Under the pieces are notes generated by a model that was not told the origin of the DNA, searched no databases, and worked only from the letters and a program-made list of their open reading frames with translations. Shown piece by piece: positions 1 to 64,000 of a stretch of DNA of 64,000 nucleotides. The position numbers and the translations under genes are program-made. Each line of letters opens with the position of its first letter. The first letter of the stretch is position 1. The DNA is from Ilyonectria destructans (lineage: Eukaryota > Ascomycota > Sordariomycetes > Hypocreales > Nectriaceae): NCBI GenBank assembly GCA_020740775.1, contig JAHEWK010000012.1, positions 2,108,001-2,172,000 of the forward strand, read 5' to 3'.

Positions 1-1738
1 GTATCTATACTGGGCGTAGAAAGCAGATATTATTCTTATTTAAGAGCCCTAGGTCTCGATTGATGAGAAATGCAAAATTAATATACACCCAGGATATAAT
101 ATATACATCCCAGTTAACAGCTTGGGCACTATAGAAGACCGACTGCGGGTTATAATATATATCTGGAAGGGCAGCAGGATATATATCCAATAACTGAAGC
201 ACTAGTAGTTAAGGGATCTTCTAGCTATCGAAGCGGATAGTATTACTATTATTAATATCTACAAACTAGATAGAGCCAGGCCTCGAGCCCTATAGCTTTT
301 ATATAACTTCACTCCCCTACTAAACTGTATTATAGGCAGAGACTTTAATTTATACTATAAACTGTAGGAACTGGGCGTAACTACGTATAATAACAGTAAT
401 AGTATTGCTAATTGGGCTGAATCTAATAGACTGGTATTTATTGGGGAGACCGGCGTATCTATATCCCAGGCTGGATATATTATCGATCTGACCTTCTTAG
501 ATATTCTATTTATATTAGCGAGAGTTACAGATAACCTCCTGGTAGTAAAAGACTACTTGGCTATTTTAATTATAGTCCCCTGATAATATATTTTACGCTC
601 TCCCTGGACTAAAGTTTTTATCCCTGATAAGAAGCTTGAGACCTTTATAGGCCTAGTCAGCCTAGGGATAACAGACCTACCTAATATACCGGCGAATGCA
701 ACGCCAGAGGAGATAGACTGATATATAGAATGCATTCTTAAAGCTCTAGTAGCTGCGCTCGAGATAGCCGGGATAAAGCCGAGTAATAAAGGATATAACA
801 CTCTATAGTAGACTGAGAAATGCCAGCAAGCTCTAGTAAGGCTCAGGCGGGCAAAATGAGATATAGGATTAGAGGAGATCTGGAAAGACTGCGAGGAATA
901 GAGGGAGTTCCTTAGTACAGTTTGAAGAGAGAAGCTTAAATACTGGCATAAAGTTATCGACGCAGTTAACTCGGACCAGGACCTATATAAGGTAATAAAC
1001 TGGTATAAGCTGGGGCTGAATATTAAGGCTCCGGTGCTAAATATAAACGGAAAAATTATATAGGAGAATATAGTAAAGGCAGATATACTAAGGGAGATAC
1101 TACTTAAAAGAGTTATAGATAATAAGAATCTAATAGACGATCTATTTGAGGTTCCAGTTATACTAAAGGCCTAACTGCTATAGCAAGACTATATCTTACT
1201 AGAGGAGGTTATAGCAGCAATAATTAATATTAAAAGTACCTCTCTAGGTATAGATAGTATTACAGTATAGCTGCTAAAAGTAAGCTGGGAATACATCTAG
1301 AAATATATCTAATAACTCTTTAAAGCCTGTCTCTAAGCAGGCTACTACTTAATCTTACTTTAAATAGCTAAGGTTATAATATTCTGCAAGCTAGATAAGA
1401 AGAACTATATAAATCCCAGAGTATAGAGATCTATTACTCTTCTATTCTATATTAATAAAGAACTGGAGAGACTTGTTATAAGATAGATAGTAAGAATCAC
1501 CCTCTAATATATAGTAATCAGCCCTTAGCAGGCTGGTGTATTACCAACCCAGTCGGCTACTAACCTCCTTGTATATCTAGTACACGAGATTGAATATGCT
1601 CTAGAAAACGGGCTGACGGCAATAGCTGTTACCCTCGACGTAAAGGGCGCCTTCGACGCAGCTTTTAGGAGATGCCTCCAGCTCCGCTTACAGTAATAGA
1701 GCTGGCCGACGCAACTTGTATGGTTTATCGGAATATTT

Positions 1739-2047
1739 ATGGAAAACCGAAGCGCCAGGATCAGACTGGAAGAAATAATAACCCCCGTCTACGATATTAA
1801 GTGCGGGCTTCCTCAGGGATCCTCTGTATCCCTGATTCTCTTCCTTCTCTATATTGCCGATATCTTCCTGGATAACCTAAAGCTCTACTTTAGATATATA
1901 GATGATATCGCTTTATATAGGATGAGTCTATTGCTGGAGGAAAATGCCAAACTTCTTAGCAAGGACTTAACTAGTATTATAGACTGGGGAAAGGATAATA
2001 AGGTTGCTCTAGACTTAAAGAAGGGAGAAGTAATTTACTTTAGCTGA
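1739..2047 (+). pseudogene. Reverse transcriptase core fragment of the LINE
   Basis: This is the longest open stretch inside the dead LINE (102 codons). It shows the RT palm motifs GLPQGS (residues 23-28) followed by a hydrophobic LFLLYIADIF segment, and the catalytic YIDD box (residues 53-56), a variant of the usual YADD of LINE enzymes. The frame is closed by stops on both sides. The aspartates survive, but the fragment is far shorter than a functional RT. Confidence 0.8.
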
Positions 2048-2825
2048 AGACTTAAGGGACCTGCTAGAATATCAGCCCCAGATATTATCTCTTTAAAGTA
2101 TAATTATATAATTAAGCTAATAGATAAACCGGCTGTCTGATAGCTGGGTGTCTAGTTCGATAGACAACTTAAATTCAGCTACTATATTTAAGAGAGAGTA
2201 GGCAAGGCAAATAAGCTAGTCTAGTACCTTAGAAACCTATTAAATATAAAAAGAGAACTTCCAGCAAACCTGCTACAGAAGGCTATTATTATCTATATAA
2301 TCCCAGTCCTCCTCTACAGAGAAGAGGCCTGGTATAAAGAGCTGATAAAAGCACCCCAGTATATAGCACACACTAGGCTTGGGAATATAGCTACGATATA
2401 GACAGAGGGTATTAATAGAATAGACAAGACAATTAGAAATACAATCTGAGCAATTCTGCCAGTCTGGAAGATAACCCCAAATAATACACTCTACTGAGAT
2501 ATAGGAATCCTAACAGCCTGAGTAGCTCTAGAAGACATAAGATATTAATTCGGCCTGCAGATTCAAGCAGTATATAAAGACCACCCCTTAGCTATAAGAG
2601 CTCAGAGAGAGATATAGAAGAAATACTTCTATAACCGACGCCCAGCTGGAGTACTCAAGCTGCTATAAACTTAACTATAGCAAGCTAGTATGCTGCTAGA
2701 AACCTTTCTAAGGCCTAGATAGGCTCTAGAAAAGCATCTAATAGCAGCTGTCTCAGTTATAAATAATATAAATAAGAAAGAGGCTGCAAGGAAATTTAAA
2801 TAATAGCAGAAGGACCTGCTAGATA

Positions 2826-3215
2826 CTTATCTAGTAGCCTTCTTGGACGGATTTTAAGATGAAAAAGGGGCTGTTAGATAGGGCTACGCAATCTATCGGG
2901 AGGAAAGAAAGATCGCCTAAGGTAAGGGACGCCTAGGAATAGCAGAGGTCTTTGACGGCAAGGCTGAGGGGGCAAGGAACACCCTCAAGAGGGCCTGCCG
3001 AATAGATGCAGGAGCGCAGATATATATCTATATCGATAATATATCTATTATCGCCAGGCTTCTTAGCGATACACCAGCCAGCTTGTAAGATACCTTCCTG
3101 GAATTCCAAGAGATCGCCCAGGCGGTTGCAGTCAGTGTATAATAGGCCCCGGGGCATAAGGACATCGAGGGTAACGAGGAAGCAGACCGCCTAGCAAAGG
3201 AAGGGACGAAGATGC
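2826..3215 (+). pseudogene. RNase H domain remnant of the LINE
   Basis: Translation on the + strand, interrupted by stops, gives AFLDGF, then a KAEGARNTLKRA segment, then IYIDN, and finally GHKDIEGNEEADRLAKEG. These correspond to the four acidic/His blocks of RNase H in I/Tad1-clade LINEs. The last block (H..GNE.AD) is especially diagnostic. It lies downstream of the RT core in the expected order. Confidence 0.75.
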
Positions 3216-3790
3216 TGATGGACGACCCAAGTATATCTGCGACCTACGCCGGTGCGAAACGAAAGATTAGAGAGACCAGAGACTGATACTATTAGAACTG
3301 GTAGCAGGAAGCTCTCCTAAGATATAGGAGCTATTATACCCTGGATCTTAAGATAGCTACTCTAAAATACCCCAGGGAGCTCAGTCTGCCCCGAGATATA
3401 CTCTACCACCTCCTGGCCTGCAGATCCAGCTACAGAGACTTCTAGAGCTATCACAGACAGTTTAACTATAAAGACACAACTAACTGTACATATAGCAGGA
3501 TCAAGACCCCCGAATACCTAGTCTTCTGCTGGAAGGTCCAGGGACTTAGGTTCCAGTAGCTCCGGCTGAAGCCGGAGCCCCGGAATAACAGGGAATACTA
3601 AACCAGACTGACTAAATAACCAGAAAAGTTCACAGCTTTCCTTAAGGTTACCAGATTCTATAAAAAGATATATCCAAACCCAAGAACAACTCAGATACAA
3701 CTAAGAACAAGCCAGCCCCAGCCAGGGACGAGCTAACCTACCGAAACCCAGGAACAGACTAGCCCCTTCTAATTCTACTCTCCCTAATAC

Positions 3791-4079
3791 CCCTGCTTTT
3801 TTTATTATATAACTTACTAATAAATAATAACTAAGTATATAGCTTACTGTAAAGTTCCAGGACTGACAGCCCCGTAAAAACCTAAAATTAGATATAAGCT
3901 TAACTAGCGAAGCTATAGAAATAATATAATAAATACCAGTAGCTATTAGGCTTAATTTACAGAATATTCTTAATATAGTAACTTCCCCTAATACAGTAAC
4001 TCCCTATATATATAGTATCTCTTTAGATCTAGATAGTCTTCTGCATGCCCTATGCCCTTCGGGAGGCTGGGAATATCTA
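3791..4079. other. A/T-rich spacer between LINE and NLR remnant
   Basis: This is TA-rich, RIP-like DNA with no recognisable coding similarity. It probably holds the 3' untranslated end of the LINE and the 3' flank of the NLR remnant. No poly-A tail or clean target duplication could be seen. Confidence 0.5.
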
Positions 4080-6920
4080 TTCCCCCCGGCGTTAAATAAA
4101 AGCAGAAGAAGAAGAAGCAGCTTGACGACAGCCTCATGCCCGTTCTCGGCGTCTGACTATATTGGCTGTCTTTCGCCTCGACGTCGGCGTCCTTCTCGAG
4201 AAGTAGCTTGATAACGGCACGATAGCTATAGTATGATGCTACTATGAGATCCGTAAAATGCTCGGTAGTCCTTATATATATAGTCTCCTAATAAATTCTA
4301 AATTATACTAAGTAGCTCTTTGAATCTGAATTACAAATTCTAAGAGTAAAATATATAATAGCAGCATTATCGATAATATCAGCCTCGCGAAAATAAGCGC
4401 TCCAGATTTGGGTCGAGTAATCTAAGAAGGTATAGCTATTAATAGAGTAGCTGGCTTCTCTATTTGTATTTATTACTAGATTAATATTGGAGTTAAAGAA
4501 GTTTAGATAGAGTATATAGAGCTCTATAAGAATAGCATATATATCCCGGGTAGTAATAGAGTAATACTAGTATAGCTTTAATAAAATAGATATAGATGAT
4601 ACTAAATCTTTAAGAAGAAACTTATAAGCTATTTAGTAAAGGAAATAAATACTGCCTTAGTTAATTAAGATAAATAATCTATATTAAGATTTAAGATATA
4701 TCTTAAAGTTCTTATTATCCTCTAAGTTAAGGTTATAAATAGACTGTAATATATAGTCTATATTTATAGTAATATTTATTTTAGAGAGGATTAGCAGCTA
4801 ACTTATAGCTAAGATAATCCTTAAGGCTTTTTAAACTATTAGATCTTTTTTAATCTTATTAAGAATTTGCTTATATATCTTATTAATACTCCTTAGAAGT
4901 ATTATAATAGTAAACTTAACTCCTTTTAATATCTTTTTAAAATCTTTTTTCTCTAAGTAGTTAAATATAAAATATACCTAGAGATAAGTATAGTAAGTAG
5001 TCTTTTATAATCTTTTCTCCAGGTAGCTCTTAATTTAGAGTATAAGATACTTCTTTACTAATAGCTAATTAACCCAGCTTATAATAATATAATTTACCTC
5101 CTGACTGATTATTTCTAACTCTTTCTCTTTTAGAATATAAATATTTAGAAAAGTATCTAATAGGCTGCAGAACTTAGATATAATCTAGCTATATAGGCGG
5201 CATATTAAAAGATACTTTAACTTACTATAGCCTAAATAGTTACTGCGGAATTAGCTTTCTATATTCTATATCAGGTCTGTAAAATCTAATTTAGTATATT
5301 TATCCAGGGTATCGAGGACTATAATTACAGGCCCTGCCTGGGGATTTTTTATAGCATTTTATAGAACCTCCCAGAGCGATTATATAGAGTTAATTAAACC
5401 TTGCCTATTCTTATAGTATTTTAATATAGTATATTCAATTAGAGATAGCTTCTAAGAGAAAAGCTGGTAAAGTAGTGCGCAAAGTGCCTGCTAGATAGTA
5501 TTCTAGTCTTAGTCTTTAAAGAAGAAGTAGCAGATAGTTGTTAATCGTAACAGGCCGTAGTTAATTAGGTACTTAGCCAGTACTAATTTACTATAACCAG
5601 GATCTGCCGAGACTAGCAGGGGGCCAGACTCTTAATTCAGCTACTCCTAAAAGTACTCGTACTTAAGAAACCACATACATATATATTTAACTCTTTCTTC
5701 TACCCGGTCTTTATACTACTTATATATAGCATTCCTGCTGCTGGCTGTAAGGCAGAATAGCTAGTAATATTTTTATTCTTCTTTAGATAGCCTTTCCTTA
5801 GCTAGATCTTTCTAAGCTTAAAGCTGCTTCTTTACAATATTCCAGTACTCCTTTACAATATCCCGGTGCTCTTCTGCAATATCTTAGAGGCCTGCAAATC
5901 AGATTAATATATATTAATAGTATAATTCTAAGACCTTAGTATACCAGATAGAATATCGCCAATCTTCTTTTTAGCTTTAACTCTATTTAAAGGTATTTAA
6001 TAGAGAAGATCCTTCGTATATACAGCAGCCGCTATTGCTATATAGCCCTGCTACTCTTTGTTCTTATAGAAATCCGAGTAGTTATATATACCGCGGATAA
6101 CCAGGCAGGAAAAGTAATTTATCAGCCCTGCTGCTTCTATCTCAAAATACAGCACCTCCTTTTCCACTATAAGCTTATCCCGAACTAAAGTATCCTTTAT
6201 TAACTAGTTTGCCGAAGTAATCAGACTGTAGTAAATTACAGGATTATCCTCGTCTTTAGTCTATTTTAGTTGTAATATTAAGTTTAAGGTATTATTGCTA
6301 CAGGCTATAGTATAGGCTGAGTTGTAGGTAATTTCGGTTTTAAATAGCCTATTGCTACTTAGCTTTAGTTACTTATACTTCTATTATAATTTCTACTTTC
6401 TTTTAAGAATACTATTAATAGCCTCCTCAAGCTGATATTCTTTAATCTTATACTATACCTTAATTCTACCTATAGCTACTTGTAGAATCTCTAGTAGCTA
6501 GTCTAAGAAAAATATTAGTTAAAGTTCCCTATTCTATATTTTTTTACTAAAATTATACTAGAATATACTACCCTTCCTATTACAAGGAGCACTAACTATA
6601 ATATCGCCTAGATAGATATTATAGTTTTAACTTAGTATACTACCAGCTATACCGACTATCAGGCCGATTCTAATATTGGGGAAGCTAAGTAGTATACCTT
6701 TTGCGACTCTTGCTGCGGAGGATATACTATACTCCCCGTCGGGTAATATAGCAAGAACAGTATTATATTTCCCAATTCTTCCCAGGGTATAATTGTTATT
6801 ATTATTAGGGGATATATAGTCGGGTCGGTCGTGCTTTTTGTCGAGGAACACTTGCGCAGCAATATACTCCGTTATTATAGCGCATATCCAGCCGACTGTG
6901 TAGTCGTTAGGTTGAGACAT
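4080..6920 (-). pseudogene. RIP-killed NLR-like gene: PNP_UDP - NACHT - ankyrin repeats
   Basis: The N-terminus (6920 downward) begins [15 protein letters not shown] and continues with LDKKHD and [23 protein letters not shown]. This is the start of the nucleoside-phosphorylase-like domain of fungal NLRs. Further on, near 5618-5585, a degraded P-loop reads SADPGYSKLVLAKYL (canonical GCGKSVLAKYL), followed by a CYFFFKD segment. A Walker-B-like LDTLDKY lies near 5325-5300. Ankyrin repeats (AVIKLLLEKDADVEAKDSQ) are visible near 4250-4090. The middle is riddled with RIP-type stops, so no product is possible. In the family, such proteins act in non-self recognition and regulated cell death. The first ~300 nt are less mutated than the rest. 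Confidence 0.85.
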
Positions 6921-7639
6921 GTTCGCTCGCAGGATGATAGAGGCAAGGTGAGCTACGAAGGACGATTAGTGTTTAGTCGCCGAGGTTTCTCAGAAAGATT
7001 ACTTGCCTCCACCTGGATAAGTTAGATCCGCCTGCAAACTGCTGTGATCGCTAAGCACAATAACCAACCTGATAGCACAAACTTATCCCCTCTAATCGTG
7101 GGGGCTCGGTGGGCTTTTAGGATCTGCGCCGAAGTTTAATTGACAGAGCGTATAGCACCCCAAAAAGTACAACGATTATGAAAAAAGCCACGACACCGCG
7201 ACCATCGCTCAAGCAAAAAGCGGTTGGACAGCATTGGGCAGCATTGGGCAGAAGCAAGTTGGTGAGAAATCTGTGATCAATTGTCTGCTGACGCCACCCC
7301 CTCGACCACGGGCGCTTACTCGCCGTTAAATGAGCACCTCTCGCCCAATAATATCGTTCTCATCTTAGTACGCCACGCCGGCATCACACGCCCTTCACCA
7401 GTCATGCTTTATTGTTATGTCCAGCCCGCCGTCCACAGCAACGTCTCGTCTCTTAAGGGACCTGCTTATGGGCAAATTCTTCGAGGCAGCAGAGTCGAAT
7501 ACTCAAGTTCGTGCTTCCCCGTCACCGACGTGTTTGGGCTCACAAAACTGTCAATTGTCAATAGAGTTCTCTGTTCTCCATCCCAGCCAGTCGAGTACGA
7601 GAGCAGCATGGCGCCGACGCGTCGCGACACGGTCACGAC
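6921..7639. other. Non-RIP intergenic DNA between two pseudogenes
   Basis: Base composition returns to normal after 6921, giving a sharp edge with the RIP-mutated NLR body. The stretch should contain the old NLR promoter (reading leftward). A short direct repeat, GCAGCATTGG(GCAGCATTGG)GCAG, lies near 7230-7252. Open frames here show no recognisable protein similarity. Confidence 0.5.
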
Positions 7640-7960
7640 CAGCCCCTACCATTCTCGCCCGCATCATACCGCACAGAGCTTCGTGACTTGGCCGTCGCAG
7701 TTCGTCGAGTCACGACCTGTATTGAGGAGGAGCTCGACTTGGAGCGGCCGGCCAGCATTCACAGCTGACTCTGGCTCGCGGGTGGCCCATGCCGCTGCGT
7801 CCGCTCCACTACCAGCTCGTGCCTGGTCGGGAGATCTTCGTGACGGAGCGTTTGGACCTGGATCTCGTCTGCCAACGGGCAGATGTTCCCCAAGCCCCTT
7901 CTTAGGCTTTCTGCCCTAGCCTCGTTTTGGACCCGACATTGCCCACGGTGGCGAGCGGCA
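7640..7960 (+). pseudogene. DUF6601-family protein fragment, frameshifted
   Basis: Reading across frames on the + strand gives YRTELRDLAVAVRRVTTCIE, then EEELDLERPASIHS, a stop where Q is expected, then LWLAG. After a one-base shift it reads RPMPLRPLHYQLVPGREIFV, TERLDLDLV, and after another shift PKPLLRLSALASFW. This order resembles the N-terminal half of the fungal DUF6601 family (HSQLWLAGRP..PLH.QL..GREI.VTE.MDLHLVW), from memory of the family. At least one nonsense change and two frameshifts are needed, and the C-terminal half is missing. The G+C content is normal, so this decay is not RIP. Confidence 0.6.
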
Positions 7961-8034
7961 GCACGGCTGGCGGCAGTGGATGTACGGATAAAAGTGGTGC
8001 AGGGCAGTCGGTATTGGATGACGGCAAAACATTA

Positions 8035-8313
8035 TTCCTTTGCTAAAAATAAGGATTGTAAGACCAAAAAGTTCACGTGAGGATATTCTTCGAAAGATTT
8101 CGTACGAAAAATCTCGATAAAAATAGAAACTAATAGGATCTCTCACATTGATTACAAAGATCTGGATAATCTTTCGAGAGCCTTCGTGCGAAATTTTTTT
8201 GTATGGGACTTTTGCTAAAAATAGATAATTCCTTTGCAGCATCTTCGTCCGAAAATCCTCATATGAGATTTTGGCTCTGCGTTTTTCGCTCCGCAGTTTG
8301 CCCGTCACGATTA
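8035..8313. other. Non-coding junction with degenerate internal repeats
   Basis: The motif TTTGCTAAAAATA occurs at ~8040 and again at ~8211. TTCGTACGAAAAAT-like and TTCGTGCGAAATTT-like words, which are partly palindromic, also recur. No protein similarity was seen. The stretch ends in a C homopolymer immediately before the transposon insertion. Confidence 0.4.
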
Positions 8314-8331
8314 CCCCCCCCCCCCCCCCCC
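8314..8331. repeat. Poly-C tract (18 C)
   Basis: This is an uninterrupted run of 18 C directly visible, 15 bp before the left end of the degraded transposon. Such a tract is rare in a fungal genome. It could be a replication or assembly slippage site, so its exact length should not be trusted. Confidence 0.9.
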
Positions 8332-8660
8332 AATACCGCCTTCTTCTACGGTCGCACATTACCACATGGGTGATAAAACCATATACAAAAATAACTGGAG
8401 GTATTTCGCACATAGGCTTTCAGTGTTTTTATATGGGGCTACAGTATTAATATAATAGCATACTGTTTTCAATATAGCAGAGCTGATGCCATACCAAGCG
8501 GTGCTGATGCTATTCCATCGGTGCTGATGCTATTCCATCGGCGCCGAAGCTCCGATAATACCGGTTCAGAGGGGGCGGGATATTACAGCTGTAAGCCTTA
8601 GAAGGAGGTATGAACTCCGACCTCTACTACAATCTCGAACCTATAGTCTGTATCTTATAT

Positions 8661-10265
8661 AATACTAAGGCCCCGTAAGGACTTGGAGTATGTTAAGGAC
8701 TGGATTCTTAAGTAGCAGCGAGAAGGACTATCTATTGATACTATATATACCTATCTCTGTAATAATAGGTATATACTTGACGTCAGAACTCTAAAAAGGA
8801 GGTTAGCGGAATAGGGTACTTAGGAGTACTCCCCCTTTTACTTAAAGATTAATACTAATATTTCGTCGAGCTGATTAAAGGCTACTTCTACTAATATAGA
8901 TATAGTAATACTTCTATTATTTATAGTCTTAAGTAATATAATATTGAGATCTCTAAGCAGACTGTATAGGAGTATTATCTAAAGTATAATATAAAGTAAT
9001 ACTTTTAAAATCTAGCTGAATAATAGGAGGCTATTTAAAAAATAAGAGAGTTTCTCTTCTAAGATAACTATTAGTCTTTAAGTATTAGAGGATTTAGCAG
9101 GGGGTATTTATACTATTATATCTGTATTTATACTGGTATTTTTATTAGCTAGAATATCTTATATTATAAGTACTAAATAAACTTAGAGTAAAAGAAGCAG
9201 GCTAAATAAAAATACCTTATTAATTAGAAGTACTAGAAGAACTTTTAGGTTTCCGGGCCTAACTTTATATAGTCTCTTAATAGGTATAAGAAGCTTAAGA
9301 ACTTCAGCTTTTTTATCTATACCTATATTAATATATACTTAAAAGCTATTATCTGAATATTTATTAGCAGGGGGAATATAACTGTACTGAGTTTACTTAA
9401 ATAGTTTTTACAGATTATATTATATTTAGGGATCTACTCTCTTTTTACCTGCTTAGATTATAGTATTAAGACTTCTCTTTAAGCTGGAGCCCAGGTAATT
9501 CTTACTAACCTTAATTAGATAGAGTTTCAGTATACTACTAAGGATAATAACTAATAAGTCTATAAGCAGAAAGTAAGACTAAGCTTCTATTATATCTGGG
9601 GCTTAAGTATATTAAACTAATAGATTAAGTTTTAATAGGAAAAGCTACTTAAAGGTATTAGTTAGTGCTGGATTGTATTCTTATATAAGTTAATTAATAG
9701 CAGCCTTTTCTAATTAAATTATCTTACTTATTAAATTGCAGTATATACTCTCTATAAACCTATTATCCATTAAGAGGTTACAGACTTTATAGAGATATAA
9801 AATAGCTATTATATCTAACTATAGAAGAATAAAGAGTATTTTATTACTAGAATCCCTATAGATCTATATAATACAAGTAAAGTAAAAAACTAGGCAGTTT
9901 ATCTAGAGCCTGTAGCTTAAGATAGACTTATTTAGATAATAGCTACTATTAATTCTATTAATCTAGATAATCTTCTTAATCTAATAATAACAGACTGGTA
10001 TAATTAATAGCTTCAGGATCTTCAGTTTAATAGTTAGCTAGATAGAGAGTTTAATTATAAATAACTATACCTTATAATCTACTTATAGCTTAAAGATAAA
10101 ATTTAGGTTTATCTTAACTACAAGATAAATCTAATACTAAATATCTTAAAAAGTCCAGTTAGAAAATAAGAGAGATTTATATATAAAGAAATACTCTATT
10201 ATACTTAAAAGCTAGCTAATAATACTTTAGCTTTAGCTTCTTAAGTAAAACTACCTTAAGCCTAT
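8661..10265 (+). pseudogene. Transposase of the degraded transposon copy
   Basis: Translation follows the 532-aa transposase of the intact copy. It begins RPRKDLEYVKDWIL, continues LSIDTI and VRTLKRRLAE, and ends in an LA-N-TLALAS segment near 10250. It is cut by numerous TAG/TAA codons, nearly all explicable as C-to-T on one or the other strand. The initiating ATG is also lost (ATA/CTA at the equivalent position). No function is possible. Confidence 0.9.
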
Positions 10266-10401
10266 TAATAATAGCCTCTTTAGAACTAAGCTACTTAGTA
10301 ATATTATTAATAGTATAAATAAGCTAATAGAGGACTTAGGTTACCTTAAGCTAGAGTAACTACTATTTCCTTATTTATTTATAAGAATGCTAACTACTTA
10401 G

Positions 10402-10810
10402 TGTAACGGTCGTGCTCTCTAGACTACCGTATACGTGGTATAGGGTAGGCAAGAGATTAGTTGCTAGTGGATAAACTGTAGGTTTATATTAGCAGATAGG
10501 TTAGGGCGTTACTTACTGGGTAATATTATATCTGGTAATAGTTAAGTATAGTAATATGTAGCGAGTCAAGGTAATTAAGGTAACCAAGTTGTATTGATAG
10601 CTGAGTAGCTGCTTATAGGGGATGTGCACTACTCTGTTATCTATATACTAGGGTAATCGAGCGCAATCACTGTGTAAGTAATTATAATTACTGGTAATTA
10701 GAGGTGATCACGGAGTGATCATATATAGCTAAACTATATTCCGTTCCGGGAGGCTGAGAAAAGTGGGGTTGCGCCCGGGGCCTGATGCAGGTCGCGGCCA
10801 GGCCGTGACA
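10402..10810. mobile_element. Solo LTR nested in the degraded transposon
   Basis: The 409-bp segment starts TGTAACGGTCGTGCT and ends GGCCGTGACA, so it has the TG...CA ends of an LTR with short imperfect terminal inverted repeats. It is bounded by a 5-bp duplication CTTAG (10397-10401 and 10811-10815). Its composition differs from the surrounding RIP-mutated transposon. There is no internal retrotransposon sequence, so it is a solo LTR left by recombination. It sits between the two dead genes of the host transposon. Superfamily (Gypsy or Copia) cannot be told from the LTR alone. Confidence 0.85.
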
Positions 10811-10829
10811 CTTAGCCTTCTTATATTAA

Positions 10830-12032
10830 CTCCTCGAGTTCCAGCAGTAGGATTATAGACAGTAAAGGCAGGGCCAGCTAAAAGCCTCTTATCCTCTGCC
10901 TCTACTGAGAGTACTGAGCTTATAGAGTCTTAAGCTTGTTTCTAACCTGTATGGGTTTTGTCTATATTGCTAGTAATAACCTCAATCTAGTCTTTTATGC
11001 TAGCTCTTAAAGGAGGTAGAACTGGGCTTAGAGAGGGGCTTAAGAAGGGCAAGTTAAACTCGCTTTTAATTAATAAGACTGGCTATATCTTTACCTCGGC
11101 CTTAACTAGCTCTTTTTTAATTTCCTTCTTCTTTTTAAATAGCTTTATAGCTAACCTCGGTATCTTAATATAACAAGAGGCCGGAACTTATAGTTAAGAA
11201 GGCAATAGCTTATAGAAAATAAGGAAAAGGAGATATCTGCCTTCTATTTTAATAAAATAAAAAGAACAGTCCTCGCCGAAAAGCTCTATAACTATCTATC
11301 TCTCCCAGTCGAGGTCGCTCAGCTTTATAATACCCTCTTTAATATAGGCATTCTAAACAAGTCTCTTATCAAATTAAAAAATAGAAGAGAGAGCAGGCTT
11401 ATCCTTAAACTGAGAGAAGAAGATACTATTAAACTAGAAGTAGATAGATAAAGATAGTTCCTTGTTAACGAAGGGGCACAAAGCAACCTTTAGCAGCTCT
11501 CTAGCTAAAGATTACTAGGGCTCCTTATCTTCATCTAGTATTTTCTATAGGTCAGGCATCATAAGAAAGATAGTAAGGTATATTAAGATCTTCTGCCTGC
11601 TCTTGTTTTAGCTCTATTTAGCTACAGCCTTACTGAGTTGCAACAAGCTCGCCCTTATACCCCTTGCAATCCGACTCTGGGTAAGTTTGGCATCTCAATA
11701 TACAGCAGAGGGCCGCGATATTATAAGGATACGGCCAGGGCCGTCTCCAGAGCCGGTAAAGATTATCTGTAACGGCGTGGAACGATTAGAGGCTGTTAGG
11801 TTAATAGACTATATAGCGGAGGAGGTGGAAGCTATCTTAATATCTCGAAATAGAACTGGCGAACTGTTAAGGATGGAGATACTCGTAGGCTAACATCTCC
11901 CGCAATATAGATACAGATTCGACCCTAGGTAGCTATTACAGATAAAATTATTGCTCTATTGGTATAATTTAGGAGCTATAGTTTTCGGAATATCGGGATA
12001 TATCTATAATAGGATATAATCGGGTATATCTA
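10830..12032 (-). pseudogene. Second gene of the degraded transposon copy
   Basis: The reverse strand from about 12032 follows the 420-codon gene at 52435-53697. The start region aligns, reading ATATACCCGATTATATCCTA against ATATGCCCGATCACGTCCTA. Blocks encoding the acidic/aromatic core (near 11500-11250) also align. RIP-type changes have introduced many stops. The gene ends close to the nested solo LTR. Confidence 0.8.
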
Positions 12033-12366
12033 TATATAAGATAAGATTAGTTATATAATCTTATAATAGATAGACCCAAGCTTATTTAGGAAATAGATAG
12101 GGATAGTCTATAATAGCTATAGGTTGGCGATAGACTGGGTATTAATACTAGTGTGGATATATAAGTAGAAGAATTATACTGCGTTACCAGGAATTATTAC
12201 AATATATTCCCTAGTAGACATACTATCTAAATAAAGAGATACCTTCCGGATAGTATGCAATACTGTAGTCTTATAAGGGGCCACAAAATTATTAAGTATT
12301 TCCACATAGTTGAGGCTTCCCAAAAGGGTTATATCACCCATGTGGTAATATGCGACCGTATTCTTC

Positions 12367-12553
12367 AGGCGCCCCAGTATGATGGCGATCAGGCGCCGGT
12401 GCTGGTGCCGCAGATCATGTCGAAGTAATCGCATGGCTTGGGCGGGGAGTCGGGGTCGATGGTAGACGTGAGATTTTGTAGAATCATCAGCAAGAATAGG
12501 CCGCGGACTCCGCCGCCGTCGAGGGCAAGTAGGCGAACGTCATTGTCAGGCAT
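12367..12553 (-). pseudogene. Patatin-like phospholipase, N-terminal fragment truncated by transposon
   Basis: From the ATG at 12553 the reverse strand reads MPDNDVRLLALDGGGVRGLF, then LLMILQNL, then PKPCDYFDMICGTSTG. DGGGVRG is the oxyanion-hole loop and GTSTG the nucleophile elbow of patatin-like phospholipases. Right after the elbow a one-base deletion shifts the frame; IAIILGRLK continues in the next frame. The gene is then interrupted at the TTCTTC target site of the transposon. The rest of the patatin domain is not found on the other side of the insertion. In fungi such domains occur alone or as effectors of NLR proteins. Confidence 0.8.
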
Positions 12554-15176
12554 GGTGCTGCGGCGAGCGGTCCAGCGTTAGTAAATCTGGCGTGACAGAA
12601 AGGCAGAATGATCTCTGTCGTGCTCATAGTTGTCCGAAGCTTAGCTGGAGAGTCGTCACCAAGCATTTGGTATGGAGGACCTAGACGATGGGTCATAGGT
12701 TAAGAACTACCGTCGAGGCAACGCTGTGTCAGCCGCACCGTGGGCCCGCCCTCTGTCTGTTGGCTTGAGAGAGTTGAGTGGGAGGGGAACCTTAAGAGAC
12801 CCAGCCAGCGTCTGCCAGGTGAGTTCTATGTGAAATTTCAGCCACATGGCTGAGGTCGTGGCAGAAGCTGGGAACCGCGTCGCCTCTCACGGGACGGATA
12901 TCCCTGGGCGCCAGTAAAGGTTCAAGCTTTAGTCTGCGGGGCAGATACATCGACCACGAGGACAATAGTGGACTTCAGGCATGCAAAAACAGACTAGAAG
13001 CTAGTTGTTCATGTATGCTGCTTCATCCAAACGGATGTCTGGTGTTCGATCTGACGCATGCGTTTAAAAATAGACACCTTGTGCTCTCTGTTCTAGCTTG
13101 AACTCCGGGCTGCTATGTAGCAGTTATGGTGGTGGATACAATTATCATGACCCTCCTTGTGTCGAGATCTGCAGACTACCGTCCCGTGCCCACTAATCCG
13201 GGACAGGCCTTGACGATGGCCCTAGTCTTGCCCATACCACCCACCGATACATACGGAGTACTCCGACACCATACACAAGTCAGCCTGGGTCCGAACCCCT
13301 GCCAGAAAACAAAGGAGAGCACCGATGCCATGGTTATAAGTGGCAAGAAGGACGGTCCAGTGAATAACATGTAGCGCGGTAGACTGTACATCCGAATACT
13401 ACAAACAGTTCATGATAAAACCCGGTCAGCTTAAGTTCTAGTTCAAGGCCTATATCTGATGAGGCAGAAACAGCAGATTCTTTTACCTCGGGTATTTATA
13501 ATGGTTAGGATTCTGCCTTACCAGTTACATACCTTCTTTGGGGATTAGGAAGCCCGGGGTTATGATATCGCCTGACTAGAGACTGATAAAAGTGGCCTGA
13601 TTACCGGTTCTTAGACTGGATTTTGCGCCAGTTACGGAAGGTTATATGTTAGATGACGGCACTGTTCCCCTGTGCTAGTTATAATTAGGCTTGTTTCTGT
13701 AATTGAATGCTACCCATCTCTATCGTCGTTTATGCATCCTTATTAGAGGCTTGCCGTGCTGATCTGACAATTCCTTCAACTCCTGCTGGCGCAAGTTTCA
13801 GTTGAAAGTATGAGTTTATCCTATCAGCTCTCCGCCAAGTTACTACACGCAGATATATTGGCATATGACGCATCACTCTCCTCACTTTGACTGGAAGGCG
13901 CAGCCTCTTCTCGCTTAACGTGACTCGACCCTCAAGCGATGAAACTCTGCAACAAGGATCAAATGGCATATAGTGGCTCATGACCGGGAACCAGTCTTAG
14001 CCTAAGCTCCTCCTTCCGCCATCCCAAAACAGATCCTTCTTCATGCAAATCGCCCTTGTCGAGACATTCAAGTCTCCACCTTACGCGCCATCAATGCCAG
14101 CTCAGACAAATAGCCACTTACTAAGATTCAAGGCCTTACATGAAGCCGTCACCTCCACCTATTTCACCGATAAGGAGGAGATCCTTCTCGTAATCGTAGT
14201 AGTATTGTTGGCTTAAATGACTTCACTTCAGGCCAGACCTCTAGTTAAGATAGGCTTCTTAGAATACCCGGGCATCCTTCCCATGCCTATATTGCCTGGA
14301 TGCCTATGTTATTTTCTACCCCCTAGGCAGCATCGCAGATGTAGGTTTCTCAAACCACCTAGTCATAAACTACAGGTAAGGTTCTTTAACACGGGAAAGG
14401 CTAGCCAGGGCCTAAATTTGGGGACGTTGTCCCAGATCTGGGTCCCTCACAGGGGTCTGCGATCCCAAAAGTGGGCCCTCCAGGCACCTCAGCCCAAAGC
14501 TCAGCCGGGCTCAGCCCGAGCTCCAGGATCCTCAGCTCAAGCTCAGCTCGGCTCAGCCCGGCTCCAGGATCCTCGGCCCAAGCTCAGCGACAACTCAGCT
14601 TAGAGCAGCAGGAGCTCAGCTCTAGAAACGGAAATGGCATTTGGTGTGCTTGAGTTTCGTCTCCGAGTTAGTTGGCATAAATCCGATACCTCATTCTCAT
14701 CAGATGCAACAACGTGTCATCTCTTGTTAGCGTTACGTTAGCAAACAAGCGAATTTGCCAAAGGACCACTAGCCCATACACGCAATAATTGCCAGCATTA
14801 TTTGGCGATTATTGTATTGTCACAACATCACAATTTGAATAATATATCGGCATAATAAGTTACTGCTAATAAATTTCATCTTTCAAGCAAAAGAAATATG
14901 TACACAATCGAAATGCAGGTCTCAAGGATGCCATGAAAACTGATACGACTCTGGATGAAGCTCTCTTCAGATTCAAACTCATTCGTGTTTCTTGAGCTGA
15001 GTCCCTACCGCTGAGTCAGAATTGTTGAGCTCGTGTCCAGATTCTCAGAGGGTCTTAGATTCGGGGCCTTGTGTCCAATTCTTGTGATTGTAAAGCGAAC
15101 TGGATCAGGCCATGGTCAATTCAAGCATCGACATCGACCGAAGCATAAAGAAAGAAAGAGCGCCGGGGATGCAGGT
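12554..15176. other. Gene-poor intergenic region
   Basis: The composition is normal and no frame with recognisable similarity or convincing splice structure was seen. The only open stretches are short (under 130 codons) and their peptides look random. It contains a GC-rich imperfect tandem duplication (14508-14587). The last 300 bp are A/T-rich and likely hold the 3' untranslated region of the GH62 gene. Confidence 0.5.
14508..14587. repeat. Imperfect 2-copy tandem repeat, ~40 bp unit
   Basis: GGCTCAGCCCGAGCTCCAGG... (14508-14546) is repeated with four differences at 14550-14587. Each unit is rich in GCTCAG/CCAGGATCC words. An open frame runs through it and gives a low-complexity Ala/Pro/Ser/Gln peptide, which looks like a by-product. 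Confidence 0.8.
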
Positions 15177-16169
15177 TTAGGTCTTCAGTGTCAACACAGC
15201 AGGCCGATAAAGCAGTAGTCCGTAGTCGCCGCTGGAGCTGGGGGATCGTCCCTGGTACAGAAACTGTAGGTTGCACGGATCAATCGTCATTGTCTGGTCG
15301 GGATCGCTTCGAATCAAGTCGCCATGGCTGATGTCGTTCGTCCAGGTGGCGCCGCTGTTAGCCTTGCCGGCGAAGGGGTTGCTCTCGGTTGCGGCCTGCG
15401 CTGTCCACGAACCGCTCAGGCTGGTGGCTGTGAAGGAGCGGAAGTACCGGCCGTTTGCTCCAATGGCCTCGACTATCATGAGGTACTTGGATTGACCCTT
15501 GACGGTGTAGACTTGAACTGCCTCGAACAGGTTGTTGGTTGAGTCGCTCAGGACCACCTGCGAGGACGAGCCGAAATTACCTGGAAAGTTTCCGATGGCC
15601 ATGCTAGACCGATAGATCTTCCCATTGTCTCCTGCAAAGAACAGATACATGTTGGAACTGTCCCCGATGAGTGTCTGGTCGATAGCGCCAGTGCCAGAGC
15701 CAGTGATGGTCCCAGTGAAGAGCGTCTGCGCTGACGACCAACCATTCACATTGGTTGGGTCGCTCGATGTGCGGTACGAGAATGTTGTCGGGCCCCATTG
15801 ATGTGCGAGCACCCAGATGCTCTTAGGTCTGAAGTAGAAGATCGTGGGCGCAATGGCAGACGAGGTCATGGCGGTCTGGGTCGCCGAGCCCATCTGAGAC
15901 CAGTCTGAGAAGGGGGCGAAGCCCATGGAGCCCCAGCTCGAGCCTGTGTCGTGGTTCGTCGCATACACGACATGCTTGCCATTGTAAGTAACGGTAGTGA
16001 AGTCCTTGAGCGAGGCCCATCCCGACTTAGGGCTCGCCAACGCGCCAGTCGATGTCCAGCTGTACGTTGATGGAAGACTACAGGTTTGCGCGATGGCACT
16101 TCCCGCTGTCGCGAGCATCAAGATGCCGGTGGAAAGATCGATTTTGAGTCTCATGGTGGTCGTCTTCAC
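15177..16169 (-). CDS. Secreted GH62 alpha-L-arabinofuranosidase (arabinoxylan-active)
   Basis: The 330-aa single-exon protein matches glycoside hydrolase family 62, which removes L-arabinose side chains from arabinoxylan outside the cell. Residues 1-27 form a signal peptide (hydrophobic core [16 protein letters not shown]), and the mature chain starts near [11 protein letters not shown]. Family-typical blocks follow: [10 protein letters not shown] with D56, TGAIDQT with D164, and NLFEAVQVY with E216, the expected base/modulator/acid triad. The length is normal for a GH62 without a carbohydrate-binding module. A second in-frame Met at residue 6 could also start the protein. A TATA-like box lies 78 nt upstream. 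It neighbours a secreted esterase gene 3.4 kb away on the same strand, but the two are not contiguous. Confidence 0.95.
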
Positions 16170-16246
16170 TCAGAAATATGGACAAATAGAAGAAGGTCGA
16201 GTGTCTGTAGAGTTAAGCAGGAAGAGAAACAAGAGGGCCACCTGGA

Positions 16247-16254
16247 TTTATATA
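16247..16254 (-). promoter_or_regulatory. TATA box of the GH62 gene
   Basis: TATATAAA reads on the minus strand, 78 nt upstream of the GH62 ATG at 16169, a usual fungal spacing. A GGCTAG word at 16619-16624 resembles the XlnR core GGCTAR of xylanolytic promoters, but one such match can occur by chance. Confidence 0.65.
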
Positions 16255-16259
16255 CCCCC

Positions 16260-18199
16260 GGCCTTGTTTATTTCAATCATCTTCCAAATTAGGTATTTCC
16301 CCTCATTGATGGATAAACACAAGATGACTCAATGTCCAATTTACCCCAAGTCAAATAAGCTAACAATGAGATGTTTTGTTGACTTGATGACTTCATGGTG
16401 CACGGATCGCTTCTCCGACTCTCCTCGCACTATACCCTTAGCAGGCAAAGCAAAGCGGCTCACGAGGCTCCGACACCTATTTTAAGTGGGCATAGGAATA
16501 GTGAAATGCGCGCCAATGGCATCTTCCAACAGGATCTGGAGGACAGTCGTAACGGTGTCGGTTTCATATAAGCATGAGCGTGAAGCTGGCCATGAGAATC
16601 GTATGTGGGTACACCCATGGCTAGGGAAGTACTTGGCTCTTTTCTCCATTCAATGAAGCCCCTGAATAGCAGTCCTTGCCTAGCCTGGGATCAAGTCGCA
16701 CAGACTATTTTGATGGCCCATTAGACTTTAGTAGTCTCCGGACATCTTCGACGTAATTAAATTCAGGGTGCTGCCCTGAGGGAGAAGTCTCAAATTGACT
16801 CCCCTGTCAGGGTCTAAAAGTAAGAGTCAATGCTGAACTGCGCAGTCAAGCGGCCAGCCAACGGAGCCGACACGGCATCATTATGCCGTGATTGTAGGCT
16901 GTTCGTGGCTAAGGTAAAACTCGTCTATAGAAATGACGATCCTAACCGGCAATCCAGTAATCATATTTGCCCAAGGCCTTTGGAACAACAGCTGGGCCAT
17001 TCGCTGTCATGTAGGCCATGTCAATCAATCATGAACTGACAGAGTTCGATTTCTCGTATTCCGGAACTGTTAGCCTGAATACATATGTCCCCATCCATTT
17101 AGACATATCACTATTAGCAGCAACTATGAATTTCCCTCCAATCTTTTTAGGGAATTGAGAGCCGTGTAATCCGTGCAAATAGCCGAGCCATCGTGAGTGA
17201 GAGGGGGCCTATGCTTGGTAGAAATTAAGACCCGATTGGTCTACTCCAAAAGTACAGTGGTCTCCACATCGCTTGATGACCCTGGTCCAAATCGACCTCG
17301 AAATAAATCAGATTAGCCTGTATCGGAAGATACCGTCAACTGTGACCCTAGAAGTGAGGGGGTTCCATTGATTCTGTAACAAAAAGCCATCTTAGTCTAG
17401 TTCTGCAGGTCAAAGACCCAAAATGGCAGATGATTGGCATCCCAGCCAGCCCCTGTGTCTTAATGAGGATGGGCGGCATGTACCCTCCGCAGTGATCAAG
17501 AATGGCAGACCGACTTCTTACTCAGCTTCAGGGAACTAGAATACTCGTATTTTCGCATGCAATAGTTTATTTTCAATATAGAATTATGAACTCGTATTTC
17601 AGCTGATTTCTAAGACTACAAGAACAAGAATCTCGAGCAATGCAGAAAAATGACGACTATTCTATATAGTAGTTCCTCAACGACCTTCCACGTCATACCA
17701 AGACAAAGTCCCAGAAAGCCTTAGGGATGACTACTTTCACTACATCAAATATGCGGTGGGCGAGGGTTCTTTCAAGTCCTATTACATCTATACATGCTTC
17801 GTCGGCTGTGACTCAAATCCAAATCGCGCAGGTTTCCCTCGACATACCAAGTCACCATCACCTTGACAGTTATTAGGCCAAGAATTCCATGCCTGAGTTG
17901 TTTGTTGCGGTTCTTTAACGTTCCGACATATTAAAAAATGCCGTTATCTCTTACTCTCTTCGCCCGTGTCATTGTTTCACAACGCAAAATGGTCGCAAAA
18001 GGTAGAAGCAGTCCGCTTGACTATAAGATTTGCGATAGCCACAGGTCGCCTCGACAGCACAATGGCCAAGTTCGAGATGCCAGACTAAATGGTCTTCTCC
18101 ATGCTTTCCACAAACAGTCACGCTGAGACGATCTCTGAAATGACGCCCGTAGAGGCTCTCCTGGGAACGAGTTCATCTAGGGAGTCTTGGAGACCATAA
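16260..18199. other. Intergenic region upstream of GH62
   Basis: No coding similarity was recognised on either strand. The GH62 promoter occupies the left part. Open frames are short and their translations show no motif. The sequence has ordinary composition and no obvious repeats. Confidence 0.45.
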
Positions 18200-18890
18200 G
18201 CACCTTGCCGCTGACATGCCCCACCCGAAATACTTCATGTTCGACGTCGATTTGGGCTGGGGAACCCACAATATATAGCATAGCGGACTGGATGAGACAA
18301 CGATCTAATATACGGCTTTGGCGGTGCACCCAGCTTTCCGGTGGGGATATTTGGAGAAGTAGTCCAAGGATAACGCGAAAGTCGGTGACGAAGGCGAAGT
18401 AGATGGTCTGGGAGATATAGCAACCGGGGTATCGTCATCTCCAGATTGTACGACGTCTAGTGGCCGATGAACCCACTATAAAGCGGCAAAGGAAGTAAGA
18501 AGCCATTTCGAGCGTATTATGAGAGGAGTCGAATAGCCCCTAGATGCAGTGTGGTAGAATGGGAAACCTCGGTAGATCATATCAATGAGGATATTGTAGA
18601 GCTTGAATTATGGCAGTTATCGTAATAAGACGGTGACAGCAAAGCAGCAGATCCAATTTGGCATCAGTATAAGCGCAGACAACAATATTTTCGTCTTTTT
18701 CGAATAGCGCTCGATTTCATTGCGATTCAGCCCATATTAGCAGAGTGCAAGAGATTATTTACAGCATCAGAACGTATCATGAGTCCTCTGCAAAGTCAAG
18801 CTCGATGCTGAAATTATAGGGATGTATCAAGTCTTATTTAAGTTACGGAATGAACATCTAGAAAGGCAATCTTGCCGGAATCGACAAGTT
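18200..18890 (+). pseudogene. hAT-family transposase remnant
   Basis: Several collinear blocks on the + strand resemble fungal hAT transposases. FDVDLGWG and ALAVHPAFRWGYLEK lie near 18240-18365. DPIWHQYKRRQQYF and then FIAIQPILAECKRLFTASER lie near 18650-18780, and DAEIIGMYQVL near 18810-18840. The second group is the C-terminal dimerisation region (usual form PISAECERLFSAAGR.V...R..L..E). Stops and frameshifts break it throughout, and the composition is not strongly RIP-like. The N-terminal zinc finger was not seen. Confidence 0.7.
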
Positions 18891-19568
18891 CCATCTCAAG
18901 AAAGTCCTTACAGCCATCCACCCACCGCACACAGGCTCTATCATGGGACAAAACATGCTAAGAAGTTATCGGTTAGCGGTACTCTGAAATGTTACTGTCC
19001 CCCCTCCGATTCCATAGGTGTGCATGGACTTACACCCCAAGAAATGCCAGTCCGGATGCTTTTGGCACGGCTGTGGGTCATATGTCAGTGTCGCTATTGT
19101 TTGTAACTAGTACATGGTTTCAGTCTACCTGATGGTTTTAAGTAAAGCTAAAAGGAAGTAAAATAAAACAAAGAGTTCATGCCTCTCTCACTTTGTATTG
19201 CTGTTTATTTTCTATAGCAACAGTCTTCCCCTGGAAAAATGAGGACCGGCAATGATTAGCTATAAATGTTACGAAGACAATGTAATAAATTAAATAAATT
19301 TGATCACAAGTATAAAGCAAATACTGGTTGTGAAGTTTCGTTAGAATATAGAAGCGAAGGATATCAGATTAGACTCTATTAAAGCCAATGATTTAAGGCA
19401 TCATAGTTCAGGGTTAACAAGAAAAGAAGTCTTAATTATTAAAATAGTAAGTGCTCAGTAACTACTTTAATTAAATCATTATCAAAGCAGTTGTTTAAAT
19501 AGCATTATCTAGAAGTCATCCAGTCTTGAATACCATATATACACTGACCCTAAGATGTAGTTCATAAC
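18891..19568. other. A/T-rich flank with a repeat shared with 46990-47060
   Basis: The word CTGATGGTTTTAAGTAAAGCTAAAA, near 19122-19150, has a close relative near 47020-47045 (CTGATGATATCGAGTAAAGCTAAAA). Both are followed by AAGAAA/AAGTAAAAT-like A-rich DNA. The copy here directly follows the hAT remnant, so the pair may be hAT ends or derived MITEs. The part next to 19568 is the 3' flank of the esterase gene. Confidence 0.45.
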
Positions 19569-21424
19569 TTAGGACAACAATGCCTCAACCAAACCCAGAA
19601 CAGACTGGACAACGGGGTAAAGCGGTAGGAGAGGGTTGTAGACCTAATGACCTATTAGTATACAACCAAAGACGACGAAAAAACAAGTGGAAACTTACCG
19701 ACTGGCACCGAGCGTTGTAGTCGCTAGTGGATGCCTTAATCAGAGACAGCTCATCGCCAGGAACTCCCAGCTTAACCAGCTCGCCTGACGTGGGTGACAC
19801 CTTACCCCAACCAGGGCCGGCGCTGGGGTTCTTGATCCACTTGACGAACCAAGTGTGGATAGAGTCAGCCAGCTCCTGCTGCGCGGCAGTGACGCCTGAG
19901 AGAGCGCTGAAGCATTCGTTGCCGCCGTGGAAGAAGGGCACCTCCGTTCCGTGGGTGGGCGCAGTTCCCGGAACGCCCACGACGTTGTCGTACGCACCGA
20001 AGAATCGATAAGCCCAGGTGTTCTGCACGCTGCTGCGCATGTCGAGGAGGTAGTCCACGGGGCACTGGAACCGGGCGTCGCCATACTGGTCGCCACTGCG
20101 GAGCGCCTCGCTAGCATAGTCGGATTTGGGGTAGGCCGCAATGAGGTCGGAGTCCGGGATATAGGCGCTGTCGGCATCGAAGGTGTTGATCCATGACGAG
20201 AAGTCGCTGTTCTCTGATCCGTAGACGAGGCTGAAAATGGTTCCCTCACCGTTGGACGTTCCGGTCAGAAGAGGGACATGAGAAGCGTACTTTCCGGCAG
20301 CGAATCGGGACTCGTAGTTGGAGAATCGGGTAATGTCGTCGATGACGGGGGTGAACCACGTGTTGTAGGTAGAGTTGAAGTTGGTCGTCTGGAAAGCGTA
20401 GACATCGACATCACGCAGGCAGTCAAGTTGGCCTGCACCAGTCGAACAGCCAACTTCCTCTGCGACGGCGTCAAGAGCCTGGTTGGCGGGGGCGTAGGCT
20501 GGGCCGGAGATGGCATTAGCGCTCATCTCGACGGCACCCTTGAGCCAAGTGTCGGGGTGGTTCCAGAGGTAATGGTCGACCTGAACACCGCCTGAGGAGT
20601 GACCACCAAAGACGATGTGATCGGGGTCTCCTCCGAAAGCTGTGATACTGTTAGCAAAGTGTTGATACATGGTGGATGAATGCATAATGCGTACCCTCGA
20701 TATTGTCGTGAATCCACTCCAGGGCCTTCTCCACATCCAGGATGCTGAAGTTCTGCGACTCCTCGCCATCCTTCAACTCAGACGAGTGAGGGGAGGCAAA
20801 GATGCTCTCACGGGTGTTGAAGTTGACGTAGACGACACCGTTGCGAGCAAAGTTTGAGCCCTGTATTTGCGGGTTGCTGCTTGAGCCTGTGACCATGGCA
20901 CCACCGTACATGTAAACAAATACCTAGACAGAAGTCAGTCAGCTACAAGTTCGTTGGCATGTGGCCTCCGGTGGCAAACTCACTGGTAGCTTCTCTCCCT
21001 CAGCCGGCGCCCAAATGTTGAGGTTCAGGCAGTCCTCGCCCTGCTGGGTGAAGAGGGTGCCGGAAATGGCCTGAGGACATGTTGAGCCATAGGAAGTCGC
21101 GCTGAAGGCTGACTTGGACTTGGGAAGGTCCTTAGGTGCCCGCCATCTGGTGGATAGGTGTTAGCTTGAGTGACACATAGGTCAATGTGCCGTAGATCGG
21201 GTGTGCTGAACGTACCGGTTCTCTCCGCCCGTGGTAGCAGCGAACGGGATGCCCAGAAAGACCGAATTGCTCGAGCTGTCACGGAAGCCTTTAATGGTGC
21301 CCTGGGGGATGACGGCAGTGGGGATGGCCGGCAGGACTGTGCATGGAGAAGCAAGCGCGGGAGAAACGAACGACGCAACAAGGACTAGGCCTGTGGCCTT
21401 CGTGAAGAGATTGGCGAGTCCCAT
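19569..21424 (-). CDS. Secreted type-B carboxylesterase (cholinesterase/lipase-like), 5 exons
   Basis: Proposed exons (minus strand) are 21424-21216, 21146-20984, 20923-20695, 20639-19699 and 19643-19569, giving 538 aa with all phases consistent. The signal peptide is residues 1-26 (LVLVASFVSPALA). The fold is alpha/beta hydrolase of the carboxylesterase type-B family. It shows EDCLNLNIW, an oxyanion region VFVYMYGGAM, the nucleophile elbow GHSSG with S215, E332 in TSNGEGT and H430 in APTHGTE. The last intron (19698-19644) replaces a readthrough tail by the C-terminus VYNPLLPLYPVVQSVL, which fits the family better. The likely role is hydrolysis of extracellular esters or lipids; the substrate cannot be told. 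A G4-prone motif lies about 430 bp upstream. Confidence 0.92.
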
Positions 21425-22928
21425 GGTGGCTGAATCCTAATACACTGGCGGCAATGGCTGAGGAGCAGAAAAGGTGATGATCAGCTTGACGAGACTTCAT
21501 ATGCAAGAAATACAAAGGCTCGCTAATGAGACCTACGTAACGTGCTTTAACATGGCCCACTCTAAATTTACGTTGCAGCCTCCTTTTGCGCTCGGAGTAC
21601 TACGAGAGCGGCGAGCGTGGCAAGGCTCATTGCTCAGGTGAACGAGAACTACGCCTATTCAGAGTGGAGAAGAGGTGCAAAATACTAGGCTCCCTGGTCG
21701 GCTTGGTCAGAGCATCCGAAGTAGTTAAGCCGGTATGGGGGGGTTTTATTCCGGGCGGTCCGACTGACTTGGCGTTCACTAGGGCCAGAGTCGAAACGAA
21801 CCATACATTTTACCTTAATGCACATTGGATAACTCAACTTAGCTTGGACGGGAGGCGGGAGGCGGGAGGCGGGAATAAAAGAGATTGCTATTAGGCCACA
21901 CTTTAAACCAGCGATCCGTTTCTTTTCCATTAATTTATGGTGCGGTGAACTATAGTAAAAATAAACATAAACCCTACATTCCTTTCGCTTCCCAACGGCT
22001 GCAATTCCTTCGACTCTTGAACCGGGGGACAGCGCCCGCCTGAACACAAATCCTTGAGGATCCTGCCTTGACATTGCAATATTTAGTCGGAGCTAAGTGA
22101 CAAATATTGACTAAAGGCTCCATCGTCGGAACTTGGAGTGGATCGGTGGATACTCTCTGGCTGCAAAACTCCCCTGAGGCCAAAGTAGTTCGTGCTTCGG
22201 ATTCCTCGGTTGCCCAGACAGGGAATTAGTCTGCCGATCCGTCGTCTCTCCGCTTAATCGTCGGAAGAATGGTAAAAACCTCATACAAATTTCCGCCCAA
22301 GTTTATGCAGGCTCTGCCCATGCAGCGTTAGCGCAGATCATTAGCTCGCCAAGGCGTGCTATATTCGCCGTACTTGCGTGACTCTCAGGGGTCGCTTTTC
22401 CACTCAGGGGGTTTGCCGATCAGTGATTGCGACACGGCGGAGAGTTGTTCGGCAGCCACCGATACACCTCGCGTGGCAAGACGAGGGATTTCGGCAAGTC
22501 AGGGCTCGCTTCTTGGCCTGTCCCCTGCTTCAGTGCAACCTCCCCAAGCATGTCCCAAGAGCTCGTGGCAGAGCTCGTGGCAGTTACTGCACGAGATTCG
22601 ATAGTCCCGGACGTGAGCCCAGAACATGTATATCACCCACCCTTGCCCATACCATCCTGGCTCACCTGTTCCGTGGCACCGGGAACCTCAGGTGCCGTGT
22701 TCCTGCAGATGCCATGTTCCTGCAGACGCCATGGAACTAATGGAAGAAGTGTGCTCATTACTACGTATGCACCGCAGCGAACCCCCTGCTCGTCGTTCCA
22801 GGGCAAAACAAGCCCGGTGGGTCACAGGCAGGACAGAAAACAGCTACTGGAATGTAGATCAAGAAATAAGACAAGACCAGAACCACATTCCCCCATGCTG
22901 CGTCGACATCAGCACCATATGAATCGCA
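21425..22928. other. Intergenic region between divergent esterase and rhodopsin genes
   Basis: This should contain both promoters. No protein similarity was found. Visible structures are a four-tract G-run (21850-21873) and a 13-bp direct duplication, CAGAGCTCGTGG, near 22558-22582. CCTGCAGATGCCATGTTCCT-like words are also duplicated near 22690-22735. Confidence 0.5.
21850..21873 (+). other. Potential G-quadruplex, (GGGAGGC)3GGG
   Basis: Four GGG tracts are separated by AGGC loops of 4 nt, a perfect G3N4 pattern on the + strand. It lies upstream of the esterase ATG (21424) and would be in its non-coding promoter DNA. Formation is an inference from the pattern alone. Confidence 0.6.
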
Positions 22929-24431
22929 ATGGCAGAGGGTCTTGGTCAAGTGGTAGGTGCAATCCCTTGCGTTGATCTCGAGGCGTGATTGTGGGCCGTG
23001 GATCACAGACACTGACTCCATCTCAAGGTATCGTGGTACATCTGCACCATCGTCGCCTTCATCTTTGTCGTGGCACGGCTGTGGATCCGCATCAGCAAAT
23101 TCGGGTCTCTGGCACTTGAAGATGGCTTCATCATCTTGGCCACATGCTGTCTCGTCGGGGACCTGGCGATCCAGCAGTACATGTGGAACCTGGGCATGGC
23201 TGAGATGGGCACTGCCAGTCGACAGAACTTCATCCACATCATGCAGGTGAGTTGGTCGCCATGGAGTGACGCCGGGCTTTGTGCTGATGGAGTTGAAGAT
23301 GATTGTCCCCGGATCGGTTCTCTACGTCTCGTCGCTATGGGCCATCAAAATCGCCCTGGTGTTGTTCTACAAGAGGCTCGCTGCGAGAGGAACGAAACTG
23401 CAAATCATCTACAATGTCGTGTTGGGACTGTTGGCAGCTACGTGGACTCTAATCTTCTTCCACATCCTCTTTCAGTGCTTCCCGCACAATAAGAGATGGT
23501 CCCTGGATCCGACATGTACGTGCAACAGCGATTAAGAATCAATGTGTCAGCGGTAGAAACTAACGACTTGCAGACCAGTGTGATGCGGCCAGCTCGAATG
23601 TCAATTACTGGTTGACTATCCTCTGTAAGGATCCTACCCTTGCCACAGATGACATGTCAATTGTGACAAACTAACTTGCACGCAGTGAACATCTTTAGTG
23701 ATGTGATCAGTGAGTAGCGATCGTGATCTCCCATTCCGACGGCCTCAGCTAATAGTTTGCAGTCATCAGCTTGCCCATTTCGATGGTTCTCAACCTTCAG
23801 ATGAAGTTGAAGCAAAAGCTCGGCGTGACCGCAATCTTTGCGCTTGGATTCTTCGTCGTCATCGCAAGCAGTATGAATAATCCTTGCCAGCTAACGAAAT
23901 ATGCGTGCTAACGAACTCAGTTATCCGAGCGTACTATTCGAAGCGCAACGAGACCATGCTGACCTGCACGGTCTCGATGGTTGAAACCGCTGTCGCAATC
24001 ATCGCCACATGCCTGCCGCGTTCGTCGCCCCTGGTTCCATCTGCCCTCCTTCTCCTTTCCCCAGCGCTAACATATATTTTACAGCCCTCCGAACGGTCCT
24101 TCTAGGACACTCCTCGAGCGCCGGAACCGGTTCCAACTACGGACACTACGAACTCTCGTCGGCCGGTCACAATCGAAGTCGACGAACCCAGCAAAGCCGC
24201 ATCACGACCAATATTGTTGGAGGGACGCAACCGAGGGGAAACGACTCTGAGGATGAGTTGGTCAAGGAGGTGGCCGTGTCAGTCGCTTCAGGGGCCGGCG
24301 GGTCAGTTGCGTCGGGCAATGCCACTCGGACACAGGACAAGAGCGGGATTACAGTGAGCACAACGTTGCAGATGCATCATGGGAGAGGGGATGGTACAAG
24401 ATCCGAAGCGAAGTATAGTAATTTTGCTTAA
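22929..24431 (+). CDS. Pth11/rhodopsin-domain integral membrane protein, 8 exons
   Basis: Proposed exons are 22929-22952, 23028-23246, 23293-23515, 23574-23624, 23686-23709, 23763-23870, 23921-24019 and 24085-24431. All phases agree and give 364 aa. The protein has about seven membrane segments typical of the fungal rhodopsin-like (SAT4/Pth11-related) family. Examples are SWYICTIVAFIFVVARLWIR, the LEDGFIILA block, YVSSLWAIKIALVLFYKRL, LLAATWTLIFFHILFQCF, SDVIIISLPISMVLNLQ, a short QMKLKQKLGV loop and MVETAVAIIATCLPPLR. A Ser/Thr-rich cytosolic tail of about 110 aa follows. Introns carry ACTAAC/GCTAAC branch points. The first exon (8 codons) is inferred from splice signals and is the least certain part. 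The ligand is unknown. Confidence 0.85.
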
Positions 24432-26087
24432 TAGATTTATCCCTCTCTAGGTCTCTATGTAATAGTAATAATACCGTAATGTCTTGGTACATCTGATGTT
24501 ACATGCTGGAGGCCCCTCCAACTGCAACATTGAGTGGTCTGGAACTATTTATCTTCTGGGAAGATGTTCCTTCAATAAGGAGAGTCAGCCACGTTCAAGC
24601 TGTTGGAAGCTTCCGGCATGTACCATGTGTGTCCAAATGAAGGAGCGAGGGTTAGGAAGTCTGGGTAGCGGCAATGCGTTTATTCTCAGAAGAAAGGGAA
24701 TGGTTGTCGCTAAATTCCCAGTACTACATACCGGCCAAATGCAACTTTTATGTCCAGGAAGCGCAAGCCACCTTTGCTTACCCTAAAGGATATGTCGCCC
24801 AAGACTGTACTCGTATGTTCCACTAATCCGGATGGTCGCAAGGGGCCTTGTTCACCAGTATATGTTGCAATAAAAAAGCCAGTGCATCTTTTTGGAAGCC
24901 AGTCACATTCGGATTTATGCGCATTATACTGGGGCACTCTATACCCTGCGCGATGGTGATCTGTCGGGTAAGATTGAACTTAGAATTGAGGAGACTTAGT
25001 GTCGGAGACATTTGTTTGTCCATGCTGTCTTTTGCATTAATTAACGGAGCGAACCAGTGGATCTCAATATTAATCACATTAGATATACGTGTTAAATAAA
25101 GGCTTACGGCGACAATGGCAATAGCTAGGTTAGTAAACCCACCAGTTATAGCTTTCACATCGTAACATAGTCCGCTCATTGGCGGGAATTTCATGTTCGG
25201 CAGGACGACTGGAAGTGGAGAAGGGAAATAATCGCTTCATGAACTAGCCGTAGGGTAGCTGGACCGCCGCGGTGTGAGGCGAAGAGAGAGCTGTGGTCAA
25301 AGACCGGGGTTCACCACTAGGCGAGAGGCCAATAGAATATGTTACAAATGAATGGATGATCGCGACTAGAACAGAAAGCTTCCTGCCCGCTTAGCTTATG
25401 TGTCGGCCATGGTATCAAGGTGCAGAGTTGGAAAGATTGAAGAAGACAGAATTGAGTTGTGGATGTGAAGCATCTTCCTGTCCGGATACCTAATAGAAGG
25501 TAGGTAGCAGCTAGCACCTAAAAGGTCTCCCTCCAAAGTTACTTAACTCAACACTATCTTATGAATGATGAATAGGCTGGTAGGTAGGCACGAGCCCAAC
25601 ACAGAGAAATGATTACTGAAGTAATACCCAATTTAGCAATTAAAACATAAGCTTCAGACTGAGAATTCCAATGGATTTAATGGTACAGCTGACTGGCACA
25701 AATGAAGCAGCAAAGCGGAACCTAAATCAACAGATTTATCCATTGGTTAATGACGCCCAGTGAGAGAGGGAAACATCATTAATCTTAAAATATACAAAGG
25801 CATTCCAGCTTTAAATCCTTAGAAGCTGGAGATCAAACTAAAGCTAAATAGAATGCTGCCATGGTATGGAACTACTTTTTCATCTCGCACGATCTGGCTT
25901 ACATGCAGTTCGGTGACGGGTTGACTGAAAACAGCGAAGATGTGCTCCTTAGTGATTATATATAAACATCTAACGAACCATAAATAAACAGAAAGTATAA
26001 TAACATGACATAGATCCAAACTGAGAAAGACACCGAGTAACCTAGTATTTCAACTCATCCAAAACCAAAATACCCCGATCCACCTCT
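24432..26087. other. Intergenic region without a supported gene
   Basis: The rhodopsin 3' flank is at the left. A minus-strand open frame at 24823-25194 (123 codons, one hydrophobic stretch) has no recognisable family, no splice context and no neighbour that supports it, so it is not called. The region is A/T-richer near 25560-26040. Confidence 0.45.
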
Positions 26088-26578
26088 TCAACTCGCCTGA
26101 GACTTAATGTACTGCAGATATTCTGTAACTTTTTGAGGTTGGCGATCAATCCGGAGCATTTCATCATGTAGAATTTCCAGTTCAAATCGTCCATATTGTA
26201 CATTCACCCTATAAAATTGCACATTTTTACCGATGCAAAGCGCACCCCAGAGTTTGTCTTCCTCAGTACCACCTAACGACTGCAAATAACCTAGTAGTTG
26301 GGTTTCAGCATATTGCAGAGCTCGTTCCGAGTTCGCATATGATGAACGCTTGAGTTCTAGGACGAGAAAGTTCATGAGACTTCTGTTCGCTAGGCGTGAG
26401 ACTTTCATATCGATTCGCTGGTTTTGAATATTGGCCTCGTGTGAAATGCTGTAGCCGTCATAATAGCTAAAGAGTCTGCAAGGATGGCGCTCCACGCCTC
26501 CCGAACATCCGACTCGAGAGAATCATGAGTGATCCGACTAACATAGTAGTCCCCAACCGGAATATATTCCGGATCCAT
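26088..26578 (-). pseudogene. PD-(D/E)XK nuclease-like hypothetical protein, frameshifted
   Basis: From the ATG at 26578 the reverse strand reads MDPEYIPVGDYYVSR and ESDVREAWSAILAD, then the conserved reading jumps by one frame near 26475. It continues with YYDGYSISHEANIQNQRIDM, then NFLVLELKRSS, AETQLLGYLQSL and KLWGALCIGKNVQFYRV, ending KVTEYLQYIKSQ. The spacing of RID(M), a beta-strand ending LELK and a following Q-containing helix fits the PD-(D/E)XK nuclease fold (D...ExK...Q). No intron fits the shift, so a single indel probably broke the gene, unless the shorter 135-codon product starting at 26495 is used. Its biological role is unknown. Confidence 0.55.
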
Positions 26579-27083
26579 ATACTACAATCTAGTTTAGATA
26601 AATGCCCGCACATGATCAGAGCTGCTGCAACTAACCGTATTTGTTATGTCCTCAGCTCTGGGCGGTAAACATAATATTCTATTCGTCCATACTTGACGCC
26701 TTCTCCATGGCTGAGAATAGAAAGGAATGGGCCAGGCCGTTCTTGGAGGGAAGAAGGAGTTTGAACTCGAGGCTGCTTGAAGACCAGCCTATTACGTCCC
26801 CTGCATCACGGGTGGATCACGTTTAGCCGCCGACCAATCTGTTACAGGAGGATCTTTACGTGTGGCTTTCATTGGCTAGGTAGCGTATTCTAGCCGCCTG
26901 CTACGTAACTATGTACCCATTAGCCGCTAGGAGGGGCAGCGTGATATGTGCCTGATAATCAAGGTGTGGATTTGTGGAGTTGGATTCGAGAAGGTCAATG
27001 TGACCTCACCTCACTCTCTCATTATCAACCCGTGCAGTGCAGCCACTTGTGATTGTTACAGCACTGAAGCTTTTTCCGTCACC
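26579..27083. other. Divergent intergenic region upstream of the F-box gene
   Basis: This lies between two divergent genes and should hold both promoters. No coding similarity was seen. Very short open frames are present but without motif or splice support. Confidence 0.45.
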
Positions 27084-29485
27084 ATGAAATACTGCGTCTT
27101 GTGTGGAGTTCCAATCACTCGGCGGCTCCATGAGCCATGGCTGAAAGAATTCCGAGCCGGTGAGTTTTGCACTACAACTCAAGCAGCCCCGAGATTGAGC
27201 TAATGTTGGTCCTTAGTGTGGATCGAGAACGACAACTGGGACAATGTTAAGTTGTCTGGAGTTGGCATGTGTGATGAATACGACGACGTCGTCACTGGTA
27301 CTGTTCCAAGCGACCCCCGCCGGCGTTACGATGATCCTATTGATCCGGACTCCCTGATTGAGGTTGCATTGATGACATTCAATCTGAAGTATCTCGTGCA
27401 CCCTGAGACCAGCCGATACGAGCCAGAACCCTTTTGGGGTTGGGCATTTCATTCATCCTGTTGGAACATTCTCAATGCAGACTTCACACCAAATCTTCGC
27501 CTTCTTTTCGAAGCCTGCCTCTCTATGCCCATCGGTATGGACAACGTCATGGATTGGGGACACAACTATGGAGGAGCGGCAGCCCTCCAGAGAAATCGCG
27601 AAATCCCTACGCTGGGTAGCCGATTCTCAGACTTGGCATCTGTACCACAGGAATTGCGATCAGATCCTTTAAATCTTCCCGGTCTTGAGAAGGGTATCAA
27701 ACACTCTGTTCGCCTACAAAGAGATGCATTCAAGTCTCGTCTCAGCCCCGAAAACCTCAATTTAGCAGGAGATAAATTCTCCTGCTTATCACCGGAACTT
27801 CTTCAACTCATCGCCACCCTCCTTCCGACTCACGATGTCCGTTCTGTTCGTCTTGCGTCCCCAGTCTTTGCAGTTTTGAGCCTACCAGAGAAATTCTGGG
27901 CATCTCGATTTCAACAAGGCAACGAATTTGATCATATACCCGAGGTTCTCCACGACGCTCCAGAGTCCTGGAGGGCACTATATCTATCACTTCAAACCTG
28001 GACTTGCGATGATCCGGGCATGGCCAATCGGAAACGTGTCTGGGGACTCGCACTCGCGAAGCGACTTCAAGCAGTACTCTCTCAGATGGAAAGGGTTCAT
28101 TGCAATGGATCTACTTTGAACACTTGGTTTGAATCTTCCCGGACTGGTGAGTCCCGTGATGACGAAAGGGAACCCTCTTGGCGCACAGCTGCTCGTGGGA
28201 TAAATGCCCCAGAGCAGAATTTCACGCACGGCTGTCGAGTTTTGCGGGCACGGGCTCTTCGCTTTTCACAGCCTCTTGAAGCACAGCAAATGTCTGTATC
28301 TTTTGTTTACACTGCAAGCGGCCCATTTGTGTCTGGTCTACTATTTGTTGATAAAGGAGGCCAACATCATGCTCTCGGATACCTTCACCACCACCAAAGT
28401 GTTCCGATTCAAATCCCCACCGCCCAGCGCATCCAAGGATGGGAGCTTGCTCTTGATATGTCAGGGATCAGAGCAATCGCAGTTATTACTGACGACGGCA
28501 CAACGTCCCCATGGGTAGGCGAACCAGGAGATTTTCCAAGATGGCACTTGGCTGAGGCCGAAGGCATTTCTGCAGTCAAGGCAGAGTTTGACGTTAGTTT
28601 CTATTTGCCTATTACTCCATTGCATTCGGATCGTGAATATCTTTTGAATCTTCCCAGGCATTGAAACTCGTTTCATTGAGTCGTGACAGTTCGTGTGGGC
28701 CTTCAAGACATAATCAATGGCGAAACAGCTGTCTTTGGCATCCTAATATACCACCCGAAGGACTGCTATTCAACGGAAGTGAGGGTGACCAACCACCAGA
28801 TCGTTTTGACCTTCCGGTCACGACTCTCCTTTTCGGTGGATTAGATGGTCGGTATTCAAGCCTCGTCGAAATTGTCGTTTGGACTTTCGACATATCATAT
28901 ATCACTGGTATCGAATTCTCCTTTACCGACGTCTCGCAAAATGGTCATCTAGGGCACATCGGCCCATTTGATGATACCTATCCTCTACCAAGGAAGTTTG
29001 ACAACTCTCAAGATCATCGCATTTCCATCTCGATTGACGGCCCCGGAGGCGAGGAGCTGAGAAGTATCGAAGTACAGGAGAAGGGGGGATATCTAGCAGG
29101 ACTGAAGGTATGTATATGATCATGTCCGATGATGTCTTTGTTGATCGTACTCATGCCACGCTATGCAGATCCGCACGAACTTTGACCGAGAAGTCACGTC
29201 TCCCCAGCATCCGTTCACAATCGGTAAAAAGTGGACTACTGTCCAACCAGCAGGTTCAAAGATTGTTGGTCTATTTTGTAGACATGTAAGCCCGTCCTTT
29301 CTAAGCTTAAACTCCTATTCATTTTCCATAAGGGATAATCTTAGCTTCACGAGAGAGAAAGAGAGAGAGAAGTTCTAACATCGTATCAGGGTCGTATCCT
29401 TTGGAGTCTGGGCTTAATATCAACGGTCCCTGGCATCGATGATACTCCAGTCCAGGCAATCATTTTTGATGGCATTGGGAAATGA
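27084..29485 (+). CDS. F-box domain protein with large C-terminal domain, 5 exons
   Basis: Proposed exons are 27084-27159, 27217-28592, 28658-29107, 29169-29285 and 29390-29485, giving 704 aa with consistent phases. The chain opens with a CxxC pair (MKYCVLCGVPI). The N-terminal module contains WGWAFHSSCW. An F-box follows near residues 210-255 (CLSPELLQLIATLLP, then VRSVRLASPVF), which would dock the protein to Skp1 in an SCF ubiquitin ligase. The C-terminal ~400 residues (GCRVLRARALRF, GPFVSGLLFV, GIRAIAVITDD) form the variable substrate-side domain seen in fungal F-box proteins (DUF7600-like, from memory). A fragment of a second copy of exon 4 lies just downstream at 29808-29872. The substrate is unknown. 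Confidence 0.85.
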
Positions 29486-29807
29486 TGTTCCTCCAGTCTA
29501 TTCGGTGGATCAAATCGCAAAACATCCAGACGAAGACTAAAACATACATAAAGAAAGAATTCTTGTGATACAGCAAGATATGTGTACTAGATTCTGCTTG
29601 TCTCACGCCCCCAGATGAAAAGTTGCGCAGATGAAGCATTACTAAGAGGAGAGCTCTAGAATCACTTTATATATATGTAGCATAAGATGAGCAAAACATA
29701 GAGTTGTTAGCCTAGTAAAGCTGTACCAAATTATTATTGGAACAAGTACGAGATAAGCGATTTATCATTCCTTTATTATACCGAGCCAATGAAACTTGTT
29801 CTCATAT

Positions 29808-29872
29808 GTCCGAACGAACTTTGGTCAAGATGTCACGCTCCCTCAACATCCTATTGCAGTCCATATAGGATT
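29808..29872 (+). pseudogene. Stray duplicate of an F-box-gene exon
   Basis: CGAACGAACTTTGGTCAAGA and the next ~45 bp match exon 4 of the F-box gene (29172-29235: CGCACGAACTTTGACCGAGA...) at about 75% by eye. The encoded peptide VRTNFGQDVTLPQHPIAV parallels IRTNFDREVTSPQHPFTI. No other part of the gene is repeated here, so it is a remnant of a former tandem paralogue. Confidence 0.7.
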
Positions 29873-29912
29873 GTCTTCTGAGAATTCTATGTTGAGATTA
29901 AAACTGTCTCCT

Positions 29913-32413
29913 TCAGATGCTGCTCTCGTGTTCTTCATTGACCCTTTTGACAATACCATTATCAACAACGAATCTCACTGTCTTATCAGACCTCCTCTCA
30001 AAGGCTTTCCAACCCTTAAAGAATTCAAAGACAGCATCGTGAGTCTTTTTGGAATAATAACATGTTTTCCGGATAACTCCTCTCGGGACCTTGTCTCTTC
30101 CCGCACTCTTTTTGAGGTCTTTGTCTTCCAGAAATAGTGCCTCACGGAGGATTTGCTGGGTCACTCTGCTCTCGGAAACTTGCGCGATACTTTGCCACAC
30201 ATTGCCAATAAAACTGAACCGGGTGCCGCGGTGCCAAATGTAAAGTACAAGAAAGAGCAGTACATTAATGGCCATGGTTGCCATTACAGTTATGTATCCC
30301 CGTGTAGATTGTGGTGTCTGGACGTATACGAAACGAGTCACTGTTGCTTTGTCTGTGGAAGAAAAGAAAGTGTTGTAGTCGTAGTATACCATGCGCATGA
30401 CTCCTGTCAGTAAACCTTGTATCGCAAGAGCTGGTGAGTCGGTGTCCTTAATGGTTTCGGCAAAGAGGCTCGTTGAAGCACTGTTAACGACTTGGAATTT
30501 ATCCTCAGCTTGACAAGTCGGACAGAGAGCCACATTGGTTGTATCTGGGAAAATCATATCCATCCAGCCATAATAATCGTCACCGTCTTGATAAGGAGGC
30601 CCGCGTGCCTTTTTTCGAGCCTCAGCAAGGGACTTTTCCATATCCTGCGGAGATATCGTAAGGATCCCTCGGTTAGAATTTCTTAATCGTTCCTTGAGAC
30701 TAGCGACACCGAGCTGGTTCCTAATTGCAGATGTGTCATAGGAACTTGAATTGGCATCCCATGTATAGGCAGGCTCTGTTCGATTATATAGGCTCGATGC
30801 TTTGATGTTGAGATTTTGTAACCTTTCCCCATCTCTAACATCAAGGTATGCCGTTAAAACTGGCATTCGGTGCAGAAAGAAAAGGGTGCATCAACATACC
30901 CAATTTGTGTTGTATCACCTCCCGGAGCAAAGCACCAAGCCATATCCAAAGGGTAATCGAAGGTAGAATTTGTCCCGTTGAGAAGGCTTTTCCTTGAAAG
31001 CCGGCTCCACTGGCGCAGCCATGGACCGGATTGCGTCGCGTTCAAAAATGCCAATCGCTCATCTTCGAGGTATGGGTCGAAAACATCCCTTCCTTTTAAT
31101 GCATGTTCGTTGAATATCAGCCAAGAAGCTCCAGAGATGCCGCCGCCCATGTTGGTAGAGCGTGTTGTGTCGATTGTGAGATTTGAGGCAAGGTTTCCAG
31201 GAACTGCACACAGCATCCAACCATTATCGTCGTCATTATAGCCAGAGAGAGGACACGTAAAACTCGTCGTGATGCTACCATCGCTGCCGCGAGTCTCAAT
31301 GTTGCGCACAGGTAAATTGGAGACTCTTGTCGTCACAGTACCACATATCTGATACCGGTATCCTACTTCAAATTTGGTCACGTAGTGACAGAACCGAAGG
31401 TCAATTATAGGCTCAGGTCGTACGCACAAGACACGAACATCGATGACCCGGGATATACCCTCAAAGGTCCGCAATTCCTCTCTTTCGGACTGCAAAGCTA
31501 GCGGAATCAGCGCCCTAATCGTCGGACCGGTATCATCAACGCCCTCCACCGACATGCCAATCTCGGAATACTCAGCAAATGTCTCAGATCTATCTGGTCT
31601 CCTTTCCCAGTAGTTTTTGACCTTGGAATTGAGTATCTTGAGAACGTCATACGTGCTTTGATCAAAATTGAAGCTATTCTTGATAGTTTGGTTAAACGAA
31701 CTGATGCGTGTAACCTCAAGGTCGGTAATAAGTAGCGTCGAGGTAAATTGCGATGCGAGAACAACCAGCAAAAGTGTCATAGTTAAGAATCTTATCGGTG
31801 CTTTAAATGTGTTGCCTGAGAGAAGGAGCATAAAAAGGGACTGCGGTCCGCCATTCGTAAAGCGAGCAATGGAGACCTCTGCAACCGCATCGAGAGGGAC
31901 ACCATGAGACTCAAGGGCGACTGAGGCAATCATTGAAGTAGATATGACAGCAAGTGATCCAATCGCCGTCCTGATGAGCACACTGGTGATTGTTATTGCC
32001 TGCGTCAACAACGAACCTAGCACCACACGGCGCCATAAGTCTGTCGATGGATCTTCAAACCAGAGCCACGACAAAAATATGGCTGACTCTATGAGTACCA
32101 GAAGCGATACGAAGATAACAAAGCGCAGCCACCGGCTCAATCTCGTAGGGCTTCCTCTAGAGTCTTCTGCAGGAGTGCCTGGGAAATCGTCGACATGAAC
32201 TACGTCGCCATCGCCTGCCATTTCGCTTGATCGGTCGCCATGGGGGTGAAATGCAACCAGTGGTATATTTTCTGTGCTTCGGCTAGTGTCATTCGAAGTA
32301 ACAGAGCCTGGGATGTTGTCCTCGGCTCCGGAATGATGCATTTTGAAGTCGAATTCGTGGCGGTGAGATGTGTCGATGGGTTGGAATCTGCCGTCTTGAT
32401 AGAAAGATGGCAA
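29913..32413 (-). CDS. Large multi-pass membrane protein of unknown function, 2 exons
   Basis: Exons 32413-30919 and 30859-29913 (minus strand) are joined by a 59-nt intron (donor GTGATA, acceptor CCAG), giving 813 aa in phase. The layout is a hydrophilic N-terminus (~95 aa), then hydrophobic segments near 98-120 (FVIFVSLLVLIESAIFLSWL), 130-168 and 207-229. A long extracytoplasmic region with several N-glycosylation sites and cysteines follows, then a last helix (YITVMATMAINVLLFLVLYI) and a basic cytosolic tail. This architecture is common in fungal hypothetical membrane proteins, and I do not recognise a functional family. It ends 41 bp after the stray F-box exon and is convergent with the F-box gene. 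Confidence 0.8.
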
Positions 32414-33129
32414 TTAGACCCGGTGGTAGTGTGCAGGTTTGAACTTAGATTTCAGGCCGAAAAGAAAGGTTCTGGGAGCCAGGGCGGTATTTGATAGCCT
32501 CGAAAGATACTTGGTAAGTTGGCTCAATAGCTACAGGAGTAAGATTGTGAATGTAGTGGAATAAACATTTCAGCCTTCAGCCCCCTCTCGTGAGTCGCAC
32601 GAAGAGCTATTATTAGACAACGCGGGCGGAGGCTGGGAGAGAGCTGGAATGTTCGAGAGGAAAATGCAGGTCAGGCACCCAATCGCAGCGAGGTAAAAGA
32701 AGGAATTGTACCACGCCGGAGTTATCGTGCCCAGCATATCCCTGTCAGATTGACAAGGGGCCTACGTATCGTCACCAAGATTGTAGGGTAGGTCACATCA
32801 TATGTTAAAGATAGAAATCCTCTGTCCATGGGCTTCCGCCTCTCTCAATGGATCGGTGTGTGTTCAAGAGAAGGTTAGGGGATATCCCCTGCTAAATACA
32901 GTCCGTGTGTTCCCCGCTGCCCTCCTTGCCCTAGCTGTGGGGCTAGCTTGACCAAGCCCTATTTTTAACATCATATGCTTCAATGCGAAACTCATATAAG
33001 AACATTTTCTGTGCTTGCGAAGAACTCAGGGAGGAGACAACTGATTTGCTCAAAGTGTTAGAGAGAGAATTTGGTGTAAAATGTCATCAGCACTAGCATA
33101 CGAGGCAAACTATGAATGGAGTTTCATTA
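32414..33129. other. Intergenic region, promoter of the membrane protein
   Basis: This lies between the start of the membrane-protein gene (left) and the 3' end of the Zn2Cys6 gene (right), both on the minus strand. Nothing coding was recognised. Confidence 0.45.
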
Positions 33130-35691
33130 TTAACAGAAACTCGCTAATGCCTTGCGTGCATTAGAGCTGGAAAGGAATAAAAGACGGAATCTCTCAGCCC
33201 AATAACACTGTACAATGTTAATATTAGAAGACAAGGCAAGAATAGGCGCCCTACCTTCCCAGCCCCATTCCTTCATTATGCTGAGCCAATGGAATTTGCT
33301 CATTATTGTAAACTCGACGCATTTGAGTCTCGTTCTAGGATCCATCTTTCCTGTGTGGATAGTAGATCGCCCATTTTCAAAGCCACAAAGGCAATCTTCT
33401 TCAACAGAACGACCTTCTATACCCCTCTGTTCAAAGCTGGCATTTGAGTCAGTGGCTCCAAAAATTGAGCAAGGAAGCGAAGTAGCTGGCGTTTCAACCC
33501 CACAGAGGTGGCCCGGCGCGCAGTGTTTCTTATGGTTGTCGCGTCTTCTCCAAACTTCCTTTGTCAACTCCAGACACCGCTCCACGATTCCAGAGGTGTT
33601 TCCTGCAGACTGTGACTGCCACCTCTCCAGAACCCAATCTCTGTCTTCAGGTTCTGTAGTCTCACAACCAGCCATTAACAAAGGTAAAATTTGGAATGCG
33701 ATCGTGCGGGACGTGAGAGGCACTGTAGCGAGAAGGATGAGGACGTTCTGGGCCATTTCAGAGAAACCGATTCGACTGGGAAGTTCTGGTACCGCTTGAT
33801 GTAGGAGAAGCAGTGTTGCCCATCTGTACGCGTTTGCCGTCTGGATTAGATCCGAAGTATGGGACGTTAGACTTTCACCTTCGATTGGTCCAAGAGAGTT
33901 GATAGGGGGATTCCACTGCTCGATAGCCGCCCTCAGCGCAACGGCACGGGAGATGATGGTGAGAGAGTTGGGTTTCTCTGGTGTTCGCCACACGCGACTA
34001 ACAACATCTGCCACGCGACCAATCCATGGAAACAAAGTCCCTGCAAATCCCATGAGATGGTCAATCTCAGGTCCAGAATCATTTGTAAGATTGTCTAGAT
34101 TGCGGGCAGTCATGAAATCGACGTCCAGAGCCTGAATGCTGTGGCAGGTAATGCGTGCAAGGACGTCCATGTACATCCAGGTATTGGCAAGAAAGTTCAG
34201 AGCGGCTTGGTTGCGTTCCGGCACCTGAGAAGAGAGATGCATGGAAAAAGCCTTTTGGAGGAGGACCTTGGCGCCTTCGATGTGCCTGATTGCAGTGGAT
34301 GATCTCGGATAGCTCCAGGTTTGAGCGAATGCGAGAGCGACCGTCACAGTCAGGACCACTTCAAGACGCATGCCGCTACTGTCCCCTGCGGAAAGACTCT
34401 GCATACTGCGTTCAAGGTGGCGTATGCCCTGAGCACGAAAACGAGGACGATTATTGAACCCCTGGAAAAAGGTCATGGCCGCGATTGCGTGATAGAGTGC
34501 AGGATGTTCCTTAGCGAGAGGCCAGACTATGGTCCGCCATGGGTTTCCGGTTGGGTCATCCTTGATGGAAAGAAGCTCACATATTCGACGGTCGAAAAGA
34601 AGAGCTACACTCTCTGGACTATCGCTGTGTATGTGTGGTTGATGGTAAAGAGGGAATATCCCCTGCAACATGTCCTGCATGACTCCCCTTGAGGAACATG
34701 GCAGAGTTAGGCGAAACGATAGATTCGGAGTCTGGTGGCCAGAGCCGAAACTATGTGATCGGGGGGTCATTTCCCAACCATCGTGATATGCTGGTGTTTC
34801 TGATTGTTGACCTGGTGAACCCAGCACATCTGCGGTTTCGACTGCATCAAATGGAAGAAGTGTGGAGGATCTGGTAGTGCCATCGCGTTCTGCGGCTCTT
34901 GTTCGACTGACAGGCTGCAGTGGAAACTGATCATCAAGAGCGTCGGCAGCGTTGGTGCCCGAAAACAGCGCGTCGAGGTCCCCAAGCTCTCCTAGAGGGC
35001 TGGGAGATATGTCAAAGGAAATGTCGACCTCAGGGTCGGACTCCCGTATAAACCAGGGGCTCTCACTGCGAAAGTTGGGGTTAGGGACAGTCTCAGCCGT
35101 GTCGGGTGGCGGAGATTCTGAGTCGACTGTCTCGGATACTCCATACTCTGATCGAGTTTTGTGAAGTGCATCGTCTTGTAGCTCACTGCTCCTCGTGGTT
35201 TCTCGCGAATCATCGGGCTTTCGAGAAATCGGAGGACATATGGGACGCCTTGGCGTTTCGTCGTGTGAAGAGGTGGTCGTATGTTCGGGTTTCTGGAACT
35301 CTTTCCATCTCAGATCTTTGGTGTAACCATCGCATGTGACGCTGCGACGAACGCACTGTCGACAAGATGGCTTCGCCTCATCGCACTTCCTTCTTCTTGC
35401 TTTACAAGTCGCGCACCCTACGACCATGATTCGTTAGTATTGTTCGATATCAACCCTCGTGTCCCGCTGTGCTATTCGGTAGGATCGAGGGAGGAGACAG
35501 GACCAACCGTTACGACTTTTCTTGGACTTGGGCTTTGATGATGGCTCTCCATCCGCAAGTACAGGAGAACCGCGGGGCAGCAATCGACGTGGCTGGACCA
35601 GTCTCCTCGTTGTTCTTGACGATGGGTTGATGTCTTGTGTCATAGGCCGAATGGTTTCGATAGCCAAGCAAGGCGCAGATGTCGCACTCAT
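33130..35691 (-). CDS. Zn2Cys6 transcription factor (fungal-specific), 2 exons
   Basis: Exons 35691-35508 and 35417-33130 are joined by a 90-nt intron with a TACTAAC branch point, giving 823 aa. The DNA-binding cluster C63-x2-C66-x6-C73-x6-C80-x2-C83-x6-C90 is complete, preceded by a basic stretch KPKSKKSRNG. The intron falls exactly before the cluster. The ATG at 35427, in frame with the cluster, lies inside this intron and is probably not the true start. A Met at residue 17 is an alternative start. The rest shows acidic/Ser-rich linkers and a fungal-specific regulatory domain (residues ~300-800; LYHAIAAMTFFQGF, MYMDVLARITCHS). It is divergent from the adjacent Rieske-type gene pair, so it is a candidate regulator of those genes. 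Confidence 0.9.
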
Positions 35692-36581
35692 CCCAGATGT
35701 AGAACTGGCTGTCAGAGGCAGCGCAGTGCTTGACGAGTTACTATCCGACCCTCACTATGGCATCGTGGTGGAAAGAAATCGAAATGACACTGATACCGGG
35801 TTGAGAGATAGCGCTGTGAGGAGGCAAACATACCTATTTATGGCTTAGCGTGTGTCGGTGAGGCGGCCAGCGCGTGGCAAAGAGATCACAAGCAAGTACT
35901 CAATTGGGCACAAGGTCGCAGCCAGCACTCAACTCAAGGTGTGCAGGCTGTCCGCATGTGATCAACTAGACTAGAGCTAAGTTAGTACATGGTTTCCGTG
36001 GAGAAAGACCCCCGATGCTTGAGCAGTCACACATTACAAATCCCGACCCCTTCGGCAGGCAATGAGCAGAGCAAAGCCGGGTCTTATCAACACATTAAGA
36101 GCGTATCTGCGGCCTCGGCATGTACCAAGGGATGAATATACAGCGCACAGTGCATCTTATGTGGTCTACACATAGTGTACATACAGTACGACGTAATATT
36201 CGTACGGATCTCAAGTATCATGGTCCAGTTACAGCACGGCGCCTGGAAGATCAAATCCGAACCACAATTATTGCGACCTTATCGGTGGGGAACAAGACTG
36301 TCATCTGCCCAATGCTACATATGACACACCGCGAGTTCTCCAATTGGCTGGAAACCTGCGGATTGCATTTCCCAAAATGGACAGTTGGAGAGCATTCCCT
36401 TCGTGACCTGATTGGCTGGATCATAGTGTGGGAATAGCGTCGAACAACGCCTTTCCCGTGTCATCATGCCCATCATCCTATTTAATGCACAAATCTATGG
36501 CCGTACTCGCGTTGCCGAGTTTCAGTTCTTCTAGATCTCCTTTGAAAGGCAACAAACAGAAGATTCTCAAAATCCACTACA
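35692..36581. promoter_or_regulatory. Divergent intergenic region between Zn2Cys6 gene and Rieske-type gene pair
   Basis: These 890 bp separate two divergent starts (35691 on -, 36582 on +), so they should carry both promoters. A CGG-CCT-CGG direct repeat at 36110-36118 resembles half-sites used by Zn2Cys6 factors, but this alone is weak. Open frames here have no similarity. Confidence 0.5.
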
Positions 36582-37644
36582 ATGGTCCACTGCTCAACAA
36601 CGCTTCCCGCCTCTTGGTACACCAGCAAGGCGGTATACAGCTTAGAGAGGCGGGCTGTATTCCTCAAGGTTTGTTTTGGAGTCCAATTAACTTTTCCAAT
36701 ATGATTCTCACATTATTTAGTCATGGATGTTGCTTGGTGCAGTCACCCGATGGCCGGAGGTAGGAAAAGACTACTCCTATGACTTGGCACAGATTAAGTT
36801 CTTCGTTCGACGCAATTCAGCCGATCCGACAAGTCTCAGGGTCTTTTCAGACCCCGAGGTATGTTGAGGACCTCCCTATCTGACGATGGCGAGTCTATAC
36901 ATGACTGATGCACATGATAGGGCCAAGAGATGCGCAGCCACTTGACACCGACAGGGTTATTGTTTACGACGCTTTCTGACGAGACAGTCAGCTTTGACGA
37001 ATATTTCCCTGGTCTAGAGGACTTGATAGCACACGTTGACTTTACGAAGTTTCAAGTCAGGCGAACACTCAAATATCCCGGCAACTACAACTGGAAGGCC
37101 ATGGTCGATGGATTCCAGGAATGCCTTCACTGTCCCTACGCGCATCCGGCGTTTTGCAAGGAGTACGCCCCAACTACCTACGAGATTCGGAATAACCACA
37201 ACTACTCGCAACACTTTGTCGAGACAGACCGGCCGGATGACGGTTTGTTCCTCTACTTCTTCCCCAACTCCACGCTGAATCTGTATGCTGGCGGCATGTC
37301 ATCGTTTCGCGCCTGCCCATCCGAGGACCCTGCACAGACAACGATGTTGTTCGACTATTACCATTGCGAGCCCGATGGTTCTGAAGAATTTGAGAACTAT
37401 TTCAAGTTCACGCGCACAGTTGGAATCGAGGACCATGAGCTTTGTGAGAAGACACAGGCGAACCTTGAAGCTGGCATTTATACGGAGGGCGTTCTCAACC
37501 CAGACAAGGAAAATGGCGTTGCGTGTAAGTATTCTTCATAAGCTTGGTGCTGAAATACGTACTCATCATGTGCCATTAGACTACCAAGGCCGAGTGCTAG
37601 AAATGTGTTCCGCTCAGTTCCGGGAGGAAACAGTCGGGGCCTGA
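36582..37644 (+). CDS. Rieske-oxygenase catalytic half (no [2Fe-2S] ligands), 4 exons
   Basis: Exons 36582-36668, 36721-36858, 36921-37524 and 37580-37644 are all in phase and give 297 aa. It resembles choline-monooxygenase-like Rieske oxygenases: an N-terminal TLPASWYTSKAVYSLERRA block, then a shrunken first domain, then the SRPBCC-type catalytic domain. The mononuclear iron site is intact: NWKAMVDGFQECLHCPYAHP gives bridging E142 and ligands H145 and H150, and EDHELCEKTQ gives D246. Where C-x-H and C-x2-H of the Rieske cluster should lie (between LRVFSDPE and GQEMRSHLTP), about 50 residues are absent, exactly at the second intron, whose 62 nt cannot encode them. Alone it could not receive electrons by the normal route. 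It is in tandem with a second, complementary gene 923 bp downstream. Confidence 0.85.
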
Positions 37645-38567
37645 AATGCTGCCACGGATGTGCCTGGGCTTGATTAACAAGTGTCGAGATAGCGTCAAAA
37701 TTAAAAGCCAAGCCCGACCTCATTGTGACGATTCGCAAGATTTTGAAATGTAGCCAGACGCAAATGAAGATGCATGATATGGAAGGGTTTAATTGCATTT
37801 GCCCTCTTTCTGGATTTCCTGACTCGCTATGCTGTAATCATTGTTCAATTATCTTGGTCACCTTTTTAAACTGTAACTATACCCTAACGCGTGGCCGATA
37901 GTACCCAATTTTGGTTAGCTATTTCTCTCAGAGGTGCTACTCAACTAAGTGATAGTGTCAGGGTGACTTGTTAGGAAACACCAATCCCTAGTACAGTGAT
38001 ACCCCACGGCCACTGCACCCATCTTCGTTGACTTCCTCACACCACAGAACTCAAAATAAAGTTGCTAAAAAATGTCACCAAATTCATAATCCCTTCATCT
38101 TCAAGTAAAGATAATTTGACTATAGCTCCCAAGCCAGTTTGCAAAAATGACACTGTTGATACTGCGTGACGTCGAAGGTCTGGCTGTCTTGGGATACGAG
38201 GGGGCGGGGTCATGCGTTGTCACCTTTAGATATGCTCACCCTATCAACAGCAAAGGAATGAATTTCCATTTTAGGGTCGTGAGTACTCTCAAGTTTATCA
38301 GGTCTTCTGATCGTTGGTTCCCCGCGTTGTTGTGTACCTTGGGGACCGACTTTCCAATTTCGGCATTGATAACCGATACACGCGGGGCGGTGCTACCTTA
38401 TCACACCCACGATAATCAATCTATCGGGCATCAGTAACATATTGGTATGCTTTAATGACTCTTATTTATCTAAAAGTCAGTCCGAGTTCACTAACCTTGC
38501 TCGAGAAAGATTATTACCTCTTTATTCTACCCAGTCTACTTGTTCGGAGACGCACTTTATCAACATT
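37645..38567. other. Spacer between the two Rieske-type genes
   Basis: It contains the terminator of the first and the promoter of the second gene. An open frame at 38147-38437 (96 codons) has no recognisable family and is not called. No Rieske-type CxH/CxxH coding block is hidden here in any frame that I could find. Confidence 0.5.
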
Positions 38568-40022
38568 ATGGAGCACATTAGCCTTCTGCCAGATGCATTC
38601 TTTTGCGTACTTTTCGTTTCGATTTCCTTGATCTTTTGGTTATTGTTTGGAAAAATCGTACCGTCATCCAAATCTGGCATCTTTACCACCCGATCACTTG
38701 CTTTAGTCACGAATAATGAAGCAACAAAGCGACGAACGCTCCCTCAAGGATGGTGGACTGATCACTCGCGTTTCCAGCTCGAACGGCGAGCCATTTTTAG
38801 CAAGGTACCATCCATTCAATCATACTTTCTCGGATCTGGCCTAATCCGGGCAGATTTGGATCTGTGTCAGCCACCGCGGCCGCTTTGTGAATCCTGGAGA
38901 CTATGTCTCGCATGAGCTCGCTGGCTTTAAATTCTTCCTCATCCTAGGAAAAGACCAAATTGTGCGAACATTTCACAATGTTTGTCGCCACAGGGCATTC
39001 CCGGTGACCAGCAAACCAGCTGGATCATCGACAGTCCTGGGATGCAAGTATCACGGATGGAGCTATGATACCATAGGCCGACTTACAAAGGCACCACATT
39101 TTGAAAAGGTCCCGGACTTTGATAAGGAACAACACAATCTTTTCGAGATTCACACGAAAGTGGACAACGATGGTTTCGTCCATATAAACTTGAGTGCGAT
39201 CGAAGGAGCAGGCGATACCGAGTTCATCGCCGCGAAGGTGATCGGGAGACCCACCGGGATCCGGCAAGATTCGCAACTCGTACACAGTTTGGAATGCAAA
39301 GGTAAATTTAACTGGAAGGTGGCGGGTAAGTGATTTTATCACATATGAGCCATATGTTGAAATATGCACTAAATTTAGAAGCAGCCAACGAAGCTGGCAA
39401 CAACAGCGATATGATCCCAAATGACTTTGCAGGAAATCCCACAAGCAGGGTTTTTCGTACCTTCTCGGCGTTTGGGCCCGTGTTTACGGGTCAGCTGCAC
39501 TACTTTCCACTTACTTCTGTATACACGAAGACTGGGAGTCCATTTTGGTTCCAGTTCACATTCTCCCCAGAGTCCACACAACTGACGACACTACGGTGTG
39601 ATGTTTACTCGGCCAAATACTCAGGCTCTGTTGATTTTGAGGGAATTATTAAAGATAATCTTCAAAGCCTCGTCACATCAAAGATTCAAGAGTACGAGAG
39701 GGTATATGCAAAGCTCACTGGCTCTGAGGGCCACCCCAGTGATGGAAGCTGTATGTGAAACTCGAGTCCTGGGTGAACCGCCATGACTAACCATAGTGTG
39801 TAGACGATGAAACCAGAATCGCTGATATTGTGGAAGCACATCTCCGGGAGGAGAGATTAGTGGGAAGAGATATTAAACCAGCTACAGTGCAGCAGTGCAA
39901 GAGCACGGCGTTTACTCAAGCAGAAGGAAGTAAGTCCATCATATCGTGGGCCACGACATGGAATCTTAAAGTTAACATATTGAACAGTATGCCAGGCAAT
40001 GGAAGACAAACTGGCTTGGTAA
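38568..40022 (+). CDS. Rieske [2Fe-2S] half-oxygenase with N-terminal membrane anchor, 5 exons
   Basis: Exons 38568-38804, 38854-39325, 39379-39750, 39804-39929 and 39988-40022 are in phase and give 413 aa. Residues ~10-27 (AFFCVLFVSISLIFWLLF) form a membrane segment. The LPQGWWTDHSRFQLERRAIF block and a complete Rieske domain follow: C123-x-H125 (NVCRHRAFP) and C143-x2-H146 (GCKYHGWSY), with GRLTKAPHFEKVPDF. The catalytic-like domain begins FNWKVAEAANEAGNNSDM, so the expected E/D-x2-H-x4-H iron motif is absent, as is the late D-x3-CE motif. It should therefore hold a Rieske cluster but no mononuclear iron. The three central introns have good branch points. It is in tandem with the catalytic half upstream. 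It could instead be an oxygenase that lost activity. Confidence 0.85.
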
Positions 40023-40360
40023 CAGTAATAAACTGGTATGGCATTGCAGAAAGCAGCGTGGCAACAGGACAGCAGATTGGTACAATACTCGGGAGATAGA
40101 GCAAGGGAAGGACAGATTACTTCTTTAACAGCAGTAAAGGGAAAGAAAAACAGAATGCAAATATAATTGAGGTCTATAATGTCCGGATGGGGGTGTATCT
40201 AAGTAAGGAGACCAATTAGAAGAGGGAGAGAAAGAGAGAGAATTGGTTATGAACTATTCTGACAAATTGTAGTTCTTCAGTTGTTTCATTCAATCGGGCG
40301 TGATCTTGCAGTCAGTGAATCTCGTCCTCTGCTTCTGATTGCAGTGCACCCTGACCTCCC
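40023..40360. other. Convergent 3' flank
   Basis: This is A-rich DNA with a GAGAGAGAAAGAGAGAG tract near 40222-40239. It lies between the stop of the second Rieske-type gene and the stop of the tubulin fragment. Nothing else was seen. Confidence 0.5.
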
Positions 40361-40740
40361 CTACTGATCGCCTGCTGGGGCGTCATCTTCATATTCTTCA
40401 AGATCCTCGTCCATGCAGGCATCCTGGTATTGCCGGTATTCCGACACCAGGTCGTTCATATTCGACTCCGGCTCGGTGAATTCCATCTCGTTCATGCCCT
40501 CGCCCGTATACCAGTGCAGGAAGACCTTTCGTCGAAACATGACAGAAAACTGATCGCCAATGCGGCGGAAGACCTCCTGAATAGCCGTCGAATTACCCAT
40601 GAAGGTGGATGAAACGGGGAGCCCCCTCGGCGGAATAGAGCATAGTGCCTTTCTGTACATTGTTGGGGATGCATTCAACGAAGTAGGCCGAATTCTTGTT
40701 TTGAACTGCGCGGATCTGCTCCTCCACTTGCTTCATCGAC
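40361..40740 (-). pseudogene. Beta-tubulin 3' fragment, frameshifted
   Basis: The reverse strand reads [18 protein letters not shown], then CIPNNVQ, then after a one-base shift [62 protein letters not shown], and an acidic tail. These are the last ~125 residues of beta-tubulin in order, including the C-terminal acidic tail ([12 protein letters not shown]). The 5' three quarters of the gene are missing. The +1 shift after NNVQ and the missing GTPase half make it a pseudogene. Residues at usually invariant positions (MEFTEAE to MEFTEPE) are already changed. Confidence 0.9.
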
Positions 40741-41591
40741 ACTTTTTCTCAGCTAGTACGTCTGTTAGATACTAATTTCTCCTGGAGGATGTATTGCGCT
40801 CACAAAATAGCTGAGCAAGTCAAAAACCGGCTGTTACGAAAGCCCGAAGCCGGCATGCGGTTCTTCGGATCAAATATCTGCTGCGTCAACTCTGACACCG
40901 CGAGCGCCGTGACACCGCGAGCGCCGTGACCCCGCTGTCGTAGAGAGCTTCATTGCCGATACAGCATGCTTCATCAGAGTTCTAGATATCTACGGAGGGG
41001 CTAAAGGAGGAAAGGGTACGCCCTTCAAGTAGGCTTCGGAACCCTTTGATAAGAAAAACATGAGATCCAAGCCCCCAGGCGTCTACAACGTCTCGAGATA
41101 AGATCCGACTGTAACAGAGTATTGGATTATTTTGCTCATGCAGTTTAGGTGTAAAGAGTTGATCCCTTCCTGTGCAATTAGTTCCGGGGATCATGTCTTC
41201 CCCGGAACGGGGCCACGAAAAATAAAGAAATGACTCGTGCAGATTACCGAAGTGATAAGAACTTGCTTAGTAGCAAGCGTCTGATACAGGATAGTTCGCA
41301 GTTAAGGATGAATAATATAATCAACAAGCATAAGATAAAATCCATGAAACTATCCATCCTAAGTGCCGACTTTAACTCGTCACGCCATTCTACCCCCGCC
41401 TGATATTCAAAATGTTTTCTAGTAGAAAACTCACCGGCCGTATAATAAAACAGGCCTCAGGGAGGGCTATGGAGAGGGTCCTGATTGAGGCAGTCCCGCA
41501 TCTGACTAGGGTCAGTGGGGAGTAACACGACTAAGTATATTGGATAAAGCAAAAGCCTCGACAGCACTCACTAATGCCTACTAGACTGCTA
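40741..41591. other. Intergenic region with a 17-bp tandem duplication
   Basis: GACACCGCGAGCGCCGT is present twice in tandem near 40894-40927. Otherwise there is no coding similarity on either strand. Confidence 0.5.
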
Positions 41592-42315
41592 CTACTTGTT
41601 AGCTTTCTCATTCTTCTGCCACAACTTATAGTGTGCCCGAACCGTTTCTTCAGTCGAGCGGTATGATATCCCCAACTCGCTAATGCTCCTTCTGTTATCG
41701 AATTTGAATTATTAATTCCTATGTCCACGTCTGTTTATTTCTTCGATAGGCCAATGAACGGTCCCGCAGCGTAGATCATTAGTTTTCGGATATTCCAACA
41801 AGGCGGTACCTTCGGGATCTTATGTACAGGCCGGACGAGGTTAGCTATGTCCAACAGAGTGATAGTGTGGCCACCGTAAATTATATACCTCCCAGTTGCA
41901 ACCATATTCTCCCCGACCTTAATATTAGCCTCAGCCACATCTCTGACGTCCACTAAGGGTCAGGAAAGATTAGGACGGCCCATCCGACTTTCGCCACGGT
42001 ACATAGCTTCCAGCATAAAGAGACTACCGGAGACAGACTCGGAAGTCATGGACGGACCAAGGACCATACCGGGGTTCATGACCACAAGGGACCAGCGTCT
42101 CTGGAAGCCGTGCAGATTCCACACCTCTCGCTCGGAGACAGTTTTAGAATATACACACGGAGCATAGCTGACACTGCTTATATCATTCCAGGATGACTCG
42201 ATGTTTAGACAGGAGTTGTCACGCAGAAATAGCGAGTTACGTACCGGAGGACGTGAGAACAACACGCTTGACGCTTTCCACCCCGTTGACAGAGTTCAGA
42301 GCGTTCTTGGTGCAT
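41592..42315 (-). pseudogene. NAD(P)-dependent epimerase/dehydratase (extended SDR), decayed
   Basis: Collinear blocks in shifting frames on the reverse strand follow dihydroflavonol-reductase-like epimerases. They read KNALNSVNGVESVKRVVLTS, ESSWNDISSVSYAP, YSKTVSEREVWNLHGFQRRW, SLVVMNPGMVLGPS, then after a stop VRDVAEANIKVGEN, and finally DNRRSISELGISYRSTEET plus VRAHYKLWQKNEKANK before a stop at 41592. The catalytic YxxxK is present (YSKTV has Y..K one residue short, reading CVYSK) but the N-terminal Rossmann GxxGxxG part is absent and several frameshifts occur. Confidence 0.8.
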
Positions 42316-45275
42316 TACGGAGCCCGCTCGACCCACTCCTTGAATCTGTCCTTGATCTAAGCCGGTACCAGGAACGACGAGGCGATATGGCAAACGAGAT
42401 AAAAAATAGATATTCAAACTCATAAAACGAGAGCTAATTTGATAGAAGAGCAAGCCGGGCGCAGACCTCTTATATCTGTAACGGCCGTGTCCATTGTTGA
42501 AATCACTGTTCTGACTACTGTTTCAAATTCTGTACAGTCACATACTTGCACGAGTGTGACGAGGGACTTGGTCTATTGATCGTGAACCTAATTACAGTCT
42601 TTTGCCTCTTCTTAACCTCCTCCGCAATATCCCTCTATAATTCCAGCTTCGCAGCTGCTGCTGGAGGCAATTGAGTTCCCTTGGGTTCTTGTAGTTATTA
42701 ATTCTTTAGCTGCAAGTTGACTAATACTATATTATATATCAGCTGTATAATCTATACTGTATAGCTAGAGCTATACAGGCTATTTAAGAATATCTTTTAG
42801 GCTGGAGAAATTATCCTACTTTTGCAGTTCTAAACTATTATCCTAAGATAGTCTATCTTAGCAGTAATCTAGAGTCTTAAAGCTATATTTAGGCCGGCTA
42901 GCTCTTAAATTATATAGCAGCTAAATATAAGTAACTATACTAGATATAGTTTGCTGGGTTAATCGATTTATACTCTTCTAGATTCAACCTATTATATCTT
43001 TAAGTCTGGACTTTTAAGCTGCAATTTGCAGCTTTATAATAAGGGTTGGGTTACTTTAGATTAAGTGGTGTAGATTGAAATAGAAGCTATAAGTACAGCT
43101 ATAATTGGAAGATACTATATCGATCTGGAGGGTAAAACGGAAAGTAGATATCTTCAGTTAGTTAAGTAGTTAGTTGAGTGGTTATTTAAGGTGTATATAA
43201 GAATGAAAAGATAACTGGAATACAAGAGGGCTTGTAGAGCTTTTATATCTATTATAATTTTGCCTTTTTTAAGTTCTAGCTTTTCCAGTATATCTAGCCT
43301 TTTTAAGATATAGCTATTCCTACAGCTTATTAAGATATTAGAAAAGATAACCAGTTAGACTAGAAACCTTAGTCTATTTAAATAACTATTAACCTTTAAA
43401 TAGACTGAGTATATAGTCTATATTATTAATACTATTATTAGTATTTTTCTTTTACTGTTAAGCTTCTAGTCCCCCCTCTGGGTATGTATATACTAGAGCA
43501 CCCTAACCTCTTAGTAACAGCCGTGTCTATTCTAGGGGGTATCGGAAAACCCGTCTCTAACCGGCCCGGTTCATCCCGGCCCAAGCAATCATCATGATCA
43601 TTATGGCCTTAAACACTGTTGCCCTGACCAAATTGACCGTAACGGATCCATCATTTAGTAATGTGTCGAATGTAGTACTATGACTGCCGGTTGTGACCGC
43701 CGGTTGTGACCGCCGGGTTCCGACACAGGCTGTGACAACATCCAGGAACCAGGATCTAGTAAATAAGGCTATTAACTTCTCTCCATCTAATAATCGTCCA
43801 AGGGTCAGTCTTATAGATTAATAGAATGATGACAACGTGGCCTGTTGCAATGGACTTGATGTCTGTTGGGGTCATTGGCTTTAGAGGCATCCAAGAAATC
43901 TCCATTGTGGGTCATTCTGACTGGAAGAGGTAGTTATCTGAAGTCTTGAAACCCTGGTCCCTTGGAAGCTTTCCCGTACAGCTGGAGCTTATCCCTCAAT
44001 TTGATATATGGGTTAGCTTACTGCAAGGCTACTTTAATAAAAACTGCACCCCGGATGTTTGCGTTGCATTCTACCTTAGCTGCTATGTCGGTCAGGGCTA
44101 ATCACTCGGTCCTGGAAATGGGTCCCTAACGCCAGGGCTAATGCAACTGGATGACGCTTTAGAGCCGTTTAAGTTAGTGCGCTCCATTCACCGAACTTTG
44201 GTTAATGATCCACTGTCATCCAGCTGCATTAGCTTTATCATTAGGTCAGTGATACTTGGTGGAAGAAATATCTCCTTAATGGGGGACTCCAAGCAATATC
44301 TAGCTGAGATACAGAATAGCTGCTATCCAGAATGATTTAACTGCTGGTGCGAAGCTTCCAGTACGTAATAGCTAGATTAGAGCATTCATTATTACGATGA
44401 CCAGCTTTGCCACTCCGTAGGCTACCTCGTTCTATCCAATCCACAACCCCTTTTAGTGTGAAATGGAAGATGCCTTTTCTCAGAATAGAGTGGACCTAAT
44501 TAGAAAGAATGCTTGACTGTCAGGGATTGCATGAACGTGCGAACGCCAATCAGTACAACTAATGGCGTAGGCCAGCTGCACTTGACTAAACTTCGGGAGG
44601 GTTCGGGAACGAGAATCGAGAGGAGTTGATCCCTTATCTCTGTACAGAGAAATTAACAGACGAATCGGGTCGTGGTGCGATCACTACCACACGCGGCGGT
44701 GTAGCATTTTTTAAACCCTATCTCCGGGTGACCCGCTCAACAATCGCCGTGCCACTTTTCGCTAACAGTGTCAAGGACCTGGTCGATGGTTCGGTTGCCA
44801 AGATAGAAGTGGACACGCGGCTATACGAGTATACAGCCCGGTAGGTAGCCAACAAGCCAAGTTTGTTGCACAGATTGGAACGCACCTCTGGTCTCGATAA
44901 CCACTAAACGAGTCATGGGCTATTAACCCCGTAAGTAAGAATTGGGGGTTACGCAGGAGAGATAGGATACGGCGTCGGAATCTCCTTCTTCAGACTAAAA
45001 TCAATACATTTGTAATGCTATCAGTATCACTGGGTTTCAAGTTCAGTGATAACGAATTGATAGGGATGCACATCTTGATGTCATTACATAATTGGGTCAA
45101 GAAGCTATACTCAGAGTGTCTTGAGAGGCATCGACTTCAAAGATAAGGTGTGAAAGATATCTTGATCCGACCTGGGTACGGATAATATATAAGAATCGAA
45201 AGAACCGTTGTAACGTATATCATGTCAGTCACCTTCCGGTATTACCAGGAGTAAATCAAGGCCAATACGCTTGCC
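42316..45275. other. Gene-free region with an A/T-rich RIP-like island
   Basis: No gene is supported in these 3 kb. About 42590-43490 is TA-rich with the look of a RIP-mutated repeat, set between DNA of normal composition. No recognisable transposon protein remains. Near-identical words GTAACGGCCGTGTCCATT (~42479) and GTAACAGCCGTGTCTATT (~43515) flank the island and differ only by transitions, so they may be remnants of its terminal repeats. A GCCGGTTGTGACC tandem lies at ~43687-43720. The promoter of the asparaginase gene lies at the right end. Confidence 0.5.
44138..44232. repeat. 18-bp inverted repeat with 59-bp spacer
   Basis: CTAATGCAACTGGATGAC (44138-44155) and GTCATCCAGCTGCATTAG (44215-44232) are reverse complements with one mismatch. 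The surrounding DNA is non-coding. It could be a small foldback element or the end of a MITE; no flanking duplication was identified. Confidence 0.75.
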
Positions 45276-46707
45276 ATGCTTCGTTCACTTATTACGATGG
45301 CACTTGTTGCCTCGGCGGCCATTGCCTCGCCGCTGCAAATCCACAGCCGCAAAGATCCCAACACTGGCTTAACTTGGATCTACAAGAATTCAAGCCTGCC
45401 GAAAGTCATGCAAGTAGAATGGCCAGAAATTCACCTTGGAGCTATCTAATCTCTATTATAGGCTGTATAACACTGGCGATGGGACCATCTTGTCGGGTTC
45501 AACAAACGGGCGCTTGGACAACATTAACTATGGAGGAGGTATTGGCGGTTTGACTCCGGAAACCCTCATTGGCAATGTTAGCGAGGTTCTCGACATTGCC
45601 CAGTTTGCGGTTCGCAACATTGGCGGGGGCGGCAGTGCCAATGCCGACTCGGACAGGTTCCTAAACATCTCGATGGATGCACACACTCGACTGTGCTCCC
45701 GCCACTCTGACATTGTCGGCGCTGTCATGATCCACGGCACCAACACGCTGGCTGAGACTGTACGTTTTCTGTTAACGTTCTAATCTCTGAGATTCTCATC
45801 TAAATTATACCCAGGCTTTCGGTGTTGATCTCACCTTGAACTGCTCCAAGCCCTTTATTGCCACAGGCTCCATGCGACCCAACTCCGCCTTATCAGGTGA
45901 CGGACCTCTCAATTTCTATGACGCTGTCAGAACTGCGATTCACCCCGAGGCGCGTGATCGTGGAGCTATGATTGCGTTCAACGATCACCTGGTGTCTGTT
46001 TTCTATGGAACCAAGACCAACGGTAACACAGCCACGACCTTCTTGGCAATGGATCAAGGCTACATTGGCCAGTTTCTGGCCGGACAGCCGTACTTCTTTT
46101 ACGGCCCATCTCTGCCCAAGGCTCGACATTATTTCAACCCGTTCAAACTCCATTATCCCCTTCCCAAGGTAGTGGTTCTTTACGGCCATCGTAAGTGAAA
46201 AACAACTCGGAAGTTCAGAGCTTTATACTGACCTCTCTACAGAGGGGTTCGACGCTAACCTGTTGTACTCTGCTGTTGCGGATGGAGCCAAGTAAGTTGC
46301 ATTTTTAACGCTTCATTGGACGCGCTGACAGGCTTAGGGGAATCGTCATAATGGGCGTCGGTCCTGGCGGCCTTAGCACCGCCGCTACCGAAGCCGCTAA
46401 TGCACTCTTTAAGAAGGGCATTGTCACTGTCGCATCACTCCGCCCCTTCTTCGGTGCAGTTGTTCCTGGACCTCAAATAAGCAATATGTAAGTCAATAAC
46501 TTTTCGAGTTTTGAAAGATAGTACTGGACTAACAATTCTCACAGTATCAGCTCGGGCTTCTTGCACGGCGAGCAATCCCGCATTCAGCTCCAGCTCGCTC
46601 TTGCATCTGGCTATAGCGTCAGTGGCATCCGGAAATTGTTCGAGGGGGATATCCGTAAAGCGGTGTACAACGATGCCACAGCCTTTTACAACGGCACGGA
46701 CTTGTAA
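45276..46707 (+). CDS. Secreted type-II L-asparaginase-like protein, 6 exons, GC-AG first intron
   Basis: Exons 45276-45409, 45462-45759, 45815-46190, 46243-46291, 46338-46487 and 46545-46707 are in phase and give 389 aa. The signal peptide is residues 1-18 (LITMALVASAAIAS). Asparaginase blocks are VMLYNTGDGTILSGS (T53 equals the nucleophile Thr), AVMIHGTNTLAET, ATGSMRPNSALSGDGPLNFY and a TKTN block with K211. The bacterial/fungal T-D-K triad therefore reads T138-N139-K211: the Asp of GTDT is Asn here. There is also an extra residue in TGDGTI versus the usual TGGTI. The first intron uses GCAAGT as donor; GT alternatives break the frame. The enzyme would act outside the cell or in the secretory pathway. 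Activity on asparagine is uncertain because of the changed residues. Confidence 0.88.
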
Positions 46708-47604
46708 AGTGTTAATACGAGCAACAGTTCAGCATGCTTCTGATATACACAACGACTTGAGGGACAGTTCTCAGTCAAAGAGGATTTCAATGACCATGAA
46801 ATGTATCATTGAGATAAAGTAGCAGCAGGGGGTTCAGTCCTTCACAACTAGCAAATATGTGTAATTATTTCAACTCTAGAAAGGCTTGTAAAGGAGCATT
46901 TAGTTTGAAAGAAACAGTAATTATATAGTAATTGTTAGTGTCTGTCTCTTCTGGTACTGGGTGTGGTACTAAGGGTATGTCTCTATTATTTACAGATACT
47001 GTATGGCTTTAATCTATCTGATGATATCGAGTAAAGCTAAAAAAGAAAATTACTGTTATTACCTCTATATTATTAAAGTAGTTAGGGTGAACTAAGAGTA
47101 CTACACTAGCCCTATAATATCAAGAGATAGTAAGTAGATAAGCAAGAAAGGTCAGATACTTCAAAGCTGTAGGTCAAGAACCAGTATGTTCAGACACGGG
47201 CTGAACATACACGCCTGAAAGGCCAGACTAGATTGAGCCAGTACTGAGTAGTCACCTTCATAGGCTTTCGTATAATTGGGGAGTACTATTCGCCTCAGAA
47301 ACGTGGGAAGCTATTGTAAATTTATATGCTGCTGCACAAGCCGTTCCAGCATATAAAGCTTAAATATTCCATTTGACCCTTAATATAACAGTTGGTCCCC
47401 ATTTAAATTAATCCGGAGACCTCTGTGGTAATCTTCCCTCCAGACATAGTATGTCCTGAAAATTTACATATTGCGGATTGATTTCTCGCCAAGGCCTTGC
47501 CATTGTTCACACCGCCTGTGGGAATTGCGTTGTTTAAACGAAAGAATACAAGTAGGAAAGCCGTAAGTTAGAAAACAAGGCAAACTGCCGCGTAATATTT
47601 CCAA
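46708..47604. other. Intergenic region with dispersed repeat
   Basis: It contains the repeat relative (near 47000-47060) of the sequence at 19110-19150. An A/T-rich stretch and the self-complementary words GTTCAGACACGGGCTGAACA near 47188-47207 also occur. No gene was recognised. Confidence 0.45.
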
Positions 47605-47880
47605 ATGGCTACGGATTGTGGCTTCATTATATATCGCCTTGGCTGTCGTGTATGGCATGAGGCGGGAGACCTTTGGGCAGACACTCATCCAAAATCAAAT
47701 TATCCAACGCAAGTTGGCTGAACTGGCACACTGGGTCGAGGTTCATTGGGCTTGGCTGGAGCAAATGGCATATCACATCAATAGTTCACCATTGGGCTGG
47801 CAATGTTCAGATATAGTGAGTCGCATAGCGCTGCTGAAGGGACAGATGTTAGAACGAGCTGCTTCCTTCTTGACAGAAGA
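47605..47880 (+). pseudogene. Acyl-CoA dehydrogenase fragment
   Basis: The + strand reads LYIALAVVYGMRRETFGQTL, then IQNQIIQRKLAELAHWVEVH, then WLEQMAYHINSSPLGWQ, then SRIALLKGQMLE. This is the helical C-terminal domain of an acyl-CoA-dehydrogenase-like protein (R..FGQ.L...Q..R.KLAE...). The FAD-binding N-terminal and the terminal residues are missing, and there are no splice sites that would extend it. It is a short relic of a former gene. Confidence 0.7.
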
Positions 47881-48381
47881 ACCAAGACTAGTTGCAGTTA
47901 ATGGCGGGACTGTTGACCCATCCATTGTAATTTGTTGCGCGTTCCACTTCACGACATATAGAGCTTGCCATTCTTACTTCTATTTAACGGACGAAGGAGA
48001 TCTGCTGATAGGTTATTGCTCGCTGATCTGGTGCTAAGTTAATACCAGCTAGGTTGTGGTATAGAGGTATGCGGGTTTAAGGTAGTGTGTCAAGGGACGC
48101 AAGCCTATCCTAGACTTAGGTCTCATAATATAATGATTTTAGTAGCGCTCGGCGAGTGCAATCTCTACAATCACCAAGTGAACGCTTTACAGTACAGCCA
48201 GAACTACCTTGCGACTCTTGTGCATCACCCTGGCGAGACTAACCCTTACAAGCGCACGGTTTATCAACTAGTTATTCCCTTTACCAGCCTTGATACAATG
48301 GTAATAAACTTAGTATAAGCAAGCCTAGTAGTTTTATTTTACTCTTCTAAACTTTCTCCTTCTCTCTTACTCATTATTAGC
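47881..48381. other. 3' flank of the MHYT gene
   Basis: Short open frames only; no similarity was seen. The stretch next to 48381 should be the 3' untranslated region of the MHYT gene. Confidence 0.45.
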
Positions 48382-51285
48382 TCAGTGATGTCTCTTAACA
48401 CTCTCCGCAAACAAGATATCAACAAAGGTCGGAATGTTGCTAATGTCGCCGCTGTGTATCTCAACATTGTTAGAAACCTGTGCCCCGACATGCACATTCG
48501 TAGCCACATGGCCCATCGGCTGCAGCTCTATACCCGAAATTGACGTCCTCTTCAGTGTCCCGTCGGTCCCCTCCGCAACAGCGGTGTCTTCACTCTCTAT
48601 AGTTCCTCGGTATCGGTACTCTCCGCTGTCCAGCTCCCCCTTTTCAATGTTCACGGTCACTTCCTGGAACACTAAGATGCCTCCATACGACGGTGGTGAC
48701 ACTTGCGAGTCGCTGGACGATGGATACATCCCTGACTCGTCAACCGTATCCACTGATTGAGTTCGCATGCCGCTCTCAGGGGGGCACAGATTGATGGTTG
48801 AGCTCGATCGCGTTGAATCTGATGAGATCCGGCGCCTAGGCCCGGTCGTCATCGATTTGCCGTTCATCCGAGTCGCCTCCACCGTCTTAGATCGTCGAAA
48901 CGGCCACACCATGGATGCCAGTCGTGAATGGCCTTCTCTAGGATAATCCTCGGGAGGAATGACCGACTTGACAATGGGCCCGAACTCCTGATGCACGCCT
49001 CGTGTAAATACTTGGTGGTACTGCTCCGAAACCTGATGCATCTTCAAGACACCCAGTGACACGAATTCGAAGTCGGGGCTTGACAGCACCGAGTGGATCG
49101 GAACCACCAGCTGCAAAGTTATCATGGCTTTCTCTGCTTGACCTTGATCCTCGTGGCAGGGTAGACGCACGATGGTCGATGAGAGCACAGCATCTTCAAA
49201 TAAAGGGTCCCCGATCGACTTCCGTAGAGCCCTCATAGTTTCCCCCAGTTGTCTCGCAAATGCCTCCGCTCGCAGTGATGCCGGCGCCACGTCGGCGTCA
49301 AACAGCTTGGGAATAACGCTCGAGACTGGCATGCCTTCGAACTGCCGGAGGAAGTCTATGTGCCAGCGTTCGATGGTTTCCAACGTTAGGCCCACGGAGG
49401 GAAGTAGATTTCGAGCCCCCTTGCGCACCAGCACCTCGAATCCACGAGCATTATCGACTCGGGCCCGAACAGCAAAGAAGCCCAGATGCACCCCAGATGA
49501 CAGTCGGGTCTCCTGGTTTGCGAACGTCGCCATACCTCGTAGTGTCGACTCGAAATCGGGTGACCGGATTTGCATGCTCGTTCGGATCGAGTCACTAACT
49601 TGGTGCAGCTCAGCGAACCGGTAACCGGCTGATGTTAATCTGTCCGCGTCACGATCTGTCTCAACTCGACGGACCAAAAACATTAGCGAGCCACGTCCAT
49701 ATCCCTGTTGCCAAGCTGGGAAGCCCTTCTCGGACATGTCGATCCCGCCCTGGTCTTCTTCTGATCCGTTCTCGTTCTCGTTCTCGGGCTCGCGAGGGTT
49801 CCGGGACGATTTCCGCATCCGCGCATGTGGTTGCTTGTAAAAGGCGCCAGTCGGCAGAATTTCGTCCCAGAGGAATCCCACCGAAGTGATGTGTTCATTC
49901 AGCCGCTCAGCGAGTGTCATAGAAGCAAGACAGAAAAGCTCGCGGAAGATGATGTCGTAATTTTCAATAATTTCGCCGTGTTCGTTGCTCAATTGGATCC
50001 CAGCTCCCGCATCCTTATCGCGACCAGAGTGCGGTAACTGAAGCAAATGGTGTTTCATGCCGGCCAGAAGGCTTGAAATCCCATTCCAATTTCTTGAAGC
50101 CTGGAACATCCAATGAAAAAGGGGGTGATCGTTGCTGAATCCTTCTTTGGCATTCTACAACAGTTAGAGTTAGGCCAAATATAGTGCTGCTGGTGGAAAT
50201 CACTTCTTACCTTTTCCAAGAACGAGTCTGTAACAGCAGCACTGGGAACAAAGCCATCGGGGTCAACTAGGATTCTCCCATGCTTGTCAAAGACGGCGGC
50301 CCCCAGGGTAATCTGCTGCGCACGAAGTGCAGACTTCCTCATGTTCCGTGTCCGGAAAACGGCGGAGCCAGCGAGAATGAAACAAGCACCAAGCGACTAA
50401 GAAGATCAGCCACCATGTTCAGGGTTATCAATGTCAAGACACAAATGTGTAGGTACTGACCAGGCAGATAACGACAATAACTGTCGCACTCCTCGACGGC
50501 TCGTTAGTCTCAGCTTTAATGTTGACGAGTTGATACCGCGTCCCGACAGCGGCACACCAATGCATCCCAGATACAGCGCCGGCTAGGATAAAAGCTGAGG
50601 CGGTCCGCTTCCACCACGAGTTAGCCCACATAGCTCGGAACATAAAGAACATGGAGAGAGCAATAATGCTAGCGACTACAGCGATAATGGCGGCGCCGAC
50701 GACAAAAGCTGGATTGTAAATGCACGCATAATTCTCAATGGATCTATTTCCAAGGTAATGCATTCCGCAGACAGCAGCGCCACAGAGAACACCACCGATA
50801 AGGATTCTCCACCAGGAGACCGCATCGTTCGTGCCGACGGCAACAAAGGCAGCCAGGAGTACGAGGATAGGAACGAAGAACGAGATGGCAGTGAAACCGC
50901 TCGAGTACGCCACTTGCAACTCGGGCTCTCCATTTGCCAGGTCAATGGCTCGGTTACCGATAAAGTGCTAGGGGATGGTGAGCGTACGCCCGGATGCGCT
51001 CAATTCGGGCTACTCACCATGCACCAAATGGATATGCCACCCATGGTTATAGCCGAACTCACCAGGAGCAGACTGCCCCCGTTAGCACCACGTCGCCGCG
51101 AGGTATTCGAGGATAGCGACATACTGGTTGAAGAAACCCCTGAAGTCCGTCCGGCGGTTGATTAACTCAAGCGTTGATGCAGCCCCGACAAGACTGACTA
51201 CGTAGCTAAGAGCGACGAAGCCGGCATTGTAAGTCTGGGGGACAACGTGGCCCTGGTATTGGCGTAGGAGATGCTCGGTTGACAT
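48382..51285 (-). CDS. MHYT-domain membrane sensor protein, 5 exons
   Basis: Exons 51285-51125, 51072-51018, 50967-50461, 50396-50211 and 50154-48382 are in phase and give 893 aa. The N-terminal ~255 residues form seven membrane helices with three MH motifs characteristic of the MHYT sensor domain: WCMHFIGN, CGMHYLGN and SGMHWCAAVG. The Met/His pairs are proposed in the family to bind copper and sense O2, CO or NO. A PAS-like stretch (ITLGAAVFDKHGRILVDPDG) follows, then a long cytosolic region (~570 aa) with a Ser-rich C-terminal part. I chose the ATG at 51285 (MSTEHLLRQYQ) because it starts just before the first helix; an upstream in-frame Met adds an unlikely basic leader. Its signalling output in fungi is unknown. 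Confidence 0.9.
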
Positions 51286-52107
51286 GGTGACGGAAATCCT
51301 TGGGACCACCAGCTCGGAAAGTTGCCGTCGTCTGTTCAAGTGAAGAACGACATGTGCTTCGCCTGGAGGTGCCCTGATCGGGACAGAGACGGTTCTTAAT
51401 ACTACAGCTCGGTTCTGGTGGAGCTTCGAAAGACAGCCCACTGTTCTCCTACCATGGATCCCAGCAGGACACATGGACCGGGATCAGGCTTCTGCCCTAC
51501 CTCACGCTTTACCCCTGACGCTGTGTAGACATTGGAGAGTCTAGTTTACGAGGTACTTCCTGGGCCAAGCCTTCGAGCAACTCATCGTAGTTGAGACGTG
51601 CTTCTCCGATTGGCCAATGGAGGGGTAGCGGGCGGTGGTGGCTTGGGGCTTGAATGAACGATGGCGTCAGTGCTAAGGTGTGGAACAGGCGCCTTAATGC
51701 CCACGTTCAGCTGTCAGAATGTCTTGGTGTGGCACTTGGAGGTCCATACCAGCTGAATGTTGGGGTGCCGACCTAGCACTAGAAGACTAGCACTAGAAGA
51801 AAGATATTGCCGACTTGGGCAAGAAAACATCTCTGGAGAGTCTGCTTCCGAGCTTTCCTTGAGATCGCCATGGATTCTGGCTTTATCAATGTGGAGGGCA
51901 GACTGGTTGCCAGTTGTACTTGGTGTCGGTTCTCTCTCACTGAGTCGCATTTTAAACAGGGAATTAGGTACCAGGTTTGACACGTCGCACCGACAGCATA
52001 TCTTGGCCTTGCTGCCTGTATTCCAGACGGCGCATGTCTCGGACGTCAATGGATGGAGCGCACCAAAACACGTGGTTGATGGGGGTCTGGACCATGGTCG
52101 ACGAGCC
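51286..52107. other. Intergenic region between MHYT gene and transposon
   Basis: It carries the MHYT promoter. A GACTAGCACTAGAA duplication lies near 51773-51798. No gene was recognised at the transposon target site. Confidence 0.5.
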
Positions 52108-52434
52108 CGGACTTACGGTCGCACATTACCACATGGGTGACATAACCCTTTTGGGAAGCCTCAACCATGTGGAAATACTTAGTAATTTTGTGGACCCTTG
52201 CAAGACTACAGTATCGCACACTATCCGGAAGGTATCTCTTCATTTAGATGGCATGTCCACCAGGAAATATGTCGTGATAATTCCTGGTGACGCGTCACAA
52301 TTCTTCCACTCGCACATCCACACCAGCATCAATACCCAGCCCATCGCCACCCCATAGCTGTTATGGGCTATCCCCATCGATTCCCTAAGTAAGCTCGGGT
52401 CTATCCATCATGAGATTGTGCGACTGACCTTGTC

Positions 52435-53697
52435 TTGTACGTAGATATGCCCGATCACGTCCTATCGCAGACATGTCCCGATGTTCCGAAGACCGTGGCC
52501 CCTAAATCGTACCAACGGAGCCACGATTTCATCCGCGATAGCTACCCAGGGTCGAATCTGTGTCCATATTGCGGGAGACGTTGGCCCACGAGTATCTCCA
52601 TCCTCGACAGCTCGCCAGTCCCGTTTCGAGACGTTGAGACAGCTTCCACCTCCTCCGCTATACAGTCTATCGACCTAACAGCCTCTGATCGTTCCACGCC
52701 CTCACAGACGATCTTCACCGGCTCTGGAGACGGCCCTGGCCGTATCCTCGCAGCATCGCGGCCCTCCGCCGTGTATCGAGATGCCAAACTTACGCAGAGT
52801 CGGATCGCGAGGGGCATGGGGGCGAGCTCGTTGCAACTCAGTGAGGCTGTGGCTAAACAGAGCCAAAACAAGAGCAGACGGAAGATCTCGATGCGCCTCA
52901 CCGTCTTCCTTGCGAGGCCTGGCCCATGGGAAATACTAGACGAAGACGAGGAGCCCCAGTGGTCTTTGGCTAGAGAGCTGCTGAAGGTCGCTTTGCGCCC
53001 CTTCGTCGACGAGGAACCATCTTTACCTGTCCACTTCTGGTTCGACAGCATCTTCTTCCCTCAGTTCAAGGACAAGCCTGCCCTCTCTTCTGTTCTTCAA
53101 TTCGACAAGAGACTCGTTCAGAACGCCCATATTAAAGAGGGTATCACGGAGCTGAGCGACCTCGACTGGGAGAGACAGACAGTCGCAGAGCTTTTCGGCG
53201 AGGACTGCCCTTTTCGTTTCAGCAAAACAGAGGGCAGATATCTCCTTTTCCTTGTCTTCTATGAGCCATTGCCTCCTCGACCACAATTCCCGGCCCCTCG
53301 TCATATCAAGGCACCGAGGTCAGCCGTAAAGCCGTTCAAAAAGGAGAAAGGAATCAAGAAAGAGCTAGTCAAGGCCGAAGTGAAGGTACAACCAGCCTTG
53401 TTAATCGGGAGCGAGTTCAACTCGCCCTCCTTGAGCCCCTCTCTGAGCCCAGTTCTACCCCCTTCGAGAGCTAGCGCAGAAGACCAGATCGAGGTTATTA
53501 CTAGCGACGTGGACGAGACCCGCGCGGGTCAGAAACGAGCTCGAGACTCTATAAGCTCAGCACTCTCGGTAGAGGCAGAGGATACGGAGCTCTCGGCTGG
53601 CCCTGCCTTCACTGCCCATGGTCCCGCTGCTGGAACCCGAGGAGTTAATACGAGGAGGCCAAGTAGTCGGCATCCTCATAAACAGACGAGGAAATAG
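52435..53697 (+). CDS. Accessory protein of the transposon, unknown function
   Basis: The 420-aa ORF is intact. An in-frame Met 4 codons later (after a possible intron acceptor TACGTAG) is an alternative start. The N-terminal region has a CPYCGRRWP zinc-ribbon-like element (residues ~43-51). The central part (residues ~150-285) is the likely folded domain: KISMRLTVFLARPGPWEI, WSLARELLKVALRPFVDE, GITELSDLDWERQTVAELFG and RYLLFLVFYEP. The tail is rich in Ser, Pro, Lys and Arg, ending with basic residues. It is convergent with the transposase gene, with only 103 bp between stops. Its decayed partner at 10830-12032 shows that it is a regular part of the element. I do not recognise the family; a DNA-binding or regulatory role is possible. 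Confidence 0.8.
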   Translation: MYVDMPDHVLSQTCPDVPKTVAPKSYQRSHDFIRDSYPGSNLCPYCGRRWPTSISILDSSPVPFRDVETASTSSAIQSIDLTASDRSTPSQTIFTGSGDGPGRILAASRPSAVYRDAKLTQSRIARGMGASSLQLSEAVAKQSQNKSRRKISMRLTVFLARPGPWEILDEDEEPQWSLARELLKVALRPFVDEEPSLPVHFWFDSIFFPQFKDKPALSSVLQFDKRLVQNAHIKEGITELSDLDWERQTVAELFGEDCPFRFSKTEGRYLLFLVFYEPLPPRPQFPAPRHIKAPRSAVKPFKKEKGIKKELVKAEVKVQPALLIGSEFNSPSLSPSLSPVLPPSRASAEDQIEVITSDVDETRAGQKRARDSISSALSVEAEDTELSAGPAFTAHGPAAGTRGVNTRRPSSRHPHKQTRK

Positions 53698-53800
53698 TAG
53701 TTACTCTAGCTCAAGGTGACCCAGGTCCCCCATCAGCTCGTCTACACTATTGATAATATCGCCAGGTAGCCCAGTTCCGGAGAGGCTATTGTTAATAGGC

Positions 53801-55399
53801 TCAAGGTAGTTCTGCTCGAGGAGCTGAAGCTAAAGCATTGTCAGCTAGCTTTTGAGTGCGATAGAGTACTTTTTTACGTACGAATCTCTCTTGCCCTCCA
53901 ACTGGACTCTCTGGGATGCTCAGCACCGGACTTGCCCCGCAGTCGAGATGAACCTGAATCTTGTCTCTAAGCCGTAAGTAGATTGCGAGGTGTGGTCGCT
54001 TATGATCAAGCTCCCCATCTAGCTGACCACCGAACTGAAGATCCCGGAGCTGTTGATCACACCAGTCTGTTGTTGTTGGGTCAAGAAGATCGTCTATATC
54101 GATAGAATCGACAGCGGCCATCATCTGGGCAAGCCCATCTCGAGCCGCAGGCCCTAGATGGACTGCCCAGTTCTCCACTTCGCTTGTATTATACAGATCC
54201 ATTGGGATCCCGGCGACGAGATGCTCCCTATTCTTCTGTGGCCGGATGCGATGGCCGTTCCACATCTCCGTGAAGTCCGCAACCTCTTGACGGATCATGG
54301 GTCCATAGAGAGCATACACCGCGATCTGGTGAGCAAGACGGTTTGGTTGGAAGAGGCCGCTATCAATCAGCTCGTGTGAGAACGCGATCCAGCGCTGACT
54401 GACACCTTTAAGTAGCTTTTCCCACCAAGACTCGATCCGTTGGTTCGATGTGCTTGGGCCCCAGATATGACAGGAGCTCAGTCTCGCTCCCTGCCTATGG
54501 ACTCGTTGGTCGTTATCATCGGTGGTATACCGAAACTCTGTCTGATCAAGGTCGGCGAGAATCGCCTGGGCTCCGGCCCAAAGAGGAGTCTCGATACCAT
54601 GATCCGAGCGGGTGAAAAGGGGCCGGACCCCTGAGTACGACACGGTCCGTAGAAACTGTTTGAGTGAACTCAGCGCAGTCATGTTCCCCCTGCCGACATA
54701 TATCCAGATGATGGCTCTCGAGTACGTGTCGATACAGGCGTAGATAGAGAAGCCGAAGTTCTTGAGCTTCTCGTACCCATCGAGAGACCACATGAAGTTA
54801 GGCCCAGGAACCTGGAAGTTCTTCCGGTGCTTCCAATCAGCAAGGCGTCTTTGTTCGGCCCGCTTCTTCCACTCTGGGTTCGTTTGGTACTCGCGATATA
54901 AGGTATTCTGGCCGACAAGGACGCCGGCACGGATGCGGACGTAGTGGTATAGATACCCCCTGCCAAATCCTCTGATGCTTGAAGATTGACGGTCGTCTTG
55001 GAAGAGGAACTCTCTTGCTTTTTGAATAGCATCCTGTCGTTCAGTCAGATCTCGGAAGCGCCGCTTCATGCCATGCTTCAGACGATACTCCTGTACAGTC
55101 CGCTCGGAGATCTCGATGCCGCGTCGCTTGAGATCACGGACGATGGAAGTGTCGCTATATCCGTATCGGTAGAAGTAGCCTTTGATCAGCTCGACGAAGG
55201 TGTTGGTATCAATCTTTGAGTGAAGGGGGGAGTACTCCTGTGCACCCCATTCCGCTAACCTCCTTTTCAGGGTTCTGGCGTCGAGTACGTGCCCATCGTC
55301 GCGGAGATGGGCACATATAGTGTCAATGGATAGTCCTTCTCGCCGCTGCTCGAGGATCCAGTCCTTGACGCCCTCCAAGTCTTTACGGGGCCTCGGCAT
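53801..55399 (-). CDS. DDE integrase-core transposase
   Basis: The 532-aa protein is encoded without introns. Residues 1-115 hold two helix-turn-helix-like repeats (EGLSIDTICAHLRDDG with RTLKRRLAEWG; YSDTSIVRDLKRRGI with RTVQEYRLKHG) suited to binding terminal repeats. The integrase-core catalytic triad can be placed at D207 (MWSLDGYEKLKNFGF), D266 (TRSDHGIETPLW) and E323 (STSNQRIESWWEKLL). The order FSIYACIDTYSRAIIWIYVG is typical of rve-like cores. The C-terminal region (WNGHRIRPQKNREH) matches the family end. The protein would cut and join the element at 6-bp staggered sites in the nucleus. The related dead copy has a lost ATG and stops, so this may be the only source of the enzyme in the window. 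Confidence 0.9.
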   Translation of the reverse strand: MPRPRKDLEGVKDWILEQRREGLSIDTICAHLRDDGHVLDARTLKRRLAEWGAQEYSPLHSKIDTNTFVELIKGYFYRYGYSDTSIVRDLKRRGIEISERTVQEYRLKHGMKRRFRDLTERQDAIQKAREFLFQDDRQSSSIRGFGRGYLYHYVRIRAGVLVGQNTLYREYQTNPEWKKRAEQRRLADWKHRKNFQVPGPNFMWSLDGYEKLKNFGFSIYACIDTYSRAIIWIYVGRGNMTALSSLKQFLRTVSYSGVRPLFTRSDHGIETPLWAGAQAILADLDQTEFRYTTDDNDQRVHRQGARLSSCHIWGPSTSNQRIESWWEKLLKGVSQRWIAFSHELIDSGLFQPNRLAHQIAVYALYGPMIRQEVADFTEMWNGHRIRPQKNREHLVAGIPMDLYNTSEVENWAVHLGPAARDGLAQMMAAVDSIDIDDLLDPTTTDWCDQQLRDLQFGGQLDGELDHKRPHLAIYLRLRDKIQVHLDCGASPVLSIPESPVGGQERFVRKKVLYRTQKLADNALASAPRAELP

Positions 55400-55696
55400 T
55401 GTACGAGACGCAGACCAGGGGTTCGAGATCGTGGTAGAGGTCGGAATTCATACCTCCTTCCAAGGCTTCCAGCTGCAATATCCCCCTCTGAACCGGCATT
55501 ATCGGAGCTTCGGCGCCGATGGAATGGCATCAGCACCGCTTGGTATGGCATCAGCTTTGCTACATTGAAAACAGTGCGCTATCATATCAATACTGTAGCC
55601 CCATATAAAAACGCCGAAAGCCTATGTGCGAAATAGCTCCAGTCATTTTCGTACATGGTTTTGTCACCCATGTGGTAATGTGCGACCGTACGGACT

Positions 55697-57757
55697 GGCT
55701 GGAAACCCCGCAGGATCCGATAAGCGAGGCCAACTCTGGTCTAGGGTTATGGGCTATTGCAGAACCATTCTAGTAGCTGGGCCTCGGGGGGGCCGGGTGA
55801 GCCTGTGCGTAATTCCGGTTGAATTCCGTTGTGGATCTTGTTGGCCAAGATGCTGTTCGCGTATCGATGTGATAGATCTGTCCAGGCATCTATGTAAGGG
55901 ATGGCCTCGGGCTTTATGTCGCTTAGCAGGGATGCGTGAATGAGTCCAGCTAACCGAAGTGGTAGAATGGAGCCTGTGTTTTCTGAAAATACAGCATACG
56001 GATACGTATACCTACTGCTTTGTTGTTAAGTATACTGCTTTGTTATTAAGGTCCCTCCCTTGGCGCAGTCGACCCCTGCAGGGGGGAACTAGCTATTTAT
56101 GGCTAATCTCACATTGCGCTGCGCTCGAGCCGAGCTTGAGACATCTCCGCGAAGTGGACAATTGCACTACTGGACGGATCGATCGGACAGGCGGCCCAAG
56201 CGAGCAGCTTTGTTTCGCGAGGTGGGTACGTGAGTTGCTAGGTGAGGAGACTCCCTGGCCACGGTGGAGCCGACTCAGCCGGGGCGAGGAGCGTTAGATT
56301 CACGGGTCCGACGAAACTGCACACGTGGATTTGAGGGCCCGGGCGTGAGGCTTAATTTGGGTGCTTACCTGCTATGAATAAGTGCCTACACGCTAGGTTA
56401 TTTTGCCTCTTCTCTTACGTTCGTTGGCCCAACTTCGCTTCATCATGACAGGCCTGTTGGAAGACCGATTTCTCTAAGTGTTCGGCATCCTATCCTTAGC
56501 AGCGGAAGCGTGGTCTGTCAACCCGAGGTTGTGTTAACAGTTCTATCTTATCGCTCAATGCAACTCGTTGGTGTGTTAAGTTTGATTGACCGCGAGCCTC
56601 CCCGTGCCCATCACGAAACCCCACCTAACTTGGCTCTAGATGGAGAACTCAGACATACATGAGAACAAGTGATACAAGAAATGAGGCTTATGAAGCTAAC
56701 GGCAAGAAGAACAGACGAGGCAAATGCGAAGCGAGATTGTTACGGACAAGGTCAGTGCCAGGACCACTCGGACAGATCAACGTCCATCCTACACGGCACT
56801 CGCGCGGACATCAGCGACGAGCCAGCCCAGAAAAGACAGGGCAACTTCATCAGGGCACGTGGTACCATCCCTTTTCACCCCTCGTACTGACACCCTGCAG
56901 TGCACTATCGACACCTCTGAAGTAGGGGAAGAAGACAGGAGGGAGGGCCGTTAGCTATATTTACGTGACCCGGCCATTGTATCGAGCGGTCACCTTCCGT
57001 CTACTCGGTAGAGTTCCGCCGGTTGCGGGCGTATTCAATAGCCCGATATTTCTCCAACGGTTACTCCGTAGACTGATGCACTGATCAGAGGTGCCAAGCC
57101 TCCCTTGCAACTAAAGCAAGACGCCATTTACGGGGCAGGTTGCGGGAAATTCGGGAATGACTCGCAGCTGAATATCGCCACCGCTAGGAGAATTTACATG
57201 ACCCCTGCAAGGAACCTGCCTGAAGTTTTCCGTCACTCAAAGGATCTATCAAAGGCACATGTACCGACACATCTCAGTCTCTGACCGGTATTTGGAATAC
57301 AGTGGAGCAAAACTGTTGATCTTATTAATTAGCGCCTTGATGATATCGCGAGGCCAGATTCTCTAAAATGTCTGACCGTGACACCAACAACTCTCATCTT
57401 TACAACCTCCTGGATTCACCCGATTGCGCGCATAATATGAAGAGTATCAATAACGACGCCCTCTTGGAACAACGTTGCTTACAGGGCACTATCGATCACC
57501 GCCAAAGTGCGTTCCGATTGGTTGGCATCCGGCGACCGCGACAGAACACTCAGATACCCTGTTGACTTCTTATTATATGCTCCTGGTCTAAGCGATCATC
57601 TCTGGGCGTCAGTTTTAAATGGCAGCCAGAGGCTGGTGATCGGTCGCCTGCTCTGTCCTTAACGCTTAGAATATCACTGTCATTCGTGCAAAATTGCGAC
57701 TAAGAACGCGAGCCATCTCTTTTCTTTCGCCTTCAGGACAATCTTTTCTATTCAAAC
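55697..57757. other. Gene-free region right of the transposon
   Basis: No coding similarity was found. A tandem ACTGCTTTGTTGTTAAGTAT / ACTGCTTTGTTATTAAG lies near 56014-56050. Several open frames overlap at 56650-56950 in three frames with arginine-rich random-looking peptides and are not called. Confidence 0.5.
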
Positions 57758-58369
57758 ATGGATTCTTCTCACACGTATCCTTCCAAAATCCTCATTGTCA
57801 GGGCTAGCGTCTTAGGACTCAGCACCGCCCGCGCTCTTTTGCAGCGTCCCCAGTACTCAAACACCACCATCACCATTCTTGATGCCGCCCCGAAATTACC
57901 CAATGCTTCCTCTGCGTCTGCAGACACTAGCCGTATTTTGAGAGCTGATTACGCTCTGAAGCCGTACACGACTCGTGTGTCTGAAGCACAGAAACTCTGG
58001 AAAGATTTGAGTGATGATAGTTGGGGGTGGCCAAGGCAGATATCACAACGCAAACTGGTATTGACGGCCCAACCAGGAACGGACGGCCACGTGGATAGTT
58101 ATCTCGAAGAAAGCTTTGAGACTGTCGAAAATTTGGCAAAATTTGGCGACTATGCATTCAAGGCAAGCCACCTGAGAGAGCTGCATAACAAGGAGGCAAT
58201 CAAACAAGAGACGCGCTTTCCTGGCCTCAGTGGAGATTTTGGTTGTGCCAACGATAATTGTGGCTGGGTTAACGCCGACGCTTGCGTCAAATTCGTCTTC
58301 AAACACTTGCAAGAAGCGGGGAAATATTTAGTACCCTTGACATCTGAGTTCGTAGTAGATTTGATTTAA
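57758..58369 (+). pseudogene. Fructosyl-amino-acid-oxidase-like FAD oxidoreductase, truncated
   Basis: The 203-codon ORF follows the N-terminal half of fungal amadoriases / fructosyl amino acid oxidases: SKILIV, LGLSTARALLQRPQYSNTTI, SADTSRILRADYALKPY, KLVLTAQPGTDGHVDSYLEE, CGWVNADACVKFVFKHLQ. Full-length enzymes are about 440 aa; here the reading ends at a TAA and the second half is not present downstream. The FAD-binding motif GAGVFG reads RASVLG (residues 15-20), losing two essential glycines. Without the C-terminal half and the dinucleotide fold signature it cannot be a working oxidase. The normal role is oxidative release of amino acids from Amadori sugars. Confidence 0.85.
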
Positions 58370-58849
58370 AAATAGTGATGTTAGGATAGAAGACCGTTGC
58401 CTCCTTTTCTTGTGTTTTCATAGAGACAACGTTGACGAGAGGCATCAAGGGTATTTCGCCAGGCCAGGCGCCAACTAATCTCACCTGCCAAATTTAAGAT
58501 GAAGGTGACAAATTACAGTGTTTCAGTGGGTTTACCAATGTGTGTTCACCTTTCAATAGAGCCACACCCAGAATAGGGAAGGCGAAGATGAATGAAGGAT
58601 CCTGCGGATGAGCTACGCTCCCACGGGTCGCACACCGACACATCTCGATCCGCATTACCGAAATAAACTCTCCACGCGACATATATTTCTAAAGGTAATT
58701 AAATATGCTACTCACTTGTCCAAAGCTATCTATTCAAAACAGTCTTCAACTCCAGCATATTACAAGGTAATGATACTGAGACATCGCAATCATTATCAGG
58801 ACATATTTAAGGCACCACTGTACACCCTTTGATACATCCGTGATTTCCC
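58370..58849. other. Convergent spacer
   Basis: This lies between the stop of the oxidase fragment and the stop of the dehydrogenase gene. There is no similarity to the missing half of the oxidase. Confidence 0.5.
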
Positions 58850-60321
58850 CTACCGGTCAATTTCCAAATCACCTACGTCGAATCCTTCGTTCTTCGCCCT
58901 TAATGTTCTTAAGCTCCAATTCCACAACGTCTCGGCGAGTTGCTCATCCTTTGCAAGATCGGATAATTTCGAGTCCGTAGCGTCCCAGCTGTAACCGTAG
59001 TAGAACTTTCCAGCAAGTGGCCCAACATCGAAGTACCGTCCATTCAATGCTTTTGACTTGATTTCAGGATCCGTAGCCAACAAAAGCGTTGTGAGAGCAC
59101 CGTCTTCTGGTGGGATACTTGTCCATCGAACAATCGATGAGCTTATGTAACTAAACATGGGCGGAAGAGCTGCTGATTCAGTGCCAGGAGCAGTTCCGAT
59201 TGTCCCTACATAAGAATCAATTAGTCCACATTCACATTCACGTTCAAACTACTTGCCTGGATTGAGACAATTGACGAAGATATTGCAGTGACCAGTTGCT
59301 TGAAGCTGCTTGTAAAGATGCCGAGCGAATAAGATATTTGCAAGCTTTGAGCGGCCGTATCTGACAGAAGGTCAGTGTCTCATTGTCGGACACACAATAG
59401 CCCGAGTCGCAATATAAAAAACGGTACTAACCTCTGCAAGCTAGCTTGGACTTCGGCAAAGTTCTCTATAGTCTTAGATCCTTCTATTCCGAGACTTTCA
59501 AAATCGATTTTACCCTTTGAAATTGGCTTATACATGGCATGTGCGTGCGATGCGACAATGACGATCCTTGCTTCGCCAAACGTTTGAGCAGTATGTTGAA
59601 TGAGGCTCTGAGACTAAATTAATATAGACACGAGCAAAAAGAAGTCTTTCGTCGCAAGATCATACCAGAAGGGAGTAAACAAACACAAAATGGCCGAGAT
59701 ACTAGGCAAATAGGAATTGTAAGCTCTTGCCTTGTGTATTACATATACATTGCCCTACATTTGTCTGCATGAGCGTTAGCAAAGGTCTTGGTAGCACTAG
59801 GGGGTAGGTATATCTGACCGCAAACTGTATCTCAATGCCATCCTTTGACAATGTTTCTGGCTGTATTCGGTTAAAAGCGGTCCGAACCCGTTGATCATCG
59901 GTTTGGAGCCGTTGTAAAGTACTCACTACGACGGACAAAGCAGCATTTGCAATGAGAATATCAAGTCTATCCTCCAGCTCGGCGAAACGCTTTGCCGCAG
60001 AGATGCAGCTTGCCATATCTGACAAGTCAATCTCCAGGAACTTCATGCCTGTAACCATATGTACGTCGGTTGTTTCGAGAGAGTCTAAGAATTGCTCAAA
60101 CTTGCTTTTGGATCGAGACGCCACATATACTTTGGCATTACACCTTAGCAGCTGGATTACCGTTTGCTTGCCAATTCCCGTGGCACCACTAAGAGGGGAG
60201 CTTTACGTCAGCATGCAGTGAACTACAGGAATCTTCCTAATCCTCACCCAGTTACTATGACGACCTTCCCGGCCAGATCGGGAATTTTCTCAACGGAAAA
60301 CTTCTTTCTAAACGGATCCAT
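58850..60321 (-). CDS. Short-chain dehydrogenase/reductase, 8 exons including a 6-nt microexon
   Basis: Exons (minus) are 60321-60248, 60188-59927, 59860-59819, 59764-59759, 59701-59666, 59613-59432, 59360-59257 and 59205-58850; phases agree and give 353 aa. The cofactor motif TGGATGIG lies at residues 24-31, NAA at 106-108, a serine at 162 (IVIVAS) and Y202-GRS-K206. The family is the light-dependent-protochlorophyllide-reductase/retinol-dehydrogenase-like SDRs (MDPF...IPDLAGKVVIVTG). The conserved block FATNYLGHF is rebuilt only if ACAAAT (59764-59759) is a separate exon. The next-to-last exon ends at a GC donor (GCAAGT). The substrate is unknown. It neighbours an oxidase pseudogene and is convergent with it. 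Confidence 0.85.
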
Positions 60322-61478
60322 ACCGGCGTATGAAGTGCAAGCAATCACTGGTAAGACAAGTATGGTGCTTTTCAATGTGAGAACGCCGTAATGTTTGGTT
60401 GATTGATGTTTTCTTCTTACGAGGCCATCATGAGTCTATGTATTGTATTAATACTTGCTTCTATCCGGAGTTAGCAATCAACACTGCCCCGGTCGGCCCT
60501 ATGGCCCTATCTCCGCCATAGGCATACCCCGTAAAAATGCAAGCCCTGTTACGCAGAGACTCGTATTACTCGGGTGTAAACCGTATGGGCGTTTCTGCGT
60601 CTTGGAATATGCAAGGATACCAGAGGGAACTAGAGCAGCAAGCTTTGCGGTGAACCAATTAGAGTCAGATCAGGTAAGCGGGCGCACAGGAGCCCCTGAC
60701 TTAACCCCCATGAGTAAGCAGTTTCTAATAGCTTATTCAGGAGAAGCTTTAAAGTACAGTACTACAGGATTCAGTAAAAGCATTGTTAGTGCACCCCTAT
60801 CTAGGCGATCTGCTGCGGTACTAAGTTCGACGGTTCTTCTGCTGCTGCTGTTACCGATGAGGCCGACAGAGTGAACTGGCTTAAATAAGGGCTTACTCCG
60901 TTCTGAAAGCTGCGTCTCCTTGGCGGAAGTGTTGGCTCTTAAAATAGGGACTGATGCCCGAGTCGCAAAGTCGGTGCCTCGCGTCTGCCTTGAGCTCATC
61001 CGTGTTCGTAGCCCTTCGCACCACTGTCGTCTCAAGTATATGGAGTATTGGGTAAGGGAGAATCGTCAAGAACTAGCCAAACCCTAAGCGGCCCGTCATG
61101 CCGCAGATCCATCTGATTTACCGCATGAGCTCAACCTTGCTCCCCCGCAAATGTGACCTTAATTCCTCCACTGGTGCCCTTTGCCTCTCACAGATCAATT
61201 CGCCGTATCCCCGTCATTTCATCTGCACCACGAAGCCCTCGATTTCGGGTAGCTATGCTCATGGTAAATTCAGCAACATCGGACGCCATCAATGACTCAG
61301 CCATTCGAGTGGCCAATTAATACGGCGAGGGGCGCCAGATGACCACCGTAGGACATATTAGTACAAGTCTGTCGATGACTAAGACAGTATTGAGAGTTGT
61401 TTTTCGGAATTCGGAAAAAAGCCTCATAATCCTGAGACGCGACGCGCGACATGTTTTGCCGACGCGGGCCGCAGAAGC
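60322..61478. other. Intergenic region between divergent SDR and HET genes
   Basis: It should contain both promoters. Short open frames on both strands have no recognisable motif. Confidence 0.45.
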
Positions 61479-63427
61479 ATGCGTCTCTGCCAGGGCCTAT
61501 CGCTCTGCAGAAATGGGCTCGACATAGACAGGGCGAATTTAGCGACTTGGCGTTTGCGCCTGCATCCGCACCTCCAGCAGGTCACTCTTTTTTCGCGTTC
61601 CCGGTTCTCTTCGTCCTCCTTGACACAAAGCCAACCGGACTTTGGCATCAAGCGGCCCCGCAAGGCTCCGCCTCTACCGACATACGAATATCGGCCATTA
61701 CCGGGTCCTAAATCGACACGTATTGCCATCCTTGAGCCAGCAGAGGGCTTCAACGAACCACTACGACTGACTTTGAAACGCGTGTCACTTCAGAATCTGG
61801 GTCGAGTTCGATATGAAGCATTATCTTATGTGTGGGGACCAGTCTCGGGCGATCGACGCGTCTATTGCGATGGCAAGATCATCCATATCACCCCAAACTG
61901 TGAATCGGCTCTGCGGCACCTCCGGTTGAAGAAAAAGAAGAGGACCCTTTGGATCGATGCACTGTGCATAAACCAGAGCTCCAATACGGAACGGAGTAGA
62001 CAGGTGCCGTTGATGGGAGACATCTACGAATCTGCCTCACGAGTGCTCATCTGGCTTGGGCCCGGTAGCGACGAGATAGCTTCCGTCTTCCACCGGGCGA
62101 CTTTTCTAAGCCCTTTCATCTCCTCTCCTCTCTACTTTCTCCGATCGTTTGGTCCAAGAGTTGGAGACCAGGTTCGGAAATGGAACCTTGTCTACTCGGT
62201 TTCTAACTGGCTTTGGCACCGGTTCTGTGCGTCACCCTAGGATCCGGCTTTCCAGACCTCACGTTTGACTAAGCTGATACTTTTGCAGATCACGGAAGCC
62301 TTGCCGATGCAGAGGGAATAATTCATATCAGCTGCAATGAATGGTTCTCGCGCATGTGGACTATCCAAGAACATTTACTCGCAAAACAATCGGTCCTAGT
62401 CGCTGGATACCATTACTGCTCTTGGACGGCATTCTCTTCGTATTGGATGTGGAGTCTTCGGGCGATTCACTCCCTGAGAAAGGGTTCGTTACCAGCTTCC
62501 TTGCGCATTGCGACCTGGGTTGCCTTTAAGAATACAGCGGCAGCCAAACGAGGCCAAAGTTTATCGTCAGCCTCATTCGACATTTTCTCTGGCTTTGTAG
62601 AATGTGCTCGCACCCACCGAGCGAGAGATCCCCGAGACAAGGTGTATGCCTTTTTGCCCCTCATCCAAAAACTCCAACCCAGCGTCACTCCGTTACCTGT
62701 CAACTACTCCCTCTCTTATTCCCGTGTCTATCAAGATTTTGCGAGATACACAATTCGGCTTTCAGGCTCGCTCAAGTACTTGGAAAGCCTTCCGCCACTT
62801 CGACACAAGAGCTCATTGCCATCTTGGGTCATGGATCTTCAAACCCCTGCCAAGTTTCCCATGAAGAAATGGGCAGCCAGCCAACTTGATGCCAGGGCTA
62901 CTGGCGATAGCAAGGTGGATCTTCAGCTATTGGAGTATTCAAGGTCGCGTGAGCTCTTACTAAGGGGCTCCAAGGTTTCACACGTCAAAGTACTTTCGAC
63001 CCCAGGTCCAATGAAGCCAGAGCATGCTGATGAGCTCAAGGATTGGTTTTTCAGATGGATTGGGGAAATAGGGACAGCCGTTCGGCAAGGAAATCTCCCT
63101 TGGGCATACACTTCAGTGGATTCGGGGCTTGACGAGTTCCTTGACGGCGTAATTCGATTCGACCCGTTTCTGGGTGGCAGTGTCTTGTTCTTAACGTCTT
63201 CAGGACACGTCGGGGTCTCTAATTTTCATCTCCAGCATGGAGATCAAATCGTTCTGCTTGCCGGCTGTTCTCTGCCCACAGTTCTCAGGTCTTCAGGGGG
63301 TCAAAAAGGGAAGATGCATTTTCTAGGAGTCTCCTTCGTCGCCGGTATCAGCCATGGAGAAGCTTGGGACCACCACGGCAAGAATGACACGACCACAACG
63401 CGCCTCGAAACATTTACTCTTATCTAG
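61479..63427 (+). CDS. HET (heterokaryon incompatibility) domain protein, 2 exons
   Basis: Exons 61479-62226 and 62289-63427, joined by a 62-nt intron, give 628 aa. The HET domain is residues ~90-280, with RYEALSYVWG (111-120), RTLWIDALCINQ (155-166), QVPLMGDIYESASRVLIWLG and, after the intron, the block SCNEWFSRMWTIQEHLLAK. These are the three conserved HET blocks; the domain has a TIR-like fold and triggers cell death upon non-self recognition. The C-terminal half (RARDPRDKVYAFLPL, VYQDFARY, SLPSWVMDL) is also typical. The first ~60 residues are not conserved and a shorter N-terminus is possible. The SNTER loop lacks the usual EKSHQ sequence but looks intact. It appears functional, in contrast with the dead NLR at 4080-6920. 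Confidence 0.9.
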
Positions 63428-63488
63428 AATGTGGACATTCATTCTTTCATAAAACGTGCGTGTACATAAATTACAATTATTCGCCAGC

Positions 63489-64000
63489 TCACAACGCCTC
63501 ACTACTCCTATCCAATCCCTCTTTTGCAGCATCCTGTAGCCGTAATAACGAGCCCATAACATATTCATATGTCAACATGGTGGCTGTGGCAGCAGGAACG
63601 CTGCGCGCCATGTTGACTCCCATTCCATTGTACAGTGCCCTCCAACCCTCCTCTCGTAAAATTACCTGAAAGGTATGAAAGACCCCTTGATATTTGGGCT
63701 GCAGTAACATGCTGTGAAGCCCTGCACTTTGCAACCGGTTGAACCCTCCGAGGCCTTCGAGAAACTCAGCGCCAGGAACTGGACGCCTTTGAGTTTGCAG
63801 CCTAGTCCGAATCACTTCATGAGGATATGTAAGACTGCTAGCGATTATCTTGGACAATACAGAAGCGGATAGAATGCCCAACCACTCCGCTGTATCGCCA
63901 CCATTTGATCGAGAAGCGCCCATCCCTTTCCCCGTGAGTTCTATTTTCAGGTATTCATAGATAGGGAATTGGATTGCAACATGTGAGAGGCCAAACAAGG
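63489..64000 (-). CDS. Mitochondrial carrier (NAD+/nucleotide-type), C-terminal part; cut by window end
   Basis: At least 169 codons read from the window edge to the stop at 63489. The end of the second and the whole third Solcar repeat are seen: FGLSHVAIQFPIYEYLK, then SASVLSKIIASSLTYPHEVI with the signature P-H-E-V-I-R, then LREEGWRALYNGMGVNMARS. The phrase resembles YIA6/NDT-type NAD+ and related pyrimidine-nucleotide carriers (from memory). It would sit in the inner mitochondrial membrane. An ATG at 63998 is unlikely to be the true start because two thirds of a normal carrier would be missing; the gene surely continues beyond the window. Confidence 0.88.
   Translation of the reverse strand, partial: LFGLSHVAIQFPIYEYLKIELTGKGMGASRSNGGDTAEWLGILSASVLSKIIASSLTYPHEVIRTRLQTQRRPVPGAEFLEGLGGFNRLQSAGLHSMLLQPKYQGVFHTFQVILREEGWRALYNGMGVNMARSVPAATATMLTYEYVMGSLLRLQDAAKEGLDRSSEAL

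Follow-up and report, generated by a model that had tools for sequence, protein, structure and literature searches.

Two neighbouring genes in Ilyonectria destructans, here called gene A and gene B, encode proteins of the Rieske oxygenase (RHO) family, and their arrangement raises the question of whether they are two halves of one enzyme. Each is intact as a gene, and each lacks a different one of the two metal centres. They lie ~0.9 kb apart in the window, the stretch of 64,000 nucleotides analysed here, which is part of a 71.7 Mb genome in 74 contigs (contig G000:C4).

Spliced models were rebuilt for both genes (Table 1), and the coordinates and residue numbers given in an earlier note match them exactly. 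All seven introns are of the GT..AG type and 49–62 nt long, the exons are in phase, and neither gene contains an internal stop, so that the clean gene structures described in the note were fully reproduced. The only stop in each gene is the terminal one; the five other frames contain 8 to 24 each.

Table 1. Features of the A/B locus, in window positions
Feature	Position	Strand	Content
Zn2Cys6 / Fungal_trans_2 transcription factor ORF	33130..35433	-	divergent; Pfam
Gene A	36582..37644	+	297 aa, 4 exons
Gene A exon 1	36582..36668	+	29 codons, holds LPASWYTSKAVYSLERRAVFLK
Gene A intron boundary after exon 1	..LK/SW	+	column and phase identical to gene B intron 1
Gene A exon 2	36721..36858	+	Rieske-domain remnant without cluster-binding loops
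Gene A exon 3	36921..37524	+	catalytic domain: D138, E142, H145, H150, D246
Gene A exon 4 and stop	37580..37644	+	family C-terminal tail missing
Gene B	38568..40022	+	413 aa, 5 exons
Gene B exon 1	38568..38804	+	hydrophobic anchor-like N-terminus, then start of Rieske domain
Gene B exon 2	38854..39325	+	Rieske domain, C123/H125 and C143/H146, through FNWKVA; PF00355
Gene B exon 3	39379..39750	+	degenerate catalytic-like domain, iron ligands absent
Gene B exon 4	39804..39929	+	C-terminal region, IADIVEAHLREE
Gene B exon 5 and stop	39988..40022	+	tail end KLAW, the family [LI][AE]W motif

The divergent Zn2Cys6 ORF is a candidate regulator of the two genes. Apart from A and B, 16 ORFs of the window were scanned, and none suggested itself as a pathway partner. 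Three other features of the window were noted. A tubulin C-terminal fragment, apparently broken, lies directly downstream of gene B at 40361–41000 on the minus strand; its Tubulin_C match (7.1e-5, 23.4 bits) is below the cut-off of 26.6, it resembles beta-tubulin by eye, and it shares 73% identity over 331 bases with another site in the genome (C45). A 548-codon open frame at 53801–55447 (minus strand) carries an integrase core domain (PF24764, rva_4) and is possibly a mobile-element gene or a domesticated integrase gene. Pieces of Asparaginase (PF00710) occur in two frames at 45418–46198 (plus strand), from either a split gene or a pseudogene.

The two proteins are reduced in opposite ways. 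In the alignment with the paralogues, gene A has all the iron-site residues (D138, E142, H145, H150, and D246), of which H145, H150, and D246 constitute the 2-His-1-carboxylate site inside the PF00848 domain, and all four of its Rieske ligand columns are gaps. Gene B keeps the Rieske ligands C123, H125, C143, and H146 and has N244, I249, and L331 where the iron ligands would align; a glutamate, E241, is retained at the column of the bridging carboxylate. Pfam assignments by hmmscan at E up to 1 agree with the ligand columns. Gene A matches PF00848 alone (80.2 bits vs a cut-off of 24.9), with no PF00355 found, and gene B matches PF00355 (49.5 bits vs 20.3), with no PF00848 found. A C2-domain match in gene B is below threshold (12.2 bits vs 22), and for a model of its exon 3 (pLDDT 63.3, residues 1–40 under 50) no match in the PDB was found with an E-value of 0.001 or lower. 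The complementary loss proposed in the earlier note, with the iron site in A and the Rieske ligands in B, is thus borne out on both sides. The note had also named splice forms that restore the missing motifs as a counter-argument. No such form was seen around either gene, since the three forward frames of 35950–38200 contain no CxH followed in frame by CxxH at Rieske spacing, and the forward frames of 38100–40400 contain no ExxHxxxxH.

The genome was searched with PF00848, PF00355, and the proteins of gene A and gene B, and a spliced aligner yielded 11 further full RHO models, making 13 with A and B. Both centres are present in nine of them. The four single-centre proteins are A, B, and two others, referred to as C5:771k and C1:2551k. 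C5:771k (L034:3924-5140) has an in-frame deletion of ~40 codons within one exon that removes the whole CxH..CxxH segment. C1:2551k (L035) retains the Rieske ligands and the first histidine of the iron site; the second histidine is replaced by serine, and the aspartate at the third position is absent. TTAGGG-like units, by appearance a telomere repeat, are inserted in frame exactly at the codon position of this aspartate (L035:3739-3753). The C-terminal [LI][AE]W motif, a conserved motif with no assigned role, is found in all nine complete paralogues and in gene B and is absent from gene A, C5:771k, and C1:2551k.

C5:771k and C1:2551k are located on different contigs and form a second, unlinked complementary set. 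They are sisters with weak support, 91/81 in a bacterially rooted tree and 78/80 in a fungal-only tree; by part, the support is 92/78 for the Rieske and 43/8 for the catalytic domain. Genome-wide profile and protein searches found no RHO partner beside either gene, so a protein with one centre can occur without such a neighbour. Ordinary decay in the family is illustrated by a further locus, L121 (G000:C34:3226000-3231000, minus strand), a truncated RHO fragment close to the paralogue C74_414. Its frame is apparently broken, and its ALEW end can be recovered only when 46 bases are skipped. In addition, two near-identical complete RHO genes on different contigs (L029 at C25:398k and L030 at C74:3020k) reflect a recent duplication or an uncollapsed haplotype.

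Bacterial relatives provide a wider background. All 88 bacterial RHO ORFs, from 80 loci, contain both CxH..CxxH and HxxxxH, a count that covers these two motifs and leaves out the third iron ligand. Eighty were recognized by the first pattern; by inspection, seven have a longer Rieske spacing and one has Asp in place of the bridging Glu. The loci are the best 80 of at least 555 relatives and were picked by motif patterns, which biases this background toward complete enzymes. Among the RHO proteins examined, with both motifs in nine paralogues and 88 bacterial ORFs, single-centre subunits are the exception.

The best reading of the A/B locus, held tentatively on the strength of the sequence comparisons, is a working split in which the cluster of B feeds the iron of A. 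A and B would be tandem, reciprocally reduced alpha subunits of a CntA/GbcA-type Rieske oxygenase, with a quaternary-ammonium compound as the likely class of substrate. B would keep the [2Fe-2S] cluster and, through a presumed A–B contact, pass electrons to the mononuclear iron of A, where substrate and O2 would react. Residues 10–28 of gene B are strongly hydrophobic (best 19-residue window, KD 2.53), as are the first residues of the paralogue C74_414 (KD 1.86), which suggests a membrane anchor; B is probably held at a membrane via this N-terminal helix.

The usual RHO trimer is arranged head to tail, and electrons pass from the cluster of each chain to the iron of its neighbour, over a distance of about 12 angstrom. 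Given this architecture, a mixed trimer of A and B, whether AAB or ABB, would contain exactly one productive B-to-A junction, a stoichiometric point that the earlier note passed over. Alternatively, B may dock on A as a separate donor, in the manner of NdmD with NdmC.

CntA, the oxygenase subunit of carnitine monooxygenase (PDB 6y8j, 6y9c, 6zgp), and the glycine betaine monooxygenase GbcA (NCBIfam NF058607) are among the closest known systems. The GbcA cut-off of 670 bits is reached by neither gene (A, 47 bits; B, 86.1 bits). The complete paralogues of this genome resemble CntA and GbcA, in which both centres reside on one chain, and in this they differ from A and B. The same difference separates A and B from the quaternary-ammonium Rieske enzymes of the stachydrine demethylase type (PDB 3vca, 4qup), a close system. 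The chain is single and carries both centres in these enzymes. The alpha-beta Rieske dioxygenases, such as naphthalene dioxygenase, are hetero-oligomers of an alpha subunit with both centres and a beta subunit with neither. They share two different subunits with the proposed A/B enzyme, but each A/B chain lacks one centre. A bacterial precedent for a split Rieske enzyme is NdmC/NdmD, the caffeine N7-demethylase. NdmC has no Rieske cluster of its own and is served by an extra Rieske domain on the reductase NdmD. By its Pfam content, gene A is a catalytic subunit without a Rieske domain, as is NdmC. B differs from NdmD in being an oxygenase-type subunit, with PF00355 as its only domain above cut-off and no reductase domain found.

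The relationship between A and B was assessed from introns and trees. Two intron positions are common to the two genes and occur in none of the 11 others: one at the ..K/xW junction (column 80, phase 0), the other within the tyrosine codon of YFQ (column 405, phase 1). A third intron, at column 320, is present in 10 of the 11 paralogues and missing from both A and B. The chance of two matches is 1.25e-5 under uniform placement and 0.0013 with three columns of slack. Since intron sites are not uniform and the two introns may be ancestral and lost once in the others, the shared positions are support rather than proof. The trees are of little help. A fungal-only tree tolerates A and B as sisters (AU p 0.43), but a tree rooted with 14 bacterial outgroups rejects this grouping (AU p 0.02) and gathers B and every other fungal row in a group that excludes A, with support of 99/98. 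Taken by part, with 13 of the 14 bacterial rows, the AU p values for sisterhood are 0.054 (catalytic) and 0.12 (Rieske). The end branches of A and B measure 4.89 and 4.41 vs a median of 0.51, and the rooted position of A likely results from long-branch pull toward the outgroup. As two shared intron positions are absent from 11 paralogues, tandem duplication is the favoured origin of the pair. The claim of the earlier note that A and B are duplicates therefore draws support from gene structure and meets opposition in the rooted tree. The shared intron positions, the uneven conservation of the two domains of B, and the second, unlinked complementary set are new in this analysis.

Constraint on each domain was counted at positions invariant in the nine complete paralogues, ligands excluded (39 Rieske, 27 catalytic). 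Gene B keeps 35 of 39 Rieske and 14 of 27 catalytic invariants (Fisher p 0.001). In gene A, 17 of the 27 catalytic invariants remain but only 13 of the 39 Rieske ones, for which 16 positions are gaps; the difference has a p value of 0.024 if gaps are scored as lost positions and 0.77 if they are left out of the count. The corresponding numbers are 26/27 catalytic and 15/39 Rieske for C5:771k, and 23/27 and 39/39 for C1:2551k. When the complete paralogues are left out in turn, each loses at most five Rieske and four catalytic positions. The end branch of gene B is 1.10 in the Rieske part and 3.78 in the catalytic part, that of gene A is 2.32 and 2.33, and those of the other rows range from 0.0 to 0.72. 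Judged by substitutions, the Rieske domain of gene B is under stronger constraint than its other domain. The branches of A are practically equal in both parts, so its catalytic domain is not specially conserved.

Both genes retain invariant positions well above variable ones, and their GC3 exceeds intron GC, consistent with selection at the protein level. Open, stop-free frames at such distances would imply protein selection over most of that time, and much of the measured constraint may be older than the loss of the centres. The subfunctionalised, obligate pair suggested in the earlier note is partly supported. The complementary loss, the lack of stops and frameshifts, and the domain-specific conservation in B speak for it, and the fast-evolving catalytic domain of A (17/27, branch 2.33) and the two single-centre proteins elsewhere, with no RHO partner beside them, speak against it.

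A different explanation is that A is a real oxygenase half supplied by another Rieske donor, either a complete paralogue or a ferredoxin-like protein, and that B is a separate pseudoenzyme or another donor. Nine complete RHO paralogues are available in the genome. For C5:771k, Rieske-less and with its catalytic invariants nearly all kept, the matches listed include no further RHO or Rieske sequence from its contig; if it works, it would require a donor in trans. The short distance between A and B, their two common intron positions, and the exact complementarity of their losses speak against a donor elsewhere for A, and this explanation is considered unlikely.

A and B might instead be catalytically dead pseudoenzymes that serve in regulation or substrate binding, and their complementary loss would then be coincidental. 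The very long branches of both genes fit such a role, and with single-centre forms making up four of 13 models, losing a centre is hardly a rare event in this genome. However, A keeps all iron ligands and B all cluster ligands, neither of which a pure pseudoenzyme needs, and the probability given to this explanation is low.

Slow decay of redundant duplicates, caught ahead of any stop or frameshift, is improbable too: the family does decay in this genome, as seen in L121 and in the telomere-repeat-like insert of C1:2551k, and the tubulin fragment adjoining gene B is apparently broken, but at 1.1 to 3.8 amino-acid distance per site neutral frames would be expected to be full of stops, whereas A and B have only terminal stops and retain their invariant positions, a state still compatible with decay of recent onset.

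The working split between B and A remains the preferred reading. A broader version is more doubtful: reciprocal loss of centres may have turned a homo-oligomeric RHO into an obligate two-gene enzyme, and the same split may have begun, or happened again, in the unlinked sisters C5:771k and C1:2551k. The unlinked state of that set counts against an obligate adjacent pair.

Even without cooperation between A and B, the annotation 'Rieske oxygenase' would hide a pattern in which four of 13 proteins have a single centre. If A and B cooperate, they would offer a natural means of testing how electrons pass between the subunits of Rieske oxygenases, with the two centres on separate genes and open to mixing, titration, and independent mutation. 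The pair would then also show cleanly how complementary loss can make the subunits of a homo-oligomer dependent on each other.
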